Source: an uncultured Ectothiorhodospiraceae bacterium
Lineage (GTDB): Bacteria > Pseudomonadota > Gammaproteobacteria > XJ16 > Halofilaceae
DNA: 64,000 nucleotides
Assembly (NCBI GenBank): GCA_913055615.1
Contig: CAJXKK010000009.1
Coordinates: forward strand, 1 to 64,000
Direction of reading: 5' to 3'
Numbering within the stretch: position 1 is the stretch's first letter; every line of letters starts with the position of its first letter. The position numbers were made by a program, and so were the translations under genes. The notes below the pieces were generated by a model. The model did no database searches and had not been told where the DNA came from. It saw only the letters and a program-made list of their open reading frames with translations. This document shows positions 1 through 64,000 of this stretch, piece by piece.

Positions 1-59
1 GTGAGATTGGTCAGGTGGTGCTTGATGTAACCCTGGGCTGTGAGCTGCTCGCTTGCCAT
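1..59 (-). CDS. atpB: ATP synthase F0 subunit a, N-terminal fragment cut by the window edge
   Basis: Only the first 19 codons are inside the window. They read M-A-S-E-Q-L-T-A-Q-G-Y-I-K-H-H-L-T-N-L, the typical gammaproteobacterial start of AtpB (GYIKHHLTNL). Subunit a is the membrane proton-channel subunit of F0. It lies directly downstream of atpI on the same strand, as expected for the start of an atp operon that continues off the left edge. The Shine-Dalgarno sequence upstream of the ATG is weak. Identification rests on this short motif plus position. Confidence 0.85.
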   Translation of the reverse strand, partial: MASEQLTAQGYIKHHLTNL

Positions 60-84
60 AAGACAGGACCGTTCTCTATGCGGT

Positions 85-525
85 TTACTGTTCCAGTAGC
101 AGCGGCGCGAACCAGTGCACCGTCTGTACCGCGATAAATGCCAGAATCAGTGGTAATGGCGGGACTTCGGGCCATACCCGAAAGATCGCCATGAAGGCCA
201 CCGCGATCGACGCGAGCTTGACGCCTTCACCGATGTACAGCGCCGCGAGCATCGAGCCCCGCTCGGCCGGATCCGCGGCGAACAGCCGCCACGCGAACCA
301 GACCTGTGGCAGCAGGCACGCCAGACCACCCAGCGCCGCGGCCATGGCCGCCGCCGACCCGCCCGCGAGCCATGCGATCAGCGTGGCTCCGGCGGCCGTG
401 GCCGCCTGGGCGCCGAGCATTCGGCGGACCGGGCGGAGTCGGCTGGCGCCCCTCGGCGGCTGCGCGTTCACGGGTGATTCCGCTCCAGACCGTACCAACC
501 GGTCGCCCCGCTCTAAGCGCTGCAT
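85..525 (-). CDS. atpI: ATP synthase subunit I (AtpI)
   Basis: A small membrane protein encoded first in the atp operon; the family is thought to help assemble or stabilise the F0 c-ring and is not a structural part of the enzyme. From the chosen ATG (MQRLERGDRLV) it has 146 residues. A basic N-terminus is followed by four hydrophobic stretches, which matches the four-helix AtpI family. An upstream TTG at 567 would add 14 residues, but that TTG is itself the first part of a good -35 box, so the ATG at 525 is preferred. atpB starts 26 bp after the stop. Confidence 0.85.
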   Translation of the reverse strand: MQRLERGDRLVRSGAESPVNAQPPRGASRLRPVRRMLGAQAATAAGATLIAWLAGGSAAAMAAALGGLACLLPQVWFAWRLFAADPAERGSMLAALYIGEGVKLASIAVAFMAIFRVWPEVPPLPLILAFIAVQTVHWFAPLLLEQ

Positions 526-537
526 ACGAAGCGCGCG

Positions 538-567
538 AGTATATAGACCGCCCCGCAGGGGGGTCAA
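538..567 (-). promoter_or_regulatory. Sigma-70 type promoter of atpI/atp operon
   Basis: On the minus strand TTGACC (567-562) and TATACT (543-538) are separated by 18 bp. Transcription would start near 531, about 6 nt before the ATG at 525, giving an almost leaderless mRNA. The match to consensus is 5/6 at each box; use in vivo is inferred. Confidence 0.6.
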
Positions 568-632
568 CTTGGCGGGGCGCGACCGGTTCCCCGGGCGGCA
601 TCCGCGCCGGGCGGCGTCCGCGGCCCCGCGGG

Positions 633-1505
633 TTACCGGATGTGTTCCAGTATGCCTTCCAGCTCGTCGATGCTGTTGTAGCTGATCTGCAGCTTGCCCT
701 TGCCGCCACTGCCGGTCTGGATGCTGACCGCCGCGCCGAGCTTCTCCGACAGATCCTGCTCCAGGCGCCGGGTGTCGGCGTCCTTGGCCGCGGGTTTCGC
801 GGGTTTCGAGGTATCCCCTTCGAGTTCGCGCTTCACGAGCTGCTCGGTGGCACGCACGGTCAGGCCGCGGTCCGCGACCTGGCGGGCGATCGCACGCTGG
901 CGATCGCCCTTGAGGCCGAGCAGCGCGCGGGCATGGCCCATCTCAAGGTGACCGGTCTCGACCAGCTCCTTGACGTTGTCATCGAGTTCCTGGAGGCGCA
1001 GCAGGTTGCTCACGGAGGCGCGCGAGCGACCGACGGCCCCGGCGACCTGCTGATGGGTCAGCTCGAAGTCCTCCACCAGCCGGGCAATCGCGCGCGCCTC
1101 TTCCAGCGGGTTGAGATCCTCGCGCTGGATATTCTCGATCAGGGCGATCGCGGCCGCGGCCTGATCCTCCATCTCGCGCACCACGCCGGGGATCTCCTGC
1201 ATCCCCGCGATCTGCGCGGCGCGCCAGCGGCGCTCGCCCGCGATCAGCTCGAACCCCTCGTCCACCGGGCGCACGACGACCGGCTGGACCATCCCCTGTG
1301 CGGAGATCGAGTCGGCGAGTTCCTGCAGCGCATCCGGATCGAAATGACGACGCGGCTGGTAGCGGCCACGGCGGACGCGGTCGACCGGGAGCATCTGCAG
1401 CGAGTCGCGCTTTTCCTCTTCGGTCACCTCGGTAACCGATTCGACCGAGTGACCATCGCCGACGAGGGCACTGAAGCCCCGACCGAGACCGCGCTTCCTG
1501 GACAT
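633..1505 (-). CDS. parB: Chromosome-partitioning protein ParB
   Basis: CTP-dependent DNA clamp that loads at parS sites and spreads to organise the origin region. It has 290 residues, normal for chromosomal ParB. An N-terminal SRKRGLGRGFSAL motif (the ParA-contact segment) precedes the CTP-binding box GERRWRA (residues 90-96), the ENIQREDLNP box (124-133) and a helix-turn-helix around 148-170 (THQQVAGAVGRSRASVSN). It is followed by a C-terminal dimerisation domain. It lies downstream of parA. Three candidate parS sites are on the other side of oriC in this window, so the whole segregation system is present. Confidence 0.97.
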   Translation of the reverse strand: MSRKRGLGRGFSALVGDGHSVESVTEVTEEEKRDSLQMLPVDRVRRGRYQPRRHFDPDALQELADSISAQGMVQPVVVRPVDEGFELIAGERRWRAAQIAGMQEIPGVVREMEDQAAAAIALIENIQREDLNPLEEARAIARLVEDFELTHQQVAGAVGRSRASVSNLLRLQELDDNVKELVETGHLEMGHARALLGLKGDRQRAIARQVADRGLTVRATEQLVKRELEGDTSKPAKPAAKDADTRRLEQDLSEKLGAAVSIQTGSGGKGKLQISYNSIDELEGILEHIR

Positions 1506-1542
1506 GGTTTCTTTATTCCGTGGTGGTGCAGTTTGTTGAACC

Positions 1543-1643
1543 GTAGCCCGGACGGAGCGAAGCGGAATCCGGGGAGCGTCGCGTCAGACCGTGACCCATC
1601 GTCGTGCATCGCCCCGGATTCCGCTTCGCTGCATCCGGGCTAC
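1543..1643. repeat. Inverted pair of GTAGCCCGGA-type dispersed repeats between parA and parB
   Basis: One copy reads rightward (1543-1574, GTAGCCCGGACGGAGC...) and a second reads leftward (1612-1643, with GCTTCGCTGCATCC and GGGCTAC). The two could form a long hairpin in the 155-bp parA-parB gap. Further copies lie at 30295, 44112 and 54925. Confidence 0.8.
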
Positions 1644-1660
1644 ATGGGCGCGCGGCGCGT

Positions 1661-2452
1661 TTACGCGGCGCCGGCGCTCGCGCGCGTCTTCGAGTCCTTG
1701 CGCAGGAGTTCGCCGGCGAGCGCGAGATAGGCCAATGCCCCGCGCGAGGTGCGATCATAGTACATCACCGGGCGGCCGTAGCTGGGCGCCTCCGCCAGGC
1801 GGACGTTGCGCGGGATGATGGTCCGGTAGACCCGGTCGCCGAAGTGCTCGGTCAACTCCGCGGAGACGTCCGCGCCGAGGTTGTTGCGGCCGTCGTACAT
1901 CGTGCGCAGCAGGCCCTCGAGCTCCAGATTCGGGTTCACGGTGTCGCGGACGTCATCGATCGTGTTCAGCAGCGCCGAAAGCCCCTCCAGCGCGTAGTAC
2001 TCGCACTGCATGGGAATGAGGACGCCGTCGGCGGCCACCAGGGCATTCAGCGTGAGGATATTCAGCGACGGCGGGCAGTCGACCAGGATGTAGTCGTAAT
2101 CGTCGCGCAGGGTATCCAGCGCCTTCTTCAGGCGCTGCTCGCGGGCCAGCTTCTCCATCAGCTTGACCTCGGCGGCGGTCAGGTCGCCATTGCCCGGCAG
2201 CAGGGCGTACTGGACCTTCTCCAGCGCCACCACCGCGTCGCGGGCCGCGCATTCGCCCATCAGCACATGATAGGCCGAGCGCGCGAGGTCGCGCTTATCG
2301 AGGCCGCTGCCCATGGTCGCGTTGCCCTGGGGGTCGAGGTCGACCAGCAGGACACGCCGATGCGTCGACGCGAGCGAGGCCGCGAGATTGACCGCGGTCG
2401 TCGTCTTGCCGACGCCGCCCTTCTGGTTTGCGATCGCGATGATGCGGGCCAT
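1661..2452 (-). CDS. parA: Chromosome-partitioning ATPase ParA
   Basis: Deviant Walker-type ATPase that moves ParB-bound origins. The ATG at 2452 begins [20 protein letters not shown] with the KGGVGKTT P-loop at residues 11-18. The [12 protein letters not shown] and [15 protein letters not shown] motifs follow. The product has 263 residues, standard for chromosomal ParA. The ATG overlaps the rsmG stop by one base (TGATG), so the two are translationally coupled. An in-frame upstream extension exists but lies inside rsmG and has no family similarity. Confidence 0.97.
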
Positions 2453-3116
2453 CAGCCTGTCGTCTCCTGAGCATCCATCCCGGCACCCCGCGCCCCGCGG
2501 CGAGAGCTCATGCGCACGGCGTGGCGCTCGGCGTCCACCCCCGGCACCACGAGCGGTATGACCTCGACCGTCCATTCGGGTCCAAGTGCCTCGATCTCGC
2601 GCGTCGGATCGCGCCCCTTGGCGGCCAGCAGGCAGCCGCCGTGGGCCGCGAGGTGGCCCGCCGCGGCGCCGAATTCCGCCAGACTGCCGAAGGCGCGCGT
2701 CAGCAGCGTATCGAAGGCGGCGGCGGGCGGCATGTCCTCCACGCGGGCGCGCTCCACGATAACATTGCCGAGACCCAGGGTCCTGACGACGTGCTCCAGA
2801 AACAGGGCACGTTTGGTGCGCGGCTCAACCAGGGTCATGGCAAGATCCGGATCGGCGATCGCGAGCGGCAGCCCGGGCAGGCCACCGCCCGAACCGATAT
2901 CGGCGATGCGCTCGCCGCGCAGCAGCGACGCCAGTGCGAGGCTGTCGAGGAGATGCACCGGTACCATGCGCGCGGGGTCGAGGACCGAGGTGAGGTTATG
3001 CACCCGCCCCCAGCGTGCCAACTCGTCGCGATAGGCCAGCAGGCGCTCCCGGCGGTCATCGGGCAGGTACTGCCCCAGCGCCTGCAGGCCCGCCGCCAGC
3101 GGCTCGGTCGCCGCCA

Positions 3117-3117
<1 letters not shown>
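2452..3117 (-). CDS. rsmG: 16S rRNA (guanine-527-N7)-methyltransferase RsmG
   Basis: Methylates G527 of 16S rRNA using S-adenosylmethionine. The protein has 221 residues. The SAM-binding loop [16 protein letters not shown] is at 71-86 and is followed by the [14 protein letters not shown] segment typical of the GidB fold. The ATG at 3117 overlaps the mnmG stop (TGATG). A longer open frame runs back into mnmG but matches nothing. It sits in the conserved mnmG-rsmG-parA-parB order. Confidence 0.95.
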
Positions 3118-5009
<1,892 letters not shown>

Positions 5010-5106
5010 AGCCGGCCTATCGTAGCGCCCGCAGGCGCATCAATAAATCATCCGCTTCGATTGCGGCACTCCAGATCACCCCATTTGTGCATGAAAAGGC
5101 TTTTTT

Positions 5107-5146
5107 CGCCCTTCTCCGCGTCCTCCGCGCCTCTGCGAGAAAAGAT
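5107..5146 (-). repeat. CGCAGAG-type dispersed repeat in the mnmE-mnmG gap
   Basis: On the minus strand this reads CTCGCAGAGGCGCGGAGGAC followed by GCGGAGAAG. It has an imperfect 8-9 base rhythm (GCAGAGGCG, CGGAGGACG, CGGAGAAG). A related copy lies at about 30632-30664. Similar sequences are scattered in many unrelated bacterial genomes. Confidence 0.55.
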
Positions 5147-5171
5147 TTTTTCTTCCAGCCGGACGGCTCGA

Positions 5172-6506
5172 TCACTTACCGATACAGAATCGGCTGAAGA
5201 TTTCGCCGAGGAGGTCTTCGGTGGTGGTTTCACCGGTGATGGCGCCGATCGCGGTCTGCGCCTGGCGGAGGCGTTCAGCGGCCAGTTCGCCGGCTCCCGT
5301 CTCCACGAGTTCAGTGCGCGCGGCGCGGATCTCTTCATCAGCGCGGTCCAGCGCATCAAGATGGCGACGGCGGGCGCTGAAGGCGCCCCCTTCGGGACCG
5401 GTCCCGAGCAGGGTGCGCAGGTGGGCGCGCAGGGCATCCAGACCCTCCCCGGTCATGGCAGACAGCCGGAAGACGCGGCCCTGGTCGGTGTCGGTCACCC
5501 CAGCGGACTCGCCGGTGAGATCGATCTTGGTGCGGACCGTGTCGACGATCGCACCGGACGGCAGTTCGGGGGTCTCGGCGGCGGCATTGCCTGCACTGTC
5601 GACGACGAGCAGGACGCGATCGGCCTCGTCCAGCGCGGCGCGCGCCCGGCGCACGCCCTCGGATTCGACCGGGTCGTCGGTGGCGCGCAGGCCGGCCGTG
5701 TCGAGCAGGGTCAACGGGACGCCGTCGAGGTGGATCGATTCGCGCAGCACGTCGCGGGTCGTGCCGGCGACATCGGTGACGATGGCGCTGTCGGCACCGG
5801 CGAGGGCGTTGAGGAGACTGGATTTGCCGGCGTTCGGGGCGCCGGCGATGACCACCGTCAGACCCTCGACGAGGCGCCGGCCCTCGGCGGCGCTGGCGCG
5901 CATGTCGGCGAGATCGGCGATCAGGGCATCCAGGCGGTCACGCAGGGCCGTGTCGGCCAGGAAGTCGATTTCGTCCTCAGGGAAATCGAGCGCGGCCTCG
6001 ATCCAGGCGCGCAGGGTGGTGAGTTCGTCGCGCAGCGCGTGCACGCGGCGCGAGAAGGCGCCTTCAAGCGAGCGCATCGCGGCGCGCGCTCCGGCGGCGT
6101 CGCCGCTCTCGATGAGATCGGCGACGGCCTCGGCCTGGGCCAGATCAAGGCGCCCGTTGAGGAAGGCGCGTTCGGTGAATTCGCCGGGTCGGGCCGGGCG
6201 CGCGCCGAGTTCGAGCATGCGGGCATAGAGCGCGTCGATCACGGCCGGGCCACCATGGCCGTGGAACTCGACGGTATCTTCGCCGGTGTAGGACCCGGGA
6301 CCGGGGAACCAGACGACCAGACCCCGGTCGATCGCCACACCCGCACTGTCGCGGAACTGGCGCAGGGCGGCGTGGTGGGGGGACGCCAGCGGGGGGGCGA
6401 CGGCAGCGGCGATCGTGCCGGCCGCCGGGCCGCTGACCCGGACGATGCCGACCCCGCCGTACCCAGGCGGGGTGACGGGGGCGGCAATCGTGTCCGGTTC
6501 GATCAT
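5172..6506 (-). CDS. mnmE: tRNA modification GTPase MnmE
   Basis: GTPase that works with MnmG on wobble-uridine modification. From the ATG at 6506 (MIEPDTIAAPVTPPGYGGVG) it has 444 residues. The N-terminal folate-binding domain carries RPGEFTERAFLNGRLDLAQAEAV (107-129). The G domain has G1 AGAPNAGKS (221-229), G2 TDVAGTTRD (244-252) and G3 DTAGL (269-273). The protein ends in the invariant CIGK, with the catalytic-pathway cysteine. The start lies 10 bp after the yidC stop; upstream in-frame codons belong to yidC. Confidence 0.97.
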   Translation of the reverse strand: MIEPDTIAAPVTPPGYGGVGIVRVSGPAAGTIAAAVAPPLASPHHAALRQFRDSAGVAIDRGLVVWFPGPGSYTGEDTVEFHGHGGPAVIDALYARMLELGARPARPGEFTERAFLNGRLDLAQAEAVADLIESGDAAGARAAMRSLEGAFSRRVHALRDELTTLRAWIEAALDFPEDEIDFLADTALRDRLDALIADLADMRASAAEGRRLVEGLTVVIAGAPNAGKSSLLNALAGADSAIVTDVAGTTRDVLRESIHLDGVPLTLLDTAGLRATDDPVESEGVRRARAALDEADRVLLVVDSAGNAAAETPELPSGAIVDTVRTKIDLTGESAGVTDTDQGRVFRLSAMTGEGLDALRAHLRTLLGTGPEGGAFSARRRHLDALDRADEEIRAARTELVETGAGELAAERLRQAQTAIGAITGETTTEDLLGEIFSRFCIGK

Positions 6507-6516
6507 CGCCGCTCGA

Positions 6517-8331
6517 TCAGCGATCCCGGAAGGACGCGTCCCCGCTGTCTTCGGACTGATCTTCGACCGCTTTCGGGTCATCTTCCTGCGCCTCGGTCTG
6601 CGCCGGGGCATCGTCTTCCTTCTTGTCCTTGCCCTTGTTACCGCCCTTGCGCGCCGCGGCATCGCCAACGACATGGTGGGTGATGTAGTACTGCTGGGCG
6701 ATCGACAGGACGTTATTGGTCAACCAGTACAGGACCAGCCCCGCTGGGAAGAACATGAAGAAGACGGTGAACACGACCGGCAGGGCCGCGAAGATCTTCT
6801 GCTGCATCGGATCGACCGGCGCCGGGTTCAGCTTCTGCTGTGCCCACATGGAGGCACCCATGAGCAGCGGCAGGATGAACCACGGGTCCCGCACGGACAG
6901 GTCGTTGATCCAGAGTATGAAGTCCGCGTGGCGCAGTTCCACGGTACCAAGCAGCATCCAGTAGAGCGCGATGAACACCGGGATCTGTACCAGGATCGGC
7001 AGACAGCCGCCCAGCGGGTTGATCTTCTCCGTCTTGTACAGATCCATCATGGCACGACCCATGCGCTCGCGGTCGTCGCCGTAGCGGTCCTTGAGCTGCT
7101 GGATCTTCGGCTGCAGCTTGCGCATCTTCGCCATCGAGCGGTAGCTCTTCTCCGAGAGCTTGTAGAAGACGAGCTTGATCAGCAGCGTCAGCAGGATGAT
7201 GGCGAAGCCCCAGTTGCCGACGTAGGAATGGATCCAGTCGAGCACCCAGAACAGCGGTTCCGACAGGAAGGCCAGGTAGCCGTAGTCGATCGTGAGGGTC
7301 AGCCCTTCGGCGAGACCCGCCAGATAGTCCGTGTCCTTGGGGCCGACATAGAGCCGGTTCGAGAACGAGGTGCTCTCGCCACTGGCCGCTTCCTGAGCGG
7401 TCGAGTAGAGCCCGATGAGGTAACGCGGCTTGGCGCCGTCGGTGAGCGCCTTGGTGTAATAGGTGTTGGTCTCGTCCCCGGTCGGCAACCACGCGGTTAC
7501 GAAGTAGTGTTCCACCATGGCGGCCCAACCGCCTTCGAACGATTTCTGCATCGGTTCGTCGGCGATGTCTTCAAGGGCGATCTGTTCGTACTTGTCTTCG
7601 CTGTTGTAGTAGGCGGCGCCGAAGAACGCGGGTAACAGGGTCGGCGTCTCCTCGCTCGGCACCGGGTAGCGCTGGAACTGGCGGTACTGGCGTCCGACCC
7701 ACGCGGAATCGCCGGTATTCTCGACCTCGAAATCGACATCGACGACGTAGCTGTCGCGATGGAACGTGTAGGTCTTGGTTACGCGCACACCGTCGCCGGA
7801 CCAGACCAACGGCACGCGCAGCGTGTCCTGACCTTCGGCGAGGCGGTATTCACCGGCCTGGGCTTCGTATTCGGCATGATGGGTCGGTGCCGGTTTGTCA
7901 CCGGCCTGAAGACCCGCCTGGGCCACGAACAGATCGCCACCGGCGTCGGTGAGCAGTTCGACCGACTCTTCCCCCCCGCTCTCGGCCTTGTAACGGCGCA
8001 GGAACGCCCTGCGCAGGTCACCACCTCGCGTATCGATGGTGACATCGAGAAGGTCGGTGACGACCTGGATGCGCCGGCCCTGTTCGATCGGCTGGTCACC
8101 GTCGGGGGCGTCGCCGACGCTGGCATCCGACGGCGTGCCATCGCCTTCGTCGCGGGTCACCGGACCCTCGGGGGTATCGCCCGGGGCGGATTCGCCCTCG
8201 TCGGCCGAGCGCTCGGCGGTAGCCGGTGCGGTGCCTTCACGCTGCGGGCCGTAATCGACCTGCCACGTCTGCCAGATCAGCAGCAGCAGCAGACCGAGCG
8301 CCCCGTAGAGAAACAACCGCTGGTTATCCAT
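6517..8331 (-). CDS. yidC: Membrane protein insertase YidC
   Basis: Inserts and folds inner-membrane proteins alone or with SecYEG. It has 604 residues. There is an N-terminal signal-anchor (FLYGALGLLLLLIWQTW), then a long periplasmic beta domain (about 60-350). The conserved five-helix core (about 360-560) contains KSYRSMAKMRKLQPKIQQL and NPLGGCLPILVQIPVFIALYW. The cytoplasmic tail is charged. The usual yidD gene between rnpA and yidC is absent; only 36 bp separate the two. Confidence 0.96.
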   Translation of the reverse strand: MDNQRLFLYGALGLLLLLIWQTWQVDYGPQREGTAPATAERSADEGESAPGDTPEGPVTRDEGDGTPSDASVGDAPDGDQPIEQGRRIQVVTDLLDVTIDTRGGDLRRAFLRRYKAESGGEESVELLTDAGGDLFVAQAGLQAGDKPAPTHHAEYEAQAGEYRLAEGQDTLRVPLVWSGDGVRVTKTYTFHRDSYVVDVDFEVENTGDSAWVGRQYRQFQRYPVPSEETPTLLPAFFGAAYYNSEDKYEQIALEDIADEPMQKSFEGGWAAMVEHYFVTAWLPTGDETNTYYTKALTDGAKPRYLIGLYSTAQEAASGESTSFSNRLYVGPKDTDYLAGLAEGLTLTIDYGYLAFLSEPLFWVLDWIHSYVGNWGFAIILLTLLIKLVFYKLSEKSYRSMAKMRKLQPKIQQLKDRYGDDRERMGRAMMDLYKTEKINPLGGCLPILVQIPVFIALYWMLLGTVELRHADFILWINDLSVRDPWFILPLLMGASMWAQQKLNPAPVDPMQQKIFAALPVVFTVFFMFFPAGLVLYWLTNNVLSIAQQYYITHHVVGDAAARKGGNKGKDKKEDDAPAQTEAQEDDPKAVEDQSEDSGDASFRDR

Positions 8332-8367
8332 ATTCTGGTCCGGCTCCGACGTTACGCTGCGGCGGTC

Positions 8368-8721
8368 TCAGGTTCTGGCCAGCCGTTGGTGAAGGATGCG
8401 CCACTGACGATCGATACTCGCCCGCAGTTCCGACCGCTCGGCCCGGGCCGCCGCCGGTTTGGGCAATACGACGAAATCGAGGCCCGCCGTGTATTCGGGG
8501 TGGGCACGGAAGCTCTCCCGCACGACCCGTTTGACCGTGTTGCGCCGCGTGGCGAGGGCGATCTTGCGGCGGCCGACGGCGAGGCCGAGGCGTCCGTGCG
8601 GCAGGCCGTTCGGCCGGGCCAGCACCGTAAGCAGCCCATCGCCCGCCCGGGTCGCCCGCTCAAAGACGGCGCGGAACTCGGCCGGCCGCAACAGGCGGTT
8701 TTGGCGCGGGAAGCCGGCCAT
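8368..8721 (-). CDS. rnpA: Ribonuclease P protein component
   Basis: Protein subunit of RNase P, which matures tRNA 5' ends. It has 117 residues. It begins [20 protein letters not shown] and holds the RNR signature region [20 protein letters not shown] at about 50-69. It lies 31 bp downstream of rpmH on the same strand, the near-universal rpmH-rnpA arrangement. Confidence 0.95.
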
Positions 8722-8752
8722 GCGGGTCGGTACGCCGACGGCCGGCCGACGA

Positions 8753-8887
8753 TTACGGCGTCAGGCGATGACGGCCCTTGGCGCGGCGTGCCTTGAGCAC
8801 GGCACGTCCGGCGCGGGTGGCCATACGGGCACGGAATCCGTGCGTACGCTTACGGTGAATCGTGCTGGGCTGGAACGTTCGTTTCAT
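8753..8887 (-). CDS. rpmH: 50S ribosomal protein L34
   Basis: A 44-residue basic protein, [19 protein letters not shown] at the start and KGRHRLTP at the end, which is a full-length L34. It begins the operon rpmH-rnpA-yidC-mnmE-mnmG-rsmG-parA-parB. A strong promoter lies 52 bp upstream. It is divergent from dnaA across a 285-bp gap. Confidence 0.97.
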
Positions 8888-8938
8888 GATCACTATCCGG
8901 CTGTTCGACGGGCCCGGAGGGACGCGGACAAGCGCGGA

Positions 8939-8967
8939 ATCGTAGCGGCGCGCGGCCTCCGGGTCAA
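8939..8967 (-). promoter_or_regulatory. Sigma-70 type promoter of the rpmH operon
   Basis: On the minus strand TTGACC (8967-8962) and TACGAT (8944-8939) are spaced by 17 bp. The predicted start near 8932 leaves a leader of about 45 nt before the L34 ATG. On the other strand of this gap a weak TACACT box (9004-9009) could serve dnaA, but its -35 is poor. Confidence 0.6.
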
Positions 8968-9172
8968 CGTCCGCGGCATATGGATCGCCCTGTGCAACGG
9001 GCGTACACTGCGGCGACACTCCCGGAGTCCGTCCCGCACCAGCCACGTGCGGGGTTGGCGCTCGCCACGAAGACACGGCGGCAGAAGGCGAGGCCGGCCG
9101 GCGCGCGAGCGGGCCGCTCACGCCGTAGCCGAGACACGTACGCAAAATCCCGTCGAGGAAGGAATTCAAGCC

Positions 9173-10540
9173 TTGGGCGCCGCCATCTGGAATCGCTGTC
9201 TGACGCAACTCGAACGGGAACTCTCGGACCAGCAGCTCAACACCTGGATCCGGCCGCTCCAGCCCGAGCTGCAGGCCGGCGTCCTCAAGCTCTACGCGCC
9301 CAACCGGTTCGTGCTGGACTGGGTGCGGGAACACTTCTTCCCGCGCATCGACGCGATCGTCCAGGACCTGGGCGACGATGCCCCCGAGCGCGTGGTCCTG
9401 GAGGTCGGCAGTCAGGCGCGCCCGGCCCCCCACACGCCGAGCCCCGAGCCGGCCGCCGCCGCGGAAGACCCGAACCCGGCCGCGGTCACCGAGCGCTCCG
9501 GCGGGCGCCTGCCGCGCATCGAGCACAATCTGAACCGGGAATTCACCTTCCAGACCTTCGTCGAAGGCAAATCGAACCAGCTCTGCCGTGCCGCCTCGCT
9601 GCAGGTCGGCGACAATCCGGGGAGCGCGTACAACCCGCTGTTCATCTACGGTGGTGTGGGTCTGGGCAAGACCCACCTGATGCACGCGGTCGGCAACGCC
9701 ATGCTGGCGCGCAAGCCGGACGCCCGGGTCGTCTACCTGCACTCCGAACGCTTCGTGGCCGATATGGTCAAGGCGCTGCAGCGCAACGCGATCAACGAGT
9801 TCAAGCGCTTCTACCGCTCACTCGATGGGCTGTTGATCGACGACATCCAGTTCTTCGCCCGCAAGGAACGCTCGCAGGAAGAATTCTTCCACACATTCAA
9901 CGCGTTGCTGGAAGGCGACCAGCAGGTCATCCTCACCTGCGACCGCTATCCCAAGGAGGTCGATGGCCTTGAGGAGCGGCTGAAATCGCGCTTCGGCTGG
10001 GGCCTTACCGTCGCCATCGAGCCACCGGAGCTCGAGACGCGCGTCGCGATCCTGCACCGCAAGGCAGAGCAGGCGGAGATCGCGCTGCCGGATGAGGTGG
10101 CGTTCTTCATCGCCAAGCGGATCCGCTCGAACGTGCGCGAGCTCGAAGGGGCCCTGCGACGGGTGATCGCGAACGCGCATTTCACGGGCCGGCCGATCAC
10201 GCTGGAGTTCGCGCGCGAGGCGCTGCGCGATCTGATCGCGCTGCAGGACAAGCTGGTCACCGTCGAGAATATCCAGAAGACGGTCGCCGAGTATTACAAG
10301 ATCCGCGTGGCCGACCTGCTCTCGAAACGCCGTAGCCGCTCGATCGCGCGGCCGCGACAACTGGCCATGGTGCTCGCCAAGGAATTGACGAACCACAGCC
10401 TGCCGGAGATCGGCGACGCGTTCGGCGGGCGCGATCACACGACGGTGCTCCATGCCTGCCGCAAGATCGCTGAACTGCGCGAGGGCGACGTTCGGATCGA
10501 CGAGGATTACTCCAACATGATGCGGATTCTGACGAACTGA
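9173..10540 (+). CDS. dnaA: Chromosomal replication initiator DnaA
   Basis: AAA+ initiator that binds DnaA boxes and opens oriC. It has 455 residues from a TTG start at 9173. That start is chosen because AGGAAGGA (9156-9163) sits 9 bp upstream and the next residues [20 protein letters not shown] are the usual DnaA N-terminus; no ATG is available nearby. Domain I is at 1-75 and a Pro/Ala-rich linker at 80-115. Walker [10 protein letters not shown] (160-168) and Walker B LLIDDIQF follow. The C-terminal DNA-binding signature is [15 protein letters not shown]. The TTG start may lower translation, a plausible dosage control. Confidence 0.97.
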
Positions 10541-10781
10541 GGCACAAGCGGTGGGCATCCTGTGGAAAACCTGCGCGCAACACGGGTACGATGGAATTGC
10601 CGCGATTCGGACCACAAGTTGTCCACAGGCGGACAACAGGCGAGCGCGCCCTTGGCCCACAGGGTATTTGGTTTGTAATTAGCTGTTTATAAAAGGTATT
10701 CCGAAGGTTATCCGCAACGTAAGCCGCCTCCAATAACAGTAACAGGTTTATATAAGACCTCTAATAACCAGGGATCAGTCG
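10541..10781. other. Putative oriC: DnaA-box-like sites and AT-rich DNA between dnaA and dnaN
   Basis: This 241-bp gap is the most AT-rich stretch of the first 30 kb. DnaA-box-like 9-mers are TTTTCCACA (minus, 10569-10561), TTGTCCACA (10619-10627) and TTATCCGCA (10708-10716); a weak TTATAAACA is on the minus strand at 10692-10684. An AT-rich run (about 10665-10700) and a second (10730-10770) could be the unwinding element. Location next to dnaA, with parS sites nearby, supports an origin. The boxes are few and imperfect, so this could also be mainly a dnaN control region. Confidence 0.65.
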
Positions 10782-11885
10782 ATGAAATTCGAGATAGCGC
10801 GCGAATCGCTCCTGAAACCGCTGCAGCAGGTGATCGGTGCGGTGGAACGGCGGCAAACGCTGCCGGCCCTCGCCAATGTGCTGATCCGTGCGACCGGGGA
10901 TGGGCTGCAGCTCACCGCCACCGATCTCGAGATCGAACTACAGGCCGATGTAGCCGTTGAGGTCGAACGCCCGGGTGAGACGACCGTCACGGCGCGCAAG
11001 TTGCTGGATATCTGTCGCAACCTCCCTACCGGCGCATCGGTGGGTGTGGAACTCGATGGCGAACGGGTCGTGGTGCGCTGCGGGCGGAGCCGGTTCACGC
11101 TCGTGACGCTGCCGGCAGCCGAATTCCCGGTGGTCGATGAAGTGCAGGCGCAGGTCGAGTTTCAGCTAGGCCAGGCGCAGCTCAAGCGCGCGATCGACCG
11201 GATCGGTTTCGCGATGGCCCAGCAGGACGTTCGCTATTACCTCAACGGCCTCCTGTTCGAACTCGCGGGCGACCGCCTGCGCACGGTGGCGACGGACGGG
11301 CACCGGCTTTCGATGTGCGAGATCCGCGCGGAGCTGCCGGGCGGCGAAGGACAGCAGGTTATCGTGCCGCGCAAGGGCGTAATCGAGCTGGCGCGCCTGC
11401 TCGACCCGGAAGCGGACGAGGCGGTAACCATCCGGGTCGGTGGCAACCACATCCAGGTGGATATACCGGGACTGCGATTCACCTCGAAGCTCATTGACGG
11501 CCGCTTCCCGGATTATACTCGGGTCGTTCCCGAGGGCGGGGCCTACGAGATGCGGGCGGATCGCGAGACGCTGCGCCAGGCGCTGGCGCGGACGTCGATC
11601 CTTTCGAACGAGAAGTACAAGGGCGTCCGGCTGGCCCTGAATGGCTCCGGGCTGAGCGTGCAGACGCACAACCCGGATCAGGAAGAGGCGGAAGAGGAGA
11701 TCGAGGTCGAGTACGCCGGTGAGGCGCTCGAGATCGGTTTCAACGTGGTGTACCTGCTGGACATCCTGGGCAGCATCGAGGGCGATACGGTTCAGGCCCA
11801 GTTCAATGACTCGAACAGCAGTTGCCTGATCACGGACGTGGCATCGGACGAATGCCGCCATGTCGTGATGCCGATGCGCCTCTAA
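10782..11885 (+). CDS. dnaN: DNA polymerase III sliding clamp (beta subunit)
   Basis: Ring-shaped processivity clamp for DNA polymerase III. It has 367 residues, standard for DnaN, starting MKFEIARESLLKPLQQVIGAVERRQTLPAL. Three repeated clamp domains span the protein. It ends VVMPMRL, the conserved C-terminus that forms part of the client-peptide pocket. It is followed 34 bp later by recF. Confidence 0.97.
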   Translation: MKFEIARESLLKPLQQVIGAVERRQTLPALANVLIRATGDGLQLTATDLEIELQADVAVEVERPGETTVTARKLLDICRNLPTGASVGVELDGERVVVRCGRSRFTLVTLPAAEFPVVDEVQAQVEFQLGQAQLKRAIDRIGFAMAQQDVRYYLNGLLFELAGDRLRTVATDGHRLSMCEIRAELPGGEGQQVIVPRKGVIELARLLDPEADEAVTIRVGGNHIQVDIPGLRFTSKLIDGRFPDYTRVVPEGGAYEMRADRETLRQALARTSILSNEKYKGVRLALNGSGLSVQTHNPDQEEAEEEIEVEYAGEALEIGFNVVYLLDILGSIEGDTVQAQFNDSNSSCLITDVASDECRHVVMPMRL

Positions 11886-11919
11886 GCATCATGGTGCCTG
11901 GGTTGTTGGCCAGGTCGCC

Positions 11920-15442
<3,523 letters not shown>

Positions 15443-15476
15443 TTTTTTCCAACGATCACAGTAACTGGAAGGCCTT

Positions 15477-17531
15477 GTGACCGACGACTCCGCGTCGAAT
15501 CCGCTGGTGGACTACCCCGGTCTCCCGCCGTTCGCCCATATCCACGTCGACCACGTCGAACCCGCGCTGGACCGGCTGCTCGCCGAAGCGCGAGCGCGGA
15601 TCGAGTCGCTGCTCGACAACCCCGGAGGTTTCACGTGGAACAATCTCGTTGAACCGCTGGAACGCGAGCTCGATCGGCTGAGCCGGATGTGGGGGCCTGT
15701 TCGGCACCTCCACGCCGTGCTGGACGATGATGAGCTGCGCGCCGCCTACAACCGATGCCTGCCGAAGCTTAGCCATTTCCACACCGAACTGGGACAGCAT
15801 CGTGGGCTCTACGCGGCCTGGCAACAGATCGCGGAAGGGGATGAGTACCAGCGCCTCGACGCCACGCAGCGCAAGGCGGTCGATGACGCCCTGCGGGATT
15901 TCCGGCTCGGTGGCGTGGCGCTCGAAGGGGAGGACCGGGAACGGTTTGCCGCAATCGAGGCGGAACTCGCCGAACTGGAGTCCCGATTCCAGGAGAACGT
16001 ACTCGACGCGACCAATGCCTGGCGCAAGCCGATCACGAATGAAGACGATCTGTCGGGCCTTGGGGCTGACGCACGGGGTATGGCCCGGGCCGCGGCGGAG
16101 CGGGAAGGGGTCGACGGTTGGCTCCTGACGCTCGAGTTCCCGCTCTTCCATGCCGTCATGACCTCGGCGGACGACCGTGACCTGCGACGCGAGGTATATG
16201 CGGCATGGACAACGCGCGCATCGGATCAGGGAGCCAATGCCGGCGAATGGGACAACGGTCCGGTGATGGAGAAAATCGTCGCACTGCGCCAGGAGAAGGC
16301 CCGCCTGCTGGGCTACGCCAATTACGCCGAGCTGTCGCTTGCGACCAAAATGGTGCGCGAGCCCGACGAGGTGCTTCGGTTCCTCAACGACCTCGCCGGC
16401 CGCGGCCTGCCGGCGGGACGTGCCGAGGTCGAGACGCTGCGCGCGTTCGCCGTGGAGCAGCTGGGCATCGACGAGCTCGAGGCCTGGGACACGGCCTATG
16501 TGAGTGAGAAACTCCGTCAGGCCCGCTTCGATATCTCCGACGAGATGCTGCGCGCGTACTTCCCCGCGCCCCGGGTGATCGATGGCCTGTTCCGGATCGC
16601 GCAGAGCCTCTACGGCATGGCTATCGAACCCGTCGAAGGGGTCGAAGCCTGGCACGAAGATGTGTCGTACTACCGCGTTGTGGATGCTAACGGTGTCGAA
16701 CGCGGAGGCTTTTTCCTTGATCTCTACGCACGGCCCGGAAAGCGCGGTGGCGCCTGGATGGATGGCTGCACGAATCGCATGCGCTTCAACGACGGGGTGC
16801 GTGCCCCGATCGCATTCCTGACCTGCAACCTGACTCCCCCGGTCGGGGGTAAGCCGGCGCAGTTCACCCACGATGAGGTGATCACGCTGTTCCACGAGTT
16901 CGGCCATGGGCTCCACCACATGCTCACACTGGTGGATGTCCCGAGCCTCGCTGGCATCAGCGGCGTCGAATGGGACGCGGTCGAGCTCCCGAGCCAGCTG
17001 ATGGAGAACTGGTGCTGGGAGCGTGAGCCCCTGGACCTGATCGCGGGCCATGTCGATGACGGCTCACCGTTGCCGGAGGACCTCTTCTCCCGTCTGCGCG
17101 AAAGCCGCCATTTCCAGGCGGCGCTGGGTCTCATGCGACAGGTCGAGTTCTCGCTGTTCGATTTCCGCCTGCATCTGGAATGCGACAAGCCGAGCGTCGA
17201 TGACATCCAGCAGTTGCTGGAGGAGGTCCGCAACCAGGTCGCGCTCGTGCATCCGCCGGCGTTCAACCGCTTCGCCCATGGCTTCATGCACATCTTCGCG
17301 GGCGGCTATGCGGCCGGCTACTACAGCTACAAATGGGCGGAGGTCCTGTCGGCGGACGCGTTCGGCAAATTCGAGGAAGCGGGCATCCTCGACCGCGCCA
17401 CCGGCGAGCAATTCCTGCACGCGTTCCTGGAGCAGGGCGGCTCGAGGCCCGCGCTGGAATCCTTCAAGGCCTTCCGCGGCCGCGAACCCGACCCCAACGC
17501 CCTGCTGCGCCAGTCCGGCCTGGCCGCGTGA
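15477..17531 (+). CDS. prlC: Oligopeptidase A (M3 family zinc metallopeptidase)
   Basis: Cytoplasmic zinc peptidase that degrades short peptides, including cleaved signal peptides. It has 684 residues from a GTG start at 15477 preceded by CTGGAAGG. The zinc motif H473-E-F-G-H477 is within DEVITLFHEFGHGLHHML. The downstream Glu ligand region (ELPSQLMENWCWE) is also intact. A parS-type site lies at 15627 near the 5' end of the gene. Its place after gyrB is not part of the universal origin order. Confidence 0.95.
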   Translation: MTDDSASNPLVDYPGLPPFAHIHVDHVEPALDRLLAEARARIESLLDNPGGFTWNNLVEPLERELDRLSRMWGPVRHLHAVLDDDELRAAYNRCLPKLSHFHTELGQHRGLYAAWQQIAEGDEYQRLDATQRKAVDDALRDFRLGGVALEGEDRERFAAIEAELAELESRFQENVLDATNAWRKPITNEDDLSGLGADARGMARAAAEREGVDGWLLTLEFPLFHAVMTSADDRDLRREVYAAWTTRASDQGANAGEWDNGPVMEKIVALRQEKARLLGYANYAELSLATKMVREPDEVLRFLNDLAGRGLPAGRAEVETLRAFAVEQLGIDELEAWDTAYVSEKLRQARFDISDEMLRAYFPAPRVIDGLFRIAQSLYGMAIEPVEGVEAWHEDVSYYRVVDANGVERGGFFLDLYARPGKRGGAWMDGCTNRMRFNDGVRAPIAFLTCNLTPPVGGKPAQFTHDEVITLFHEFGHGLHHMLTLVDVPSLAGISGVEWDAVELPSQLMENWCWEREPLDLIAGHVDDGSPLPEDLFSRLRESRHFQAALGLMRQVEFSLFDFRLHLECDKPSVDDIQQLLEEVRNQVALVHPPAFNRFAHGFMHIFAGGYAAGYYSYKWAEVLSADAFGKFEEAGILDRATGEQFLHAFLEQGGSRPALESFKAFRGREPDPNALLRQSGLAA
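15627..15642. promoter_or_regulatory. parS-type ParB-binding site 3 (inside prlC)
   Basis: GGTTTCACGTGGAACA has the CACGTG core with one arm of the TTTCAC type and the other of the GGAAC type, both common in bacterial parS. It is the most divergent of the three sites. Confidence 0.7.
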
Positions 17532-17989
17532 TCTGAGCGGGTTCGTGAAAAAAGAACCACGAATGAACACGAATGGACATGAATGGGTCTGAGGACGCCG
17601 ACGCGCGTTCGGAGCAAAGCTGAAACGGAGGCGAGGTGGAAACCAAGTTTAAGAACCACGGATGTACACAGATGAACACAGATAAAGTTTCGGGATCACG
17701 GGCGGTGCTGAAGCTGCGCTGACCGTCTTTCGCCGTGATGGAGCCGCTGCCCGCGGCCACGGAATATCAGCGCGAGCTCCCAGGCGACTTCCGGCCCTCG
17801 AACTTCCATTCGTGTGTATTCGTGTTCGTTCGTGGTTCCATAAACGCTGTCGTAAACTCCATCACATCAGCGAAGCTCCCGAACGCGAACCGTCCCGAAC
17901 GAGCCAATCTGTGTTTATCTGTGTCCATCTGTGGTTCCCGCCCTCCCTGGCTCCATAGATAATTTTAACCAATTGATTTAACTGGGTTT
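17532..17989. repeat. 458-bp gene-free gap built from ACACGAAT and ACACAGAT short-period repeats
   Basis: Four blocks are visible: AACCACGAATGAACACGAAT (17555-17587, plus orientation), ACCACGGATGTACACAGATG (17653-17686, plus), the inverse of the CGAAT type (17804-17839) and the inverse of the CAGAT type (17906-17939). Each block has three units of about 11 bp. Between blocks, GTTCGGAGCAAAGCTG (about 17609) has an imperfect inverted partner near 17869-17885. No protein or RNA gene is recognised. Similar elements occur in many unrelated prokaryotes; their function is not known to me. Confidence 0.8.
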
Positions 17990-18757
17990 ATGAAGATCGC
18001 CAGCTGGAACGTCAATTCGCTCAAGGTCCGTCTGCCGCAGGTGCTGGCCTGGCTGGAGGATGCGCGGCCGGATGTGCTCGGGATCCAGGAGACGAAGCTT
18101 ACGGACGAGAATTTCCCGCGCCGAGCGTTCGAGGATGCCGGCTGGCACGTCGTGTTCAGCGGGCAGAAGACCTACAACGGCGTGGCGATCGTCGCGCGTT
18201 CCGAGCCCACGGACGTCGTCACCGATATCCCCGATCTCGAGGATCCGCAACGCCGGATCATCGGCGCGACCGTCGATGGCGTGCGGATCTACAATCTCTA
18301 CGTCCCGAACGGTTCCGAGGTCGGCAGCGACAAGTACGCCTACAAGCTCGACTGGATGGAGAAAATGACGGCCCATCTGGCGCAGGAGCGCGCGTGCTAT
18401 GAGCGCCTCGTCGTCGTTGGCGACTTCAACATCACGCCGGCCGATGCCGATGTGCATGACCCGCAGGCGCTGGCCGGTGATATCCACTGCAGCGAACCCG
18501 AGCGCGCGGCGCTGCAGCGCCTGCGCGGCGTCGGCCTGACCGACACCTTCCGCCTGTTCGAACAGCCGGGGCGCGCTTTTTCCTGGTGGGACTACCGCAT
18601 GAACGCCTTCCGCAGGGACCTGGGGCTGCGCATCGACCTCGTACTCGTTTCTGATGCACTGCGAGAGGCCTGCGAGTCCTGCGTGATCGACGTCGCGCCA
18701 CGGCGCAACGAACGCCCGTCCGATCACGCGCCCGTGATCGCCGCGTTCGCGGACTGA
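17990..18757 (+). CDS. xthA: Exodeoxyribonuclease III (AP endonuclease)
   Basis: Class II AP endonuclease and 3'-5' exonuclease of base-excision repair. It has 255 residues. Active-site blocks of the EEP fold are present: WNVNS (6-10), GIQETKL with E34, [14 protein letters not shown], and SDHAPVIA at the C-terminus. It is followed 10 bp later by ubiD. The 5' side is the repeat-filled gap. Confidence 0.95.
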
Positions 18758-18767
18758 GGCGCTGGCG

Positions 18768-20258
18768 ATGGAATACCGCGACCTGCGCGAGTTCATCAAC
18801 GGCCTGGAGCGGGCCGGCGACCTCATGCGCGTACGCCACCCCGTCGATCCCAATCTCGAGATGACGGAGATCTGCGACCGCACGCTCCGGCGGGGCGGGC
18901 CCGCGCTGCTGTTCGAACAGCCGAAGGGTTTCTCGATGCCGGTGCTGGGCAACCTGTTCGGTACCGAGGCCCGGGTCGCGCGCGGCATGGGCGCGGACGA
19001 CGCCGAGGCGCTGCGCGAGATCGGCCGGCTGTTGGCCTTCCTCAAGGAGCCGGACCCACCTAAAGGCATCCGCGAGGCCTGGAAGAGCCTGCCGCTCTAC
19101 AAGAAGGTCCTCGACATGGCGCCGAAGACGGTCCGTCGCGCGCCCTGTCAGGAGGTGGTCCACTCCGGGGATGAGGTCGATCTGAACCGGTTGCCGGTGC
19201 AGACCTGCTGGCCCGGTGATGCTGGGCCGCTGATCACCTGGGGGCTTGTAGTGACCCGCGGGCCCGAGCGCGAACGCCAGAACATGGGCATCTACCGCCA
19301 GCAGGTGATCGGCCCGAACCGGGTCATTATGCGCTGGCTGGCGCAGCGGGGCGGGGCACTGGACTTCCGCGATTGGCAGGCCACGCACCCGGGCGAGCCG
19401 TTTCCGATTGCGGTGGCTCTCGGTGCTGACCCCGCCACGACACTCGCGGCGGTCACGCCAGTACCGGACGCGCTGTCGGAACACGCCTTCGCCGGCCTGC
19501 TGCGCGGCAGCCGCACCGAACTCGTGCGCTGCATGGGCTCCGACCTGGAGGTGCCCGCCCGTTCCGAGATCGTCCTCGAGGGTCACCTGCACCCGGGCGA
19601 CATCGCGCCGGAGGGGCCGTTCGGTGACCATACCGGGTACTACAACGAGGTCGAGGAATTCCCGGTCTTCACCATCGACCGGATCACGCACCGCCGCGAT
19701 CCGATCTACCACTCGACCTATACCGGGCGCCCGCCGGACGAGCCTGCCGTGCTCGGGCTCGCGCTGAACGAGGTGTTTACCCCGCTGCTGCGAAAGCAGT
19801 TCCCCGAGATAGTCGATTTCCACCTGCCGGCCGAGGGCTGCTCCTATCGCTTCGCGGTCGTCACCATGAACAAGCAGTATCCAGGCCATGCCAAGCGCGT
19901 CATGCTCGGTGTGTGGTCCTTCCTGCGGCAGTTCATGTACACCAAGTTCGTCGTCGTCACCGATGACGACGTCAACGCCCGCGACTGGAACGACGTCATC
20001 TGGGCGATCACCACGCGCATGGACCCGCGCCGCGACACGACCTTTATCGACAACTCGCCGATCGACTACCTCGACTTCGCCTCACCGGTCGCGGGCCTCG
20101 GCTCGAAGATGGGCCTCGACGCCACCAACAAATGGCCCGGCGAAACCGACCGCGAATGGGGCCGCCCGATCCGCATGGACGAGGCCACTGTCGCCCGCGT
20201 GGACGAGATCTGGGATCAGTTGGGGATCGATACGTCGAAACGAGGAGGGACTTCGTGA
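18768..20258 (+). CDS. ubiD: 4-hydroxy-3-polyprenylbenzoate decarboxylase UbiD
   Basis: Prenylated-FMN-dependent decarboxylase of ubiquinone biosynthesis. It has 496 residues, starting [22 protein letters not shown]. The conserved core [21 protein letters not shown] and the [27 protein letters not shown] segment are present, as is the C-terminal [14 protein letters not shown]. The UbiX partner that makes the cofactor is not in this window. An intrinsic terminator lies about 130 bp downstream. Confidence 0.96.
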
Positions 20259-20269
20259 TGTCTTCGGGC

Positions 20270-20540
20270 TTATCAAGCGTGGGTTTGGGTTCTCGCCAAG
20301 GCGCGGAGGTCGCGAAGGGACGCGAAGAAAGACTGTAGCAGCGGGCTTGCCCGCGAACCGCTTTCTTTGTTCCGGAGCGCAAAATGGGCCGCCAGGCCCG
20401 TTTTTGGGGTGCTTCGATTCACCTGCGCGTGCACCTTCCGACATCGGTTCGCGGGCAAGCCCGCTCCTACAGAACCCGTTATTCCCTTGGCGTGCCTTGG
20501 CGCCCTTAGCGCCTTGGCGAGAACCCAAGCCCACCTACCC
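20270..20540. repeat. Nested inverted-repeat block between ubiD and an orphan parA
   Basis: Outer arms: GGGTTCTCGCCAAGGCGC (about 20288-20305) and its inverse, CCTTGGCGAGAACCC, near 20512-20526. Inner arms: REP-type palindromes in opposite orientation (20334-20360 and 20446-20472; GCGGGCTTGCCCGC core). A terminator hairpin sits in the middle. The gap 20259-20650 holds no gene that I can support. Confidence 0.75.
20386..20405 (+). terminator. Intrinsic terminator downstream of ubiD
   Basis: Stem GGGCC / GGCCC with a GCCA loop is followed directly by GTTTTT. It lies between the two REP-type palindromes. Confidence 0.6.
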
Positions 20541-20650
20541 AGTCCTACCACGTTCGATCCCGGGCAGTACCAGGCCCGACCCCGTCGAACTTGGCACACG
20601 CGAAGAATTGCGCCACTATCGGGACCGTTAAACAACCCGATGGGGGGCCC

Positions 20651-21289
20651 ATGCGCCAGATCATGGTTCTGAACGCGAAGGGGGGATCGGGCAAAAGCAC
20701 CATCGCGACCAATCTCGCGAGCTACTACGCCACCCAGGGCAAGGACGTCGTCCTCGCCGACCTCGATCCCCAGGGTTCATCGCTGGCCTGGCTTGAGGAG
20801 CGCCCGGCCGGCCGGCCGCCGATCCGCGGCGTCGATGCCACTACCAAGGGGGCACGCCTCCCGCGCAGTGCCGATCTCGCGATCTTCGACTCACCCGCGG
20901 CGGTTCACGGCGCGGATCTGGGCAACCTCATGCGCCGCGCCGACACCTTCATCGTCCCGGTGCTGCCTTCACCCATAGACTGGCGTGCGGCGGAAAAATT
21001 CCTCGAGGAGATGCGGCGCAATAAACGGATCCAGTCGAAGCAGGCGAAATTCGCGCTCATCGAGAACCGCGCCCGCACCTACACGCGTGTCTACAGCGAC
21101 CTCGACGAGCGCCTGCGCCGCCAGCGCGCGCCCATCCTCACCACGCTGCGCGACAACATGAACTACATCCGCGCCGCGGAGCGCGGGCTCGGCATCTGCG
21201 AACTGGCGCCCTACGCCACGGCCACCGACCGCGAGCAGTGGCAGCCGGTGATCCGCTGGCTCAACAGCAAGCGCAGCAAGCCGGCCTGA
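20651..21289 (+). CDS. Orphan ParA/MinD-family ATPase
   Basis: Deviant Walker ATPase of 212 residues starting MRQIMVLNAKGGSGKSTIAT, with the KGGSGKST P-loop at 10-17. ADLDPQGSSLAWLEERP and AIFDSPAAV follow. It is shorter than the chromosomal ParA at 1661-2452 and has no ParB-like or other partner next to it. The family includes proteins that position plasmids, chemoreceptors, carboxysomes and pili; nothing here tells which. It is flanked on both sides by dispersed repeats. The upstream in-frame extension has no similarity. Confidence 0.85.
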   Translation: MRQIMVLNAKGGSGKSTIATNLASYYATQGKDVVLADLDPQGSSLAWLEERPAGRPPIRGVDATTKGARLPRSADLAIFDSPAAVHGADLGNLMRRADTFIVPVLPSPIDWRAAEKFLEEMRRNKRIQSKQAKFALIENRARTYTRVYSDLDERLRRQRAPILTTLRDNMNYIRAAERGLGICELAPYATATDREQWQPVIRWLNSKRSKPA

Positions 21290-21536
21290 CGCACGATGGG
21301 GCTTCGGGGATCCCCGCCGGTCGGTCTTTTGCCCGACAGGCGGTACTCGGGAACCGTTGCGCGCAAGCACGACCGACGCGAAGCCTGAAAGCGCGGTGGT
21401 CTCCTTCCCTGGCGCCCTCCGCGCCTACCCGAGAACCCGATAACCCCATACCCCGTTCCCCCACACTTCGCCCTTCCGCAAGCGACGCTCATCGGCCACA
21501 ATCGCCGATTCACCCACCCAGCCTGAGCACAGCCCG

Positions 21537-22589
21537 ATGGCGAAGCGCGTCGTTATCCGCCCCAGTGGCCACGAGATCCCGGTCGAACCCGATGAGAGCG
21601 TCCTCGATGCCGCGCTGCGCCAGGGGTATGCGCTGCCGTACGGTTGCCGCAACGGCACCTGCGCGGCCTGCCTCGGCGAGATCGTCAGCGGCTCGTTCAC
21701 TTATGCGCGTGGCCGCCCCCCCGCGTTGACGGAAGAGGGCGAAGCGGCGGGTCAGGTGATCCTCTGCCAGGCGCAGCCGCAGGAGGACGCTGAGGTCGAG
21801 GTCCAGGAGGTGGAAGAGGCCCGCGACATCGTCGTGCGCACGCTGCCCGTGCGGCTCGCGGCGGCCGAGGACCTGTCCCACGACGTCAAACTCCTGAAGC
21901 TCAAGCTCCCGGCGGCCGAACGCCTGCAGTTCCTGGCGGGCCAGTACATCGATCTCCTGCTCAAGGACGGCAAGCGACGGAGTTTCTCGCTCGCCAACCC
22001 GCCGCACGATGACGAGTACCTGCAGCTGCATGTGCGGCGCGTGCCGGGCGGGCGTTTCTCGGATCAACTGCTGGGTGACATGAAGCCCAAGGCCGTGCTG
22101 CGCTTCGAGGGCCCGTTGGGCTCATTCTATCTGCGCGAGGAATCGGACCGGCCGGCGATCCTGATGGCGGGCGGTACCGGGTTCGCGCCGCTCAAGAGCA
22201 TGGTCGAGCACGCGATCGCCAGCCGCAACCACCGGCCACTGCATATATTCTGGGGTGTGCGCGCCCGACGCGATCTGTACATGGCCGAGCTCGCGCAGGG
22301 CTGGGCGGATGCCCATGACTGGATCGATTTCACACCGGTGCTCTCGGATCCGGAGCCGGCCGATGAGTGGAGCGGCGCCACGGGTTTCGTGCATGAGGTG
22401 GTGGTCGATCGCTATCCGGACCTGAGCGCTCACGAGGTCTACATGTCGGGCCCGCCGCCGATGATCGAGGCGGGCCGCGACACCTTCCGCGCCGCCGGGC
22501 TGCCACGGGATGCGCTGTTCTTCGATTCCTTCGACTACGCGCCCGACGCGGTCCAGGGGATGGCCGAGGCCGGCGTCGACCCCGGCTGA
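21537..22589 (+). CDS. 2Fe-2S ferredoxin / flavin NAD(P)H oxidoreductase
   Basis: A one-chain electron-transfer reductase of 350 residues. The N-terminal plant-type 2Fe-2S domain has C37-x4-C42-x2-C45 and C77. The ferredoxin-NADP reductase part has an RRSFSLAN flavin-binding block and a nucleotide-binding AGGTGFAPLKSM block, and ends in a conserved FDSFDYAP. Proteins of this form are often labelled CDP-6-deoxy-delta-3,4-glucoseen reductase, but no deoxysugar genes are present. Location close to ubiD raises the possibility of supplying electrons to ubiquinone synthesis or flavin reduction; this is inference. Confidence 0.85.
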   Translation: MAKRVVIRPSGHEIPVEPDESVLDAALRQGYALPYGCRNGTCAACLGEIVSGSFTYARGRPPALTEEGEAAGQVILCQAQPQEDAEVEVQEVEEARDIVVRTLPVRLAAAEDLSHDVKLLKLKLPAAERLQFLAGQYIDLLLKDGKRRSFSLANPPHDDEYLQLHVRRVPGGRFSDQLLGDMKPKAVLRFEGPLGSFYLREESDRPAILMAGGTGFAPLKSMVEHAIASRNHRPLHIFWGVRARRDLYMAELAQGWADAHDWIDFTPVLSDPEPADEWSGATGFVHEVVVDRYPDLSAHEVYMSGPPPMIEAGRDTFRAAGLPRDALFFDSFDYAPDAVQGMAEAGVDPG

Positions 22590-22628
22590 GCGCCATTCCG
22601 TGCGGTCAGGCCGGCACGGGGCGCGGGC

Positions 22629-23918
22629 TCAGCCGCCCGAGCGCGCGGTCGGCAGCAGCGCCTGCTCGGGCAGATCCGTCGCGCCCGCCAGCAGTCGCTC
22701 GCGTGAAATCAAAGGGCGACCCGAAGACCGCTCGCCCTCGCGGCTCTCCACCGCCTTGGCCAGACCGCTCCGGTACTGCTCGCGTGCCGGGCCGAACTCC
22801 CCGAGCTCATCGAGCAGACTCGCCAGATCGAAATACGTCTCCGCACGCGGTTCCACGCCGATGCTGGATTCGAAATAGATCCGCGCCTTGCCCCAGAGGC
22901 GATTGCGCGCGCACAGCCGGCCCAGCGTCAGCAGGAGCATGGGACTGCGCCCGTGTTCCTTTAGCCAGGCCTCGGCGTGGTCCAGCTGCCGCTGCGGCTC
23001 CTCGCCGCGGATCAGGCCGTAACAGCGCGCCAGGCGCTCGTCCCACTGGCGCCCGAGCACGTGGCGCACGCATTTCTCCGCCGTTTCGTTGCCATCCGCC
23101 TTAATCAGGCGCTCGGCGTACGCCAGCACGATATCGGGGTCGTCGCGCATCCGCCGTGAGAGCGAGTCGTGGATCGCCTTCAGCCCGACGCCATCGCCCC
23201 CGCGCGCCGCCAGCTGGCCGAGCGCGGCCGCGCGTTCGAGTACATCGATCCGCTCACGCGTGAGGACCTTGCGGCTGCGCAACTCCGGGATCAGTTCGCT
23301 GAGACTCTCCCAGTCCTCCGTTTCGGCGTACAGCCGCGCCAGCAGCTTGAGGACGTAACTGTGCTGCGGTGCCAGCCCGCGCAGGCGGTTGAGCGTCGCC
23401 AGCGCGTGCTCGGTTTGATGGTGGGCCAGCTGCAGCTCGGCCTGGGTGAGCGAGACCGCGATATCCGCCTCCGGATTGGCCTCGATGGCCGCCTTGAGAT
23501 AATTATCGCGGCGCTCGTAGGCGCCCACCTGCTGGGCCGCCCGCGCCGCCGCCAGATAATGCAGCAGCGCGCTGTCCGAATCCGGGGCATGGCGGGTGAG
23601 GATCTTCTCCGCCTGCGCCCAGCGCCCCTCGGCCATCTCGATCAGGCCCTGCGTCAGGCCGCGCCGCGAGCGCTCGGTGCGCCGGCCGTACGTGCCCCGC
23701 CGCAGTGCGCGCGGGACGCGCACGACGAGACCGAGCAGGCGGAGCACGATATAGAGCAGCACGAAGCCCAGCAGCAGCGCGCCGATCAGGAAGGCCAGTG
23801 TGGTCTCGACGGTCCACTGACCGACCTCCAGATAGACATAACCGGGATACTGCTGGAGCATAACCGCGCTGCCGATGGCGGCCGCGAGCAGTAGGACAGC
23901 AATGAACAGCAGACGCAT
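22629..23918 (-). CDS. hemY: HemY-like inner-membrane TPR protein
   Basis: A 429-residue protein with two N-terminal membrane helices (about 3-25 and 40-65) followed by a cytoplasmic or periplasmic tetratricopeptide-like helical region to the C-terminus. This is the HemY_N family found at the end of hemCDXY operons in gammaproteobacteria; its role in tetrapyrrole metabolism is unproven, and it is unrelated to the Gram-positive protoporphyrinogen oxidase of the same name. It starts 3 bp after the hemX stop. Confidence 0.9.
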   Translation of the reverse strand: MRLLFIAVLLLAAAIGSAVMLQQYPGYVYLEVGQWTVETTLAFLIGALLLGFVLLYIVLRLLGLVVRVPRALRRGTYGRRTERSRRGLTQGLIEMAEGRWAQAEKILTRHAPDSDSALLHYLAAARAAQQVGAYERRDNYLKAAIEANPEADIAVSLTQAELQLAHHQTEHALATLNRLRGLAPQHSYVLKLLARLYAETEDWESLSELIPELRSRKVLTRERIDVLERAAALGQLAARGGDGVGLKAIHDSLSRRMRDDPDIVLAYAERLIKADGNETAEKCVRHVLGRQWDERLARCYGLIRGEEPQRQLDHAEAWLKEHGRSPMLLLTLGRLCARNRLWGKARIYFESSIGVEPRAETYFDLASLLDELGEFGPAREQYRSGLAKAVESREGERSSGRPLISRERLLAGATDLPEQALLPTARSGG

Positions 23919-23921
23919 CGA

Positions 23922-25304
23922 TCAGTCCTCCGCCTCGTCGCCCGCCGCCGGGGATCCGTCGCGGCTCGATTCGATACGCGCCGAGAGCCTCTCGGCCAGA
24001 TCCACCGTCGGTCCCAAGTCCGGCATCTCGACCTCGACCGGTCGTTCGCGCAGCCAGGCGAGGCCGTCCCGGAAGTGCTCGGTCGCGCGCGTGTCCGCGG
24101 CGAAGCCGTCGTCCAGGGCCCCCTCGGCCCTTTCGAGTGCACGCTGGTACGCCGCGGGGTCGCGTGACAGTGCGGCGCTGCGCGCACGCTCCAGCGCCAG
24201 CACCAGGGTGTCGGCCTCCGGCAGTCCCGTCGAAGGTTGCGGGCGCCCTGGTTCCGGGCCGGCTTCGCGCCGGCGCACCGTCACGAACCGATCCAGGCGG
24301 TTGACCAGCGTCTGCCACCAGCCGCTGGTGGCGTTGCTTTCACTCGCCTCGACGGTCGTTACACTGCCGGCCGCGGGCAGATCGGGCACGCGCGCGAGCA
24401 GGTTCTGCAGCCGCAACGCGATCCCTTCGAGATCCGCGGTGTCCACCGAGCGCAGCGCCGAGAGGTTCTCGATGATGCGCTGGCGCAGCGGCAGCAGCCG
24501 AACATCGCCGAACCCGCTGATGGCCCGATCAGCGGCCTCGAGTGCCGCGATGGCGCTGCGGGTATCGCGGTCGATCGACACCCGGCGCTGGGCGATCGAC
24601 AGCAGGTAGCGGATCTCGGCGAGGCGCCAGTTGATCTGATCGCGGGTCGCGAGCTCGCGGATATCCGCCACACCCGACTCGACCGTCGCGAGCCGCTCGC
24701 GCACCGCGCCGAGGGCCTCATCGCGCGCCGAGATCAGCGCCTCGGCCTTGTCGTCGACCGCCGACTGCAGGCGTTGCTCGAATCGGCTCTCGAGCTCGTT
24801 TTCGAGGCTCCGCAGGGCGGAGCGCTCCGCCAGGGGGTCAATCGCCTTCTCGCGCTCGGCAGGGATGTCCGCGACGCGCTGTTCGAGCTTGTGGAGGCGC
24901 CAGCCGAGATAACCCGCGGCCCCGGCGGCGACCAGCGCGATCAACAGCGCCAGCGCGAGCACCCATCGGCCGCCGCGCCGTTCGGGTGGCACGGCGGTGG
25001 TTGTGCCCTCACCCGAATCACCCGAGCCGCTGCCGTCGTCGTCTGCCGCCGGATCCCTGTCCGCATCGCCTTCCACGGGGGCCTCACCGTTAGACGGGTC
25101 ACCGCCGCGTTCCGCGTCCTCCGGCTCGGCCTCCCCGGGCGTCGTGGTTTGATGGCCCGACTCCGATGCCGTGGCCGACCCTGTCTCCGGCTCGACCCCG
25201 CCCTCGGTTTCCGCGGCCCCATCCGGTGCCGGAGTGCGTTCCTCGCCCTCGTGCGGATCGGGCCTACCGGTGTGTCGGTCATCGTCCGAACGTTGATCGT
25301 TCAT
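23922..25304 (-). CDS. hemX: HemX-like membrane protein
   Basis: A 460-residue protein of the family often mislabelled uroporphyrin-III C-methyltransferase. Residues 1-120 are acidic, Gly/Ser/Pro-rich and low complexity. A single membrane helix (VLALALLIALVAAGAAGYLG) follows, then a coiled-coil stretch and a helical periplasmic domain with NWRLAEIRYLLSIAQRR. No methyltransferase motif is visible, so enzymatic activity is unlikely. The start overlaps the hemD stop by 4 bp (ATGA), which suggests translational coupling. Confidence 0.9.
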   Translation of the reverse strand: MNDQRSDDDRHTGRPDPHEGEERTPAPDGAAETEGGVEPETGSATASESGHQTTTPGEAEPEDAERGGDPSNGEAPVEGDADRDPAADDDGSGSGDSGEGTTTAVPPERRGGRWVLALALLIALVAAGAAGYLGWRLHKLEQRVADIPAEREKAIDPLAERSALRSLENELESRFEQRLQSAVDDKAEALISARDEALGAVRERLATVESGVADIRELATRDQINWRLAEIRYLLSIAQRRVSIDRDTRSAIAALEAADRAISGFGDVRLLPLRQRIIENLSALRSVDTADLEGIALRLQNLLARVPDLPAAGSVTTVEASESNATSGWWQTLVNRLDRFVTVRRREAGPEPGRPQPSTGLPEADTLVLALERARSAALSRDPAAYQRALERAEGALDDGFAADTRATEHFRDGLAWLRERPVEVEMPDLGPTVDLAERLSARIESSRDGSPAAGDEAED

Positions 25305-26065
25305 GCGGACCCCGTTTTCCCCTGCGATGACGGTGTGGCAAGCCGCTCGGCCGCCGCGATGATCGAGTCGCTGTCGGCGCCGCCGGCCACCGTGATCGGT
25401 CCGGTGAATCCGGCCTCGCGCGCCTGCGCTGCACCCCGTTCGCTCACGACCACCAGCGGGCGGGCGAGCATGCGCGTACGGGTGGCGGGCTCGATCATGG
25501 CAATCAGGTTGGTCACTCCTTCATTGCTGGTGACCGTAATGATATCGCACTGCGCCGCCTCGACCGGCGCGGGTCCGGCGGGCCGCGCCCGCCGGTACAC
25601 CTCAGCATAATCGACCCTGGCGCCACGTGCCACGAGGCTGCGGCCGAGCAACCCGCGCCCGCCCTCGCCGCGGACGATCAGCACATGGCGCCCGGAGACG
25701 CGCCCCGGCGCCAGTGCCGGATGGGCCAGCAGGCCCTCGCTGTCGTTCGAATCGACCGGTTCCAACGTGACGCCGAAACCGCGCTCGCGCAACGCGGCGA
25801 TCGTCGCCGGGCCCACGCCGGCCACTTCGAACGTGCCCCGCAGATCCATCCCGTCGCTGCCGTGCTGGACCGCCGCCGGGCTGGTGAACAGGACGATGTC
25901 ATAGCGCCCGGCGTCGCCTGCGCCGGACCACGGAACCGGCTGGATCTCGATCACGGGGCAGGTGACCGGCCGCGCCCCCAGCGCCGAGAGCCGCTCGATC
26001 AGGTCGGCGGCCCGCTCGCGCGGGCGGGTCACCAGCACCGACAGTCCTGCCAGTGGCGAGGGCAT
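25301..26065 (-). CDS. hemD: Uroporphyrinogen-III synthase
   Basis: Cyclises hydroxymethylbilane to uroporphyrinogen III in heme synthesis. It has 254 residues, starting MPSPLAGLSVLVTRPRERAADLIERL with the usual VLVTRP start. Sequence conservation in this family is low, so the call rests also on position between hemC and hemX. The conserved TVTSNEGVTNL block (TSxxxxxxL) is present near 180. Confidence 0.92.
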   Translation of the reverse strand: MPSPLAGLSVLVTRPRERAADLIERLSALGARPVTCPVIEIQPVPWSGAGDAGRYDIVLFTSPAAVQHGSDGMDLRGTFEVAGVGPATIAALRERGFGVTLEPVDSNDSEGLLAHPALAPGRVSGRHVLIVRGEGGRGLLGRSLVARGARVDYAEVYRRARPAGPAPVEAAQCDIITVTSNEGVTNLIAMIEPATRTRMLARPLVVVSERGAAQAREAGFTGPITVAGGADSDSIIAAAERLATPSSQGKTGSA

Positions 26066-26068
26066 CGC

Positions 26069-27004
26069 TCAGTGGGCCGCGGCCGCGAGCAGCCGGCCGG
26101 CACCCCGCCCGAGGAGCTCATCGGCCAACCCGGAGCCCAGCGCCTCGGCCTGCGCGACCGGTCCCTCGCGTTCGCCGGCGATCAGGGCGCTGCCGTCCGG
26201 GGCCGCGACCCGGGCGCGCAGGTGCATGTGGGCGCCTTCGATCACCGCGTAGCCCGCGATCGGTGACAGGCAACTGCCGCCGAGGCGATGGCTGACGGCC
26301 CGTTCGGAGCGCACGCAGGCGGCGGTATTGCTGTCATCGAGGGCCGCGATCAGGGATTCGACCCCGGGATCGCCGCGGCGGCACTCGATCCCGAGCGCCC
26401 CCTGGCCGATCGCCGGCAGGCACAGCTGCGAATCCAGCGGACGGGTAATCCGCTCCTCGAACCCGAGGCGTTCGAGCCCGGCCACCGCCAGCACGATCGC
26501 GTCGAAGTCACCGGCGTCGAGCTTGGCGAGGCGCGTGTTCACGTTGCCGCGCAACTCATGGATCCGGCAGTGCGGCAGGGCGTACAGGAGCTGGCTGGCC
26601 CGGCGCTGGCTGCAGGTGCCGACGACCGCGCCCTCGGGCAGCTCGCGCGGATCGTCGACGCGGTTGGAGACGAAGGCGTCGAATGGGCTCTCGCGCCCGA
26701 GGATCACGGGCAGGTGCAGGCCCTCGGGGAAATAACCGGGCACGTCCTTCATCGAGTGCACGGCGATGTCGGCGCGCCCGTCGAGAAGGCCTTCCTCCAA
26801 CTCCTTCACGAACAACCCCTTGCCGCCGATCGCCGCGAGCGAGCGGTCGAGCACGCGATCGCCCTCGGTCTTCATCCCCACGAGCTCGATCTCCAGCTCC
26901 GGATGGGCGGCCTGCAGGCGGCGGCCCACGAACTCCGCCTGGTACCAGGCGAGCGGGCTTTTGCGGGTGGCGATACGCAGCGTTGTCGCGGTCATGGCAG
27001 TCAC
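26069..27004 (-). CDS. hemC: Porphobilinogen deaminase (hydroxymethylbilane synthase)
   Basis: Polymerises four porphobilinogens using a covalent dipyrromethane cofactor. It has 311 residues. It contains LRIATRKSPLAWYQAEFV, SMKDVP, LRGNVNTRLAKLD and the cofactor cysteine C245 in GGSCLSPIAGY. The ATG at 27004 overlaps the algR stop (ATGA); a second ATG three codons on (MTATTLRIA) is also possible and would be closer to the family's usual N-terminus. Confidence 0.96.
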   Translation of the reverse strand: MTAMTATTLRIATRKSPLAWYQAEFVGRRLQAAHPELEIELVGMKTEGDRVLDRSLAAIGGKGLFVKELEEGLLDGRADIAVHSMKDVPGYFPEGLHLPVILGRESPFDAFVSNRVDDPRELPEGAVVGTCSQRRASQLLYALPHCRIHELRGNVNTRLAKLDAGDFDAIVLAVAGLERLGFEERITRPLDSQLCLPAIGQGALGIECRRGDPGVESLIAALDDSNTAACVRSERAVSHRLGGSCLSPIAGYAVIEGAHMHLRARVAAPDGSALIAGEREGPVAQAEALGSGLADELLGRGAGRLLAAAAH

Positions 27005-27744
27005 CGGCCGGACTGTGCGCCGGCATGTTTCAGGCGCCGGCGTACCGCCGGCAGATGGCGTCGGCTGACCTCGAGGGTGGCATCACTGACCTTGAACCAG
27101 ATCCGGTTCTGGCCGTCGGGGCAGCGGCGAAGGCCGCCAATCCAGGCCTCCGCGACCAGCGCATTGCGGTGGATGCGCATGAACCGGTCGCCGAACTCCT
27201 GCTCCAGCGATTTTAACGAGTCCTCGATCAGGAGTTCGCCGAAACGGTGATGGACGGTGACATATTTATGTTCGGCGAGGAAGTACAGGACATCGCAGAC
27301 GGGCACCAGCTGCAGCTCGCCACCAAGGCGGGCACAGAGCTGCTCGCGCGGCTGATCGGCGTGCGGCCCTTCGGCCCGCTGCGCCCGGGTCGGGCGCCGC
27401 GCCGCCGCCAGCGACTTTGCCAGCCGGTCCGCACGTACGGGTTTGAGCAGATAATCCGCGGCTCGCGCCTCGAACGCCTCCAGGGCATGGTCGCCGTAGG
27501 CGGTCGTGAAGATCACGGCCGGTGGCGGATCCGTGTGCGCCAGGTGCCGCGCGGCCTCGAGGCCGTCCATGCCGGGCATCCGCACGTCGAGCAGGACGAT
27601 ATCCGCTTCGGTCGCTTCGGCGCGCCGGACCGCCTCCGCGCCGTCGCCGGCCTCGCCCACGACCTCGAATCCGTCCAGTTCCTCCACCAGCCGCGCCAGG
27701 CGCGCGCGCGCCGGCGCCTCGTCGTCTACCACCAGCACTTTCAT
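27001..27744 (-). CDS. algR: LytTR-family response regulator, AlgR type
   Basis: DNA-binding response regulator of 247 residues. The receiver domain (1-120) has acidic residues in VVDDEAP and the phospho-acceptor D53 in IVLLDVRMPGMDG. The LytTR DNA-binding domain occupies about 140-240 (LYFLAEHKYVTVHHRFGELLIEDSLKSLE, FMRIHRNALV). Coupled by 4-bp overlaps to algZ upstream and hemC downstream, the same layout as in Pseudomonas, where AlgR controls alginate and type IV pili. The local target genes are unknown. Confidence 0.92.
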   Translation of the reverse strand: MKVLVVDDEAPARARLARLVEELDGFEVVGEAGDGAEAVRRAEATEADIVLLDVRMPGMDGLEAARHLAHTDPPPAVIFTTAYGDHALEAFEARAADYLLKPVRADRLAKSLAAARRPTRAQRAEGPHADQPREQLCARLGGELQLVPVCDVLYFLAEHKYVTVHHRFGELLIEDSLKSLEQEFGDRFMRIHRNALVAEAWIGGLRRCPDGQNRIWFKVSDATLEVSRRHLPAVRRRLKHAGAQSGR

Positions 27745-28784
27745 GTCGTTTCGCTCCTTGCCAGCGGGATCCGGATCGTCACCCGATAATCGCCGTCGTC
27801 ATCCCGCACATCCATGAGCGCGCCCTCGGCGTAGGCAAACGCAAGGCGCTGGCGCACATTGTCCTGCGCGATCCGATGGCCCTTCGAGGGTCGCGGGGAC
27901 GCGGGCAGGGGATTGGTGATGGTCACCGTTACCGCCTCGGCGTCCCTGCGGGTCACGATCCGGATGCGGCCACCGGCCGTGCACTGCTCGATGCCATGAT
28001 AGACCGCGTTCTCGACCAGTGGTTGCAGCGACAGCGCCGGGATTTCGACGTCATCCGCCTCCGCGTCGCGATCCCACTCCACCACCAGGCGCTCACCCAG
28101 GCGCTGGCCCTCGATGCGCAGGTAACTGCCCACCAGTTCCAGTTCCTCGGACAGGGGCACATAGGTCTTGTGGGCGAGTGCGGCGCGGAACAGCTCGGAC
28201 AGATCCTCGACCGCGCGCTCCGCGGTCGCCGGGGCGGACCGCGTCAGGCTCGCGATCGTATTCATGCTGTTGAACAGGAAATGGGGCCGGATGCGCGCCT
28301 GCAGCGCCTGCACCTGCGCCTCGGCCGAGGCTTCGACATCGCGCTGCCATTGCGCGGTCACGTAGAAGTATCGCAGGGCGATCCCGCTGACCATCACGCT
28401 GATCACGCCGTTCTCCAGCAGCAGCGTCGCCAGATCCATCGTCCCCAGGGGCAGGAGGATCAGGCCCGCGATCGTGTGCGCGATCCAGGTGAAGGACAGC
28501 GTCACGAACTGCAGCACACCGAATGCCGCCACCGCCGCCACGCGATCATCGAGCCGGGCCAGCCACCCCTGCAGTCCACACAGCAGGGCGATATCGACGA
28601 TCGCCACCCACTGGATGAACAGCGACATCGTCGCCAGCGAGCGCAGCCGCTCGAACCAGTCGCCCGGGGTCGCCGCCACGAGCACGAACGCCAGCAACTG
28701 CGCGATGACCATCGTACGCAGGAGATTGCCCTGCTCGCAGAAGTCCGGCAGAAACGGCCGTGTGCCAGCTTCGCGTGCGCTCAT
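27741..28784 (-). CDS. algZ: Sensor histidine kinase, AlgZ/FimS (LytS-like) type
   Basis: Membrane sensor of 347 residues from the ATG at 28784. Four or five hydrophobic helices fill residues 22-140. The His-kinase domain begins at [17 protein letters not shown] with the phospho-acceptor H168, and the N-box reads [15 protein letters not shown]. The last part ([20 protein letters not shown]-like) is the usual ending of this kinase class. Genes upstream in frame (to 28838) add no conserved residues. It pairs with algR by a 4-bp overlap. Confidence 0.9.
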
Positions 28785-28833
28785 GGAGCCATCATAGACG
28801 CCCGCCGCCAGGCGTGCACATCCGCGGTCGAAC

Positions 28834-28862
28834 TGCACGCCCTGCGACCACTCCTTTATACT
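28834..28862 (+). promoter_or_regulatory. Possible argH promoter
   Basis: TATACT (28857-28862) is a good -10; the -35 17 bp upstream (TGCACG) is poor. It lies 27 bp before the argH ATG, in the divergent algZ-argH gap. GGGAG at 28878-28882 serves as ribosome site. Confidence 0.4.
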
Positions 28863-28888
28863 TGCCGCTCGCCGATGGGAGAGCCGTA

Positions 28889-30298
28889 ATGAGTGGCAGT
28901 GACGACAGTGGCGCCAAACCCTGGGGTGGCCGCTTCACCGAACCGACCGACGCCTTCGTCGAGGCCTTCACCGCCTCCCAGACCTTCGACTGTCGGCTGT
29001 ACCGCCACGACATCATGGGCTCGCGCGCGCATGCGCGCATGCTGACCGCCGTCGGCGTCCTCACGGACGCGGAGCTCGACGCCATACTGGAAGGGCTGGA
29101 TGGCGTCCAGGGCGATATCGAAGCGGGCCGCTTCGAATGGAGCGATGCCCTCGAAGACGTGCACATGCACATCGAGCATGCGCTCACGCAGCGCATCGGC
29201 GATGCCGGCAAGAAACTCCACACCGGGCGCTCACGCAACGACCAGGTCGCCACCGACCTGCGGCTCTACCTGCGCGATGCCATCGACGGCCTCGCCACCG
29301 AACTGCGCCGCCTCTGCGAGGGCCTGCTCCAACAGGCTGGCCGCCACCCCGATGCGGTCATGCCCGGCTTCACCCATCTGCAGACCGCGCAGCCCGTCAC
29401 CTTCGGCCACCACATGCTGGCCTGGTTCGAGATGCTGATGCGCGATGCTGATCGGCTGATGGACTGCCGCAAACGCACCAATGTGATGCCACTCGGCGCC
29501 GCAGCGCTCGCCGGCACGCCGTACCCGATCGACCGCGGGATGACCGCCGATCTGCTCGGCTTCGAGCGCCCGGCCGAGAACTCGCTGGATGCCGTCAGCG
29601 ACCGCGACTTCGCGATCGAGTTCTGCCACTGGGGCGCGACCACGATGATGCACCTGTCACGCATGAGCGAAGAACTGGTGCTGTGGACCTCGCCCGCGTT
29701 CGACTTCATCGACCTGCCGGATCGCTTCTGCACCGGCTCCTCGATCATGCCGCAGAAGAAGAACCCGGACGTCCCGGAACTCGTGCGCGGCAAGACCGGA
29801 AGAGTGAACGGTCATCTGATGGGCCTGCTCACGCTCATGAAGAGCCAACCGCTCGCGTACAACAAGGACAACCAGGAAGACAAGGAACCGCTGTTTGACA
29901 CCGTCGACACACTGGCCGGCTCCCTGCGCGCCTTCGCCGACATGATCCCCGCGATCGAAATCAAACCGGAGAACATGGCCGACCGCGCAAAGAAAGGCTT
30001 CGCGACGGCGACCGACCTGGCGGACTACCTCGTAAGAAAAGGCGTAGCCTTCCGGGATGCCCACGAAATCGTAGGCAAAACCGTCCGCCACGCCATAGAA
30101 AGCGAATGCGACATCGCCGATCTGCCGCTCGCGGACCTGCAACAGTTCTCAAACGCGATCGAGCAGGACGTCTACGAAGTCCTCACCCTCGAAGGCTCGG
30201 CCGCCAGCCGCAACCACCTCGGCGGCACCGCCCCCGACCAGGTCCGCGCCGCAACGAAACGAGGCCACAACCGCCTCAACGAGACACTACGCATGTAG
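28889..30298 (+). CDS. argH: Argininosuccinate lyase
   Basis: Last step of arginine synthesis: argininosuccinate to arginine plus fumarate. It has 469 residues from the ATG at 28889 ([21 protein letters not shown]). The lyase signature [22 protein letters not shown] is intact, and [19 protein letters not shown] is the substrate-binding block. The stop codon TAG is part of a GTAGCCCGGATG repeat that begins at 30295. Divergent from algZ. Confidence 0.97.
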
Positions 30299-30698
30299 CC
30301 CGGATGCAGCGAAGCGGAATCCGGGAATCGAACATCGCATCGATGCACCAACCCCGCCTCATCGGCAACATCCAACAAAGACGGCGTTTTCACGCAGAGC
30401 GCGTCCGGGAGCACCACAAGTAGGCCGGCTTTTGCCGAAAGGCAACAGCCGGCATACCCTCCGCACAGAATCTCCCCATCACCTGTAGGAGCGAGCTTGC
30501 TCGCGAACCGACCACACGATTCCCGACCTGGCAGCCAACCCCCAACGCTTCACCGAAGCCCCACAAAAAAACGATCCCACGCAGAGCCGCAAAGAAACCG
30601 AATAATCGAACAAACCCCGCCGTTCTCCCTGCACGCCGCGCTCTCAGCGCCTCTGCGAGAAAAATCAAACAACGCCAGAGCAGAACCGCAACCGAAAT
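30295..30698. repeat. Repeat-filled gap downstream of argH
   Basis: Four repeat types in 400 bp: GTAGCCCGGATGCAGC type (30295-30325, overlapping the argH stop), a GTAGGCCGGC...GCCGGCA hairpin (30421-30455), a single REP-type palindrome TAGGAGCGAGCTTGCTCGC (30484-30510), and CGCAGAG-type elements (about 30578-30600 and 30632-30664). No gene is seen. Confidence 0.75.
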
Positions 30699-31385
30699 TC
30701 ACTCACCCCGCCCGGCCTCCATCGACAACCCCATAGCCCGAATCACCGCCGCAGCCAGGCACCGCCCTGACACCGTGTGATACCCCGTATAAGGCGAGTC
30801 CTCAAACCCGGGCGCACCCACGACAGCCACCGCATCCGTCCCGGTCCCCGTCGCCGTGCCGCCACCGGCCGCGACAATCCCCTGATCCGCAAGCACCGCC
30901 GCCTTCGTCTCCGCCACCAACCCCAGTGCCTCCGCACGCGCCGCGGCTGTCAACGCGAGCGAGGTCGCGGCGATAATATTGATCGTACCCGCCCCGGAAT
31001 GATCGACCGCCGGTCCACCGGCGCGATGCGCATTACTGAACCCGACCGTCGCCACGGCCAGCCACTCGACGTTGCCGAGTACCTCATGCGCGACCCCGGC
31101 ATTGCCCGCGGGCACACCCGTCATCAACCCGACGGTCGGACCCCGCCAATCCTGCGCCCGGGCGATCGCCGCGAACGTGCCCGCGGGATCGTCACACGCC
31201 GCCACCACATCCGGCCCGTCGACACACAGGTTCACGACCCGCTCGGCAACCACATCCCCGCCGCCGACCGGCGCCGACGACAGCACCGGCCGCGCCCCAT
31301 CGAACAACAACGCGTTCCATCGCGCAGCACGCACGAGCGCGACCCCCGCGACCGGGCGATCGTCGCCAACGGTGCTCATCGCCAC
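30699..31385 (-). CDS. cbiZ: Adenosylcobinamide amidohydrolase-like protein (CbiZ family)
   Basis: CbiZ enzymes cleave the amide bond of adenosylcobinamide or pseudocobalamin to feed corrinoid salvage. The 228-residue product shows the family's GLMTGVPAGNAG region, GTINIIAATSLALTAAARAEAL and GTATGTGTDAVAVV near the C-terminus. No cobalamin synthesis gene or transporter is adjacent and no cobalamin riboswitch is seen upstream. Two closely spaced starts (residues 1 and 3) are possible. The gap to the next gene (31386-31594) holds only GCCGGC-rich inverted repeats of the intergenic type. Confidence 0.82.
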   Translation of the reverse strand: MAMSTVGDDRPVAGVALVRAARWNALLFDGARPVLSSAPVGGGDVVAERVVNLCVDGPDVVAACDDPAGTFAAIARAQDWRGPTVGLMTGVPAGNAGVAHEVLGNVEWLAVATVGFSNAHRAGGPAVDHSGAGTINIIAATSLALTAAARAEALGLVAETKAAVLADQGIVAAGGGTATGTGTDAVAVVGAPGFEDSPYTGYHTVSGRCLAAAVIRAMGLSMEAGRGE

Positions 31386-31594
31386 CCACCACTCGCGAAA
31401 GGCGTCACAGGAATCCCCACGTAAATGCAGGCCGGTTTGCGCGGTTCATGGAGATCTGGAACTTGCCCGGGGCATATCACCGCGCAATGCCGGCATTCCC
31501 CGGCCGCGAAATCCGCTGCATGCCCGAAACGCACCCGGCGCCGGGGAAACCGTCCTACAGAACGACACTCGCCGACCTGCCCTCCGGACCCGCG

Positions 31595-32275
31595 CTACTG
31601 CCCGACCCCCACCGTGTCCACCATCCACATCCGAATATCGCCGATCTCCTCGCCACAGACCGAATGCGGCATCGGATACGTATGCCAGTCCGGGGCTGGC
31701 CGAACTGAGCCGATCCGATCCCGTGAATATTCCGCCAGCGTCAACGGCACCACCGGATCCTGCTGCCCGTGGGCCTGAAAGATCGGCGTCAGCCGGTTCC
31801 CCGCGCTTACCTCGGCCTCAAGCCGGTCCGCCAGCAACAGATACGCCGACAACGCCATGATCCCGCCCAGCCGCTCCGCATGCCGCAACCCGACGTGCAG
31901 CGCCACCGCACCGCCCTGCGAGAAACCGGCCAGCACGATCCGCTCCGCCGGCACGCCGAGCTCCTTCTCCCGCGCGATCAATGCCTCCACGATCTCCGTC
32001 GAATCACGGATACCGTCCTCATCCTCCTTGGAAGCGAGATCCACCCCGGCGATGTCGTACCACGCCCGCATCCGCATCCCGCCGTTCACCGTTACGGGCC
32101 GTTGCGGCGCATGCGGAAACACGAACCGCACACCGTGGCCCGCCGGCATTCGCAACTCCGGTACGATCGGCTCAAAGTCATGCCCATCCGCCCCGAGACC
32201 ATGCAGCCAGATAACGGTCCAGCGATGCTCGCCGGGTGCGGGGACTTCTACGCATTCAGGAAGTGTCTGTGTCAT
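31595..32275 (-). CDS. Carboxylesterase, alpha/beta hydrolase (phospholipase/carboxylesterase family)
   Basis: Small cytosolic serine esterase of 226 residues from the ATG at 32275 (MTQTLPECVEVPAPG). The oxyanion-loop motif is WLHGLGADGHDF. The nucleophile S119 lies in GFSQGG, with D173 in AHGQQDPVVP and H204 in PMPHSV completing the triad. This is the EstB/acyl-protein thioesterase-like family; natural substrate unknown. Confidence 0.92.
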   Translation of the reverse strand: MTQTLPECVEVPAPGEHRWTVIWLHGLGADGHDFEPIVPELRMPAGHGVRFVFPHAPQRPVTVNGGMRMRAWYDIAGVDLASKEDEDGIRDSTEIVEALIAREKELGVPAERIVLAGFSQGGAVALHVGLRHAERLGGIMALSAYLLLADRLEAEVSAGNRLTPIFQAHGQQDPVVPLTLAEYSRDRIGSVRPAPDWHTYPMPHSVCGEEIGDIRMWMVDTVGVGQ

Positions 32276-32633
32276 AGGGCGGCGATTGTCACCGGCGATG
32301 CGATCCGCCGCAAGATCGCTCCGCGAACTGCAGGGCTTCCGGAAAATGCCCCATCCAGCCGCACGCCACACGGAGCACAGGTCGCCGGCAGGCCCATCCC
32401 GACCGTTTTCCGCGTTGCCGACACGGTTGAATCGGCTCCATCTGCCTGTCTGCATCCGCCCCGGAAGGCCGCGCCCACGCCACATATCTGGTGACAACCC
32501 GATTTCCCTGCTACTTATGGATAACAGCGTTACCGCCGGAAACGTTCGGCATCAGGTGCCCGTCGGGAACCGCGCACAATTACGCGGTGAAGGCGACCTT
32601 TCCTGAGCCTCCCCAACAAGAGGAGCAAGCGAT
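32276..32633. other. Gene-free gap, 358 bp
   Basis: No convincing coding or RNA feature. GC is lower toward the right end. An AAGAGGAGCAAGCGAT ribosome-site region leads into the DUF302 gene. Confidence 0.5.
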
Positions 32634-33017
32634 ATGTACTACGTAGTGGAAACCGACAAGGCATTCGAAAAGGCCTCCTCCGACCTCGAAGCGGCAGTGA
32701 AGAAGCTCGGATTTGGCGTGCTCCATGTCCTGGATCTCGGCGAAACGCTTCGAAGTAAAGGCGTCGATTTCGAAGACGACTGCAAAGTGTTCGATGTATG
32801 CGACCCAAATCAGGCCGCCAAAGTATTATCCGTGGACATGAAGCTCAATATGGCTTTGCCATGCCGGATTTCGGTATATACCGAAAACGGCACCACCAGG
32901 ATCGGTTTGATCAAGCCAACCCGGATGCTCTCTGCACTATCAGATGATCCCGATCTGAATCAGGTAGCAAAGGATGTAGAGGATAAAACGATCCGAATGA
33001 TCGAGAACGCGAAGTAG
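32634..33017 (+). CDS. DUF302 domain protein
   Basis: A 127-residue soluble protein, MYYVVETDKAFEKASSDLEA at the start, with the DUF302 pattern (FGVLHVLDLGETLRSKG, CKVFDVCDPNQAAKVL, LPCRISVYTENG, IGLIKPTRML). The core is a beta-alpha fold of unknown function. GAGGAG lies 8 bp upstream of the ATG. Codon use is less GC-biased than in the housekeeping genes to the left, so this may be the first gene of the accessory region. Confidence 0.85.
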   Translation: MYYVVETDKAFEKASSDLEAAVKKLGFGVLHVLDLGETLRSKGVDFEDDCKVFDVCDPNQAAKVLSVDMKLNMALPCRISVYTENGTTRIGLIKPTRMLSALSDDPDLNQVAKDVEDKTIRMIENAK

Positions 33018-33121
33018 ACCGAACGTGCTTATGAAACCGAAAAAGCCGACTTTAACAAACGTCTGATTATCGGGAGTCCTGTACGTAGTGCTTATAGCCC
33101 GACACTCGCAAGCGTTGGATC

Positions 33122-33312
33122 TGTAGGGCTGTACGAGCCTGCGTAAAAACCCCGACGCCTACTGCGGAAGGGCCACAGCGGGCGCTTTTGCCGATCCTTG
33201 TTGTCACATAAGAGCGACTATGTACCTCGAATGATCGGCAAAATCGCCTCGCTGTGCCACTTCCTCGCTACGGCGCGGGGTTCTTACACAGGCTCTATAC
33301 GCCCGACCTACA
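33122..33312. mobile_element. About 190-bp inverted-repeat element (MITE-like or insertion-sequence remnant)
   Basis: The left arm begins TGTAGGGCTGTACGAGCCTG and runs to about 33196. The right arm, read on the minus strand from 33312, begins TGTAGGTCGGGCGTATAGAG and has the same order of motifs: GAGCCTGYGTAARAACCCCG, a GAAG(G/T)GGCACAGCG-like part, and TTTTGCCGATC. The arms are about 75 and 80 bp and about 80 percent alike by eye; the centre is about 35 bp with a small ACATA/TATGT stem. No open reading frame fits inside. Ends with CTGTGTAA resemble some insertion-sequence termini, but no transposase is present. Confidence 0.65.
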
Positions 33313-33483
33313 TCATTCTTCAATCGGCCGGCCGGTTTTAATCAGAGTGTCCTTAAGGTGCGTAATGGAGAAGTTCCGGACCAGGTTGCAATAGCTGCGG
33401 CTGGCGTCCGCACCTCGCGCGCCCGATGCTATCTGTTCGGCCGCGGAAAGACTTCCGGCGTAGATCACACACGGGGACATCCA

Positions 33484-34157
33484 ATGAGCAATGCGGATAC
33501 CAACAACAATCCCGACGCGAAGGCCGCCGACACAGAGGAGCTGACACGCGATACGAACTGCTCCGGCGTCTGCAGGACTGGCCCGAAACGCCGATGCTGG
33601 TTCTGGCGTTCGTGTGGCTGGCGCTGCTGCTGCCCGCGCTCCGCATCTTCCGCGCCTTCCGTGCATTCCGGTTACTCCGCCTGGCGAGGACCGGGCGGGG
33701 GTTGCGCCTGTTCCGGGTCGTCAGTTCCCTGAACCGCGGCATGAAGGCGCTGGGCGCAAGCCTGAGCCGACGCGGCTTCGGCGATGTGCTCGCGCTCACG
33801 GTGCTGGTCGCGTTCGCCGGCGTCACCGGGATATACGCCGTCGAGAACCACGGACCCGGCGGCCCGCACAGCTATATCGAGTCGCTGTGGTGGAGCGCAA
33901 TGCTCATAACGACGATGGGCTCGGAGTACTGGCCGCGGACTGCCGAAGCGCGTGTATTGTGCGTCTTCCCGGCGCTCTACGTCTTCGGTGTCTTCGGCTA
34001 CGTCACAGCGGCGCTCGCGACCTTCTTCGTTGGCCGCGACGCCGACAGCAGCGACGCAGAAGTCGCGGGCGCTGTACAGGTCGCCGTGCTCCGGGATGAA
34101 GTGATCGCTCTGCGCGATGAGATCCGCGCCCTGTCGCGACAATCGCCGGACTCATGA
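33484..34157 (+). pseudogene. Voltage-gated-type ion channel gene, broken by frameshift and internal deletion
   Basis: The first part reads MSNADTNNNPDAKAADTEEL in one frame. The homologous continuation (TRYELLRRLQDWPETPMLVLAF) is in another frame, so a frameshift lies near 33545-33560. The first membrane helix then joins directly to the S4-like LPALRIFRAFRAFRLLRLAR, so roughly two helices are missing. The rest is normal for the family: pore helix and filter-like LITTMGSEYWP, last helix, and a C-terminal coiled coil. The filter sequence differs from classical TVGYG. A shortened ATG start inside the gene cannot be excluded, but the product would lack the voltage-sensor fold. Confidence 0.7.
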
Positions 34158-34659
34158 CACGTATTCCCGGGACGCAAAAGCCCGTTGACGGAGATGCCGT
34201 AGCAACCCGAGGCCGCATACCCGCTTTCCTTGGTTCATTGTCGGTCTCGCGGCACCGGCTACTGAGCGCAGGCGTCATGTCGCTTCGACTAAAAGCAACA
34301 ACCGTGGAGGCGGCAACGCCCGAGGAATCCTCGGTAGTTCAGCAAGTTTTTGACCGGAGAAGGACCTCCAGTTGTTGCACAAAATGCAACAACTGATACC
34401 GCCACGGCACTCTCATCGGGCCTCGAAAGCGCTGGGCCTGGACCCGCGGTGCGCCGCCATCATTCCGCACGCTTGCCTCCCGGCGACACGATACTTCCGG
34501 ATCGTGCGGACCCGCGATTGCTGGAGGAGAAATGGGCGAAGTATCGAGACGGACGATAAAACGCTTAACCCGTGACCGCGACGACCGAGGCGCTGCGCAC
34601 TATCGTGCGCGCAGCCGGAATGCGATGATCGGCCGTGAGTGCACTCTGGACCAGCCCCG
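34158..34659. other. Gene-free stretch with a perfect 11-bp-arm hairpin
   Basis: About 500 bp between the broken channel and the hsdR stub. The only clear structure is CAGTTGTTGCA (34369-34379), CAAAA loop, and TGCAACAACTG (34385-34395). Short open frames are present but match nothing recognised. Confidence 0.6.
34369..34395. repeat. Hairpin copy 1, CAGTTGTTGCA-5-TGCAACAACTG
   Basis: Perfect 11-bp arms with a 5-base loop. A second copy with identical arms is at 37764-37790. Together they bracket the hsdR stub and the MazG/helicase module. Confidence 0.75.
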
Positions 34660-34890
34660 ATGCAGAACCAGGCCCCCAAACAGCGCGCCCGCAATCCCAT
34701 CGACGATCAGTTGCGGGCGTCCGGCTGGGTGGTGCAGGGCATGGCGGAGCTGAGTCCCGCGGCCGCGTGCGGTGTCGCGGTGCGCGAGTACCCCACGGAC
34801 ATGGGGCCGATGGACTATCTGCTGCTGGTCGACGGTCAGCCGGGCGGGCTGCTCCAGGCGAATTTACCTCCAAGGGTATTCTATGTCTGA
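34660..34890 (+). pseudogene. Type I restriction enzyme HsdR, N-terminal stub
   Basis: 76 codons, starting MQNQAPKQRARNPIDDQLRA. SGWVVQGMAELSPAAACGVA and VREYPTDMGPMDYLLLVDGQ correspond to the N-terminal nuclease domain of EcoEI-like HsdR subunits. The expected catalytic E-A-K that follows the VDG region is replaced by Q-A-N, where similarity ends abruptly (about 34862). The remaining roughly 700-900 residues of HsdR are absent. The frame runs 8 bp into mazG. hsdM survives at 39665, so this looks like the wreck of one type I restriction locus. Confidence 0.8.
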
Positions 34891-35254
34891 ATTCCAATAC
34901 CTTCGTGCCAAGGCTCGGGCATTCGCGGAAGCCCGCGACTGGGATCGATTCCATTCGCCCAAGAACCTCTCCATGGCGTTGTGCGGTGAGGCGGGGGAGC
35001 TGCTCGATCTGTTCCAGTGGCTGACCGAAGTGCAGTCGTATGAACTGACACCGGAGCAATATAGGGCGGCGGCCCATGAAGTTGCCGATGTCCAGATTTA
35101 CTTGCTGCGTCTGGCGGACAAGCTCGACATTGATATTCCGAAAGCGTTCGAGGAGAAGATGGCCATAAACGAGCAACGTTACCCTGCAGACCAGGCGCGG
35201 GGATCGGCGCGAAAATACACGGCATATCAGAATCCAGACGACACTAATCCGTGA
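34883..35254 (+). CDS. MazG-like nucleotide pyrophosphohydrolase
   Basis: All-alpha NTP pyrophosphatase of 123 residues, MSEFQYLRAKARAFAEARDW at the start. The metal-binding motifs are E36-x2-E39 (EAGELLDLFQW) and E66-x2-D69 (HEVADV). Length and motifs match single-domain dCTP/NTP pyrophosphatases, not the two-domain MazG. The start is at the junction with the hsdR stub. It overlaps the next gene by 4 bp (GTGA), so both are made together. GC content is visibly lower than in the chromosome around it. Likely role: hydrolyse nucleotides during infection or stress; the substrate cannot be read from the sequence. Confidence 0.88.
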   Translation: MSEFQYLRAKARAFAEARDWDRFHSPKNLSMALCGEAGELLDLFQWLTEVQSYELTPEQYRAAAHEVADVQIYLLRLADKLDIDIPKAFEEKMAINEQRYPADQARGSARKYTAYQNPDDTNP

Positions 35255-37632
35255 TTGTCTATAACGCCAACAAGGTCACCTTCATCGAGGATGTTCGCCT
35301 CAACCGCATTCACGAAAAGATCCTATTGGAGTTCCGGCTGCGACTTTCCCGGTCGGTGGCGACCAGTGAGCTGGAGTCGTGGCGGAATTCACTGCAGTTC
35401 ATGTCGAATCTGTTGAGCGATCCGGATATTCCAGAGGATGCTGGCGTATCACTTGAATACCATATCCCGCTCACCAGCAAGCGCATCGACTTCATTCTCA
35501 CTGGAGAGAGCGCTCAGAATGAAGAAACTGCTGTCATCGTCGAGCTCAAGCAATGGCAGCAGGTGGAGGCGCTGGAAAAAGACGGGATCGTCCGCACCCC
35601 GCTGGGGGGAGGATTGCGGGAGACCAGTCACCCGTCTTATCAGGCCTGGACGTACGCCGCCCTGATAGAGGACTACAACGAAACCGTTCGCCTCGAATCG
35701 ATCCGGCTGGCCCCCTGTGCCTATCTCCACAATCTGGATGATGGCAGTGCGGTTAATGACCCGGTATATGCGCACCACACGGCCCGAGCGCCCGTGTTCA
35801 TATCGCGCGATGCTGAACGCCTGGCCGGCTTCCTCAAGCAGCATGTCCGCCATGGTGACCGGCGAAACATCATGTATCGCATCGAGAACGGCCGCATCCG
35901 GCCGTCGCGGGGTCTGGCCGATGCCGTGCTCGATATGCTGCGGGGCAATGACGCGTTCGTTATGATCGATGATCAGAAGGTGGCCTTTGAGACTGCCATC
36001 GGTCTGGCCTACCGCGCCCAGGAGGAAGAGCGACAGGTCCTGATCGTCGAGGGCGGGCCGGGGACCGGGAAGTCGGTGCTGGCCGTCAACCTGTTGGCAC
36101 GCCTAACGGACCGCGAACTCGTTACCCAGTACGTCTCCCGCAACGCGGCCCCTCGTGCGGTCTATGAAGCCCACCTCACCGGGTCGTTCAGCAAGAGCCG
36201 CATCAGCAACCTTTTCCGGGGATCGGGCGCGTTCACTGAAACCGACCCTGATACGTTCGATGCGCTGCTGGTAGACGAAGCGCACCGGCTTAATGAGAAA
36301 AGTGGCCTCTACGGCAACCTTGGCGAGCACCAGGTCAAGGAGATCATGCAGGCCGCCCGGCTGTCTGTATTTTTTGTGGATGAAGCACAGCGAGTCACGC
36401 TGAAGGACGTCGGAACGCGGGCCGAGATCCGCCGCTGGGCCGAACATCTGGGCGCCCAGGTCACAGAGCTTGGGCTGGCTTCGCAGTTCCGGTGTGGCGG
36501 CTCGGACGGCTACCTCGCTTTTGTCGATCAGCTACTCCAGATACGCGACACGGCCAACGAGGACATCGAGTCGCTCGATTATGAAGTCCAGGTGGTGGAC
36601 TCACCCCAGGCCCTGCGCCAGGCGGTGCTGTCCCGTAATGCGAACAATCGTGCCCGGATGATCGCCGGGTATTGCTGGGACTGGAACAGCAAGAAGGACC
36701 CGGCCGCCATGGACATCAAGCTGCCGGAGCATGATTTCGCTGCACAGTGGAATCTGACCAAGGATGGCAGCCTTTGGGCGGTAGCCGAGCGCTCGGTGGA
36801 GCAGATCGGCTGTATCCATACCATTCAGGGACTTGAACTCGACTATGTCGGCGTGATCATCGGCCCGGACTTGGTGGTGCGTAATGGCGAGATCCAGACC
36901 GATGGTCGCCAGCGTTCGTCCCACGACCGGTCGGTGCGAGGCATTCGCAAGCTCTACAAGGAGGATCCGGACGCAGCCGAGCGCCAGGCTGATGAAATCA
37001 TTAAAAATACCTACCGGACGCTGCTCACCCGCGGCATGAAGGGCTGTTTCGTGTTCTCCACGGACCCGGAGACGAATGAGTGGTTCCGGCAGCAGATCGA
37101 AACGCCATCCGCCAACCCGGTCATCCGCGCGGCCGACTATGAGGGCCTGCCTTACCCGCTGGTGGCCCCCGAGGAAGTGGAACCCTACGAAAATGCCCTG
37201 CCGGTATTCGACCTGGCGGTGGCGGCAGGCGAGTTCAGTGACCTGCAATCCGTTGAAGACTGTGACTGGATCCAGCGGCCGGACTGGCTGAAGGCGGAGC
37301 CAGGGTATTTCGTGACTCGGGTGATCGGCGAGTCCATGAACAAACGCATACCCAACGCTTCATGGTGCGTATTCCGGGCCAATCCGGCCGGGACGCGTGA
37401 AGGCAAGATCGTTCTGGTATCGCATCGGGACATCCAGGACGATGACACCGGCGGGCGCTATACCGTGAAGCGATACCATAGCGAAAAGGCGGTCGACGAG
37501 GACGGCCAGTGGTACCACACTCGTATCGTACTCAAGCCTGAGAGTCGACTGTTTGGCTACTCCAATATCGAGCTGGAAGAAGAGGCGGCGGTAGATTTGC
37601 GTGTCATCGGGGAGCTGGTAACCACACTGTGA
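35251..37632 (+). CDS. PD-(D/E)XK nuclease - DUF2075 superfamily-1 helicase - LexA-like S24 protease fusion
   Basis: A 793-residue protein from a GTG start coupled to mazG. Residues 60-110 hold a PD-(D/E)XK-type nuclease core: RIDF with D80 and VIVELKQW with E98 and K100. The helicase (about 240-620, DUF2075) has Walker A GGPGTGKS (268-275), Walker B LLVDEAHR (340-346), a second VDEAQR (376-381), QFRCGG, and HTIQGLELDYVGVIIG (523-538). The C-terminal S24 domain has a LexA-like Ala659-Gly660 site in AVAAGEF, the nucleophile S695 in VIGESM and the general base K740 in YTVKRY. Gly-to-Ser spacing is 35 (LexA 34) and Ser-to-Lys 45 (LexA 37, with an insert here). I infer a stress-activated, self-cleaving defence effector. 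An alternative is a repair helicase with a regulatory tail. Confidence 0.85.
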   Translation: MIVYNANKVTFIEDVRLNRIHEKILLEFRLRLSRSVATSELESWRNSLQFMSNLLSDPDIPEDAGVSLEYHIPLTSKRIDFILTGESAQNEETAVIVELKQWQQVEALEKDGIVRTPLGGGLRETSHPSYQAWTYAALIEDYNETVRLESIRLAPCAYLHNLDDGSAVNDPVYAHHTARAPVFISRDAERLAGFLKQHVRHGDRRNIMYRIENGRIRPSRGLADAVLDMLRGNDAFVMIDDQKVAFETAIGLAYRAQEEERQVLIVEGGPGTGKSVLAVNLLARLTDRELVTQYVSRNAAPRAVYEAHLTGSFSKSRISNLFRGSGAFTETDPDTFDALLVDEAHRLNEKSGLYGNLGEHQVKEIMQAARLSVFFVDEAQRVTLKDVGTRAEIRRWAEHLGAQVTELGLASQFRCGGSDGYLAFVDQLLQIRDTANEDIESLDYEVQVVDSPQALRQAVLSRNANNRARMIAGYCWDWNSKKDPAAMDIKLPEHDFAAQWNLTKDGSLWAVAERSVEQIGCIHTIQGLELDYVGVIIGPDLVVRNGEIQTDGRQRSSHDRSVRGIRKLYKEDPDAAERQADEIIKNTYRTLLTRGMKGCFVFSTDPETNEWFRQQIETPSANPVIRAADYEGLPYPLVAPEEVEPYENALPVFDLAVAAGEFSDLQSVEDCDWIQRPDWLKAEPGYFVTRVIGESMNKRIPNASWCVFRANPAGTREGKIVLVSHRDIQDDDTGGRYTVKRYHSEKAVDEDGQWYHTRIVLKPESRLFGYSNIELEEEAAVDLRVIGELVTTL

Positions 37633-37969
37633 ATGAGCGCTGCTCAGGGCTGCGCTCACTTCTGAGAGATCTCAAGTAGTTTAAAAGGCACGGAGAAACG
37701 CGCGTTCATTGAGTTGTCCGTACGTGAGCAACCCAAACATTTGACGGCTATGAGATCACGATGCAGTTGTTGCAGAACGTGCAACAACTGCCGCTGGGTA
37801 AATACGGTCAGACGCCTATGGTGGTGGACAAGGGACTTTACGAGTGAAATGGACATCCCCAAAAGATGGGGCTTCCATGGCGACCTGAGTTGCATTTCCG
37901 TTGTCACCTACAAGCTGGGGATTCCCACGGGGCGAGGGCAGGTAAACGCATGACCAGCAGGGATCCTGT
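37633..37969. other. Gap after the helicase fusion with hairpin copy 2
   Basis: 337 bp with no supported gene. Besides the hairpin it has a region (37848-37952) whose plus-strand reading (PKRWGFHGDLSC) is faintly like an HsdS target-domain edge, but too weak to call. Confidence 0.4.
37764..37790. repeat. Hairpin copy 2, CAGTTGTTGCA-5-TGCAACAACTG
   Basis: Arms identical to those at 34369-34395; the loop is GAACG. It lies 131 bp after the stop of the helicase fusion. Confidence 0.75.
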
Positions 37970-38345
37970 ATGAGCGAGATCGTGATATTCGATGGATGAT
38001 GCGCCGTCGGTGGAGGTCGGGTTGGAGAACGAGACCGTTTGGCTGCGTCAGCAACAGATGGCTCAGCTATTCGACCGGGATCGTAATGTGAGCGGTCGTC
38101 ACACCCGCAACCTGTTTCGGGAGGACGAGTTGGAGGAAGAAAGCAATGTGCAAAAATTGCACGTCGCCGGCGCAGATTGGCTGACTGCCTTCGACAGCCT
38201 CGGCGAGAACTCTCGGGCTCGGTGCATCTTGATGAAGATTGGCCGGCTCGTGGAGCAGGTGAAAGCGGCAACCCCTAAGGATTTGTTAGCAGTTCTGCAA
38301 AGGTGGCGGCTGCCAGCGCGGGTGAAGGCCGTTGGATCACGATAA
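37970..38345 (+). pseudogene. RhuM-family protein, truncated and frameshifted
   Basis: Starts MSEIVIFDG, as RhuM proteins do, then hits a stop in frame. The homologous continuation is one frame over: VEVGLENETVWLRQQQMAQL and LFREDELEEESNVQKLHVAG, which is the winged-helix-like N-terminal half of RhuM. After AGAD the similarity ends and the next 55 residues are not recognised. RhuM genes are frequent passengers in type I restriction loci, which fits hsdR and hsdM remnants on both sides. Confidence 0.72.
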
Positions 38346-38557
38346 GAGCGACCGAGACGGACCCTCCGGCCGAGCCAGGCAAACATGCCGAATGAATCTG
38401 GGGCACCGTGTTGCGGTCTCCAGCGCCTCCGTTTGCCACCTGCACGCTGGTCATGCTTGCTGTTCAAAACCGCCCGGATCTGAGAAGATCGCCTCCGACG
38501 TGCTCAAAAAACAAGATTATTGAGCGTTCTCAGCCGTTCATTGACCGCGGGACTGCC
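38346..38557. other. Gap upstream of fic
   Basis: 212 bp without a supported gene. It contains AAAACAAGATTATT, the most AT-rich patch before fic, which may hold its promoter; no clear boxes. Confidence 0.3.
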
Positions 38558-39646
38558 ATGACGACGGACGCGAACCGCCATTTCCCGCCCGCCGAGTCGC
38601 TGGAGACACCGGCGGTGTTGCGGGCGCTGGTGCCCGCGCACCGCTATCTCGCCGAGCTCAAGGGCGTGGCGCGGACCATCCCGAACGAGGGGCTGCTCGT
38701 GTCCACTCTTTCTCTGCAGGAGGCGCAGAGCAGCTCCGAGATCGAGAACATCATCACCACCCAGGATGCCCTCTACCGCTATCAGATCCAGCCCGCGTCG
38801 GTGGATCCCGCCAGCAAGGAAGTGGCGTGGTATGCGAAGGGTCTGGAGGTGGGGTTCCGGGCGGTTCGCGAGACCGGGCTGCTGACCTCGAACACCATCC
38901 TCCAGGTGCAGGCCACGCTCGAGGGCAACGATGCCGGCTTCCGCAGGACGCCGGGGACCGTGCTGCGCAACGAGCAGAGCGGTGAGGTCGTATACGAACC
39001 GCCTTCGCCCGACCGGGTGCCGGCGCTGATGACCGAACTCGAGGACTATCTGCACGCCGATGGTCCCGAAGACCCATTGGTCCGCATGGCGGTCATACAC
39101 CACCAGTTCGAGACCATTCATCCCTTCTACGATGGCAATGGCCGGACCGGGCGGATCCTCAATATCCTGTTCCTGGTGCGTGCGGGGCTGCTCGATTCAC
39201 CGATCCTCTATCTCAGCCGGTACATCAGCCAGACCAAAGGCACGTACTACGCCGAGCTGCAGCGGGTGCGCGAGACCGGCGACTGGGAGGGCTGGTTGCT
39301 GTACCTCCTGCGGGGCATCGCCGTCACCGCACGGCACACCACCGAGCTCGTAGAGGCCATCGGTCGGCTGCTGCAAGAGCACAAGCATGCCATACGTGAG
39401 GGCTACAAGTTCTACAGCCAGGACCTGATCAACAACATCTTCCGCCACCCCTATACGAAGGTGGCCTTTGTCGAGCAGGACCTCGGGGTCTCGCGGGCAA
39501 CGGCAACGCGCTATCTGGACGCCCTCGCCAAAGGCGGGATTCTGGACAAGTACCGGCTGGGGCGCGAGAACTACTACGTCAACCGCGAACTGGTCTATCT
39601 CCTGTTCGAGCTGCCGCCCATGGACATCGAGCCGACGGACCACTGA
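38558..39646 (+). CDS. Fic-domain protein with N-terminal inhibitory helix and C-terminal winged helix
   Basis: Fic enzymes transfer AMP or other nucleotide groups to target proteins. The 362-residue product has the full active-site motif HPFYDGNGRTGR (188-199). Before it, at 59-64, SSEIEN fits the inhibitory (S/T)xxxE(G/N) motif, so the enzyme should be autoinhibited (class II). Residues about 290-360 look like a winged helix (SRATATRYLDALAKGGILDKYR). The start ATG at 38558 gives MTTDANRHFPPAESLETPAV. It lies 18 bp upstream of hsdM and is likely co-transcribed; Fic genes are common passengers in type I restriction operons. Confidence 0.92.
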   Translation: MTTDANRHFPPAESLETPAVLRALVPAHRYLAELKGVARTIPNEGLLVSTLSLQEAQSSSEIENIITTQDALYRYQIQPASVDPASKEVAWYAKGLEVGFRAVRETGLLTSNTILQVQATLEGNDAGFRRTPGTVLRNEQSGEVVYEPPSPDRVPALMTELEDYLHADGPEDPLVRMAVIHHQFETIHPFYDGNGRTGRILNILFLVRAGLLDSPILYLSRYISQTKGTYYAELQRVRETGDWEGWLLYLLRGIAVTARHTTELVEAIGRLLQEHKHAIREGYKFYSQDLINNIFRHPYTKVAFVEQDLGVSRATATRYLDALAKGGILDKYRLGRENYYVNRELVYLLFELPPMDIEPTDH

Positions 39647-39664
39647 ACAAGGGCAAAAGACGCG

Positions 39665-41146
39665 ATGAACGCCGAGAATCTGATCGCCAAGGTCTGGAAC
39701 TTCTGCCACATGCTGCGCGACGACGGCGTGAGCTATGGCGATTACCTGGAGCAGCTCACCTACCTGATCTTCCTGAAGATGGCGGAGGAGTACCGCCACA
39801 AGCCGTGGAATCGTGACGTCGGCATCCCGGAAGGGTACGACTGGAACAGCCTCAAGGCGCGCAAGGGCGCGGAGCTGGAGGCCCATTACATCGAGCTGCT
39901 GCGCGAACTGGGCCAGCAGAAGGGCATGCTCGGGCAGATCTTCACCAAGGCGCAGAACAAGATCCAGGACCCCGCCAAGCTGGCCCGGCTGATCGAGATG
40001 ATCGACGCCGAGACCTGGGTCATGCTCGATGCCGAGGTGAAGGGCGATCTGTACGAGGGGCTGCTGGAGCGCAACGCCCAGGACACCAAGTCCGGCGCCG
40101 GCCAGTACTTCACGCCGCGCCCGCTGATCCGCGCGATGGTCGAGTGCGTGCAGCCGAAGCCGGGCGGCACCGTGGCCGATCCGGCCTGCGGGACCGGCGG
40201 CTTCTTCCTGGCCGCGTATGACTTCATCAAGGAACACTACCTCGATGAGATGAGCGGCGAGGAGAAGAAGGCGCTCAAGCACGAGACCTTCCATGGCCAC
40301 GAGATCGTGCCCGCCGCGCGGCGCATGTGCCTGATGAATCTGTTCCTGCACAACATCGGCGACATCGGCGATGAGCCAACGATCTCCCCGACGGACGCGC
40401 TGCTCGCGGAGAGCCCGAAGCGCCATGACTACGTCCTCGCCAATCCGCCCTTCGGCAAGAAGAGTACGCTCACCGTCACCAACGACGCCGGCGAGCAGGA
40501 GAAGGAGGACTTCGTCTACAACCGGCAGGATTTCTGGACCACGACCTCGAACAAGCAGCTCAACTTCGTCCAGCACATCCGCACGATGCTCAAGGAGAAC
40601 GGCCAGGCCGCCGTGGTGGTGCCGGACAACGTGCTGTTCGAGGGCGGCGCCGGTGAAACCGTGCGCCGCAAGCTGCTCGAGACGACCGAGCTTCACACCA
40701 TTCTGCGTCTGCCGACCGGGATCTTTTACGCCCACGGCGTCAAAGCGAACGTGCTGTTCTTCGACGGCCGGCCCGGCCGCGCGGAGCCGTGGACGGACGC
40801 GGTCTGGTTCTACGACTACCGCACCAACATCCACCACACGCTCAAGAAAAAGCCGCTGCGCGACGAACACCTGCGTGATTTCATCGAATGTTATCGGTCC
40901 GGTGAGCGCCACAAGCGCGAGGAGACCTGGAGCGAGGACAACCCGGGCGGACGCTGGCGCCGATACAGCCGGGAGGAGATCTTCCAGCGCGACAAGACCA
41001 GCCTGGACATCTTCTGGCTGCGTGACGATTCGCTGGGTGATCTGGACAACCTGCCTGAGCCCGATGACATCGCTCAGGAGATCGTCGAGAACCTGGAGTC
41101 TGGACTGGAGAGTTTTCGCAGCGTGCTGGCCGAGCTGGAACGCTGA
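39665..41146 (+). CDS. hsdM: Type I restriction-modification DNA methyltransferase subunit (HsdM)
   Basis: Adenine-N6 methyltransferase subunit of 493 residues, the normal length. The N-terminal helical domain (LIAKVWNFCHMLRDDGVSYG) is followed by SAM motif I DPACGTGGF (172-180) and catalytic motif IV NPPF (260-263). The C-terminal coiled coil that contacts HsdS is present. HsdM needs HsdS to choose a target, and no hsdS and no intact hsdR lie in the window, so this gene may be functionally orphaned, or work with an S subunit encoded elsewhere. Confidence 0.95.
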   Translation: MNAENLIAKVWNFCHMLRDDGVSYGDYLEQLTYLIFLKMAEEYRHKPWNRDVGIPEGYDWNSLKARKGAELEAHYIELLRELGQQKGMLGQIFTKAQNKIQDPAKLARLIEMIDAETWVMLDAEVKGDLYEGLLERNAQDTKSGAGQYFTPRPLIRAMVECVQPKPGGTVADPACGTGGFFLAAYDFIKEHYLDEMSGEEKKALKHETFHGHEIVPAARRMCLMNLFLHNIGDIGDEPTISPTDALLAESPKRHDYVLANPPFGKKSTLTVTNDAGEQEKEDFVYNRQDFWTTTSNKQLNFVQHIRTMLKENGQAAVVVPDNVLFEGGAGETVRRKLLETTELHTILRLPTGIFYAHGVKANVLFFDGRPGRAEPWTDAVWFYDYRTNIHHTLKKKPLRDEHLRDFIECYRSGERHKREETWSEDNPGGRWRRYSREEIFQRDKTSLDIFWLRDDSLGDLDNLPEPDDIAQEIVENLESGLESFRSVLAELER

Positions 41147-41218
41147 TCACGTTGTGGGCGGTGGAGGTGAGGCGGGCAACCCGTTGAATCGATTCGCGCA
41201 ATGGTCTGGAGAAGGGCA

Positions 41219-41668
41219 GTGGCATACGTATCGCATGAACTCATGGAGAAAACGTGGCAGGAGGTGGCCTCCAGAGGCGTCGGTCCGATAGGCAGGATGC
41301 AGAAGCGGCATCAGAAGGAGCGGAAGGCGCTGGTGAATTTCGCGTATGTCCATATATTCGAACTCCGCGAGGACGCCGCCGGGGTCGGGCTATTTGTATT
41401 CCATGTGATCGTGGAGGTGTTCTCCCGCGTTACTCCCCGTCCCGGCAAGGTACGGCAATCTGCAATCGATCGGGTCCAGGCACAGCCCGCCGAAGAGTTG
41501 GCGCAGCAGACCCGTCAATGCGAACCCCACGTGGCCCAGTATCTGGTGGACGCCCTTACTGAAGAAGATGACGATGTCGCGCTTTCGGAGGAGGAACGTG
41601 TCCATTGCGCGTGGGTGCTGCAGGCGGTGATCGTGTGCCTGCATCGGGCCTGCGAAAGGCGGGCGTAG
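41219..41668 (+). CDS. Hypothetical protein downstream of hsdM
   Basis: Probable GTG start at 41219 (VAYVSHELMEKTW), with AGAAGGG just upstream; 149 residues. The product is soluble, rich in charged residues and helical. It contains ALVNFAYVHIFELREDAAGV and ends in two cysteine-containing helices (VLQAVIVCLHRACERRA). No family is recognised. It could belong to the restriction island or be a decayed frame; the composition is protein-like and the start is credible. Confidence 0.5.
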   Translation: MAYVSHELMEKTWQEVASRGVGPIGRMQKRHQKERKALVNFAYVHIFELREDAAGVGLFVFHVIVEVFSRVTPRPGKVRQSAIDRVQAQPAEELAQQTRQCEPHVAQYLVDALTEEDDDVALSEEERVHCAWVLQAVIVCLHRACERRA

Positions 41669-41692
41669 TGCCAGGCGCGCGTGAAATCCGTT

Positions 41693-41790
41693 TCAACGGG
41701 GCACGCGATCACGCCAGTAGCCGGGCCTACGGGAATGATGGGCAGATACTCGGTGTCGTAGTACGAGTTCAGACGATTCAACGCCGCCCA
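41693..41790 (-). pseudogene. 3' remnant of a RelE/ParE-type toxin gene
   Basis: On the minus strand the sequence encodes ...SAHHSRRPGYWRDRVPR followed by a stop. This is nearly the C-terminus of the intact toxin at 43427-43741 (AHHSRRPGYWRDRMPR). About 65 bp around the end, including sequence beyond the stop, is shared by the two sites. Upstream the similarity fades, so only the last part of a second toxin copy survives. Confidence 0.75.
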
Positions 41791-41840
41791 CGGATCGGCG
41801 ACCGCTGACCGGAGCGAATCCCTGCCGCTATGCTCCTGCC

Positions 41841-42382
41841 ATGACGGATCCCGACGACGATTACACCCGTATTCGGCGACGCGCAGGGGCGCTGGGGCTG
41901 ATCATGCGCGGGGGGTTCTCCCCGGAGGCGGACGATGGCGTGCCCCCGCTCCCGGACGGGCGGCCGGCGCGTACGGTTGTTCTGCTCGGGAATACCGGCG
42001 AATCGATGTGGCCGGTGTTCTCGCGCTCGCCCGAGGCAACGGATGGCCGGCCGCATCCGCTCGATCCCTGGAGCCGACGGGTGATCGGCGACATCGCCGC
42101 GCGCTTCGATGGTTCCGCGTGTTTTCCCGACGATGGCCCACCGTGGCCGCCGTTCGTGGCCTGGGCGAAACGGGCGGAGGCGGTGACGGAGTCGCCGATC
42201 GGGATTCTGGTGCATCCGGACTATGGGCTCTGGCATGCCTGGCGCGCCGGGCCTGTCCGGTGGGGCAGGAATACAACTATCAGCGGGAGCAGCAGGCGTT
42301 GCATCTGGATGCGTTTCTGATCGGGCAGGGGTTTGGTGCTCGATTCGGTGATGGGGATAGAGGGCGCGGGAATGGCGATTGA
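41841..42382 (+). pseudogene. Iron-sulfur (ferredoxin-like) protein gene with internal deletion and frameshift
   Basis: The N-terminal part reads well: MTDPDDDYTRIRRRAGALGL, RTVVLLGNTGESMWPVFSRS, and HPDYGLWHAWRAG. From about 42240 the homologous continuation is in another frame (LARRACPVGQEYNYQREQQA). The cysteine-rich middle section expected before ACPVG is missing. The junction lies in TGCCTGGCGCGCCGGGCC, which can be read in both parts, so deletion between short repeats is likely. The family looks like small 4Fe-4S proteins annotated only as ferredoxin; identity is tentative. Confidence 0.5.
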
Positions 42383-42639
42383 TTCGGCTTGCTGATGCAG
42401 GGGACTTCGTGCGCCTCTGGCCAGGGTCATCGGCAGTGCGGGCACTGGATCGCCGCGTCGCCTGTCGGCTCCTCGCGATGACGGTCCGGGGACGACGGCT
42501 GGTGTTGGCGGATCGCGTCGGACTTGCCGGCGGTTGCCTTGGGCGAAAGGCGGTTACGGTTGGACCGGGGTAGTTGTGTGCGTGCCGTCGGCTGGCTGGT
42601 CCGCGGTATGATGGCGGTCCGTCACCGTGGGGTTGTCCG

Positions 42640-43278
42640 ATGTATGTGCCTGGGCATTTCGAAGAAGCGCGCGAGGAGGAACTGCTCGGGCTGATCGCGT
42701 CGTATCCGTTGGGCGCTCTGGTTTTTGGCGGTCCGCACGGGCTCGATGCGAGTCATCTGCCGTTTCTGTTTGACGACGCCGGCGGCGAACGGAAGCTGCT
42801 GGCGCACGTGGCGCGGGCGAACCCGTTGTGGGAGGAGGTCGCGGACGGCGCGGAGGTGCTGGTGATCTTCCGCGCCGATGATGCGTATATCTCGCCGAAC
42901 TGGTATCCGAGCAAGCATGAATTCCATCGCCAGGTGCCGACCTGGAACTATCGCGTCGTCCACGTCCTTGGGCGAATTCATGTCCGCGACGATGAGCGCT
43001 TCGTGCGTGGTGTCGTGGCCCGGTTGACCCGCAAGCACGAGCGCGAGGCGGAATCACCGAAGCCGTGGAAGATGTCCGATTCGCCGCGTGAGTTCACCGA
43101 TCAGATGATCGCGAACATCGTCGGCATCGAGATCGAGGTCGATCGCATGTTGGGCAAGTGGAAGCTGAGCCAGAACAAGGAGCAACGCGATCGGCTCGGT
43201 GCGGTCGACGCACTCGACGAGCGTGGCGGGGCGGGCATCGCGTCGGCAATGCGCCGGACTCTGGAGGACGACGACTGA
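42640..43278 (+). CDS. PaiB-type FMN-binding regulatory protein
   Basis: A 212-residue split-barrel flavoprotein-like protein from the ATG at 42640 (MYVPGHFEEAREEELLGLIA). Conserved blocks are LDASHLPFLFD, HVARANPLWE, YISPNWYPSK, VPTWNYRVVHVLGR and KMSDSPREFTDQMIANIVGIEI. In Bacillus PaiB is linked to control of sporulation and protease genes; in proteobacteria its role is uncertain. The 257-bp gap on its left shows no other gene. Confidence 0.9.
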   Translation: MYVPGHFEEAREEELLGLIASYPLGALVFGGPHGLDASHLPFLFDDAGGERKLLAHVARANPLWEEVADGAEVLVIFRADDAYISPNWYPSKHEFHRQVPTWNYRVVHVLGRIHVRDDERFVRGVVARLTRKHEREAESPKPWKMSDSPREFTDQMIANIVGIEIEVDRMLGKWKLSQNKEQRDRLGAVDALDERGGAGIASAMRRTLEDDD

Positions 43279-43426
43279 GGACCCCGACCCGAGCGGTTGG
43301 TCGAGCGTCCATGCGTGCGACAGTGCACTGGCCGGACGGCCGCACCGGATCCCCGAACTGCTGCACCGCTTTCAGGACGGTCTGCTTTATCGGCCTACGC
43401 CCTGCGACGCGCGCGTGAACTCCGCG

Positions 43427-43741
43427 TCAGCGGGGCATGCGATCACGCCAGTAGCCGGGCCTTCGGGAATGATGAGCAAACGCCACGATTATGATCTCAT
43501 CGTCGCGCTGGATGGTGATAATGTCATAGGGGAAGCGGCGGAGAATGAGTCTTTTGGCTCCCCTGGAGCCGGAGGCGCCCGGCATGGGAGTCAGTGGAAA
43601 CAGGTCTTCCTCAATGAGTTCGATTCCGTACTCGAGGGCATCGGCGAATTCCGTGCCAAGGCCCCGCCTTTCGGCCTCGTACCACGCCGCTGCAGCCTCG
43701 GCTTCCTCGGAGGCCTGCCGAAGGATACGGACATTCGGCAC
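43427..43741 (-). CDS. RelE/ParE-family toxin
   Basis: A 104-residue toxin of a type II toxin-antitoxin pair, MPNVRILRQASEEAEAAAAW at the start, then RLILRRFPYDIITIQRDDEI and HHSRRPGYWRDRMPR at the end. ParE-like members poison gyrase and RelE-like members cut mRNA; the sequence does not decide between them. The GTG start overlaps the antitoxin stop by one base, so it follows the antitoxin in one operon. A remnant of a second copy is at 41693. Confidence 0.88.
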   Translation of the reverse strand: MPNVRILRQASEEAEAAAAWYEAERRGLGTEFADALEYGIELIEEDLFPLTPMPGASGSRGAKRLILRRFPYDIITIQRDDEIIIVAFAHHSRRPGYWRDRMPR

Positions 43742-43980
43742 TAACGGGCGTCCAGCTTCGCTCGCATGCGCTCCCGAAACTCGCTGCGGTCAATAGATTC
43801 TGCCTGTCCGTGGTCGATCTCGCTGATCCGTCGTGTGATCTCGCGATCCCATGCATCCTCAACCCCGTCGTCGCGGGGCGCGTCCAGGCTCAGCACCAGA
43901 TCGTGAGCCAGTTCTGCGCGCTCGGCCTCGGACAATCCAAGGATCTCGGACCGAAGCCGCTCAAAGGGTTCAGTAGCCAT
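43741..43980 (-). CDS. Addiction-module antitoxin
   Basis: A 79-residue small acidic protein from MATEPFERLRSEILGLSEAE (ATG at 43980), with ELAHDLVLSLDAPRDDGVED and a C-terminal helix EFRERMRAKLDAR. This is the antitoxin type (putative addiction-module component) that normally precedes RelE/ParE toxins. Ten further residues upstream in frame are possible, but the shorter start matches the family. Confidence 0.85.
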   Translation of the reverse strand: MATEPFERLRSEILGLSEAERAELAHDLVLSLDAPRDDGVEDAWDREITRRISEIDHGQAESIDRSEFRERMRAKLDAR

Positions 43981-44313
43981 GCCGCCTCCGGCGTGAATTG
44001 ACATATCCATGCTACCGCCGGGGTGTGGCCTTCACAATGCGCTGTCCGTTGGACGGTGAAAGAACCGTTTCGTCGAACGATCTGCTTGGTTATTGCTCTG
44101 TGATCCATCGGCCCCGGATTCCGCTGTCGCTGCATCCGGGCTACCGGGGGCCTCGTTCTTTTGCCGTTCTTCGCGACCCTTGGCGAACCCCGCGCCCTGG
44201 CGGGAACCCGAACCCACGCTGAAAGGGCCCGACGCTCTCACGTCAGTTCCCCGTGGGCGCACCCGCTCCCGGCGTTTATACTGTGCGATCCGCATTTGCC
44301 CGGAGTACCCGCC
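43981..44313. repeat. Repeat-containing gap between antitoxin and lptM
   Basis: A GTAGCCCGGATG-type repeat in inverse orientation lies at 44112-44144. CTTGGCGAACC / GGCGGGAACCC elements of the CCAAGGCG family follow at about 44165-44217. A TATACT box (44277-44282) may be the -10 of the lptM-lysA promoter; its -35 is poor. Confidence 0.6.
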
Positions 44314-44436
44314 GTGACGCCGCGATTGCTGTTGCTTGCCTTTGTCCTGGTACTCGCCGCCGGCTGCGGCCAGAAGGGCCCGCTGTACATGCCGGACGAG
44401 TCGCAGGACGAGTCCACCGAAGAAACCGACGACTGA
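44314..44436 (+). CDS. lptM: LptM-like small lipoprotein
   Basis: A 40-residue lipoprotein from a GTG start at 44314 preceded by GGAG. Signal peptide MTPRLLLLAFVLVLAAG leads to the lipobox cysteine in LAAGCGQKGPLYMP, the hallmark of LptM (YifL), which helps mature the LptDE lipopolysaccharide translocon. It lies 10 bp upstream of lysA, the usual place. Its C-terminus is short and acidic. Confidence 0.88.
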   Translation: MTPRLLLLAFVLVLAAGCGQKGPLYMPDESQDESTEETDD

Positions 44437-44446
44437 AGGGCGCCCC

Positions 44447-45727
44447 ATGGATCATTTCGAGTACCGCGACGGGCGCCTGTACGCCGAGTCGATCGACGTC
44501 GAATCGCTGGCCTCGCGCTTCGGCACGCCGCTGTACGTGTATTCGCGCGCGACCCTGGAACGCCACTGGCACGCCTTCGACCGCGCGCTGGCCGGTCGGC
44601 CGCACCGCGTCTGCTATTCGGTCAAGGCGAACTCGAACCTGGCGGTGCTGGACGTGCTTGCGCGGCTGGGCTCGGGGTTCGATATCGTCTCGGTGGGTGA
44701 GCTTGAACGCGTGCTGAAGGTCGGCGCCGCGCCGGCGGACATCGTCTTCTCCGGGGTCGGCAAGAGCGCGGCCGAGATCGAGCGCGCGCTGTTCGTCGGG
44801 ATTGGTTGTTTCAATGTCGAGTCGGCGGCGGAGCTGGAGCGCATCGAGGCGATCGCGGCGGCCGCGGGCACGGTCGCGCCCATCTCGCTGCGCGTGAACC
44901 CCGATGTCGATCCGAAGACGCATCCGTATATCGCCACGGGGATGCAGACCTCGAAGTTCGGCATCGCCATCGACGCCGCGCCGGCGCTCTATCGGCACGC
45001 CGCCGACAGCCCGCATCTGCGCGTGGTCGGGATCGACTGCCATATCGGCTCGCAGCTGACGGACGTGCAGCCCTTCGTCGATACGGTCGACCGGGTGCTG
45101 GCACTGCGTGCCGAGTTGCTCGCGGACGGGATCGGGATCGAGCACCTGGATCTGGGCGGCGGGCTTGGGATCCCGTATCGCGATGAGCAGCCGCCGCATC
45201 CGACGGAATGGGCGGCGGCGATCGATCGGGCGCTGGGCGATGTGGACTGCGAGATCCGGGTCGAGCCCGGGCGCGCGATCGCGGGGAACGCCGGGATCAT
45301 GGTCTCACGGGTGGAGTACATGAAGCAGGCGCCGAAGAAGCGCTTCGCGATCGTCGATGCGGGTATGAACGACATGATTCGCCCGTCGCTGTACGACGCC
45401 TGGCAGGCGATCATCCCGGTGGTCGAGCGTGAGGGCGAGGCGTTGCCCTGCGATGTGGTCGGGCCGGTGTGCGAGTCGGGGGATTTCCTCGGCCATGATC
45501 GGCCGCTGGCCGTGGAGGCGGGCGATCTGCTGGCGGTGCGCTCGGCGGGCGCCTACGGGTTCGTGATGGCGTCGAACTACAACACCCGGCCGAAGCCGGC
45601 CGAGGTGATGGTCGACGGGGATCGCGCGCAACTGGTGCGAGCGCGTGAGGCGCTGGCCGATCTGTGGACCGGGGAGAAGTGCCTGGTGTCGGAGACGGAC
45701 ATGGCGGCGAACGCGGATGCGGAATGA
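44447..45727 (+). CDS. lysA: Diaminopimelate decarboxylase
   Basis: PLP enzyme making lysine from meso-diaminopimelate. It has 426 residues from MDHFEYRDGRLYAESIDVES. The PLP lysine lies in CYSVKANSNLAVL. Other blocks are HIGSQLTDVQPF, LDLGGGLGIPY and the active-site CESGDFLGHDR. It is in an operon with lptM upstream and a methyltransferase, dapF, DUF484 and xerC downstream. An in-frame extension across lptM is spurious. Confidence 0.97.
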   Translation: MDHFEYRDGRLYAESIDVESLASRFGTPLYVYSRATLERHWHAFDRALAGRPHRVCYSVKANSNLAVLDVLARLGSGFDIVSVGELERVLKVGAAPADIVFSGVGKSAAEIERALFVGIGCFNVESAAELERIEAIAAAAGTVAPISLRVNPDVDPKTHPYIATGMQTSKFGIAIDAAPALYRHAADSPHLRVVGIDCHIGSQLTDVQPFVDTVDRVLALRAELLADGIGIEHLDLGGGLGIPYRDEQPPHPTEWAAAIDRALGDVDCEIRVEPGRAIAGNAGIMVSRVEYMKQAPKKRFAIVDAGMNDMIRPSLYDAWQAIIPVVEREGEALPCDVVGPVCESGDFLGHDRPLAVEAGDLLAVRSAGAYGFVMASNYNTRPKPAEVMVDGDRAQLVRAREALADLWTGEKCLVSETDMAANADAE

Positions 45728-46386
45728 TGCTGGAGCGTAGGCCTGAACCCGAACTGATGGATGAAGCGGAGCAGGCCGCGGCTTATGCCGGGGCGGATTT
45801 CGAGGCTTCGCATGGGGCGATCGTGCATGCACTGGTGGGGCGGTTGCCGGATTTCCCGACGGCCGGGCATGTGCTGGATATCGGTTGTGGCCCCGGGGAT
45901 ATCTCGATTCGGGTGGCACGGTATTTCCCGGGCGTGCAGGTCGATGGCATTGATGGGGCCCAGGAGATGCTGGCGCCGGGCCGCGAGCGTATCGAGCGTG
46001 AAGGGCTTGGTGAGCGGATCGGGCTGTACCGGGTGACGCTGCCGGGTGAAGCGCCGCCGCGGGAGGCGTATGACGCGGTGGTTTCGAACAGCCTGCTGCA
46101 TCATCTGCATGATCCGATGGTGTTGTGGCGGGTTATTGCGGCGACCGCGCGTGTGGGGGCCCCGGTGTTCATCGCCGATCTTGCGCGGCCGGAGGATGAG
46201 GCGGCCGTGGATGCGCTGGTCGCCGGGATGGCGGACGAGCCCGCGGTGTTGCAGCGTGATTTCCGGGCGTCTTTGCATGCGGCGTTCACGGTGGAGGAGG
46301 TTCGGGGGCAGTTGCGTGCGGCGGGGCTGGATCTGGCGGTCGAGTTGATGGATGACCATCATCTGGTGGTCTGGGGGTATAGGTAG
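45724..46386 (+). CDS. Class I SAM-dependent methyltransferase
   Basis: A 220-residue methyltransferase with the SAM loop VLDIGCGPGDISIRVA and DAVVSNSLLHHLHDPMVLWR. The start overlaps the lysA stop (ATGATG at 45724-45729, either ATG possible). No substrate is indicated. It is inserted between lysA and dapF, which are usually adjacent, so it may be a local addition or part of cell-wall/lysine metabolism; no evidence decides. Confidence 0.85.
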   Translation: MMLERRPEPELMDEAEQAAAYAGADFEASHGAIVHALVGRLPDFPTAGHVLDIGCGPGDISIRVARYFPGVQVDGIDGAQEMLAPGRERIEREGLGERIGLYRVTLPGEAPPREAYDAVVSNSLLHHLHDPMVLWRVIAATARVGAPVFIADLARPEDEAAVDALVAGMADEPAVLQRDFRASLHAAFTVEEVRGQLRAAGLDLAVELMDDHHLVVWGYR

Positions 46387-46413
46387 GTTTTTGGGGTGTT
46401 CGCGTTTGGCTGG

Positions 46414-46440
46414 CGGTTCGCGGGCAAGCCCGCTCCTACA
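46414..46440 (-). repeat. REP-type palindrome, CCCGC variant
   Basis: GGTTCGCGGGCAAGCCCGCT followed by CCTACA, upstream of dapF. Same variant as the pair at 20334 and 20446. A TTTTTGGGGTG motif precedes both this copy and the 20446 copy. Confidence 0.75.
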
Positions 46441-46476
46441 GGGGGATCGATTGGGGCGATTCGGTAAGGGACTGGG

Positions 46477-47304
46477 ATGACGCTCGAATTCACGAAGATG
46501 CACGGGCTGGGCAACGACTTCGTCGTGCTTGATGGGGTTTCCTCGTCCGTGTCGGTCGATGGCGATCTGGTGCGGCTCCTGGGGGATCGGCATCGCGGGG
46601 TCGGCTGTGATCAGGTCCTGTTGATCGAGCCGGCCGCGGGCGCGGCGGATTTCAGTTACAGGATCTTCAACGCCGATGGTGGCGAGGTCGAGCAGTGCGG
46701 CAACGGGGCGCGTTGTGTGGCGCGGTTCGTGCGTGATCGGGGGCTCACGGACGCCGATCGGATCGCGTTTTCCACGCTGGCCGGGATGATCCGTACACAG
46801 CTCATCCCGGACGGACGGGTCGCGGTGGATATGGGCGTGCCGCGTTTCGAGCCCCCGGAGATCCCGTTTGATGCGCCGGAGCGGGCGGATCGCTATGCGC
46901 TCGAGGCCGGCGGGGCCACCTGGGAGATCGGCGCGGTGTCGATGGGCAACCCGCACGCGGTGCTGTTTGTCGACGATGTCGAGCATGCGCCGGTGACGGA
47001 GCTGGGGCCCGTGATCGAGCATCATCCGCGCTTCCCGCGGCGCGCCAACGTCGGCTTCATGCAGATGATCGACCCTGCGCGGATCGCGCTGCGCGTCTGG
47101 GAACGGGGCGCAGGTGAGACCGCGGCGTGCGGGACCGGTGCCTGCGCCGCGGTGGCGGTCGGGCGCCGGCTCGGCTGGCTTGACGCCAGTGTGACGGTGG
47201 CCTTGCCTGGTGGTGAACTTGTGATTGACTGGGCCGGCGCGGATAATCCGTTATGGATGACCGGCGCGGCCGAAACCGCCTTCCACGGGACGCTCGCCCG
47301 ATGA
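46477..47304 (+). CDS. dapF: Diaminopimelate epimerase
   Basis: Converts LL- to meso-diaminopimelate for lysine and peptidoglycan. It has 275 residues. The two catalytic cysteines are C74 in EQCGNGARC and C218 in AACGTGACAAV. The N-terminal KMHGLGNDFVVLDG is typical. Its stop overlaps the DUF484 start by 4 bp. Confidence 0.97.
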   Translation: MTLEFTKMHGLGNDFVVLDGVSSSVSVDGDLVRLLGDRHRGVGCDQVLLIEPAAGAADFSYRIFNADGGEVEQCGNGARCVARFVRDRGLTDADRIAFSTLAGMIRTQLIPDGRVAVDMGVPRFEPPEIPFDAPERADRYALEAGGATWEIGAVSMGNPHAVLFVDDVEHAPVTELGPVIEHHPRFPRRANVGFMQMIDPARIALRVWERGAGETAACGTGACAAVAVGRRLGWLDASVTVALPGGELVIDWAGADNPLWMTGAAETAFHGTLAR

Positions 47305-48002
47305 CGACTTCGCCAGAGACCACTGCCCCGATGACCGAACTCGACGACGAGACCGTCGCCGAATACCTGCGCGCCCACCCGGATTTCCTGCGGCGGCACG
47401 AGGATGTGCTCGTTGCGATGAATATCCCGCACCGGCCGGGGCCGGGGGCGGTTTCCCTGATCGAGCGGCAGGTGGCGACCCTGCGCGAGCGCAACGAGCG
47501 CCTGGAGCACAAGCTCGCCGAGCTCATGCGCACGGCGCGCGAGAACGAGCGCGTCGGTGCCCGGTTGCTGTCACTCGGGCGCGGCCTGCTGGAGGCCGAG
47601 TCGCTGGACGGCGTGCTCGCACTGGTCCGGGATACGCTGCTGACCGAGTTCGCCGCCGACGAGGCGGCGATCGTGCTGATCGATCATGACGGCCCCGCCG
47701 GGGGCCACTTCCTGGCCGCCGATGGCCCGGTCGCGCAGGCCTTCGCCGGTGTGCTCGAGCGCGGCGCCGCGGTCTGCGGTCGGCTTAGCGATGAGCAGCA
47801 TGCCGCGCTCTTCGGCGAGCGGGCGGACCACATCGCGTCCGCGGCGGTCGCGCCGCTGCGCGCGGGCCGTGTCAGCGGTCTGATCGGACTCGGCAGTCAC
47901 GAGGCCGGGCATTTCACCCCGGATATGGGTACGCTCTTCCTGGAACAACTCGGTGAGCTGGTCTCGGCTGGTCTCGCCCGCCATACCCAGTGCCCGGTGT
48001 GA
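47301..48002 (+). CDS. DUF484 family protein (GAF-like)
   Basis: A 233-residue protein, MTTSPETTAPMTELDDETVA at the start, with the DUF484 N-terminus (AEYLRAHPDFLRRHEDVL), a coiled-coil stretch (VATLRERNERLEHKLAELM) and a GAF-like domain ending FLEQLGELVSAGLAR. The gene regularly sits between dapF and xerC in gammaproteobacteria. Function is unknown. It overlaps both neighbours by 4 bp, so translation is probably coupled through dapF-DUF484-xerC. Confidence 0.92.
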   Translation: MTTSPETTAPMTELDDETVAEYLRAHPDFLRRHEDVLVAMNIPHRPGPGAVSLIERQVATLRERNERLEHKLAELMRTARENERVGARLLSLGRGLLEAESLDGVLALVRDTLLTEFAADEAAIVLIDHDGPAGGHFLAADGPVAQAFAGVLERGAAVCGRLSDEQHAALFGERADHIASAAVAPLRAGRVSGLIGLGSHEAGHFTPDMGTLFLEQLGELVSAGLARHTQCPV

Positions 48003-48919
48003 CGCGCCAGGGCGAGCTCGACCGCTTCCTCGATAACCTCCGCAACGGGCGTAATGCCTCGCCCGCCACCTGCAGCGAATACGGGCGCGACCTGGCCCGC
48101 TTCAGCGCCTTCCTCGAACGCGACGGCATCGATGACTGGTCGGCCGTGAGCGCCGATCACGTGCAGCGCTTCGTCGCCGCCGAGCGTCGGCGCGGCCTCA
48201 GTGGTCGCTCGCTGGCGCGCTCGCTGGCGGCAATCCGCGCCCTGTTCGGCTGGCTGTTGCGGGAGGACCGCGTGCGCTTCGATCCCGCGGCCGACATCCG
48301 GCCACCGCGCTCGGGGCGGCCACTGCCGCACGCGCTGGAGGTGGAAGAGGTCGAGCGCCTGGTGCAAGTGCCCGGCGCGGGCCCGCGCGAATGCCGCGAC
48401 CGGGCCATGCTGGAACTGTTCTATTCCTCGGGCCTGCGGCTGGCGGAACTGGCCGGGCTGGATGTAACCGGTGTCGATCTCGGTGACGCCACGGCGCGGG
48501 TCCTCGGCAAGGGCCGGCGCGAGCGCATCGTCCCGCTGGGCGCCGCCGCGTGCAAGGCGCTGGGCGACTGGCTGCGGGCGCGGGCCGAATGGGCCGACCC
48601 CGACGAGCCCGCCCTGTTCGTCAGCGCGCGCGGTCGACGGCTCTCCCGGCGTGCGATCCAGGATCGGGTCGCGCACTGGGCCAGGCGCCTCGGCCTGCCG
48701 GGCAATGTGCATCCGCACATGCTGCGGCATTCCTTCGCGACCCATATGCTGGAGTCGAGCGGCGATCTGCGCGCCGTTCAGGAACTGCTCGGCCACGCGG
48801 ATATCTCTACCACGCAGATCTACACGCATCTAGATTTCAGCCATCTGGCGGACGTCTATGAACGCGCGCATCCGCGGGCGCGGCGGGGTGATGGGAAGGG
48901 GTCGGAGGGCGGCCAGTAG
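47999..48919 (+). CDS. xerC: Site-specific tyrosine recombinase XerC
   Basis: Resolves chromosome dimers at dif together with XerD. It has 306 residues from the GTG at 47999, which overlaps the DUF484 stop (GTGA); a GTG at 47990 would add three residues. The N-terminal SAM-like domain includes FLDNLRNGRNASPATCSEYG. The catalytic part has RLAELAGLDV, HMLRHSFATHML, LLGHADISTTQIY and the nucleophilic tyrosine in QIYTHLDF. dif itself is not expected near the origin and was not seen. Confidence 0.95.
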   Translation: MTRQGELDRFLDNLRNGRNASPATCSEYGRDLARFSAFLERDGIDDWSAVSADHVQRFVAAERRRGLSGRSLARSLAAIRALFGWLLREDRVRFDPAADIRPPRSGRPLPHALEVEEVERLVQVPGAGPRECRDRAMLELFYSSGLRLAELAGLDVTGVDLGDATARVLGKGRRERIVPLGAAACKALGDWLRARAEWADPDEPALFVSARGRRLSRRAIQDRVAHWARRLGLPGNVHPHMLRHSFATHMLESSGDLRAVQELLGHADISTTQIYTHLDFSHLADVYERAHPRARRGDGKGSEGGQ

Positions 48920-48956
48920 AGCGGCGCGGTGATCCCGCCGGTGGTCGATGGCTTTA

Positions 48957-49032
48957 TCGCGAGCAAGCTCGCTCCTACAGGCGTATTTCCGTCGGTGGTA
49001 CGGGGTTTTTGTAGGAGCGAGCTTGCTCGCGA
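48957..49032. repeat. Inverted pair of REP-type palindromes
   Basis: Copies at 48957-48980 (minus) and 49010-49032 (plus) share the TAGGAGCGAGCTTGCTCGC core. They lie in the 143-bp gap between xerC and the convergent PilZ-like gene. Confidence 0.85.
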
Positions 49033-49062
49033 TGGTGCACGGTGGCGGAGACCCTCCGATGA

Positions 49063-50844
49063 CTACGAGAGCTGGGCTAAGGGGGTATCCGGCACGGCGT
49101 GCCGGCCGCGCTCGGGGGCCGGTGTCACGCCAAAGCGGCTGAAGGCGCCCGTCTCCTCGCGCAGTTCGCTCAGCACAAGCCGCAACACCCGCTGGTGTAC
49201 GTCGAGTTCGACAATCTGGCCTTCGCGGAACATGTGAGCCGGTACCGCCACCGTGGTCGGCAGCCCGCGCGAGCGATCGGCGGGCAGGACGGCCGCCGGC
49301 GCGCTCGGTTCGCTGTCGCGAAAGCGGGTGATGTTGCGGTTCGCGGGCTCGGCACGTACGCGCGCCGGGATGGTGCTGCGCGACAGGGCCTCGACCCCGA
49401 TCTCGAAGCGGCGGTCATCGAGGAATCGCATGCGGCGGATGACGCCGACGCACCAGCGGCTCCCCTGGTCGCCAGAGCTCGTGAGCTTGAGCGCGATCAG
49501 TTCGCCGACAGCGGCCCGGCAGGACCCCTCGCCGTCCCAGATGAGGCGGAAGCCCGAGGCGCTGACATCCGCGACGAGCCAGCGGGGCACCACCTGTTGG
49601 CCCCCGGCGCGCACGAGGCGGCTCTCCTCTTCACGCGCCGCCTCGTAGCTGGCCGACAGATTGCGCCCGTGGGAGATCTCGTTCCAGTTGATCCCCGGGC
49701 GCACGCTATCGGAGCGGCTGGCGATACCCGATTCGTCCGGGTCGAGCGGCTCCAGCGACCAGTCGGCGGTCTCCGCCACCCGATCCGACTCTTCGTCTTC
49801 CGGCTCGAACTCCATCGCGATGCGCGTGTGAATGACGTTGAGCGTGACCTCGGCATCCACCTCGACGCCCCGGCGTGTCCGGTCGCTGCGCTGATAGTTG
49901 CCCGGCCGCCAGTTGTCCACGAGGCGTGCCAGCGCCTTCGCCCCGAGCTCGTTCTCGGCCGGTACCGGGTTGTCCGACGGAGGACGGTCGATGCGTTGCT
50001 GCTCCACGTGGTGCACGAGATCGTCGAGCTCCAGCACCCGCACCCCGGGTCCGCTGTCGGTGCGGTCGAGCAACCGCGGGGGCTGGTCCGAATCCGTATC
50101 GACCGCGAAGCGCGGCAATGCGTTGTCCACGTCGCCGTCGAACTCATGCAGCCGTGCCAGGTCAGCCCAGCCCTCGAGGGCCCGGTACAGCCGTCTCGCT
50201 TCGCCGCGCCGGAATCCCTGTATCCCCGCGAGGTCGACCAGCAGTATCCGTTTGAACATGGTCTCCGGCGTCTGCCGCTGACGTGCCGCGAAGCGCAGTT
50301 CGTCATCCGTGACCGCGTGGTGCGCGGCGCCCGCCGCCTCGGCCTGGCGGTAGATCGCGTTGATGCGCTTGTGGAAACCGCTGTCGAGGGTGCCGTAGGT
50401 CTGGGCCACGCGCAGCATTTTCTCGCCCTGCAGGGCGAGGGCGCGCTCCGCCGCGAGGGCCGCCGTGCGCCGCCGCAGGCCCGTGGGCTCGCGAAAGAGT
50501 GCGGCCTCGTAGCCGCGCGTGAGCTCATCCAGCAGTGCCTGATCGAGGTCGAAGGCGACCCTGGCCCCCGTCTGCAGTGGCAGTGCCTGCGCGTGGATGC
50601 GTCCCCCGAGGTAGTCGAGCCCCTTGCGCGCGCACGGGCGGATCAGCTCCAGCATGCGCAGGCGCTCGCGCGGGGCCTGCTCCAGTCCGTTGAGTACACG
50701 GACCGTTTCCAGCAGCCGATGGGACAGTGACCTGTGATCCTCGCGCTCGGCGGCATCGAGCCAGCGGCGGAGCGCGCGTGGGGTATCCGGTAGTCCGTTG
50801 CTGGATGAACGCGAACGAACGATCCGTAACCAATCAAGCGCCAT
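49063..50844 (-). CDS. PilZ-like domain protein, paralogue A
   Basis: A 593-residue cytoplasmic protein from MALDWLRIVRSRSSSN. The first 330 residues are helical and Arg/Leu-rich with no recognised domain (RPCARKGLDYLGGRIHAQAL is shared with B). Residues about 410-500 resemble PilZ: D426-x-S-x-x-G431 (VADVSASGFRLIW), then GELIALKL and VGVIRRMRFLDDRRFEIGVE. The classical RxxxR c-di-GMP motif is not clear, so binding may be lost or altered. A last domain (AHMFREGQIVELDVHQRVLR) follows. No signal peptide or membrane helix. It lies 216 bp downstream of paralogue B, same strand. Confidence 0.75.
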   Translation of the reverse strand: MALDWLRIVRSRSSSNGLPDTPRALRRWLDAAEREDHRSLSHRLLETVRVLNGLEQAPRERLRMLELIRPCARKGLDYLGGRIHAQALPLQTGARVAFDLDQALLDELTRGYEAALFREPTGLRRRTAALAAERALALQGEKMLRVAQTYGTLDSGFHKRINAIYRQAEAAGAAHHAVTDDELRFAARQRQTPETMFKRILLVDLAGIQGFRRGEARRLYRALEGWADLARLHEFDGDVDNALPRFAVDTDSDQPPRLLDRTDSGPGVRVLELDDLVHHVEQQRIDRPPSDNPVPAENELGAKALARLVDNWRPGNYQRSDRTRRGVEVDAEVTLNVIHTRIAMEFEPEDEESDRVAETADWSLEPLDPDESGIASRSDSVRPGINWNEISHGRNLSASYEAAREEESRLVRAGGQQVVPRWLVADVSASGFRLIWDGEGSCRAAVGELIALKLTSSGDQGSRWCVGVIRRMRFLDDRRFEIGVEALSRSTIPARVRAEPANRNITRFRDSEPSAPAAVLPADRSRGLPTTVAVPAHMFREGQIVELDVHQRVLRLVLSELREETGAFSRFGVTPAPERGRHAVPDTPLAQLS

Positions 50845-51060
50845 TGCCTTGCCTCCTGATGCAGAGCGCGCATCGCCGCGGCTGCGAGGTAATTCTTGCA
50901 ATGGTCGTGCCGGAAATGCGCCCAGCGCGATCGCGTACGTGTGCCACCGTGATACGCGCGCCTCGGCCGCATGGTGAAACGCACAGGCGCGCGGCGCGGT
51001 CATGCTCGCGTGGGCCGTGCATGTCGGTCACTCCCCCGTTCCGTTGAACGATCGCGTTCG

Positions 51061-52878
51061 TCAGGCCTGGCGGCCCGGATCGTCGTCGAATGTACTGCCG
51101 TCTCGTTGTTGTGCGCTGCGGCCGCGTGATGGTGCGGCCTCGAGTTCGTATTGGCTGAACGAACCCGTGTTCTCCCGGATCGCCCCGAGGCGTACGCGCA
51201 GCAGGCGCTCCGGCAGGTCGAGTTCGAGGATCTCGCCCTGGCGGAACATGTGCGCCGGAACCAGCAGCGTCGCGGGTGTGTCGAGCGTCCGGCTCGCCGG
51301 CAGCATCAGTGCCGGTTCGCTCGGCTCACCGCGACGGTCACGCTTGCGGTTGGGGTTGGCCGGTTCGCGCCGCACGCGCGCCGGAGTCACCCGTCGAGAG
51401 AGCGCATGCACCCCGATCTCGAAGCGCTCGTCGTCCAGGAACTGCATACGGCGAATCAAGCCGATCGACCAGCGATGGCCGCTGCCATCGTCCGAAGACA
51501 GCCGCAGGGCGGCCAGTTCCCCGACCGTGGCCCGCGACGAGCCGTCGCTGGCCCACCACAGGCGCCAGCCGGTGGCGCTGACGTCCTGCAAAAGCCAGCG
51601 CGGGTGCTCCGGGCGGGTCCCCTCGCGGTCGAGGCGTGCCTCGGCACGGCGGGCCGCCGCGTAACCCACGGACCGGTCCTGGCCGACCTCGACTTCGTCC
51701 CAGGAGGCGCCGGCAGCACCTTCCGCGGACTGCTCCGCCGGACCGTCCGAACGGTCGATCGTCTGCAGAGTGAGCGCCGCGCCGGGTGTATCAAGCCGAT
51801 GCCGTCGTGCCGGCCGGGCCTCCTCGGGGGCGAACTCCGCCGCCAAGCGGGCGACGATGATGCTCAGGGTGACCTCGGCGTCGACCTCCTCACCCCTGCG
51901 CGCACGCTCGCTGCGTTCATGCGTGGCCGGGCGCCAGCTGTCGATCAGGCGCCGCAGCGCCGCGGAGCCGACGCGATTGCGATCGGCCAGCGGGGAGTCG
52001 TCGGGCGGTGACTGCCGGCACAGCGCCTCGATCCGGTCGACCAGGGGATCCACCTCCAGCACCCGGATCCGGGCCTCGGGCGTCACCGTCCATTCGCCCA
52101 GCGGTGATGGGCCGCGCGCGGTCTCGAGGTCGATGGCGAAGCAGGTGCCCCCCGATACCGCGCCGTCATCGATGCCGAGCCGGGCGTCATCGGCCCACTC
52201 GGCCAGTGCCCGGTAGATACGCTCGGCCTCGCCGCGGCGCAGGCCCTGGGTGCCTGCCAGCGCGAACAGCAGGATGCGCCGGTAGATGGTGATCGGCGAT
52301 TGCGATGTCCGCCGTTCGTCGACCTGCGGCAGCTCAGCGTCCTCGACCGCGCGGTAGGTGACCCCCGCGCGGTCGGCGATGTCGTAAATGCCATTGACGG
52401 CTTCCCAGAACGCCTCCGGTACCCGCGAGTAGATCTGGGCCGCGCGCAGCATCCACTCGCCATGCAGCGCCAGCGCCCTTTCCGCGGCCGGGGCGATCCG
52501 CCGTCGCCGACCGTTCGGGCCTTCCGCCACCAGCGCGATCGTGTAGCCGAGGGCGCATTCGTGCAGCAGGTCGATGTTGAGGTCGTAGATGCGGCGCGCC
52601 CGCTCGGGCAGCGGCAATGCCTGGGACTGGATGCGGCTGGCGAGGTAGTCGAGCACCTCGCGGATGGCCGGGCGGAGCCCCTCCATCAGCGCGAGGCGGC
52701 GCCGTGGCGGGATCTCCAGCCGGTTCAGGGTATGCACGCCCTCGTGCAGGCGGCGACTGCGCTCGCGGCGGTCGAGGTGGGCGAGTTGCGAGAGCCACGC
52801 GGACAGGGCGCGGCGGCGCACGGGGAACCCCCCGCGCTGTGGCGGTTCACGCGGCGGGATCCGTGTTTCCAGTGCCAT
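51061..52878 (-). CDS. PilZ-like domain protein, paralogue B
   Basis: A 605-residue relative of the gene at 49063-50844, collinear throughout. Shared blocks include VLDYLASRIQSQALPLPERA, RRGEAERIYRALAEWADDAR, the PilZ-like D432-x-S-x-x-G437 (LLQDVSATGWRLWW), IGLIRRMQFLDDERFEIGVH and VPAHMFRQGEILELDLPERL. Identity to A is moderate, so the duplication is old. The start MALETRIPPREPPQRGGF at 52878 is chosen because the upstream frame runs into the hslV region. Divergent from hslV. Function unknown; a nucleotide-signal-linked regulator is possible. Confidence 0.75.
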   Translation of the reverse strand: MALETRIPPREPPQRGGFPVRRRALSAWLSQLAHLDRRERSRRLHEGVHTLNRLEIPPRRRLALMEGLRPAIREVLDYLASRIQSQALPLPERARRIYDLNIDLLHECALGYTIALVAEGPNGRRRRIAPAAERALALHGEWMLRAAQIYSRVPEAFWEAVNGIYDIADRAGVTYRAVEDAELPQVDERRTSQSPITIYRRILLFALAGTQGLRRGEAERIYRALAEWADDARLGIDDGAVSGGTCFAIDLETARGPSPLGEWTVTPEARIRVLEVDPLVDRIEALCRQSPPDDSPLADRNRVGSAALRRLIDSWRPATHERSERARRGEEVDAEVTLSIIVARLAAEFAPEEARPARRHRLDTPGAALTLQTIDRSDGPAEQSAEGAAGASWDEVEVGQDRSVGYAAARRAEARLDREGTRPEHPRWLLQDVSATGWRLWWASDGSSRATVGELAALRLSSDDGSGHRWSIGLIRRMQFLDDERFEIGVHALSRRVTPARVRREPANPNRKRDRRGEPSEPALMLPASRTLDTPATLLVPAHMFRQGEILELDLPERLLRVRLGAIRENTGSFSQYELEAAPSRGRSAQQRDGSTFDDDPGRQA

Positions 52879-53008
52879 CGCCGGCGTCCTCCCGCTCGCG
52901 CCGTCCCCGCGATCCCCGTCGGATGCCGGAATGCGCGAATTGCCCTGCCGTGCGGCCCGGTCAATCATGTAGACTGCCGGTCCCTTTTTTCCCGACCGGC
53001 ACTGTAGC

Positions 53009-53539
53009 ATGCACGGAACCACGATTGTCTGCGTCCGCCGCGACGGCACCGTTGCCCTGGGCGGCGATGGCCAGGTCACCCTCGGCGATACCGTAATGAA
53101 GGGCAACGCCCGCAAGGTGCGTCGACTCTACCGCAACCGCGTCATCGCCGGCTTCGCCGGCGGCACGGCCGACGCCTTCACGCTGTTCGAGCGCTTCGAG
53201 ACCAAACTCGAGGAGCACAGCGGCCACCTCACCCGCGCCGCGGTCGAGCTCGCCAAGGACTGGCGCACGGACCGCATGCTTCGCCGCCTCGAGGCGCTGC
53301 TGGCGGTGGCGGATCACGATCAGTCGCTGATGATCTCCGGCAACGGCGACGTCATTGAGCCCGAGCAGGGCCTGATCGCGATGGGCTCGGGTGGCCCGTA
53401 CGCGCAGGCGGCCGCGCGCGCTCTGCTCGATAACACCGAGCTCGATGCGCACACGATCTGTGAGCGTTCGCTGGAGATCGCCGGCGATATCTGCATTTAC
53501 ACGAATCACCAGCGCACGATCGAGACGCTGGAGGCCTGA
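53009..53539 (+). CDS. hslV: ATP-dependent protease subunit HslV
   Basis: Proteasome-like peptidase of 176 residues, [20 protein letters not shown] at the start. After loss of the MHG pro-sequence the catalytic threonine is T4. [29 protein letters not shown] and [16 protein letters not shown] are conserved. It forms an operon with hslU, 5 bp downstream. Confidence 0.97.
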
Positions 53540-53544
53540 TCCCC

Positions 53545-54894
53545 ATGTCGCAGATGACCCCGAAGGAAATCGTCGCCGAGCTCGACAAACACATCGTCGG
53601 CCAGGACGACGCCAAGCGCGCCGTCGCGATCGCGTTGCGCAACCGCTGGCGGCGTCAGCAGGTGGATGAGCCGCTGCGCCAGGAGATCACGCCCAAGAAT
53701 ATCCTGATGATCGGCCCGACCGGTGTCGGCAAGACCGAGATCGCGCGCCGCCTGGCGCGTCTGGCGCAAGCGCCGTTCACCAAGATCGAGGCGACCAAGT
53801 TCACCGAAGTGGGCTATGTCGGCCGGGATGTCGAGTCGATCGTCCGCGATCTGGTCGATGTGGCGCTCAAACAGATGCGCGAGCGCGAGATCGAGCGCCT
53901 GCGCCCGAAGGCCGAGGAGGCTGCCGAGGACCGCGTGCTCGACGCGCTGCTGCCGCAGCCCCGCAAGCAGGGCGGCTGGGAGCAGGATCAGCCGCAGCCA
54001 CAGGCGCAGGGCTCCGAGACGCGTGAGAAGTTCCGCAAAAAGCTTCGCTCGGGCGAACTCGACGAGCGCGAGATCGAGATCGAGGTCAGCGGTGGCGGCC
54101 AGGGTGTCGACATCATGTCGCCCCCGGGCATGGAGGAGATGACCCAGCAGCTGCAGGGCATGTTCCGCCAGCTCGGCGGCGGGCGCTCCCAGCGTCGCAA
54201 GATGACCGTGCGTGATGCGCTGCGCCACCTCATCGACGAAGAGGCCGACAAGCTGATCGACGAGGAGGATCTCAAGGCGCGTTCGATCCAGCTGGTCGAG
54301 GAAAACGGCATCGTCTTCCTCGACGAGCTCGATAAGATCACGCGCCGTGGCGAGCAGGGCGGCAGTGGCGGCGATGTCTCGCGCGAGGGCGTACAGCGCG
54401 ATCTGCTGCCCCTGATCGAGGGCAGCACGGTGTCGACCAAGTACGGCATGGTGCGCACGGATCATATCCTGTTTATCGCCTCCGGTGCGTTCCACGTCTC
54501 GCGCCCGTCGGACTTGATCCCGGAACTGCAGGGCCGCCTGCCGATCCGCGTTGAGCTGGCTGCGCTGACGACCGAGGACTTCGTGCGCATCCTGACCGAG
54601 CCGGATGCATCACTGAAGGCGCAATACGGTGCCCTCCTGCAGACCGAGGGCATCGAGCTGACTCTCAAGCCGGACGCCGTGCGCCGCATCGCCGAGATCG
54701 CCTGGCAGGTCAACGAGCGCACCGAGAACATCGGTGCCCGCCGTCTGCATACGCTCATGGAGCGGCTGCTTGAACGGCTCTCCTACGAGGCGCCGGAGCG
54801 CAGCGGCGATGTCATCGAGATCGACGCCGCCTATGTCGACGAGCAGTTGTCCGAACTGGTCGGCGACGACGATCTGTCGCGTTATATTCTGTAA
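53545..54894 (+). CDS. hslU: ATP-dependent protease ATPase subunit HslU
   Basis: AAA+ unfoldase partner of HslV, 449 residues. [20 protein letters not shown] begins the protein. Walker A is [15 protein letters not shown], Walker [11 protein letters not shown], and the GYVGRDVES pore loop is present. The intermediate (I) domain, about 140-240, is rich in Gln and Glu. The C-terminus LSRYIL is the segment that inserts into HslV. Confidence 0.97.
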
Positions 54895-54924
54895 CCACGC
54901 AATCGCCCCCGGATCCGCTGGACC

Positions 54925-54956
54925 GTAGCCCGGATGCAGCACAGCGGAATCCGGGG
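54925..54956 (+). repeat. GTAGCCCGGATGCAGC-type repeat
   Basis: GTAGCCCGGATGCAGCACAG then CGGAATCCGGGG, between hslU and the DUF971 gene. One base differs from the argH copy in the central GCGAAGC part. Confidence 0.75.
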
Positions 54957-55024
54957 ACGCGGGTTGGGCCGAAAGACCGGCTTTGATCCGGGGCGACGGC
55001 ATGCCCGCACCCAACGGAGGCCCC

Positions 55025-55384
55025 ATGGCCGTACCCAAGCCCACTGACATCACGCTCCACAAAAACTCGCGCGAACTTGAAGTTGCCTTCGAGGACGGTT
55101 TCCAGAAACGCTTGAGCTGCGAGTACCTGCGTGTGTTCTCGCCGTCCGCCGAGGTCCAGGGCCACGGCCCGGGGCAGGAGGTCCTCGTGTTCGGCAAGGA
55201 AACGGTAAACATCGAGCGTATTGACCCGGTTGGCAACTACGCGGTGCGCCTGGTGTTCGATGACGGCCACGACACGGGCATCTATACGTGGGAGCACCTG
55301 TATACGCTCGCCGCCCAGTTCGAGGAGAACTGGCAGAGCTATCTGGCGCGTCTGGAGGAAGCCGGTGTCCAGCGACAGGCCTGA
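55025..55384 (+). CDS. DUF971 (gamma-butyrobetaine hydroxylase-like N-terminal domain) protein
   Basis: A 119-residue protein from MAVPKPTDITLHKNSRELEV. The domain has SCEYLRVFSPSAEVQGHGPG and IERIDPVGNYAVRLVFDDGHDTGIYTWEHL. Single-domain proteins of this type may bind iron or act in Fe-S assembly, but the role is unproven. The gene often precedes ubiE, as here, and its last 20 bp overlap the ubiE start. Confidence 0.88.
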   Translation: MAVPKPTDITLHKNSRELEVAFEDGFQKRLSCEYLRVFSPSAEVQGHGPGQEVLVFGKETVNIERIDPVGNYAVRLVFDDGHDTGIYTWEHLYTLAAQFEENWQSYLARLEEAGVQRQA

Positions 55385-56147
55385 CGATCCAGGCGATCGC
55401 GACAGCGAAGGGACCACGCACTTCGGCTACCGCGAGGTCCCGGTGGGCGAAAAGTCCGCCCGCGTGGGGGCCGTGTTCGACTCGGTCGCATCGCGCTACG
55501 ACCTGATGAACGACCTGATGTCGGGCGGCATGCACCGGCTTTGGAAACGCTTCGCGCTGGCGCGTGCCCGGATCCGCCCTGGCGACCGCGCCCTCGATCT
55601 CGCCACCGGCTCCGGTGACCTGGCCGCCGGCCTCGCGCGCGCCATGGGCGAGCGTGGCTACCTGGTCGCCTCCGACATCAACGCCAGCATGCTCGAGCGC
55701 GGGCGCGATCGCCTGATCGACGAGGGCGTCGGCACCCGCATCGGCTTCGTCCAGGCCGATGCCCAGTACCTGCCGCTCCCCGACCGCCATTTCCATTGCG
55801 TCACCATCGGTTTCGGCCTGCGCAACGTCACCGATCAGGCACGCGCGCTCGCCGAGATGACGCGCGTACTGCGCCCCGGCGGGCGGCTGGTGATCCTCGA
55901 ATTTTCGCGGCCGGCGGGCGCCTGGTTCCGCCGGCTGTACGACACCTATTCGTTCAGCGTGCTGCCCCAGCTCGGTCAGTGGGTGGCCGGCGACGCCGAC
56001 AGCTATCGCTACCTCGCCGAATCCATCCGCATGCACCCCGATCAGCCGACGCTCAAGGGCATGATGGAAGCGGCGGGCCTGGTCCACTGCAGCTGGAACA
56101 ACCTGACCGGCGGCGTGGTAGCCGTGCACACGGGCTACCGGGCGTGA
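55365..56147 (+). CDS. ubiE: Ubiquinone/menaquinone biosynthesis C-methyltransferase UbiE
   Basis: SAM-dependent C-methyltransferase of quinone synthesis, 260 residues. The GTG start at 55365 has an ideal GGAGGAAG ribosome site and begins inside the DUF971 gene. FDSVASRYDLMNDLMSGGMHRLWKR, LDLATGSGDLAAGLA and FGLRNVTDQARALAEM are the family signatures. It ends HTGYRA. Four-base overlap with the next gene. Confidence 0.96.
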   Translation: MSSDRPDDPGDRDSEGTTHFGYREVPVGEKSARVGAVFDSVASRYDLMNDLMSGGMHRLWKRFALARARIRPGDRALDLATGSGDLAAGLARAMGERGYLVASDINASMLERGRDRLIDEGVGTRIGFVQADAQYLPLPDRHFHCVTIGFGLRNVTDQARALAEMTRVLRPGGRLVILEFSRPAGAWFRRLYDTYSFSVLPQLGQWVAGDADSYRYLAESIRMHPDQPTLKGMMEAAGLVHCSWNNLTGGVVAVHTGYRA

Positions 56148-56611
56148 CCACCGCGGTCCGCAACGCCGGCTTCTGGCGCCGCGCGGCCGCGTTCGGCGTC
56201 GATGCCCTGTGGATGTTCTCCCTCACGGGCGTGATCGCGATCGCCCTGACCGGTCAGCCGTGGCCCGGGTTCGGCGGGGGCGACGTGCTCGCGACGCTGG
56301 CGGCGGTCATCCGTGAAGGCCTGCCGGCCGTGGTGTTCGTGATCGGCTGGGGCCGGTTCGGGCGCACGCCCGGAAAGCTCCTGCTCGACCTGCGCGTGGT
56401 CAACGCCCGCACCGGCGAACGGCCGGGCTATGGGCGCGCGTTTGTGCGCTACATCGGCTATTTCGTCTCGGCGCTGACGCTGGGGCTCGGGTTCCTCTGG
56501 ATCGTCGTCGACCGCCAGCGCCAGGGCCTGCACGACAAGATCGCCGGGACGCGCGTGGTCATGGTCGACGATTCGGAGATCCTCGATATCGAACCGGTGA
56601 GCGTTACATGA
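56144..56611 (+). CDS. RDD-family membrane protein
   Basis: A 155-residue integral membrane protein from a GTG start (MTTAVRNAGFWRRAAAFGVD). The RDD features are the Arg-Arg-x-x-Ala-x-x-x-D motif (RRAAAFGVDALW), about three hydrophobic helices, GRTPGKLLLDLRVVNARTGE and the C-terminal HDKIAGTRVV. Function is unknown; some RDD proteins are proposed transporters. It overlaps ubiE and ubiJ by 4 bp on each side, so it is built into the ubiquinone operon. Confidence 0.88.
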   Translation: MTTAVRNAGFWRRAAAFGVDALWMFSLTGVIAIALTGQPWPGFGGGDVLATLAAVIREGLPAVVFVIGWGRFGRTPGKLLLDLRVVNARTGERPGYGRAFVRYIGYFVSALTLGLGFLWIVVDRQRQGLHDKIAGTRVVMVDDSEILDIEPVSVT

Positions 56612-57225
56612 CCCTGGTCGGGCGCATCTGCAGGGCCGTGGAGCCCGTGTTCGAGGGCGCGCTCGCGCTCGACGAGGCGGCGCGCGGGCGCGTCGAACGC
56701 CTCGAGGGCAGGGGCCTGGAGATCCACGTTACCGGTCTGGAGTGGCGTATCCACCTGGTACCAACGGCCGGTCGGCTGCTCCTGACCGATGATCCCGAAA
56801 CGCCACCGGCCGCCACGATCGGCGGCCCGCCGGCCTCGCTCGCCGCCCTGGCCACAACCGGCGGCACACGCGTCCTGTTCGGCGGCCACCTCCATGTGAG
56901 CGGTGATGTCCAGGTCGCGAAGGCCTATAAGCGCCTGTTCGATACGCTTGATCCCGACTGGGAGGAGGCGCTGGCGCGCGTAACCGGCGATATCCCCGCG
57001 CACGAGACCGCGCGCCTGCTGCGCGCGGCCGGTTCCCGTGCGAGCCGGATCGGCGCCGACCGGCGCACGGATCTGCGCGCCTGGCTGGTCGACGAGATCG
57101 AGGCATTACCGGCGCGTACCGAGGTCGACGACTGGATGAACGCTGTCGACCGCCTGCGCGCCGATGCCGATCGCCTCGCCGCCAGGGTGAAGCGCCTCGG
57201 GCGCGAGCGGAGCGAAGACCCATGA
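56608..57225 (+). CDS. ubiJ: Ubiquinone biosynthesis accessory factor UbiJ (SCP2 domain)
   Basis: A lipid-binding accessory protein of the aerobic ubiquinone complex. It has 205 residues. The N-terminal SCP2-like domain is at 1-110 ([36 protein letters not shown]). The C-terminal coiled coil has [22 protein letters not shown], the usual UbiJ ending. It lies between ubiE (via RDD) and ubiB, with overlapping start and stop codons. Confidence 0.92.
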
Positions 57226-58892
57226 TCCGTATCACGCAGATGCTGCGGGTCATCCACATCCAATGGATCCTCCTGCGCCACGGCCTCGATGAGATCATCT
57301 GGGCCACTCACGTGTTCCGGCCCATCCGCTTCCTGTATTACCTGACGCCCGGCGCCTGGCTGCGTCTCGATACGCGCCGCCAGCCGCGCGGTGTCCGCAT
57401 CCGCTCTGCGCTCGAGGACCTGGGGCCGATCTTCGTGAAGTTCGGGCAGATGCTGTCCACGCGGCGCGATCTGCTGCCCGACGACATCGCCGCCGAGTTG
57501 ACCGGCCTGCAGGACCGCGTGCCCCCGTTCCCCTCGGTCGAGGCGCGCACGATCATCGAGGCCTCGCTGGGCCAGCCCGTGGGCGAACTGTTCAGCCGCT
57601 TCGATGCCGACCCGATGGCCTCGGCGTCCATCGCCCAGGTCCATGGCGCGCGCCTGATAGACGGGCGCGAAGTCGTGGTGAAGGTCCTGCGCCCCGGGAT
57701 CGAGCGGCGCATCCGCCGTGATGTCGGTCTGATGTACATCGTCGCGGGGCTCGCCGCCCGATTCTGGAGCGAGGGCCACCGGCTGCGCCCGCGCGAGGTG
57801 GTGGCGGAGTTCGAGAGGACCCTGATCGACGAGCTCGACCTGGTCCGCGAGGGCGCCAACGCGCAACAGCTGCGGCGCAATTTCGAGGGCTCGAAGATCC
57901 TCTATATCCCCGAGATCTACTGGCCCTACACGCACACGGACGTACTGGTGCTCGAGCGCATCGGCGGCATCCCGATCAGCCACGTCGAGACGCTGAGCGC
58001 CAAGGGCGTCGATCTGCGCATACTGGCCGAGCGCGGTGTGGAGATCTTCTTCTCGCAGGTGTTCCGCGACAACTTCTTCCACGCCGACATGCACCCCGGC
58101 AACATCTTCGTCGAGTGGGACGATCCGGGGAATCCGCGCTACATCGGGGTCGACTTCGGCATCGTCGGCACGCTCGCGCCGCAGGATCAGCGCTACCTGG
58201 CCGAGAACTTCCTCGCGTTCTTCCGTCGCGACTATCGCCGCGTCGCCGAACTCCACGTCGATTCCGGCTGGGTGCCCGCGCACACCCGCGTCGACGAATT
58301 CGAGGCCTCCATCCGCAGCGTCTGCGAGCCCATCTTCGAGCGCCCGCTCAAGGATATCTCCTTCGGCCAGCTGCTCATGCGGCTGTTCCAGACCGCGCGC
58401 CGCTTCGAGATGGAGGTGCAGCCGCAGCTCGTGCTGCTGCAGAAGACGCTGCTGAACATCGAGGGCCTGGGGCGCGATCTCTACCCCGACCTCGACCTGT
58501 GGACCACGGCCAAGCCGTTCCTCGAACAGTGGATGAAGCGCCAGGTCGGCCCGAAGGCCACGCTGCGACAGTTCCGCAACCGCCTGCCCGAATGGGGCGA
58601 GCAGCTGCCGCAGTTGCCTGGCCTCGCGCACGACGTGCTCACCCGCGCGCGCAATGGCAAGCTCCAGGTCCACTGGCGCAGCGATCAACTGACGAATCTG
58701 CATCACGAAATGCGCCGCCAGCACCGCGCGACCCGCCGGGGCATCGCCGGCGGCGCCCTCACCGTCGCCGCCGCCATCATCTACGGCGCCGCCCCGGTGG
58801 CGCCGGTCGCCCTGGCCGGCGTCGGGTTGCCGATCTGGATCCTCGGTGTCAGCGGGATCGGTCTGTTGGTCAGTGCCGTGGCTGTGCGGTAA
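57222..58892 (+). CDS. ubiB: Ubiquinone biosynthesis ATPase/kinase-like protein UbiB
   Basis: Atypical protein-kinase-like ATPase needed for ubiquinone synthesis; 556 residues. The family-specific KxGQ motif lies in [16 protein letters not shown] and the Ala-rich loop in [22 protein letters not shown] and VDFGIVG are the catalytic and metal-binding loops. Two C-terminal membrane helices end the protein. It overlaps ubiJ by 4 bp. Confidence 0.96.
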
Positions 58893-58969
58893 CGCCGTTT
58901 GTTTCTCACGCCGTGCCGTGGAGCGCGCGCGGAGAAAGGCAAAGAAGGAAAAGCGTCGTTCGACAGGAC

Positions 58970-59105
58970 GTAGGCGCGTCTTCGAGCGGCGCGGCGGAGC
59001 GCCGCTCGAATGCGCGCAGCGCGCCGGGGCGGGTTGGCCCGTTGTCGATGATCTCCCCGCCGTACCCACGATGCGCGCGTTCGCCTTCGGCGAAAACGCG
59101 CCTAC
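58970..59105. repeat. Inverted-repeat element with strong hairpins between ubiB and uvrD
   Basis: The outer ends are GTAGGCGCGT (58970) and its inverse ACGCGCCTAC (59096-59105). Inside, TTCGAGCGGCGC (58981-58992) pairs perfectly with GCGCCGCTCGAA (58999-59010), a 12-bp stem with a 6-base loop. TTCGCCTTCGGCGAA (59081-59095) is a second small hairpin. No run of T follows, so it is not a classical terminator. Confidence 0.7.
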
Positions 59106-59108
59106 TCA

Positions 59109-59138
59109 CTGACTCCCTAACCTCCGCCCGGATACAAT
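59109..59138 (+). promoter_or_regulatory. Probable uvrD promoter
   Basis: CTGACT (59109-59114) and TACAAT (59133-59138) with an 18-bp spacer. Transcription would begin at or a few bases before the ATG at 59145, implying a leaderless message. Confidence 0.5.
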
Positions 59139-59144
59139 AGGCCG

Positions 59145-61334
59145 ATGGACGTCACCCCGATCATCGCCCCCCTCAACGAACGCCAGCGTGAGGCCGTTAC
59201 GGCCCCGGCGGGCGAGCCTCTGCTCGTGCTCGCGGGCGCCGGTTCCGGCAAGACGCGGGTGCTGGTGCACCGCATCGCCTGGCTGCAGGGCGTGGAGGGG
59301 ATGTCGTCGCACTCGATCCTCGCCGTGACCTTCACCAACAAGGCCGCGCGCGAGATGCGCGGGCGGGTTGAGTCGTTGGTCGGCGCGACCGCGGGGGCGA
59401 TGTGGGTCGGTACATTCCACGGCCTGTCGCACCGGTTGCTGCGCGCGCACTGGCGCGAGGCGGGCCTGCCGCAGGGCTTCCAGATCCTTGATGCCGATGA
59501 CCAGCTGCGCCTGATCCGGCGCGTGCTGCGTAATCTGGAACTCGACGACAGCAAATGGCCGCCCAAACAGGCGATGGGCTTCATCAACGGCAACAAGGAC
59601 GAGGGCCGGCGCCCCGAGCATCTGGGGGATACGGTTGATCCCGTGCAGGAGCAACTGGTGCGGATCTACGCCGCCTACGAGCAGTCCCGGAAGACGGCGG
59701 GCGCGGTCGATTTCGCCGAGCTGCTGCTGCTGGCGCTGGAGACCCTGCGCGACAACCCGCAGCTGCTCGATCACTACCGCAGCCGCTTCCGCCACCTGCT
59801 GGTCGACGAGTTCCAGGACACGAACACCATCCAGTACGCCTGGCTGCGCCTGCTGGTCGGTGATCGCGGCTGCGTGACCGCCGTCGGCGACGACGACCAG
59901 TCCATCTATGGCTGGCGCGGTGCGCGCGTGGAGAACATCCAGAAGTTCTCGAAGGATTATCCTGGTACGACCACTGTCCGCCTCGAACAGAACTACCGCT
60001 CGACCGGCACCGTGCTGGCCGCCGCGAACGCGCTCATCGCCAACAACAGCGGCCGCCTCGGCAAGAATCTGTGGACGGCCGATGTCGAGGGCGAGGCGAT
60101 CGCGTATTACACGGCCTACAACGAGACCGACGAGGCGCGCTTCGTTGCCGACCGGGTGGAGGCCTGGATCGATGAGGGCGGCGCCCGCGCCGAATGCGGC
60201 GTGCTCTATCGCTCCAATGCCCAGTCACGCGCGCTGGAGCAGGAGTTCATCAGCCGCGGTATGCCGTACCGGGTCTATGGTGGCCAGCGCTTCTTCGAGC
60301 GCGCCGAGATCAAGGACGCGCTGGCGTATCTGCGCCTGATCGCCAACCGTGACGACGACGTCTCTTTCGAGCGCGTGGTCAATCAGCCCACCCGCGGCGT
60401 CGGCGAGAAAACGCTGTCGAATTTGCGGGCCGCGGCGCGTGCCGCCGGCAGTTCGCTCTGGCGCGCCGCGCGCCAGGCGCTGGACGAACGCATGCTGTCG
60501 GGCCGGGCGGCGACTGCGGTCAGCGGGTTCCTGGGGCTGGTCGATAATATCGCCGAGAAGTGCGCCGAGCGCGATCTCGAGGCGATCGTCGAGCACACCG
60601 TGCACGCCAGCGGCCTGATCGACCACTTCAGCCGTGACCGCAGCGAGAAGGGCCAGGCGCGGGTGGAGAATTTGGAAGAGCTGATCACCGCCGCGCGCAC
60701 GTTCACCCCGCCGCCGGATGAAGAAACCGCGGAACAGAGCCCGCTGGAGACCTTCCTCGCGCACGCGGCGCTGGAGGCGGGCGAGGGCCAGGGTGATGCG
60801 TGGGAGGATTGCGTGCAGATGATGACGCTGCACTCGGCCAAGGGGCTGGAGTTCCCGGTCGTGTTCCTGGTCGGCCTGGAGGAGGGGCTGTTCCCGCACC
60901 AGCGCTCGCTGGAGGAAAGCGGTCGCCTGGAAGAAGAACGTCGGCTCGCTTATGTCGGGATCACGCGCGCCCAGCAGCGGCTGTTCATCACCAGCGCCGA
61001 GCAGCGGCGCCTGTACGGTCGCGAGGTGTTCGGCGTCCCGTCACGCTTCGTCGGCGAATTGCCGGGTGAACTCGTGGACGAGGTACGCCCGCGCGCCCAG
61101 GGCCAGCCGATGGGGATGCCGCCCACCGCTGCGGCCGGCCGCTACGCCGCCGCGGACGAGGTGCCCGAGGGTGTGCCCAGCATGGGCCAGCGCGTGCGCC
61201 ACCCGAAGTTCGGCGAGGGCACCGTCCTCGATTTCGAAGGCAACGGTGCTCATGCGCGTGTGCAGGTCAACTTCGCCGACGCCGGCAGCAAGTGGCTCGT
61301 CCTCGCCTACGCCCGCCTCGAAACCGTCCCGTAG
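59145..61334 (+). CDS. uvrD: DNA helicase II (UvrD)
   Basis: Superfamily-1 3'-5' helicase of nucleotide-excision and mismatch repair. It has 729 residues, full length. Motifs: LNERQREAVTAPAGEPLLVL, Walker A AGAGSGKTRVL, LVDEFQDTN (Walker B), GDDDQSIYGWRGA, TLHSAKGLEFPVVFL and VGITRAQQRLF. The C-terminal region ends in the UvrD Tudor-like part (GQRVRHPKFGEGTVLDFEG). It is monocistronic as far as can be seen. Confidence 0.97.
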   Translation: MDVTPIIAPLNERQREAVTAPAGEPLLVLAGAGSGKTRVLVHRIAWLQGVEGMSSHSILAVTFTNKAAREMRGRVESLVGATAGAMWVGTFHGLSHRLLRAHWREAGLPQGFQILDADDQLRLIRRVLRNLELDDSKWPPKQAMGFINGNKDEGRRPEHLGDTVDPVQEQLVRIYAAYEQSRKTAGAVDFAELLLLALETLRDNPQLLDHYRSRFRHLLVDEFQDTNTIQYAWLRLLVGDRGCVTAVGDDDQSIYGWRGARVENIQKFSKDYPGTTTVRLEQNYRSTGTVLAAANALIANNSGRLGKNLWTADVEGEAIAYYTAYNETDEARFVADRVEAWIDEGGARAECGVLYRSNAQSRALEQEFISRGMPYRVYGGQRFFERAEIKDALAYLRLIANRDDDVSFERVVNQPTRGVGEKTLSNLRAAARAAGSSLWRAARQALDERMLSGRAATAVSGFLGLVDNIAEKCAERDLEAIVEHTVHASGLIDHFSRDRSEKGQARVENLEELITAARTFTPPPDEETAEQSPLETFLAHAALEAGEGQGDAWEDCVQMMTLHSAKGLEFPVVFLVGLEEGLFPHQRSLEESGRLEEERRLAYVGITRAQQRLFITSAEQRRLYGREVFGVPSRFVGELPGELVDEVRPRAQGQPMGMPPTAAAGRYAAADEVPEGVPSMGQRVRHPKFGEGTVLDFEGNGAHARVQVNFADAGSKWLVLAYARLETVP

Positions 61335-61692
61335 CCGCGTAACCGGCCGCGGGCCCCGGCGTGTAGGCCGGCCTTGCCCGGCGCCGGCGACCGCGTATCG
61401 CTCAGGCACAGCGGCTGGTGCGCCGGGCAATGCCGGCAACCCCGTCTCCGGGACGGGGCGCCTCGACAATGGATGCCGGGTTTGGGAATTCCGATCCGTA
61501 ATCGCGGTTTCCATCGCGAGCAAGCTCGCTCCTACAAAGCCCCGTCTGACTCGTCCGCGGCGCATCTGTAGGAGCGAGCTTGCTCGCGATCGTTCCCCGA
61601 CGGCGTTGCGGAGCGCATCACGCCAGAGCGCAGTCCGCCGCCACGCCCTGATCACGGCCTTGGGGCGTGCTGCGCGCATCCGGTCTCGGGAA
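61335..61692. repeat. Gap after uvrD with an inverted REP pair and GCCGGC hairpins
   Basis: GTAGGCCGGCCTTGCCCGGC (about 61363) faces an inverted GCCGGGCAATGCCGGC near 61417-61432. REP-type palindromes lie at 61514-61536 (minus) and 61567-61589 (plus), the same outward-facing layout as at 48957-49032. No gene is seen. Confidence 0.8.
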
Positions 61693-62190
61693 TCAGAACC
61701 GCACGCCAACCGTCACCCAGGTCACGTCATCGATCGCGCCCTCTTCCGGGTAATGCGTCGCCATCAGCTCGAACTGCGTCAGCGCGATGCTGGCGCCGAG
61801 ACCGACGCCGATGCTCTGCTGCGTCTCGGTGGAGCTGCCGCCGCCGTCGATATCGAGGCGGTTGCGGGCGATGCCGTAGCGGCCGATGAAGTACAGCGGA
61901 CCGGCGGTGCGGGCACTCAGGCCGGCGCCCACCGAATCGAACCCGTAGTCGCGGCCATTCGCGGTCTCACCGCTGCTGATGTCGGTGGCGCCTTCGACCT
62001 CGGCGTCGAACTCGATGAGGCCGACATCGAGTATCTCGATGCCGTAGCGCAGGTTCGCGGTGGTCGCGGTGTCGAATCCTTTGGTATCCGGCTCGACCCG
62101 CCCGGCGGATAGCGTGAAGGATCCGGCCTGGACCGGTGCGGTGGCGGCGAGGGTGGCGGCCGCCGCGGCCATCAGCAGGACTTTTTTCAT
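61693..62190 (-). CDS. Small outer-membrane beta-barrel protein
   Basis: A 165-residue exported protein. Signal peptide MKKVLLMAAAAATLAATAPV is cleaved after AQA-like PVQAG at about residue 22. Alternating polar/hydrophobic strands follow (LRYGIEILDVGLIEFDAEVE, GPLYFIGRYGIARN, WVTVGVRF), ending in a terminal phenylalanine, as in OmpA/OmpX-like 8-strand barrels. No specific function can be assigned. Confidence 0.8.
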   Translation of the reverse strand: MKKVLLMAAAAATLAATAPVQAGSFTLSAGRVEPDTKGFDTATTANLRYGIEILDVGLIEFDAEVEGATDISSGETANGRDYGFDSVGAGLSARTAGPLYFIGRYGIARNRLDIDGGGSSTETQQSIGVGLGASIALTQFELMATHYPEEGAIDDVTWVTVGVRF

Positions 62191-62316
62191 CGGGGATACC
62201 TCTACAGGCGTGGAATGTCGTGGCGTTCGTAACCGGGCATCGTACGAACGCCCGGGTCACTGAATGTAGTTGGCTGGCGGCCGATTGGAACCCGCGGGGT
62301 GCGGGCCCCGCGACGA

Positions 62317-63270
62317 TCATGCTTCCACCAGCCGCCAGAGTTCAGGTGCCGTCGCGCGCCGGGCGAGCAGGACACCGCGGTATTCATCCGGATCCTTCAC
62401 GTGCGGGACCTCCGCCGGTCGCGGGAAGTGCAGGTCGAGCAGGCGCGAAAGCCAGAAGCGGAGCGCACCGGCGCGCAGCATCATCGGCCACGCCTCGCCC
62501 TCGGCCTGCACCAACGGTCGGCGCGCGTTGTACGCGTCGAGCAGCGCCCGGGTACGGCCCCCGTCGAGATGGAGCTCGTCGTCCGAGCACCAGTCGTTCA
62601 CGGCGATCGCGACGTCGTACAGCAGGCAATCATCGCACGCGTAATAGAAATCGATCATGCCGGCGAGGCGGTCGCCGTCAAACAGCGCGTTGTCGCGGAA
62701 CAGGTCGGCATGGATGGTGCCGCGCGGCAGTGCGATGCCGCGGAACGAGCGCTGGTAGGCCAGCTCGTCCAGCAGGATGTCGTGGTCTTCCCGGTCCAGC
62801 AGGTGCGCGATCTCGCGGCCCGTGCGGAACCACCAGGCCGGACCGCGCCCGTTCGGATGCCGTTCGCCGAAGGACTCACCGGCCACGTGCATCCGCCCCA
62901 GCGCATCCCCGACCGCGGCGCAGTGCGTGGTGCCCGGTGCCTCCAGCGTCCGCCCCGGCAGGCGCTCGATCAGCGCGGCTGGCTTGCCGTGCAGCGTCTG
63001 CAGATAGCTGCCGTCGGCGGCGGCGATCGGATGCGCGCAGGGTACGTCGTGCTCGGCGAGGTGGGCGGTGAGGTTCAGGTAGTAGGGCACCTCTTCCGCC
63101 GGGTGCTTCTCGAAGATCGTCAGGACGAACTCGTCGCGATCGGTGGCGACGAAAAAGTTCGAGTTCTCGACGCCGTCGCGGATGCCCGTGCACGAGGCGT
63201 AACGGCCGACCTCGTAGCGCGCGAGGAAGTCCCGGAGATCGTCTTCGGTAAGCGATGTGTAGACGGCCAT
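62317..63270 (-). CDS. thrB: Homoserine kinase (ThrB, aminoglycoside-phosphotransferase fold)
   Basis: Phosphorylates homoserine in threonine synthesis. It has 317 residues from MAVYTSLTEDDLRDFLARYE. GIRDGVENSNFFVATDRDEF is the nucleotide-binding part; GTIHADLFRDNALFDGDRLAGMIDFYYACDD carries the catalytic HADLFRDN and metal-binding DF motifs. This is the non-GHMP type of homoserine kinase found in Pseudomonas-like bacteria. It is divergent from polA. The in-frame upstream extension lies in the shared promoter region. Confidence 0.95.
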   Translation of the reverse strand: MAVYTSLTEDDLRDFLARYEVGRYASCTGIRDGVENSNFFVATDRDEFVLTIFEKHPAEEVPYYLNLTAHLAEHDVPCAHPIAAADGSYLQTLHGKPAALIERLPGRTLEAPGTTHCAAVGDALGRMHVAGESFGERHPNGRGPAWWFRTGREIAHLLDREDHDILLDELAYQRSFRGIALPRGTIHADLFRDNALFDGDRLAGMIDFYYACDDCLLYDVAIAVNDWCSDDELHLDGGRTRALLDAYNARRPLVQAEGEAWPMMLRAGALRFWLSRLLDLHFPRPAEVPHVKDPDEYRGVLLARRATAPELWRLVEA

Positions 63271-63370
63271 CGAGCGTGCGCGCCGAACGGCGGTTGCGGG
63301 AGAAGCGGCGGAGTGTACCATCGAAGCCCCGCGCGGGCATGGCCCGTAACCGATCCCACCGGAGCGCCGC

Positions 63371-64000
63371 ATGGCCGACAAGCCGCCGCTGATCCTCGTC
63401 GATGGTTCGTCCTATCTGTATCGGGCGTATCACGCGCTGCCGCCCCTGACCAACAGCGCTGGCGAGCCGACCGGCGCGACCTATGGCGTGGTCAATATGC
63501 TCAAGCGCCTGCTCGCCGATTACGGGCCCGAGCGCATGGCGGTCGTGTTCGACGCGAAGGGGCCGACCTTCCGCAGCGAGATCTACGCCGACTACAAGGC
63601 GCACCGCCCGCCGATGCCGGACGAGCTGGCGAGCCAGATCGACCCGCTGAAAGAGACCGTGCAGGCGCTGGGGCTGCCGCTGCTGTCGGTCGAGGGCGTG
63701 GAGGCCGACGACGTGATCGGCACGCTGGCCAGCCGCGAGCGCGACGACGGCGGTGACGTGCTGATCTCCACCGGCGACAAGGATCTGGCACAGCTGGTCG
63801 ATGACCGGGTCACGCTGGTAAATACGATGAACCAGGAGACGCTCGACACGGCGAGCGTCGAGAAGAAATTCGGCATCCCGCCGGACCGGATCGTCGATTA
63901 CCTGGCGCTGGTGGGCGACACCTCCGACAACATCCCCGGCGTGCCCAAGTGCGGCCCGAAAACGGCGGTCAAATGGCTGTCGCAGTACGGCTCGCTCAAC
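63371..64000 (+). CDS. polA: DNA polymerase I, N-terminal part, cut by the window edge
   Basis: The frame is open from the ATG at 63371 to the end (210 codons). It is the 5'-nuclease domain: [66 protein letters not shown] and [19 protein letters not shown]. The 3'-5' exonuclease and polymerase domains lie outside the window. Confidence 0.97.

Follow-up and report, generated by a model that had tools for sequence, protein, structure and literature searches.

A tandem pair of FimW-like paralogues at hslVU, one of them with a predicted split PilZ fold, lacks the first arginine of the RxxxR motif

FimX, which serves type IV pilus control as a c-di-GMP protein, combines a GGDEF-EAL architecture with N-terminal REC-like and PAS parts, and the type IV pilus protein PilZ of xanthomonads and Pseudomonas has just one small domain (about 118 aa). 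The P. aeruginosa protein to which we liken the genes described below is FimW, whose locus number we take to be PA4958. Excerpts of two reviews present FimW as a PilZ-type c-di-GMP effector encoded with FimX (PMC12564702, PMC11656802). The excerpt of the latter, from 2024, states that fimX adjoins fimW in P. aeruginosa, that optimal piliation and twitching need FimW, and that this effector of early surface attachment has no known exact function (PMC11656802). Contrary to that review, PA14 fimW mutants twitch like the wild type in an excerpted study (PMC12288467). P. aeruginosa FimW binds c-di-GMP, dimerises upon ligand binding and localises to the pole, according to a further excerpt (PMC10212136), and PilZ of xanthomonads and Pseudomonas barely binds c-di-GMP and needs FimX (abstract of PMC3131395). 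Among the titles and abstract beginnings listed in our literature searches, neither a split PilZ barrel nor a duplicated FimW without RxxxR came up, and no title joining PilZ with hslV and hslU concerns this subject.

In the window, the whole 64,000-nucleotide stretch of an uncultured Ectothiorhodospiraceae bacterium analysed here, two minus-strand genes, A and B, lie between xerC and hslV (Table 1). The first-pass annotation had described their products as collinear proteins of about 600 residues, and BLASTP agrees: 284/591 positions are identical (48%; 453 bits, E 9e-157), with gaps at 10/591. The start of A was set at MALDWL, which is preceded by AGGAGG; the longest-ORF start would give 646 aa. 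B reads away from hslV, 130 bp apart, and the genome holds A and B and no third copy.

Table 1. Coordinates of the gene pair, its neighbours and the protein regions discussed (window positions)
Feature	Coordinates	Strand	Basis
Gene A, FimW-like protein, xerC-side copy	49063..50844	(-)	593 aa; family profile match 5.9e-168
Gene B, FimW-like protein, hslV-side copy	51061..52878	(-)	605 aa; family profile match 1.2e-182
xerC, flanking gene	47990..48919	(+)	TIGR02224, 350 bits, over cut-off
hslV, neighbour of B in divergent orientation	53009..53539	(+)	TIGR03692, 286 bits, over cut-off
hslU, flanking gene	53545..54894	(+)	TIGR00390, 679 bits, over cut-off
B residues 1-317, family-wide N-terminal helical domain	51928..52878	(-)	AlphaFold pLDDT 93.5, pTM 0.93
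B residues 320-496, predicted PilZ barrel including insert	51391..51921	(-)	VIA-align Z 8.4-9.6 to BcsA, VCA0042, MotI, MapZ
B residues 321-325 (ERSER), RxxxR place, first Arg to Glu	51904..51918	(-)	Motif alignment
B residues 350-425, insert within PilZ barrel	51604..51831	(-)	354-407 under pLDDT 50
B residues 432-437, DVSATG, [DN]xSxxG of PilZ	51568..51585	(-)	Motif scan
B residues 521-581, C-terminal beta strands without identified fold	51136..51318	(-)	B model, alignment
A residues 318-322 (QRSDR), RxxxR place, first Arg to Gln	49879..49893	(-)	Motif alignment
A residues 426-431, DVSASG, [DN]xSxxG of PilZ	49552..49569	(-)	Motif scan

The two proteins had been taken to be unknown in kind, which did not hold. 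By synteny and homology they very probably belong to a FimW-like family linked to fimX, which is likened to P. aeruginosa FimW by gene order and description. One profile of 581 positions matches the fimX-linked and the hslVU-located groups over most of its length, and the profile search finds the family in 182/369 gammaproteobacterial class genomes. Only about three candidates per genome were scored in these searches, so copy numbers are lower bounds. FimX, which unlike the family has no PilZ domain, is its commonest genomic partner: of the 69 rows examined, 37 have a FimX-like gene within 1.5 kb in the same orientation, the 60 hand-picked regions being a non-random sample mostly from the top of the family list. 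The two FimX-like neighbours tested have the solved FimX 4j40 as their best match (7.9e-187 and 9.6e-95). In the Pseudomonas-like genome G163, the family gene follows psd and immediately precedes fimX in the same orientation, as in the FimW arrangement, and the encoded FimX matches 4j40 with 625 bits over 429 residues. The members, like FimW, have about 600 aa. Across the 369 genomes, the family and FimX clearly, though not always, occur together (92 with both, 60 with the family only, 40 with FimX only and 177 with neither), the strong/weak split having been set after the list was seen and the test ignoring relatedness. Since the neighbours were called by a simple longest-ORF procedure, some small neighbour genes will be wrong.

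The proposed PilZ-like domain was confirmed at the level of structure prediction for B, the protein that the model covers. VIA-align superposes the B model on BcsA 9b8v (Z 9.6, 2.2 Å, 82 residues), 3kyg (Z 9.1, 3.4 Å, 87 residues), 5vx6 (Z 8.7, 2.9 Å, 88 residues) and 5y4r (Z 8.4, 2.5 Å, 84 residues). These alignments bridge the insert, with just 81-92 residues aligned over 320-496. Foldseek places PilZ proteins at all of ranks 1-13 for the B model, the best at E 4.5e-3 and none at 0.001 or better. B is thus predicted to contain a PilZ-type barrel split by an insert. By sequence, PF07238 stays below its gathering cut-off (16.2 vs 22.5 bits in A, unmatched in B) and matches 4/30 family members, the best at E 0.0034. 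No Pfam or NCBIfam family passes its cut-off with A or B, PHROGs give nothing for either at E 0.05, and PDB sequences give nothing for A at E 1 and, by profile, best E values of 0.25 and 0.44, which are not significant.

With PilZ domains (PF07238; BcsA, VCA0042, MapZ, MotI) the family shares the predicted barrel, the RxxxR strand and [DN]xSxxG, and differs in the separation of the two motifs: the RxxxR place precedes [DN]xSxxG by about 108 residues (61-131 across the family rows) and stands ahead of the disordered insert, vs the usual 20-30. The D-x-S-x-x-G motifs stand at exactly 426 and 432, as annotated, the former counted from the MALDWL start; the strand that follows has the sequence VGVIRRMRFLDDRRFEIGV (A) or IGLIRRMQFLDDERFEIGV (B). 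Counts of [ND]xSxxG in the family are biased because 57 loci, five of them without a family member, were picked by the motif NE[S/T..]AGGYC; RxxxR lies outside that selection.

The N-terminal 330 residues had been called unknown, and they still match no Pfam family (at E 1, none is hit by more than 2/67 members, and the lowest E is 0.011), but they form a predicted helical domain common to the whole family. The PilZ proteins of xanthomonads and Pseudomonas, which A and B would resemble in weak c-di-GMP binding, have no helical domain of this kind. Among PDB folds none is convincing (Foldseek best E 0.28), and the closest structural matches come from 14-3-3 proteins and designed helical repeats (VIA-align Z at most 10.6 in one comparison and 9.9 in another). 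We claim neither a known fold nor a relation to 14-3-3 proteins, a Z of at most 10.6 being short of telling for helical models. FimW would thereby gain a domain plan, in which a split PilZ barrel scoring below the Pfam cut-off accompanies a helical domain predicted with high confidence.

RxxxR is intact in 64/69 family rows. By place, these are 37/37 fimX-linked rows on the same strand, 23/23 others, 4/8 hslVU-located rows, a group whose count was raised by two regions (L206, L207) added for their hslVU-located relatives, and 0/1 fimX-linked row on the opposite strand. Five rows lack it: A and B, the two orthologues of these in a congener, and one weak paralogue; the first four are the hslVU-located ones. 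A third congener has RRSTR at the same site. As the first-pass annotation had noted, A and B have no clear RxxxR: the pair was not found in the 22 residues from W312 (A) or W315 (B), and no two arginines stand four apart at the site in A, B or their two orthologues. We therefore speak of a PilZ fold, and not of a canonical c-di-GMP receptor. The suggestion that the pair reads a nucleotide signal is the least supported part of that annotation. RxxxR strings also occur elsewhere in A and B, off the site.

A and B sit at xerC-hslVU, not at epmB-fimX. Across the class, this place persists in three families (8 rows), two of them other than that of A and B; it is a secondary location, untypical of the FimW-like family as a whole. 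In a tree that leaves out one weak row (L160, 67 bits), the 8 hslVU-located rows and the two copies of the third congener group together (100/99) within a 22-member clade that also holds fimX-linked rows (100/100), and A and B fall into one clade with their orthologues (99/91). The midpoint-rooted tree and the commonness of the fimX place suggest that the fimX place came first. The fimX locus was checked in four of the genomes that have hslVU-located genes, the window's among them and G001, G194 and G215 left out; in each, fimX stands beside epmB and no family gene separates the two. All four keep fimX, split in two frames in G058. The FimX of the window's genome scores 785 bits (next best 329) and is encoded on contig C20, while A and B are on C9; we therefore call them FimW-like paralogues, and not the fimW gene.

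Loss of the motif arginine in both copies could mark decaying duplicates heading for loss. We disfavour this reading as highly improbable: dN/dS between species is 0.21 for A and 0.15 for B, and two species keep both copies as open frames, with 80% and 86% identity. Purifying selection acts on A and on B, and the duplication is indeed retained, as had been proposed. A new job at the new place, for example with HslVU, would fit the conservation of the xerC-hslVU site away from fimX, but it is quite unlikely. The two other families at this site have single copies with RxxxR intact, so this location predates the arginine loss; moreover, B is transcribed away from hslV, and fimX persists in the genomes checked.

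We give a probability of about one half to the reading in which A and B regulate pili as FimW-like proteins but are uncoupled from canonical c-di-GMP binding, because the canonical arginine is lost in both and purifying selection nevertheless persists. Each would begin with the N-terminal helical domain and continue with a PilZ barrel that the long disordered insert splits, followed by the C-terminal beta strands. By analogy with what reviews say of P. aeruginosa FimW, a rise in c-di-GMP would bring FimW-like proteins to the pole and make them promote type IV pilus assembly, dimerisation being linked to the ligand. A and B, away from fimX, duplicated and without the first arginine, would instead control pili together, possibly as a preformed A-B dimer, in a state independent of canonical c-di-GMP binding, and FimX, encoded elsewhere in the genome, would keep a c-di-GMP input. 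Counted against this reading, residues 319-321 of B, at the arginine site, have pLDDT under 50; the weak Foldseek values, the disagreement of the papers on twitching without FimW and the incomplete co-occurrence with FimX weigh on the same side. Less probable is continued c-di-GMP reception through an arginine pair slipped by one residue. Arginines stand at 316, 322, 325, 327 and 328 near the B site, and the cluster R322, R325, R327 and R328 might serve; because several are kept near the site in A as well, the ligand could still be bound there in a shifted position. B retains the second motif arginine (325) and DxSxxG, R322 adjoins the lost position, and the third congener's RRSTR falls there too. 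Against such binding, four sequences have no pair four apart at a site where 64/69 rows have one.

The lost arginine aligns with the first arginine of the BcsA motif. BcsA without that residue is constitutively active, so that Glu or Gln there may free the protein and not kill it. A stronger version of uncoupling, unlikely in our estimate, would make A and B an obligate heterodimer locked in the c-di-GMP-bound state of FimW, duplication and subunit exchange having replaced the ligand; if true, the pair would be a natural c-di-GMP-independent pilus activator. FimW would gain a family from this work, and A and B offer a natural variant that lacks the ligand arginine while the protein is kept, which makes it testable whether the pilus action of FimW is separable from c-di-GMP sensing.

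A plasmid search with the relative L006 as query gave no match. PA2989 was considered as the Pseudomonas member; nothing was found on this architecture, and it was dropped once the fimX linkage emerged. Counted against the pilus reading, the window's genome has no PilB match over the cut-off, and two partial ones at the ends of contigs C64 and C68, possibly one split gene; below the cut-off the PilB model also matches in 13/14 control genomes. Both congeners exceed the PilB cut-off, with 845 and 860 bits.

Genes A (593 residues, beside xerC) and B (605 residues, beside hslV) are real, collinear paralogues with 48% identity over 591 aligned positions, and they are the only copies in their own genome. 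Both are conserved between species, with Nei-Gojobori dN/dS values of 0.21 (A) and 0.15 (B). The DxSxxG positions reported in the first-pass annotation are exact, and the arginine pair of RxxxR, of which no clear instance was noted there, is indeed absent from the site in both proteins. We conclude that A and B form a relocated, duplicated branch of the FimW-like family that lacks RxxxR.

Coordinates of genes A and B, other PilZ-domain matches and fimX-flanking paralogues
Feature	Location	Strand	Remark
Gene A	49063-50844	minus	ORF, between xerC and hslVU
Gene B	51061-52878	minus	ORF, between xerC and hslVU
PilZ-domain match, own genome	G000:C28:15731-16009		Pfam
PilZ-domain match, own genome	G000:C47:4781-5062		Pfam
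PilZ-domain match, own genome	G000:C29:11938-12111		Pfam
Weak paralogue beside fimX	L160:1465-3267	opposite to fimX	67 bits; first Arg replaced by N
Distant paralogue flanking fimX	L063:4862-6721	opposite to fimX	also in L068, L074, L091, L094, L099, L100, L115

The family is broad in Gammaproteobacteria and has no Pfam match. For A and B, Pfam and NCBIfam gave no family above cut-off, and PHROGs and the PDB sequences gave no significant match. Searching with a single sequence gave matches in 20 of 56 genomes, own genome included, and a profile from 30 rows matched 182 of 369 class genomes at E 1e-6. In 60 fetched regions plus the window, with cluster names checked on single members, the commonest neighbours were epmB (35 sources), a FimX-like gene (35), efp (26), epmA (24) and psd (20). 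The FimX-like gene lies within 1.5 kb on the same strand for 37 of 69 family rows, and for two such neighbours the best matches are solved FimX chains (4j40; 7.9e-187 and 9.6e-95). In the Pseudomonas-like genome G163, psd, the family gene and fimX are consecutive on a single strand, and the FimX-like protein scores 625 bits against 4j40 over 429 aligned residues. According to a review, P. aeruginosa encodes FimX together with FimW (PMC11656802). Together, this linkage, gene order and literature lead us to conclude, from synteny and homology within the genomes compared, that this is very probably the FimW family.

Across the 369 genomes (family E ≤1e-80, FimX-like E ≤1e-150), 92 had both, 60 the family but not FimX, 40 FimX but not the family and 177 neither, an odds ratio of 6.8 with kinship ignored. 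The link with FimX is therefore strong without being strict: FimX went undetected in many family-bearing genomes. The own genome encodes FimX (785 bits, versus 329 for the next match). Some FimX-like matches contain one in-frame stop (TAA in G079, G205 and G307; TGA in G014 and G166), and G058 has its fimX broken into two frames.

The AlphaFold model of B alone (pLDDT 80.3, pTM 0.80) comprises helices at 22-231, a mixed part and a single strand at 326-336; pLDDT falls below 50 at 354-407, after which come a barrel (427-504) and another beta region (521-581). Foldseek placed PilZ proteins at all of PDB ranks 1-13 (best E 4.5e-3, none at ≤0.001). With VIA-align, residues 320-496 superpose on BcsA (9b8v; Z 9.6, 2.2 Å, 82 residues, from 322), VCA0042 (Z 9.1, 3.4 Å, 87 residues), MotI (Z 8.7, 2.9 Å, 88 residues) and MapZ (Z 8.4, 2.5 Å, 84 residues); for B, helical arrays rank above the PilZ proteins, on the other domain. 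The PilZ-like domain noticed in the first pass is thus borne out as a predicted barrel in B. The VIA-align placement indicates that, in the model, the upstream strand belongs to this barrel and an insert divides the PilZ domain. Elsewhere in the own genome, three frames exceed the Pfam cut-off for the PilZ domain, and all are short (114-123 aa).

The VIA-align alignment starts with B residue 320 on VCA0042 residue 135 and BcsA residue 579 (4p00). By the residue numbers of the RxxxR arginines in these two proteins, B 321 and 325 would fall on the two, in a model with pLDDT <50 at 319-321. Of 105 distinct family ORFs, 92 rows are 480 residues or longer, and 81 of these have RxxxR; the 11 others are A, B, their two orthologues and seven distant paralogues. 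A second set of 69 rows, taken from regions retrieved through profile matches, has it in 64: 37/37 fimX-linked on the same strand, 4/8 located at hslVU, 23/23 elsewhere, and 0/1 beside fimX on the opposite strand (a weak paralogue). A, B and their orthologues account for the four hslVU-located rows that lack it. R325 precedes the [DN] of the second motif by a median of 108 residues (range 61-131) in this set. Eight loci carry a distant paralogue (28-64 bits) on one fimX flank and the canonical gene on the other; seven are readable across the motif, and all seven lack RxxxR. In these loci a FimW-like partner without RxxxR occurs a second time, separately from A and B and here beside fimX.

A midpoint-rooted tree of 68 rows groups the eight hslVU-located rows with the two copies of the congener G001 (100/99), and this clade is nested in one of 22 (100/100) that also has 12 fimX-linked rows. 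A, B and their orthologues in the congener G002 form one clade (99/91), outside which lie both G001 copies, which keep RxxxR. The simplest account is a single loss of the arginine on the branch leading to the A-B clade, although the G001 branches are long and without a resolved order, and the tree has only a midpoint root. In G000 (own genome), G002, G058 and G095, fimX adjoins epmB (called only in part in G095), with no family gene between them. The most likely order of events is therefore a move of the gene from beside fimX to xerC-hslVU, followed by loss of the motif. Tandem family pairs in G277 (L121) and G368 (L147), from another family of the class, have RxxxR in both copies and are a separate tandem duplication.

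What might A and B do? In the literature, FimW is reported to dimerise in response to rising c-di-GMP and to promote pilus assembly at the poles (PMC10212136), where its accumulation depends on c-di-GMP; optimal piliation and twitching require FimW, and its exact function is unknown (PMC11656802). A and B may accordingly be suspected of a role in type IV pilus control, possibly as a mixed dimer, and may be insensitive to canonical c-di-GMP binding. The earlier interpretation, a duplicated pair that might form a heteromer reading a nucleotide signal, is partly supported: the duplication stands, and the reading of a nucleotide signal is its least supported part. What weighs most against this putative function is that an arginine cluster still adjoins the lost position in A and B, and that a P. 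aeruginosa PA14 fimW deletion is reported to twitch like wild type (PMC12288467), in contrast to the requirement stated in the review. PilB has no match over cut-off in the own genome; two partial matches at the ends of contigs C64 and C68 may be one split gene, and below cut-off the model also rings in 13 of 14 control genomes. PilB is over cut-off in both congeners. That the own genome encodes pili is likely, not proven.

The N-terminal domain, modelled alone with 67 rows, reached pLDDT 93.5 and pTM 0.93. Described as unknown in the first pass, it is a family-wide helical domain for which Pfam offers no family: at E 1, no Pfam family appeared in more than 2 of 67 members (best E 0.011), and the structural search returned generic helical arrays. 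The invariant or nearly invariant residues W28, L32, N52, R61, P89, L90, Y112, Y150, W158, L204 and W315 may include a partner-binding surface.
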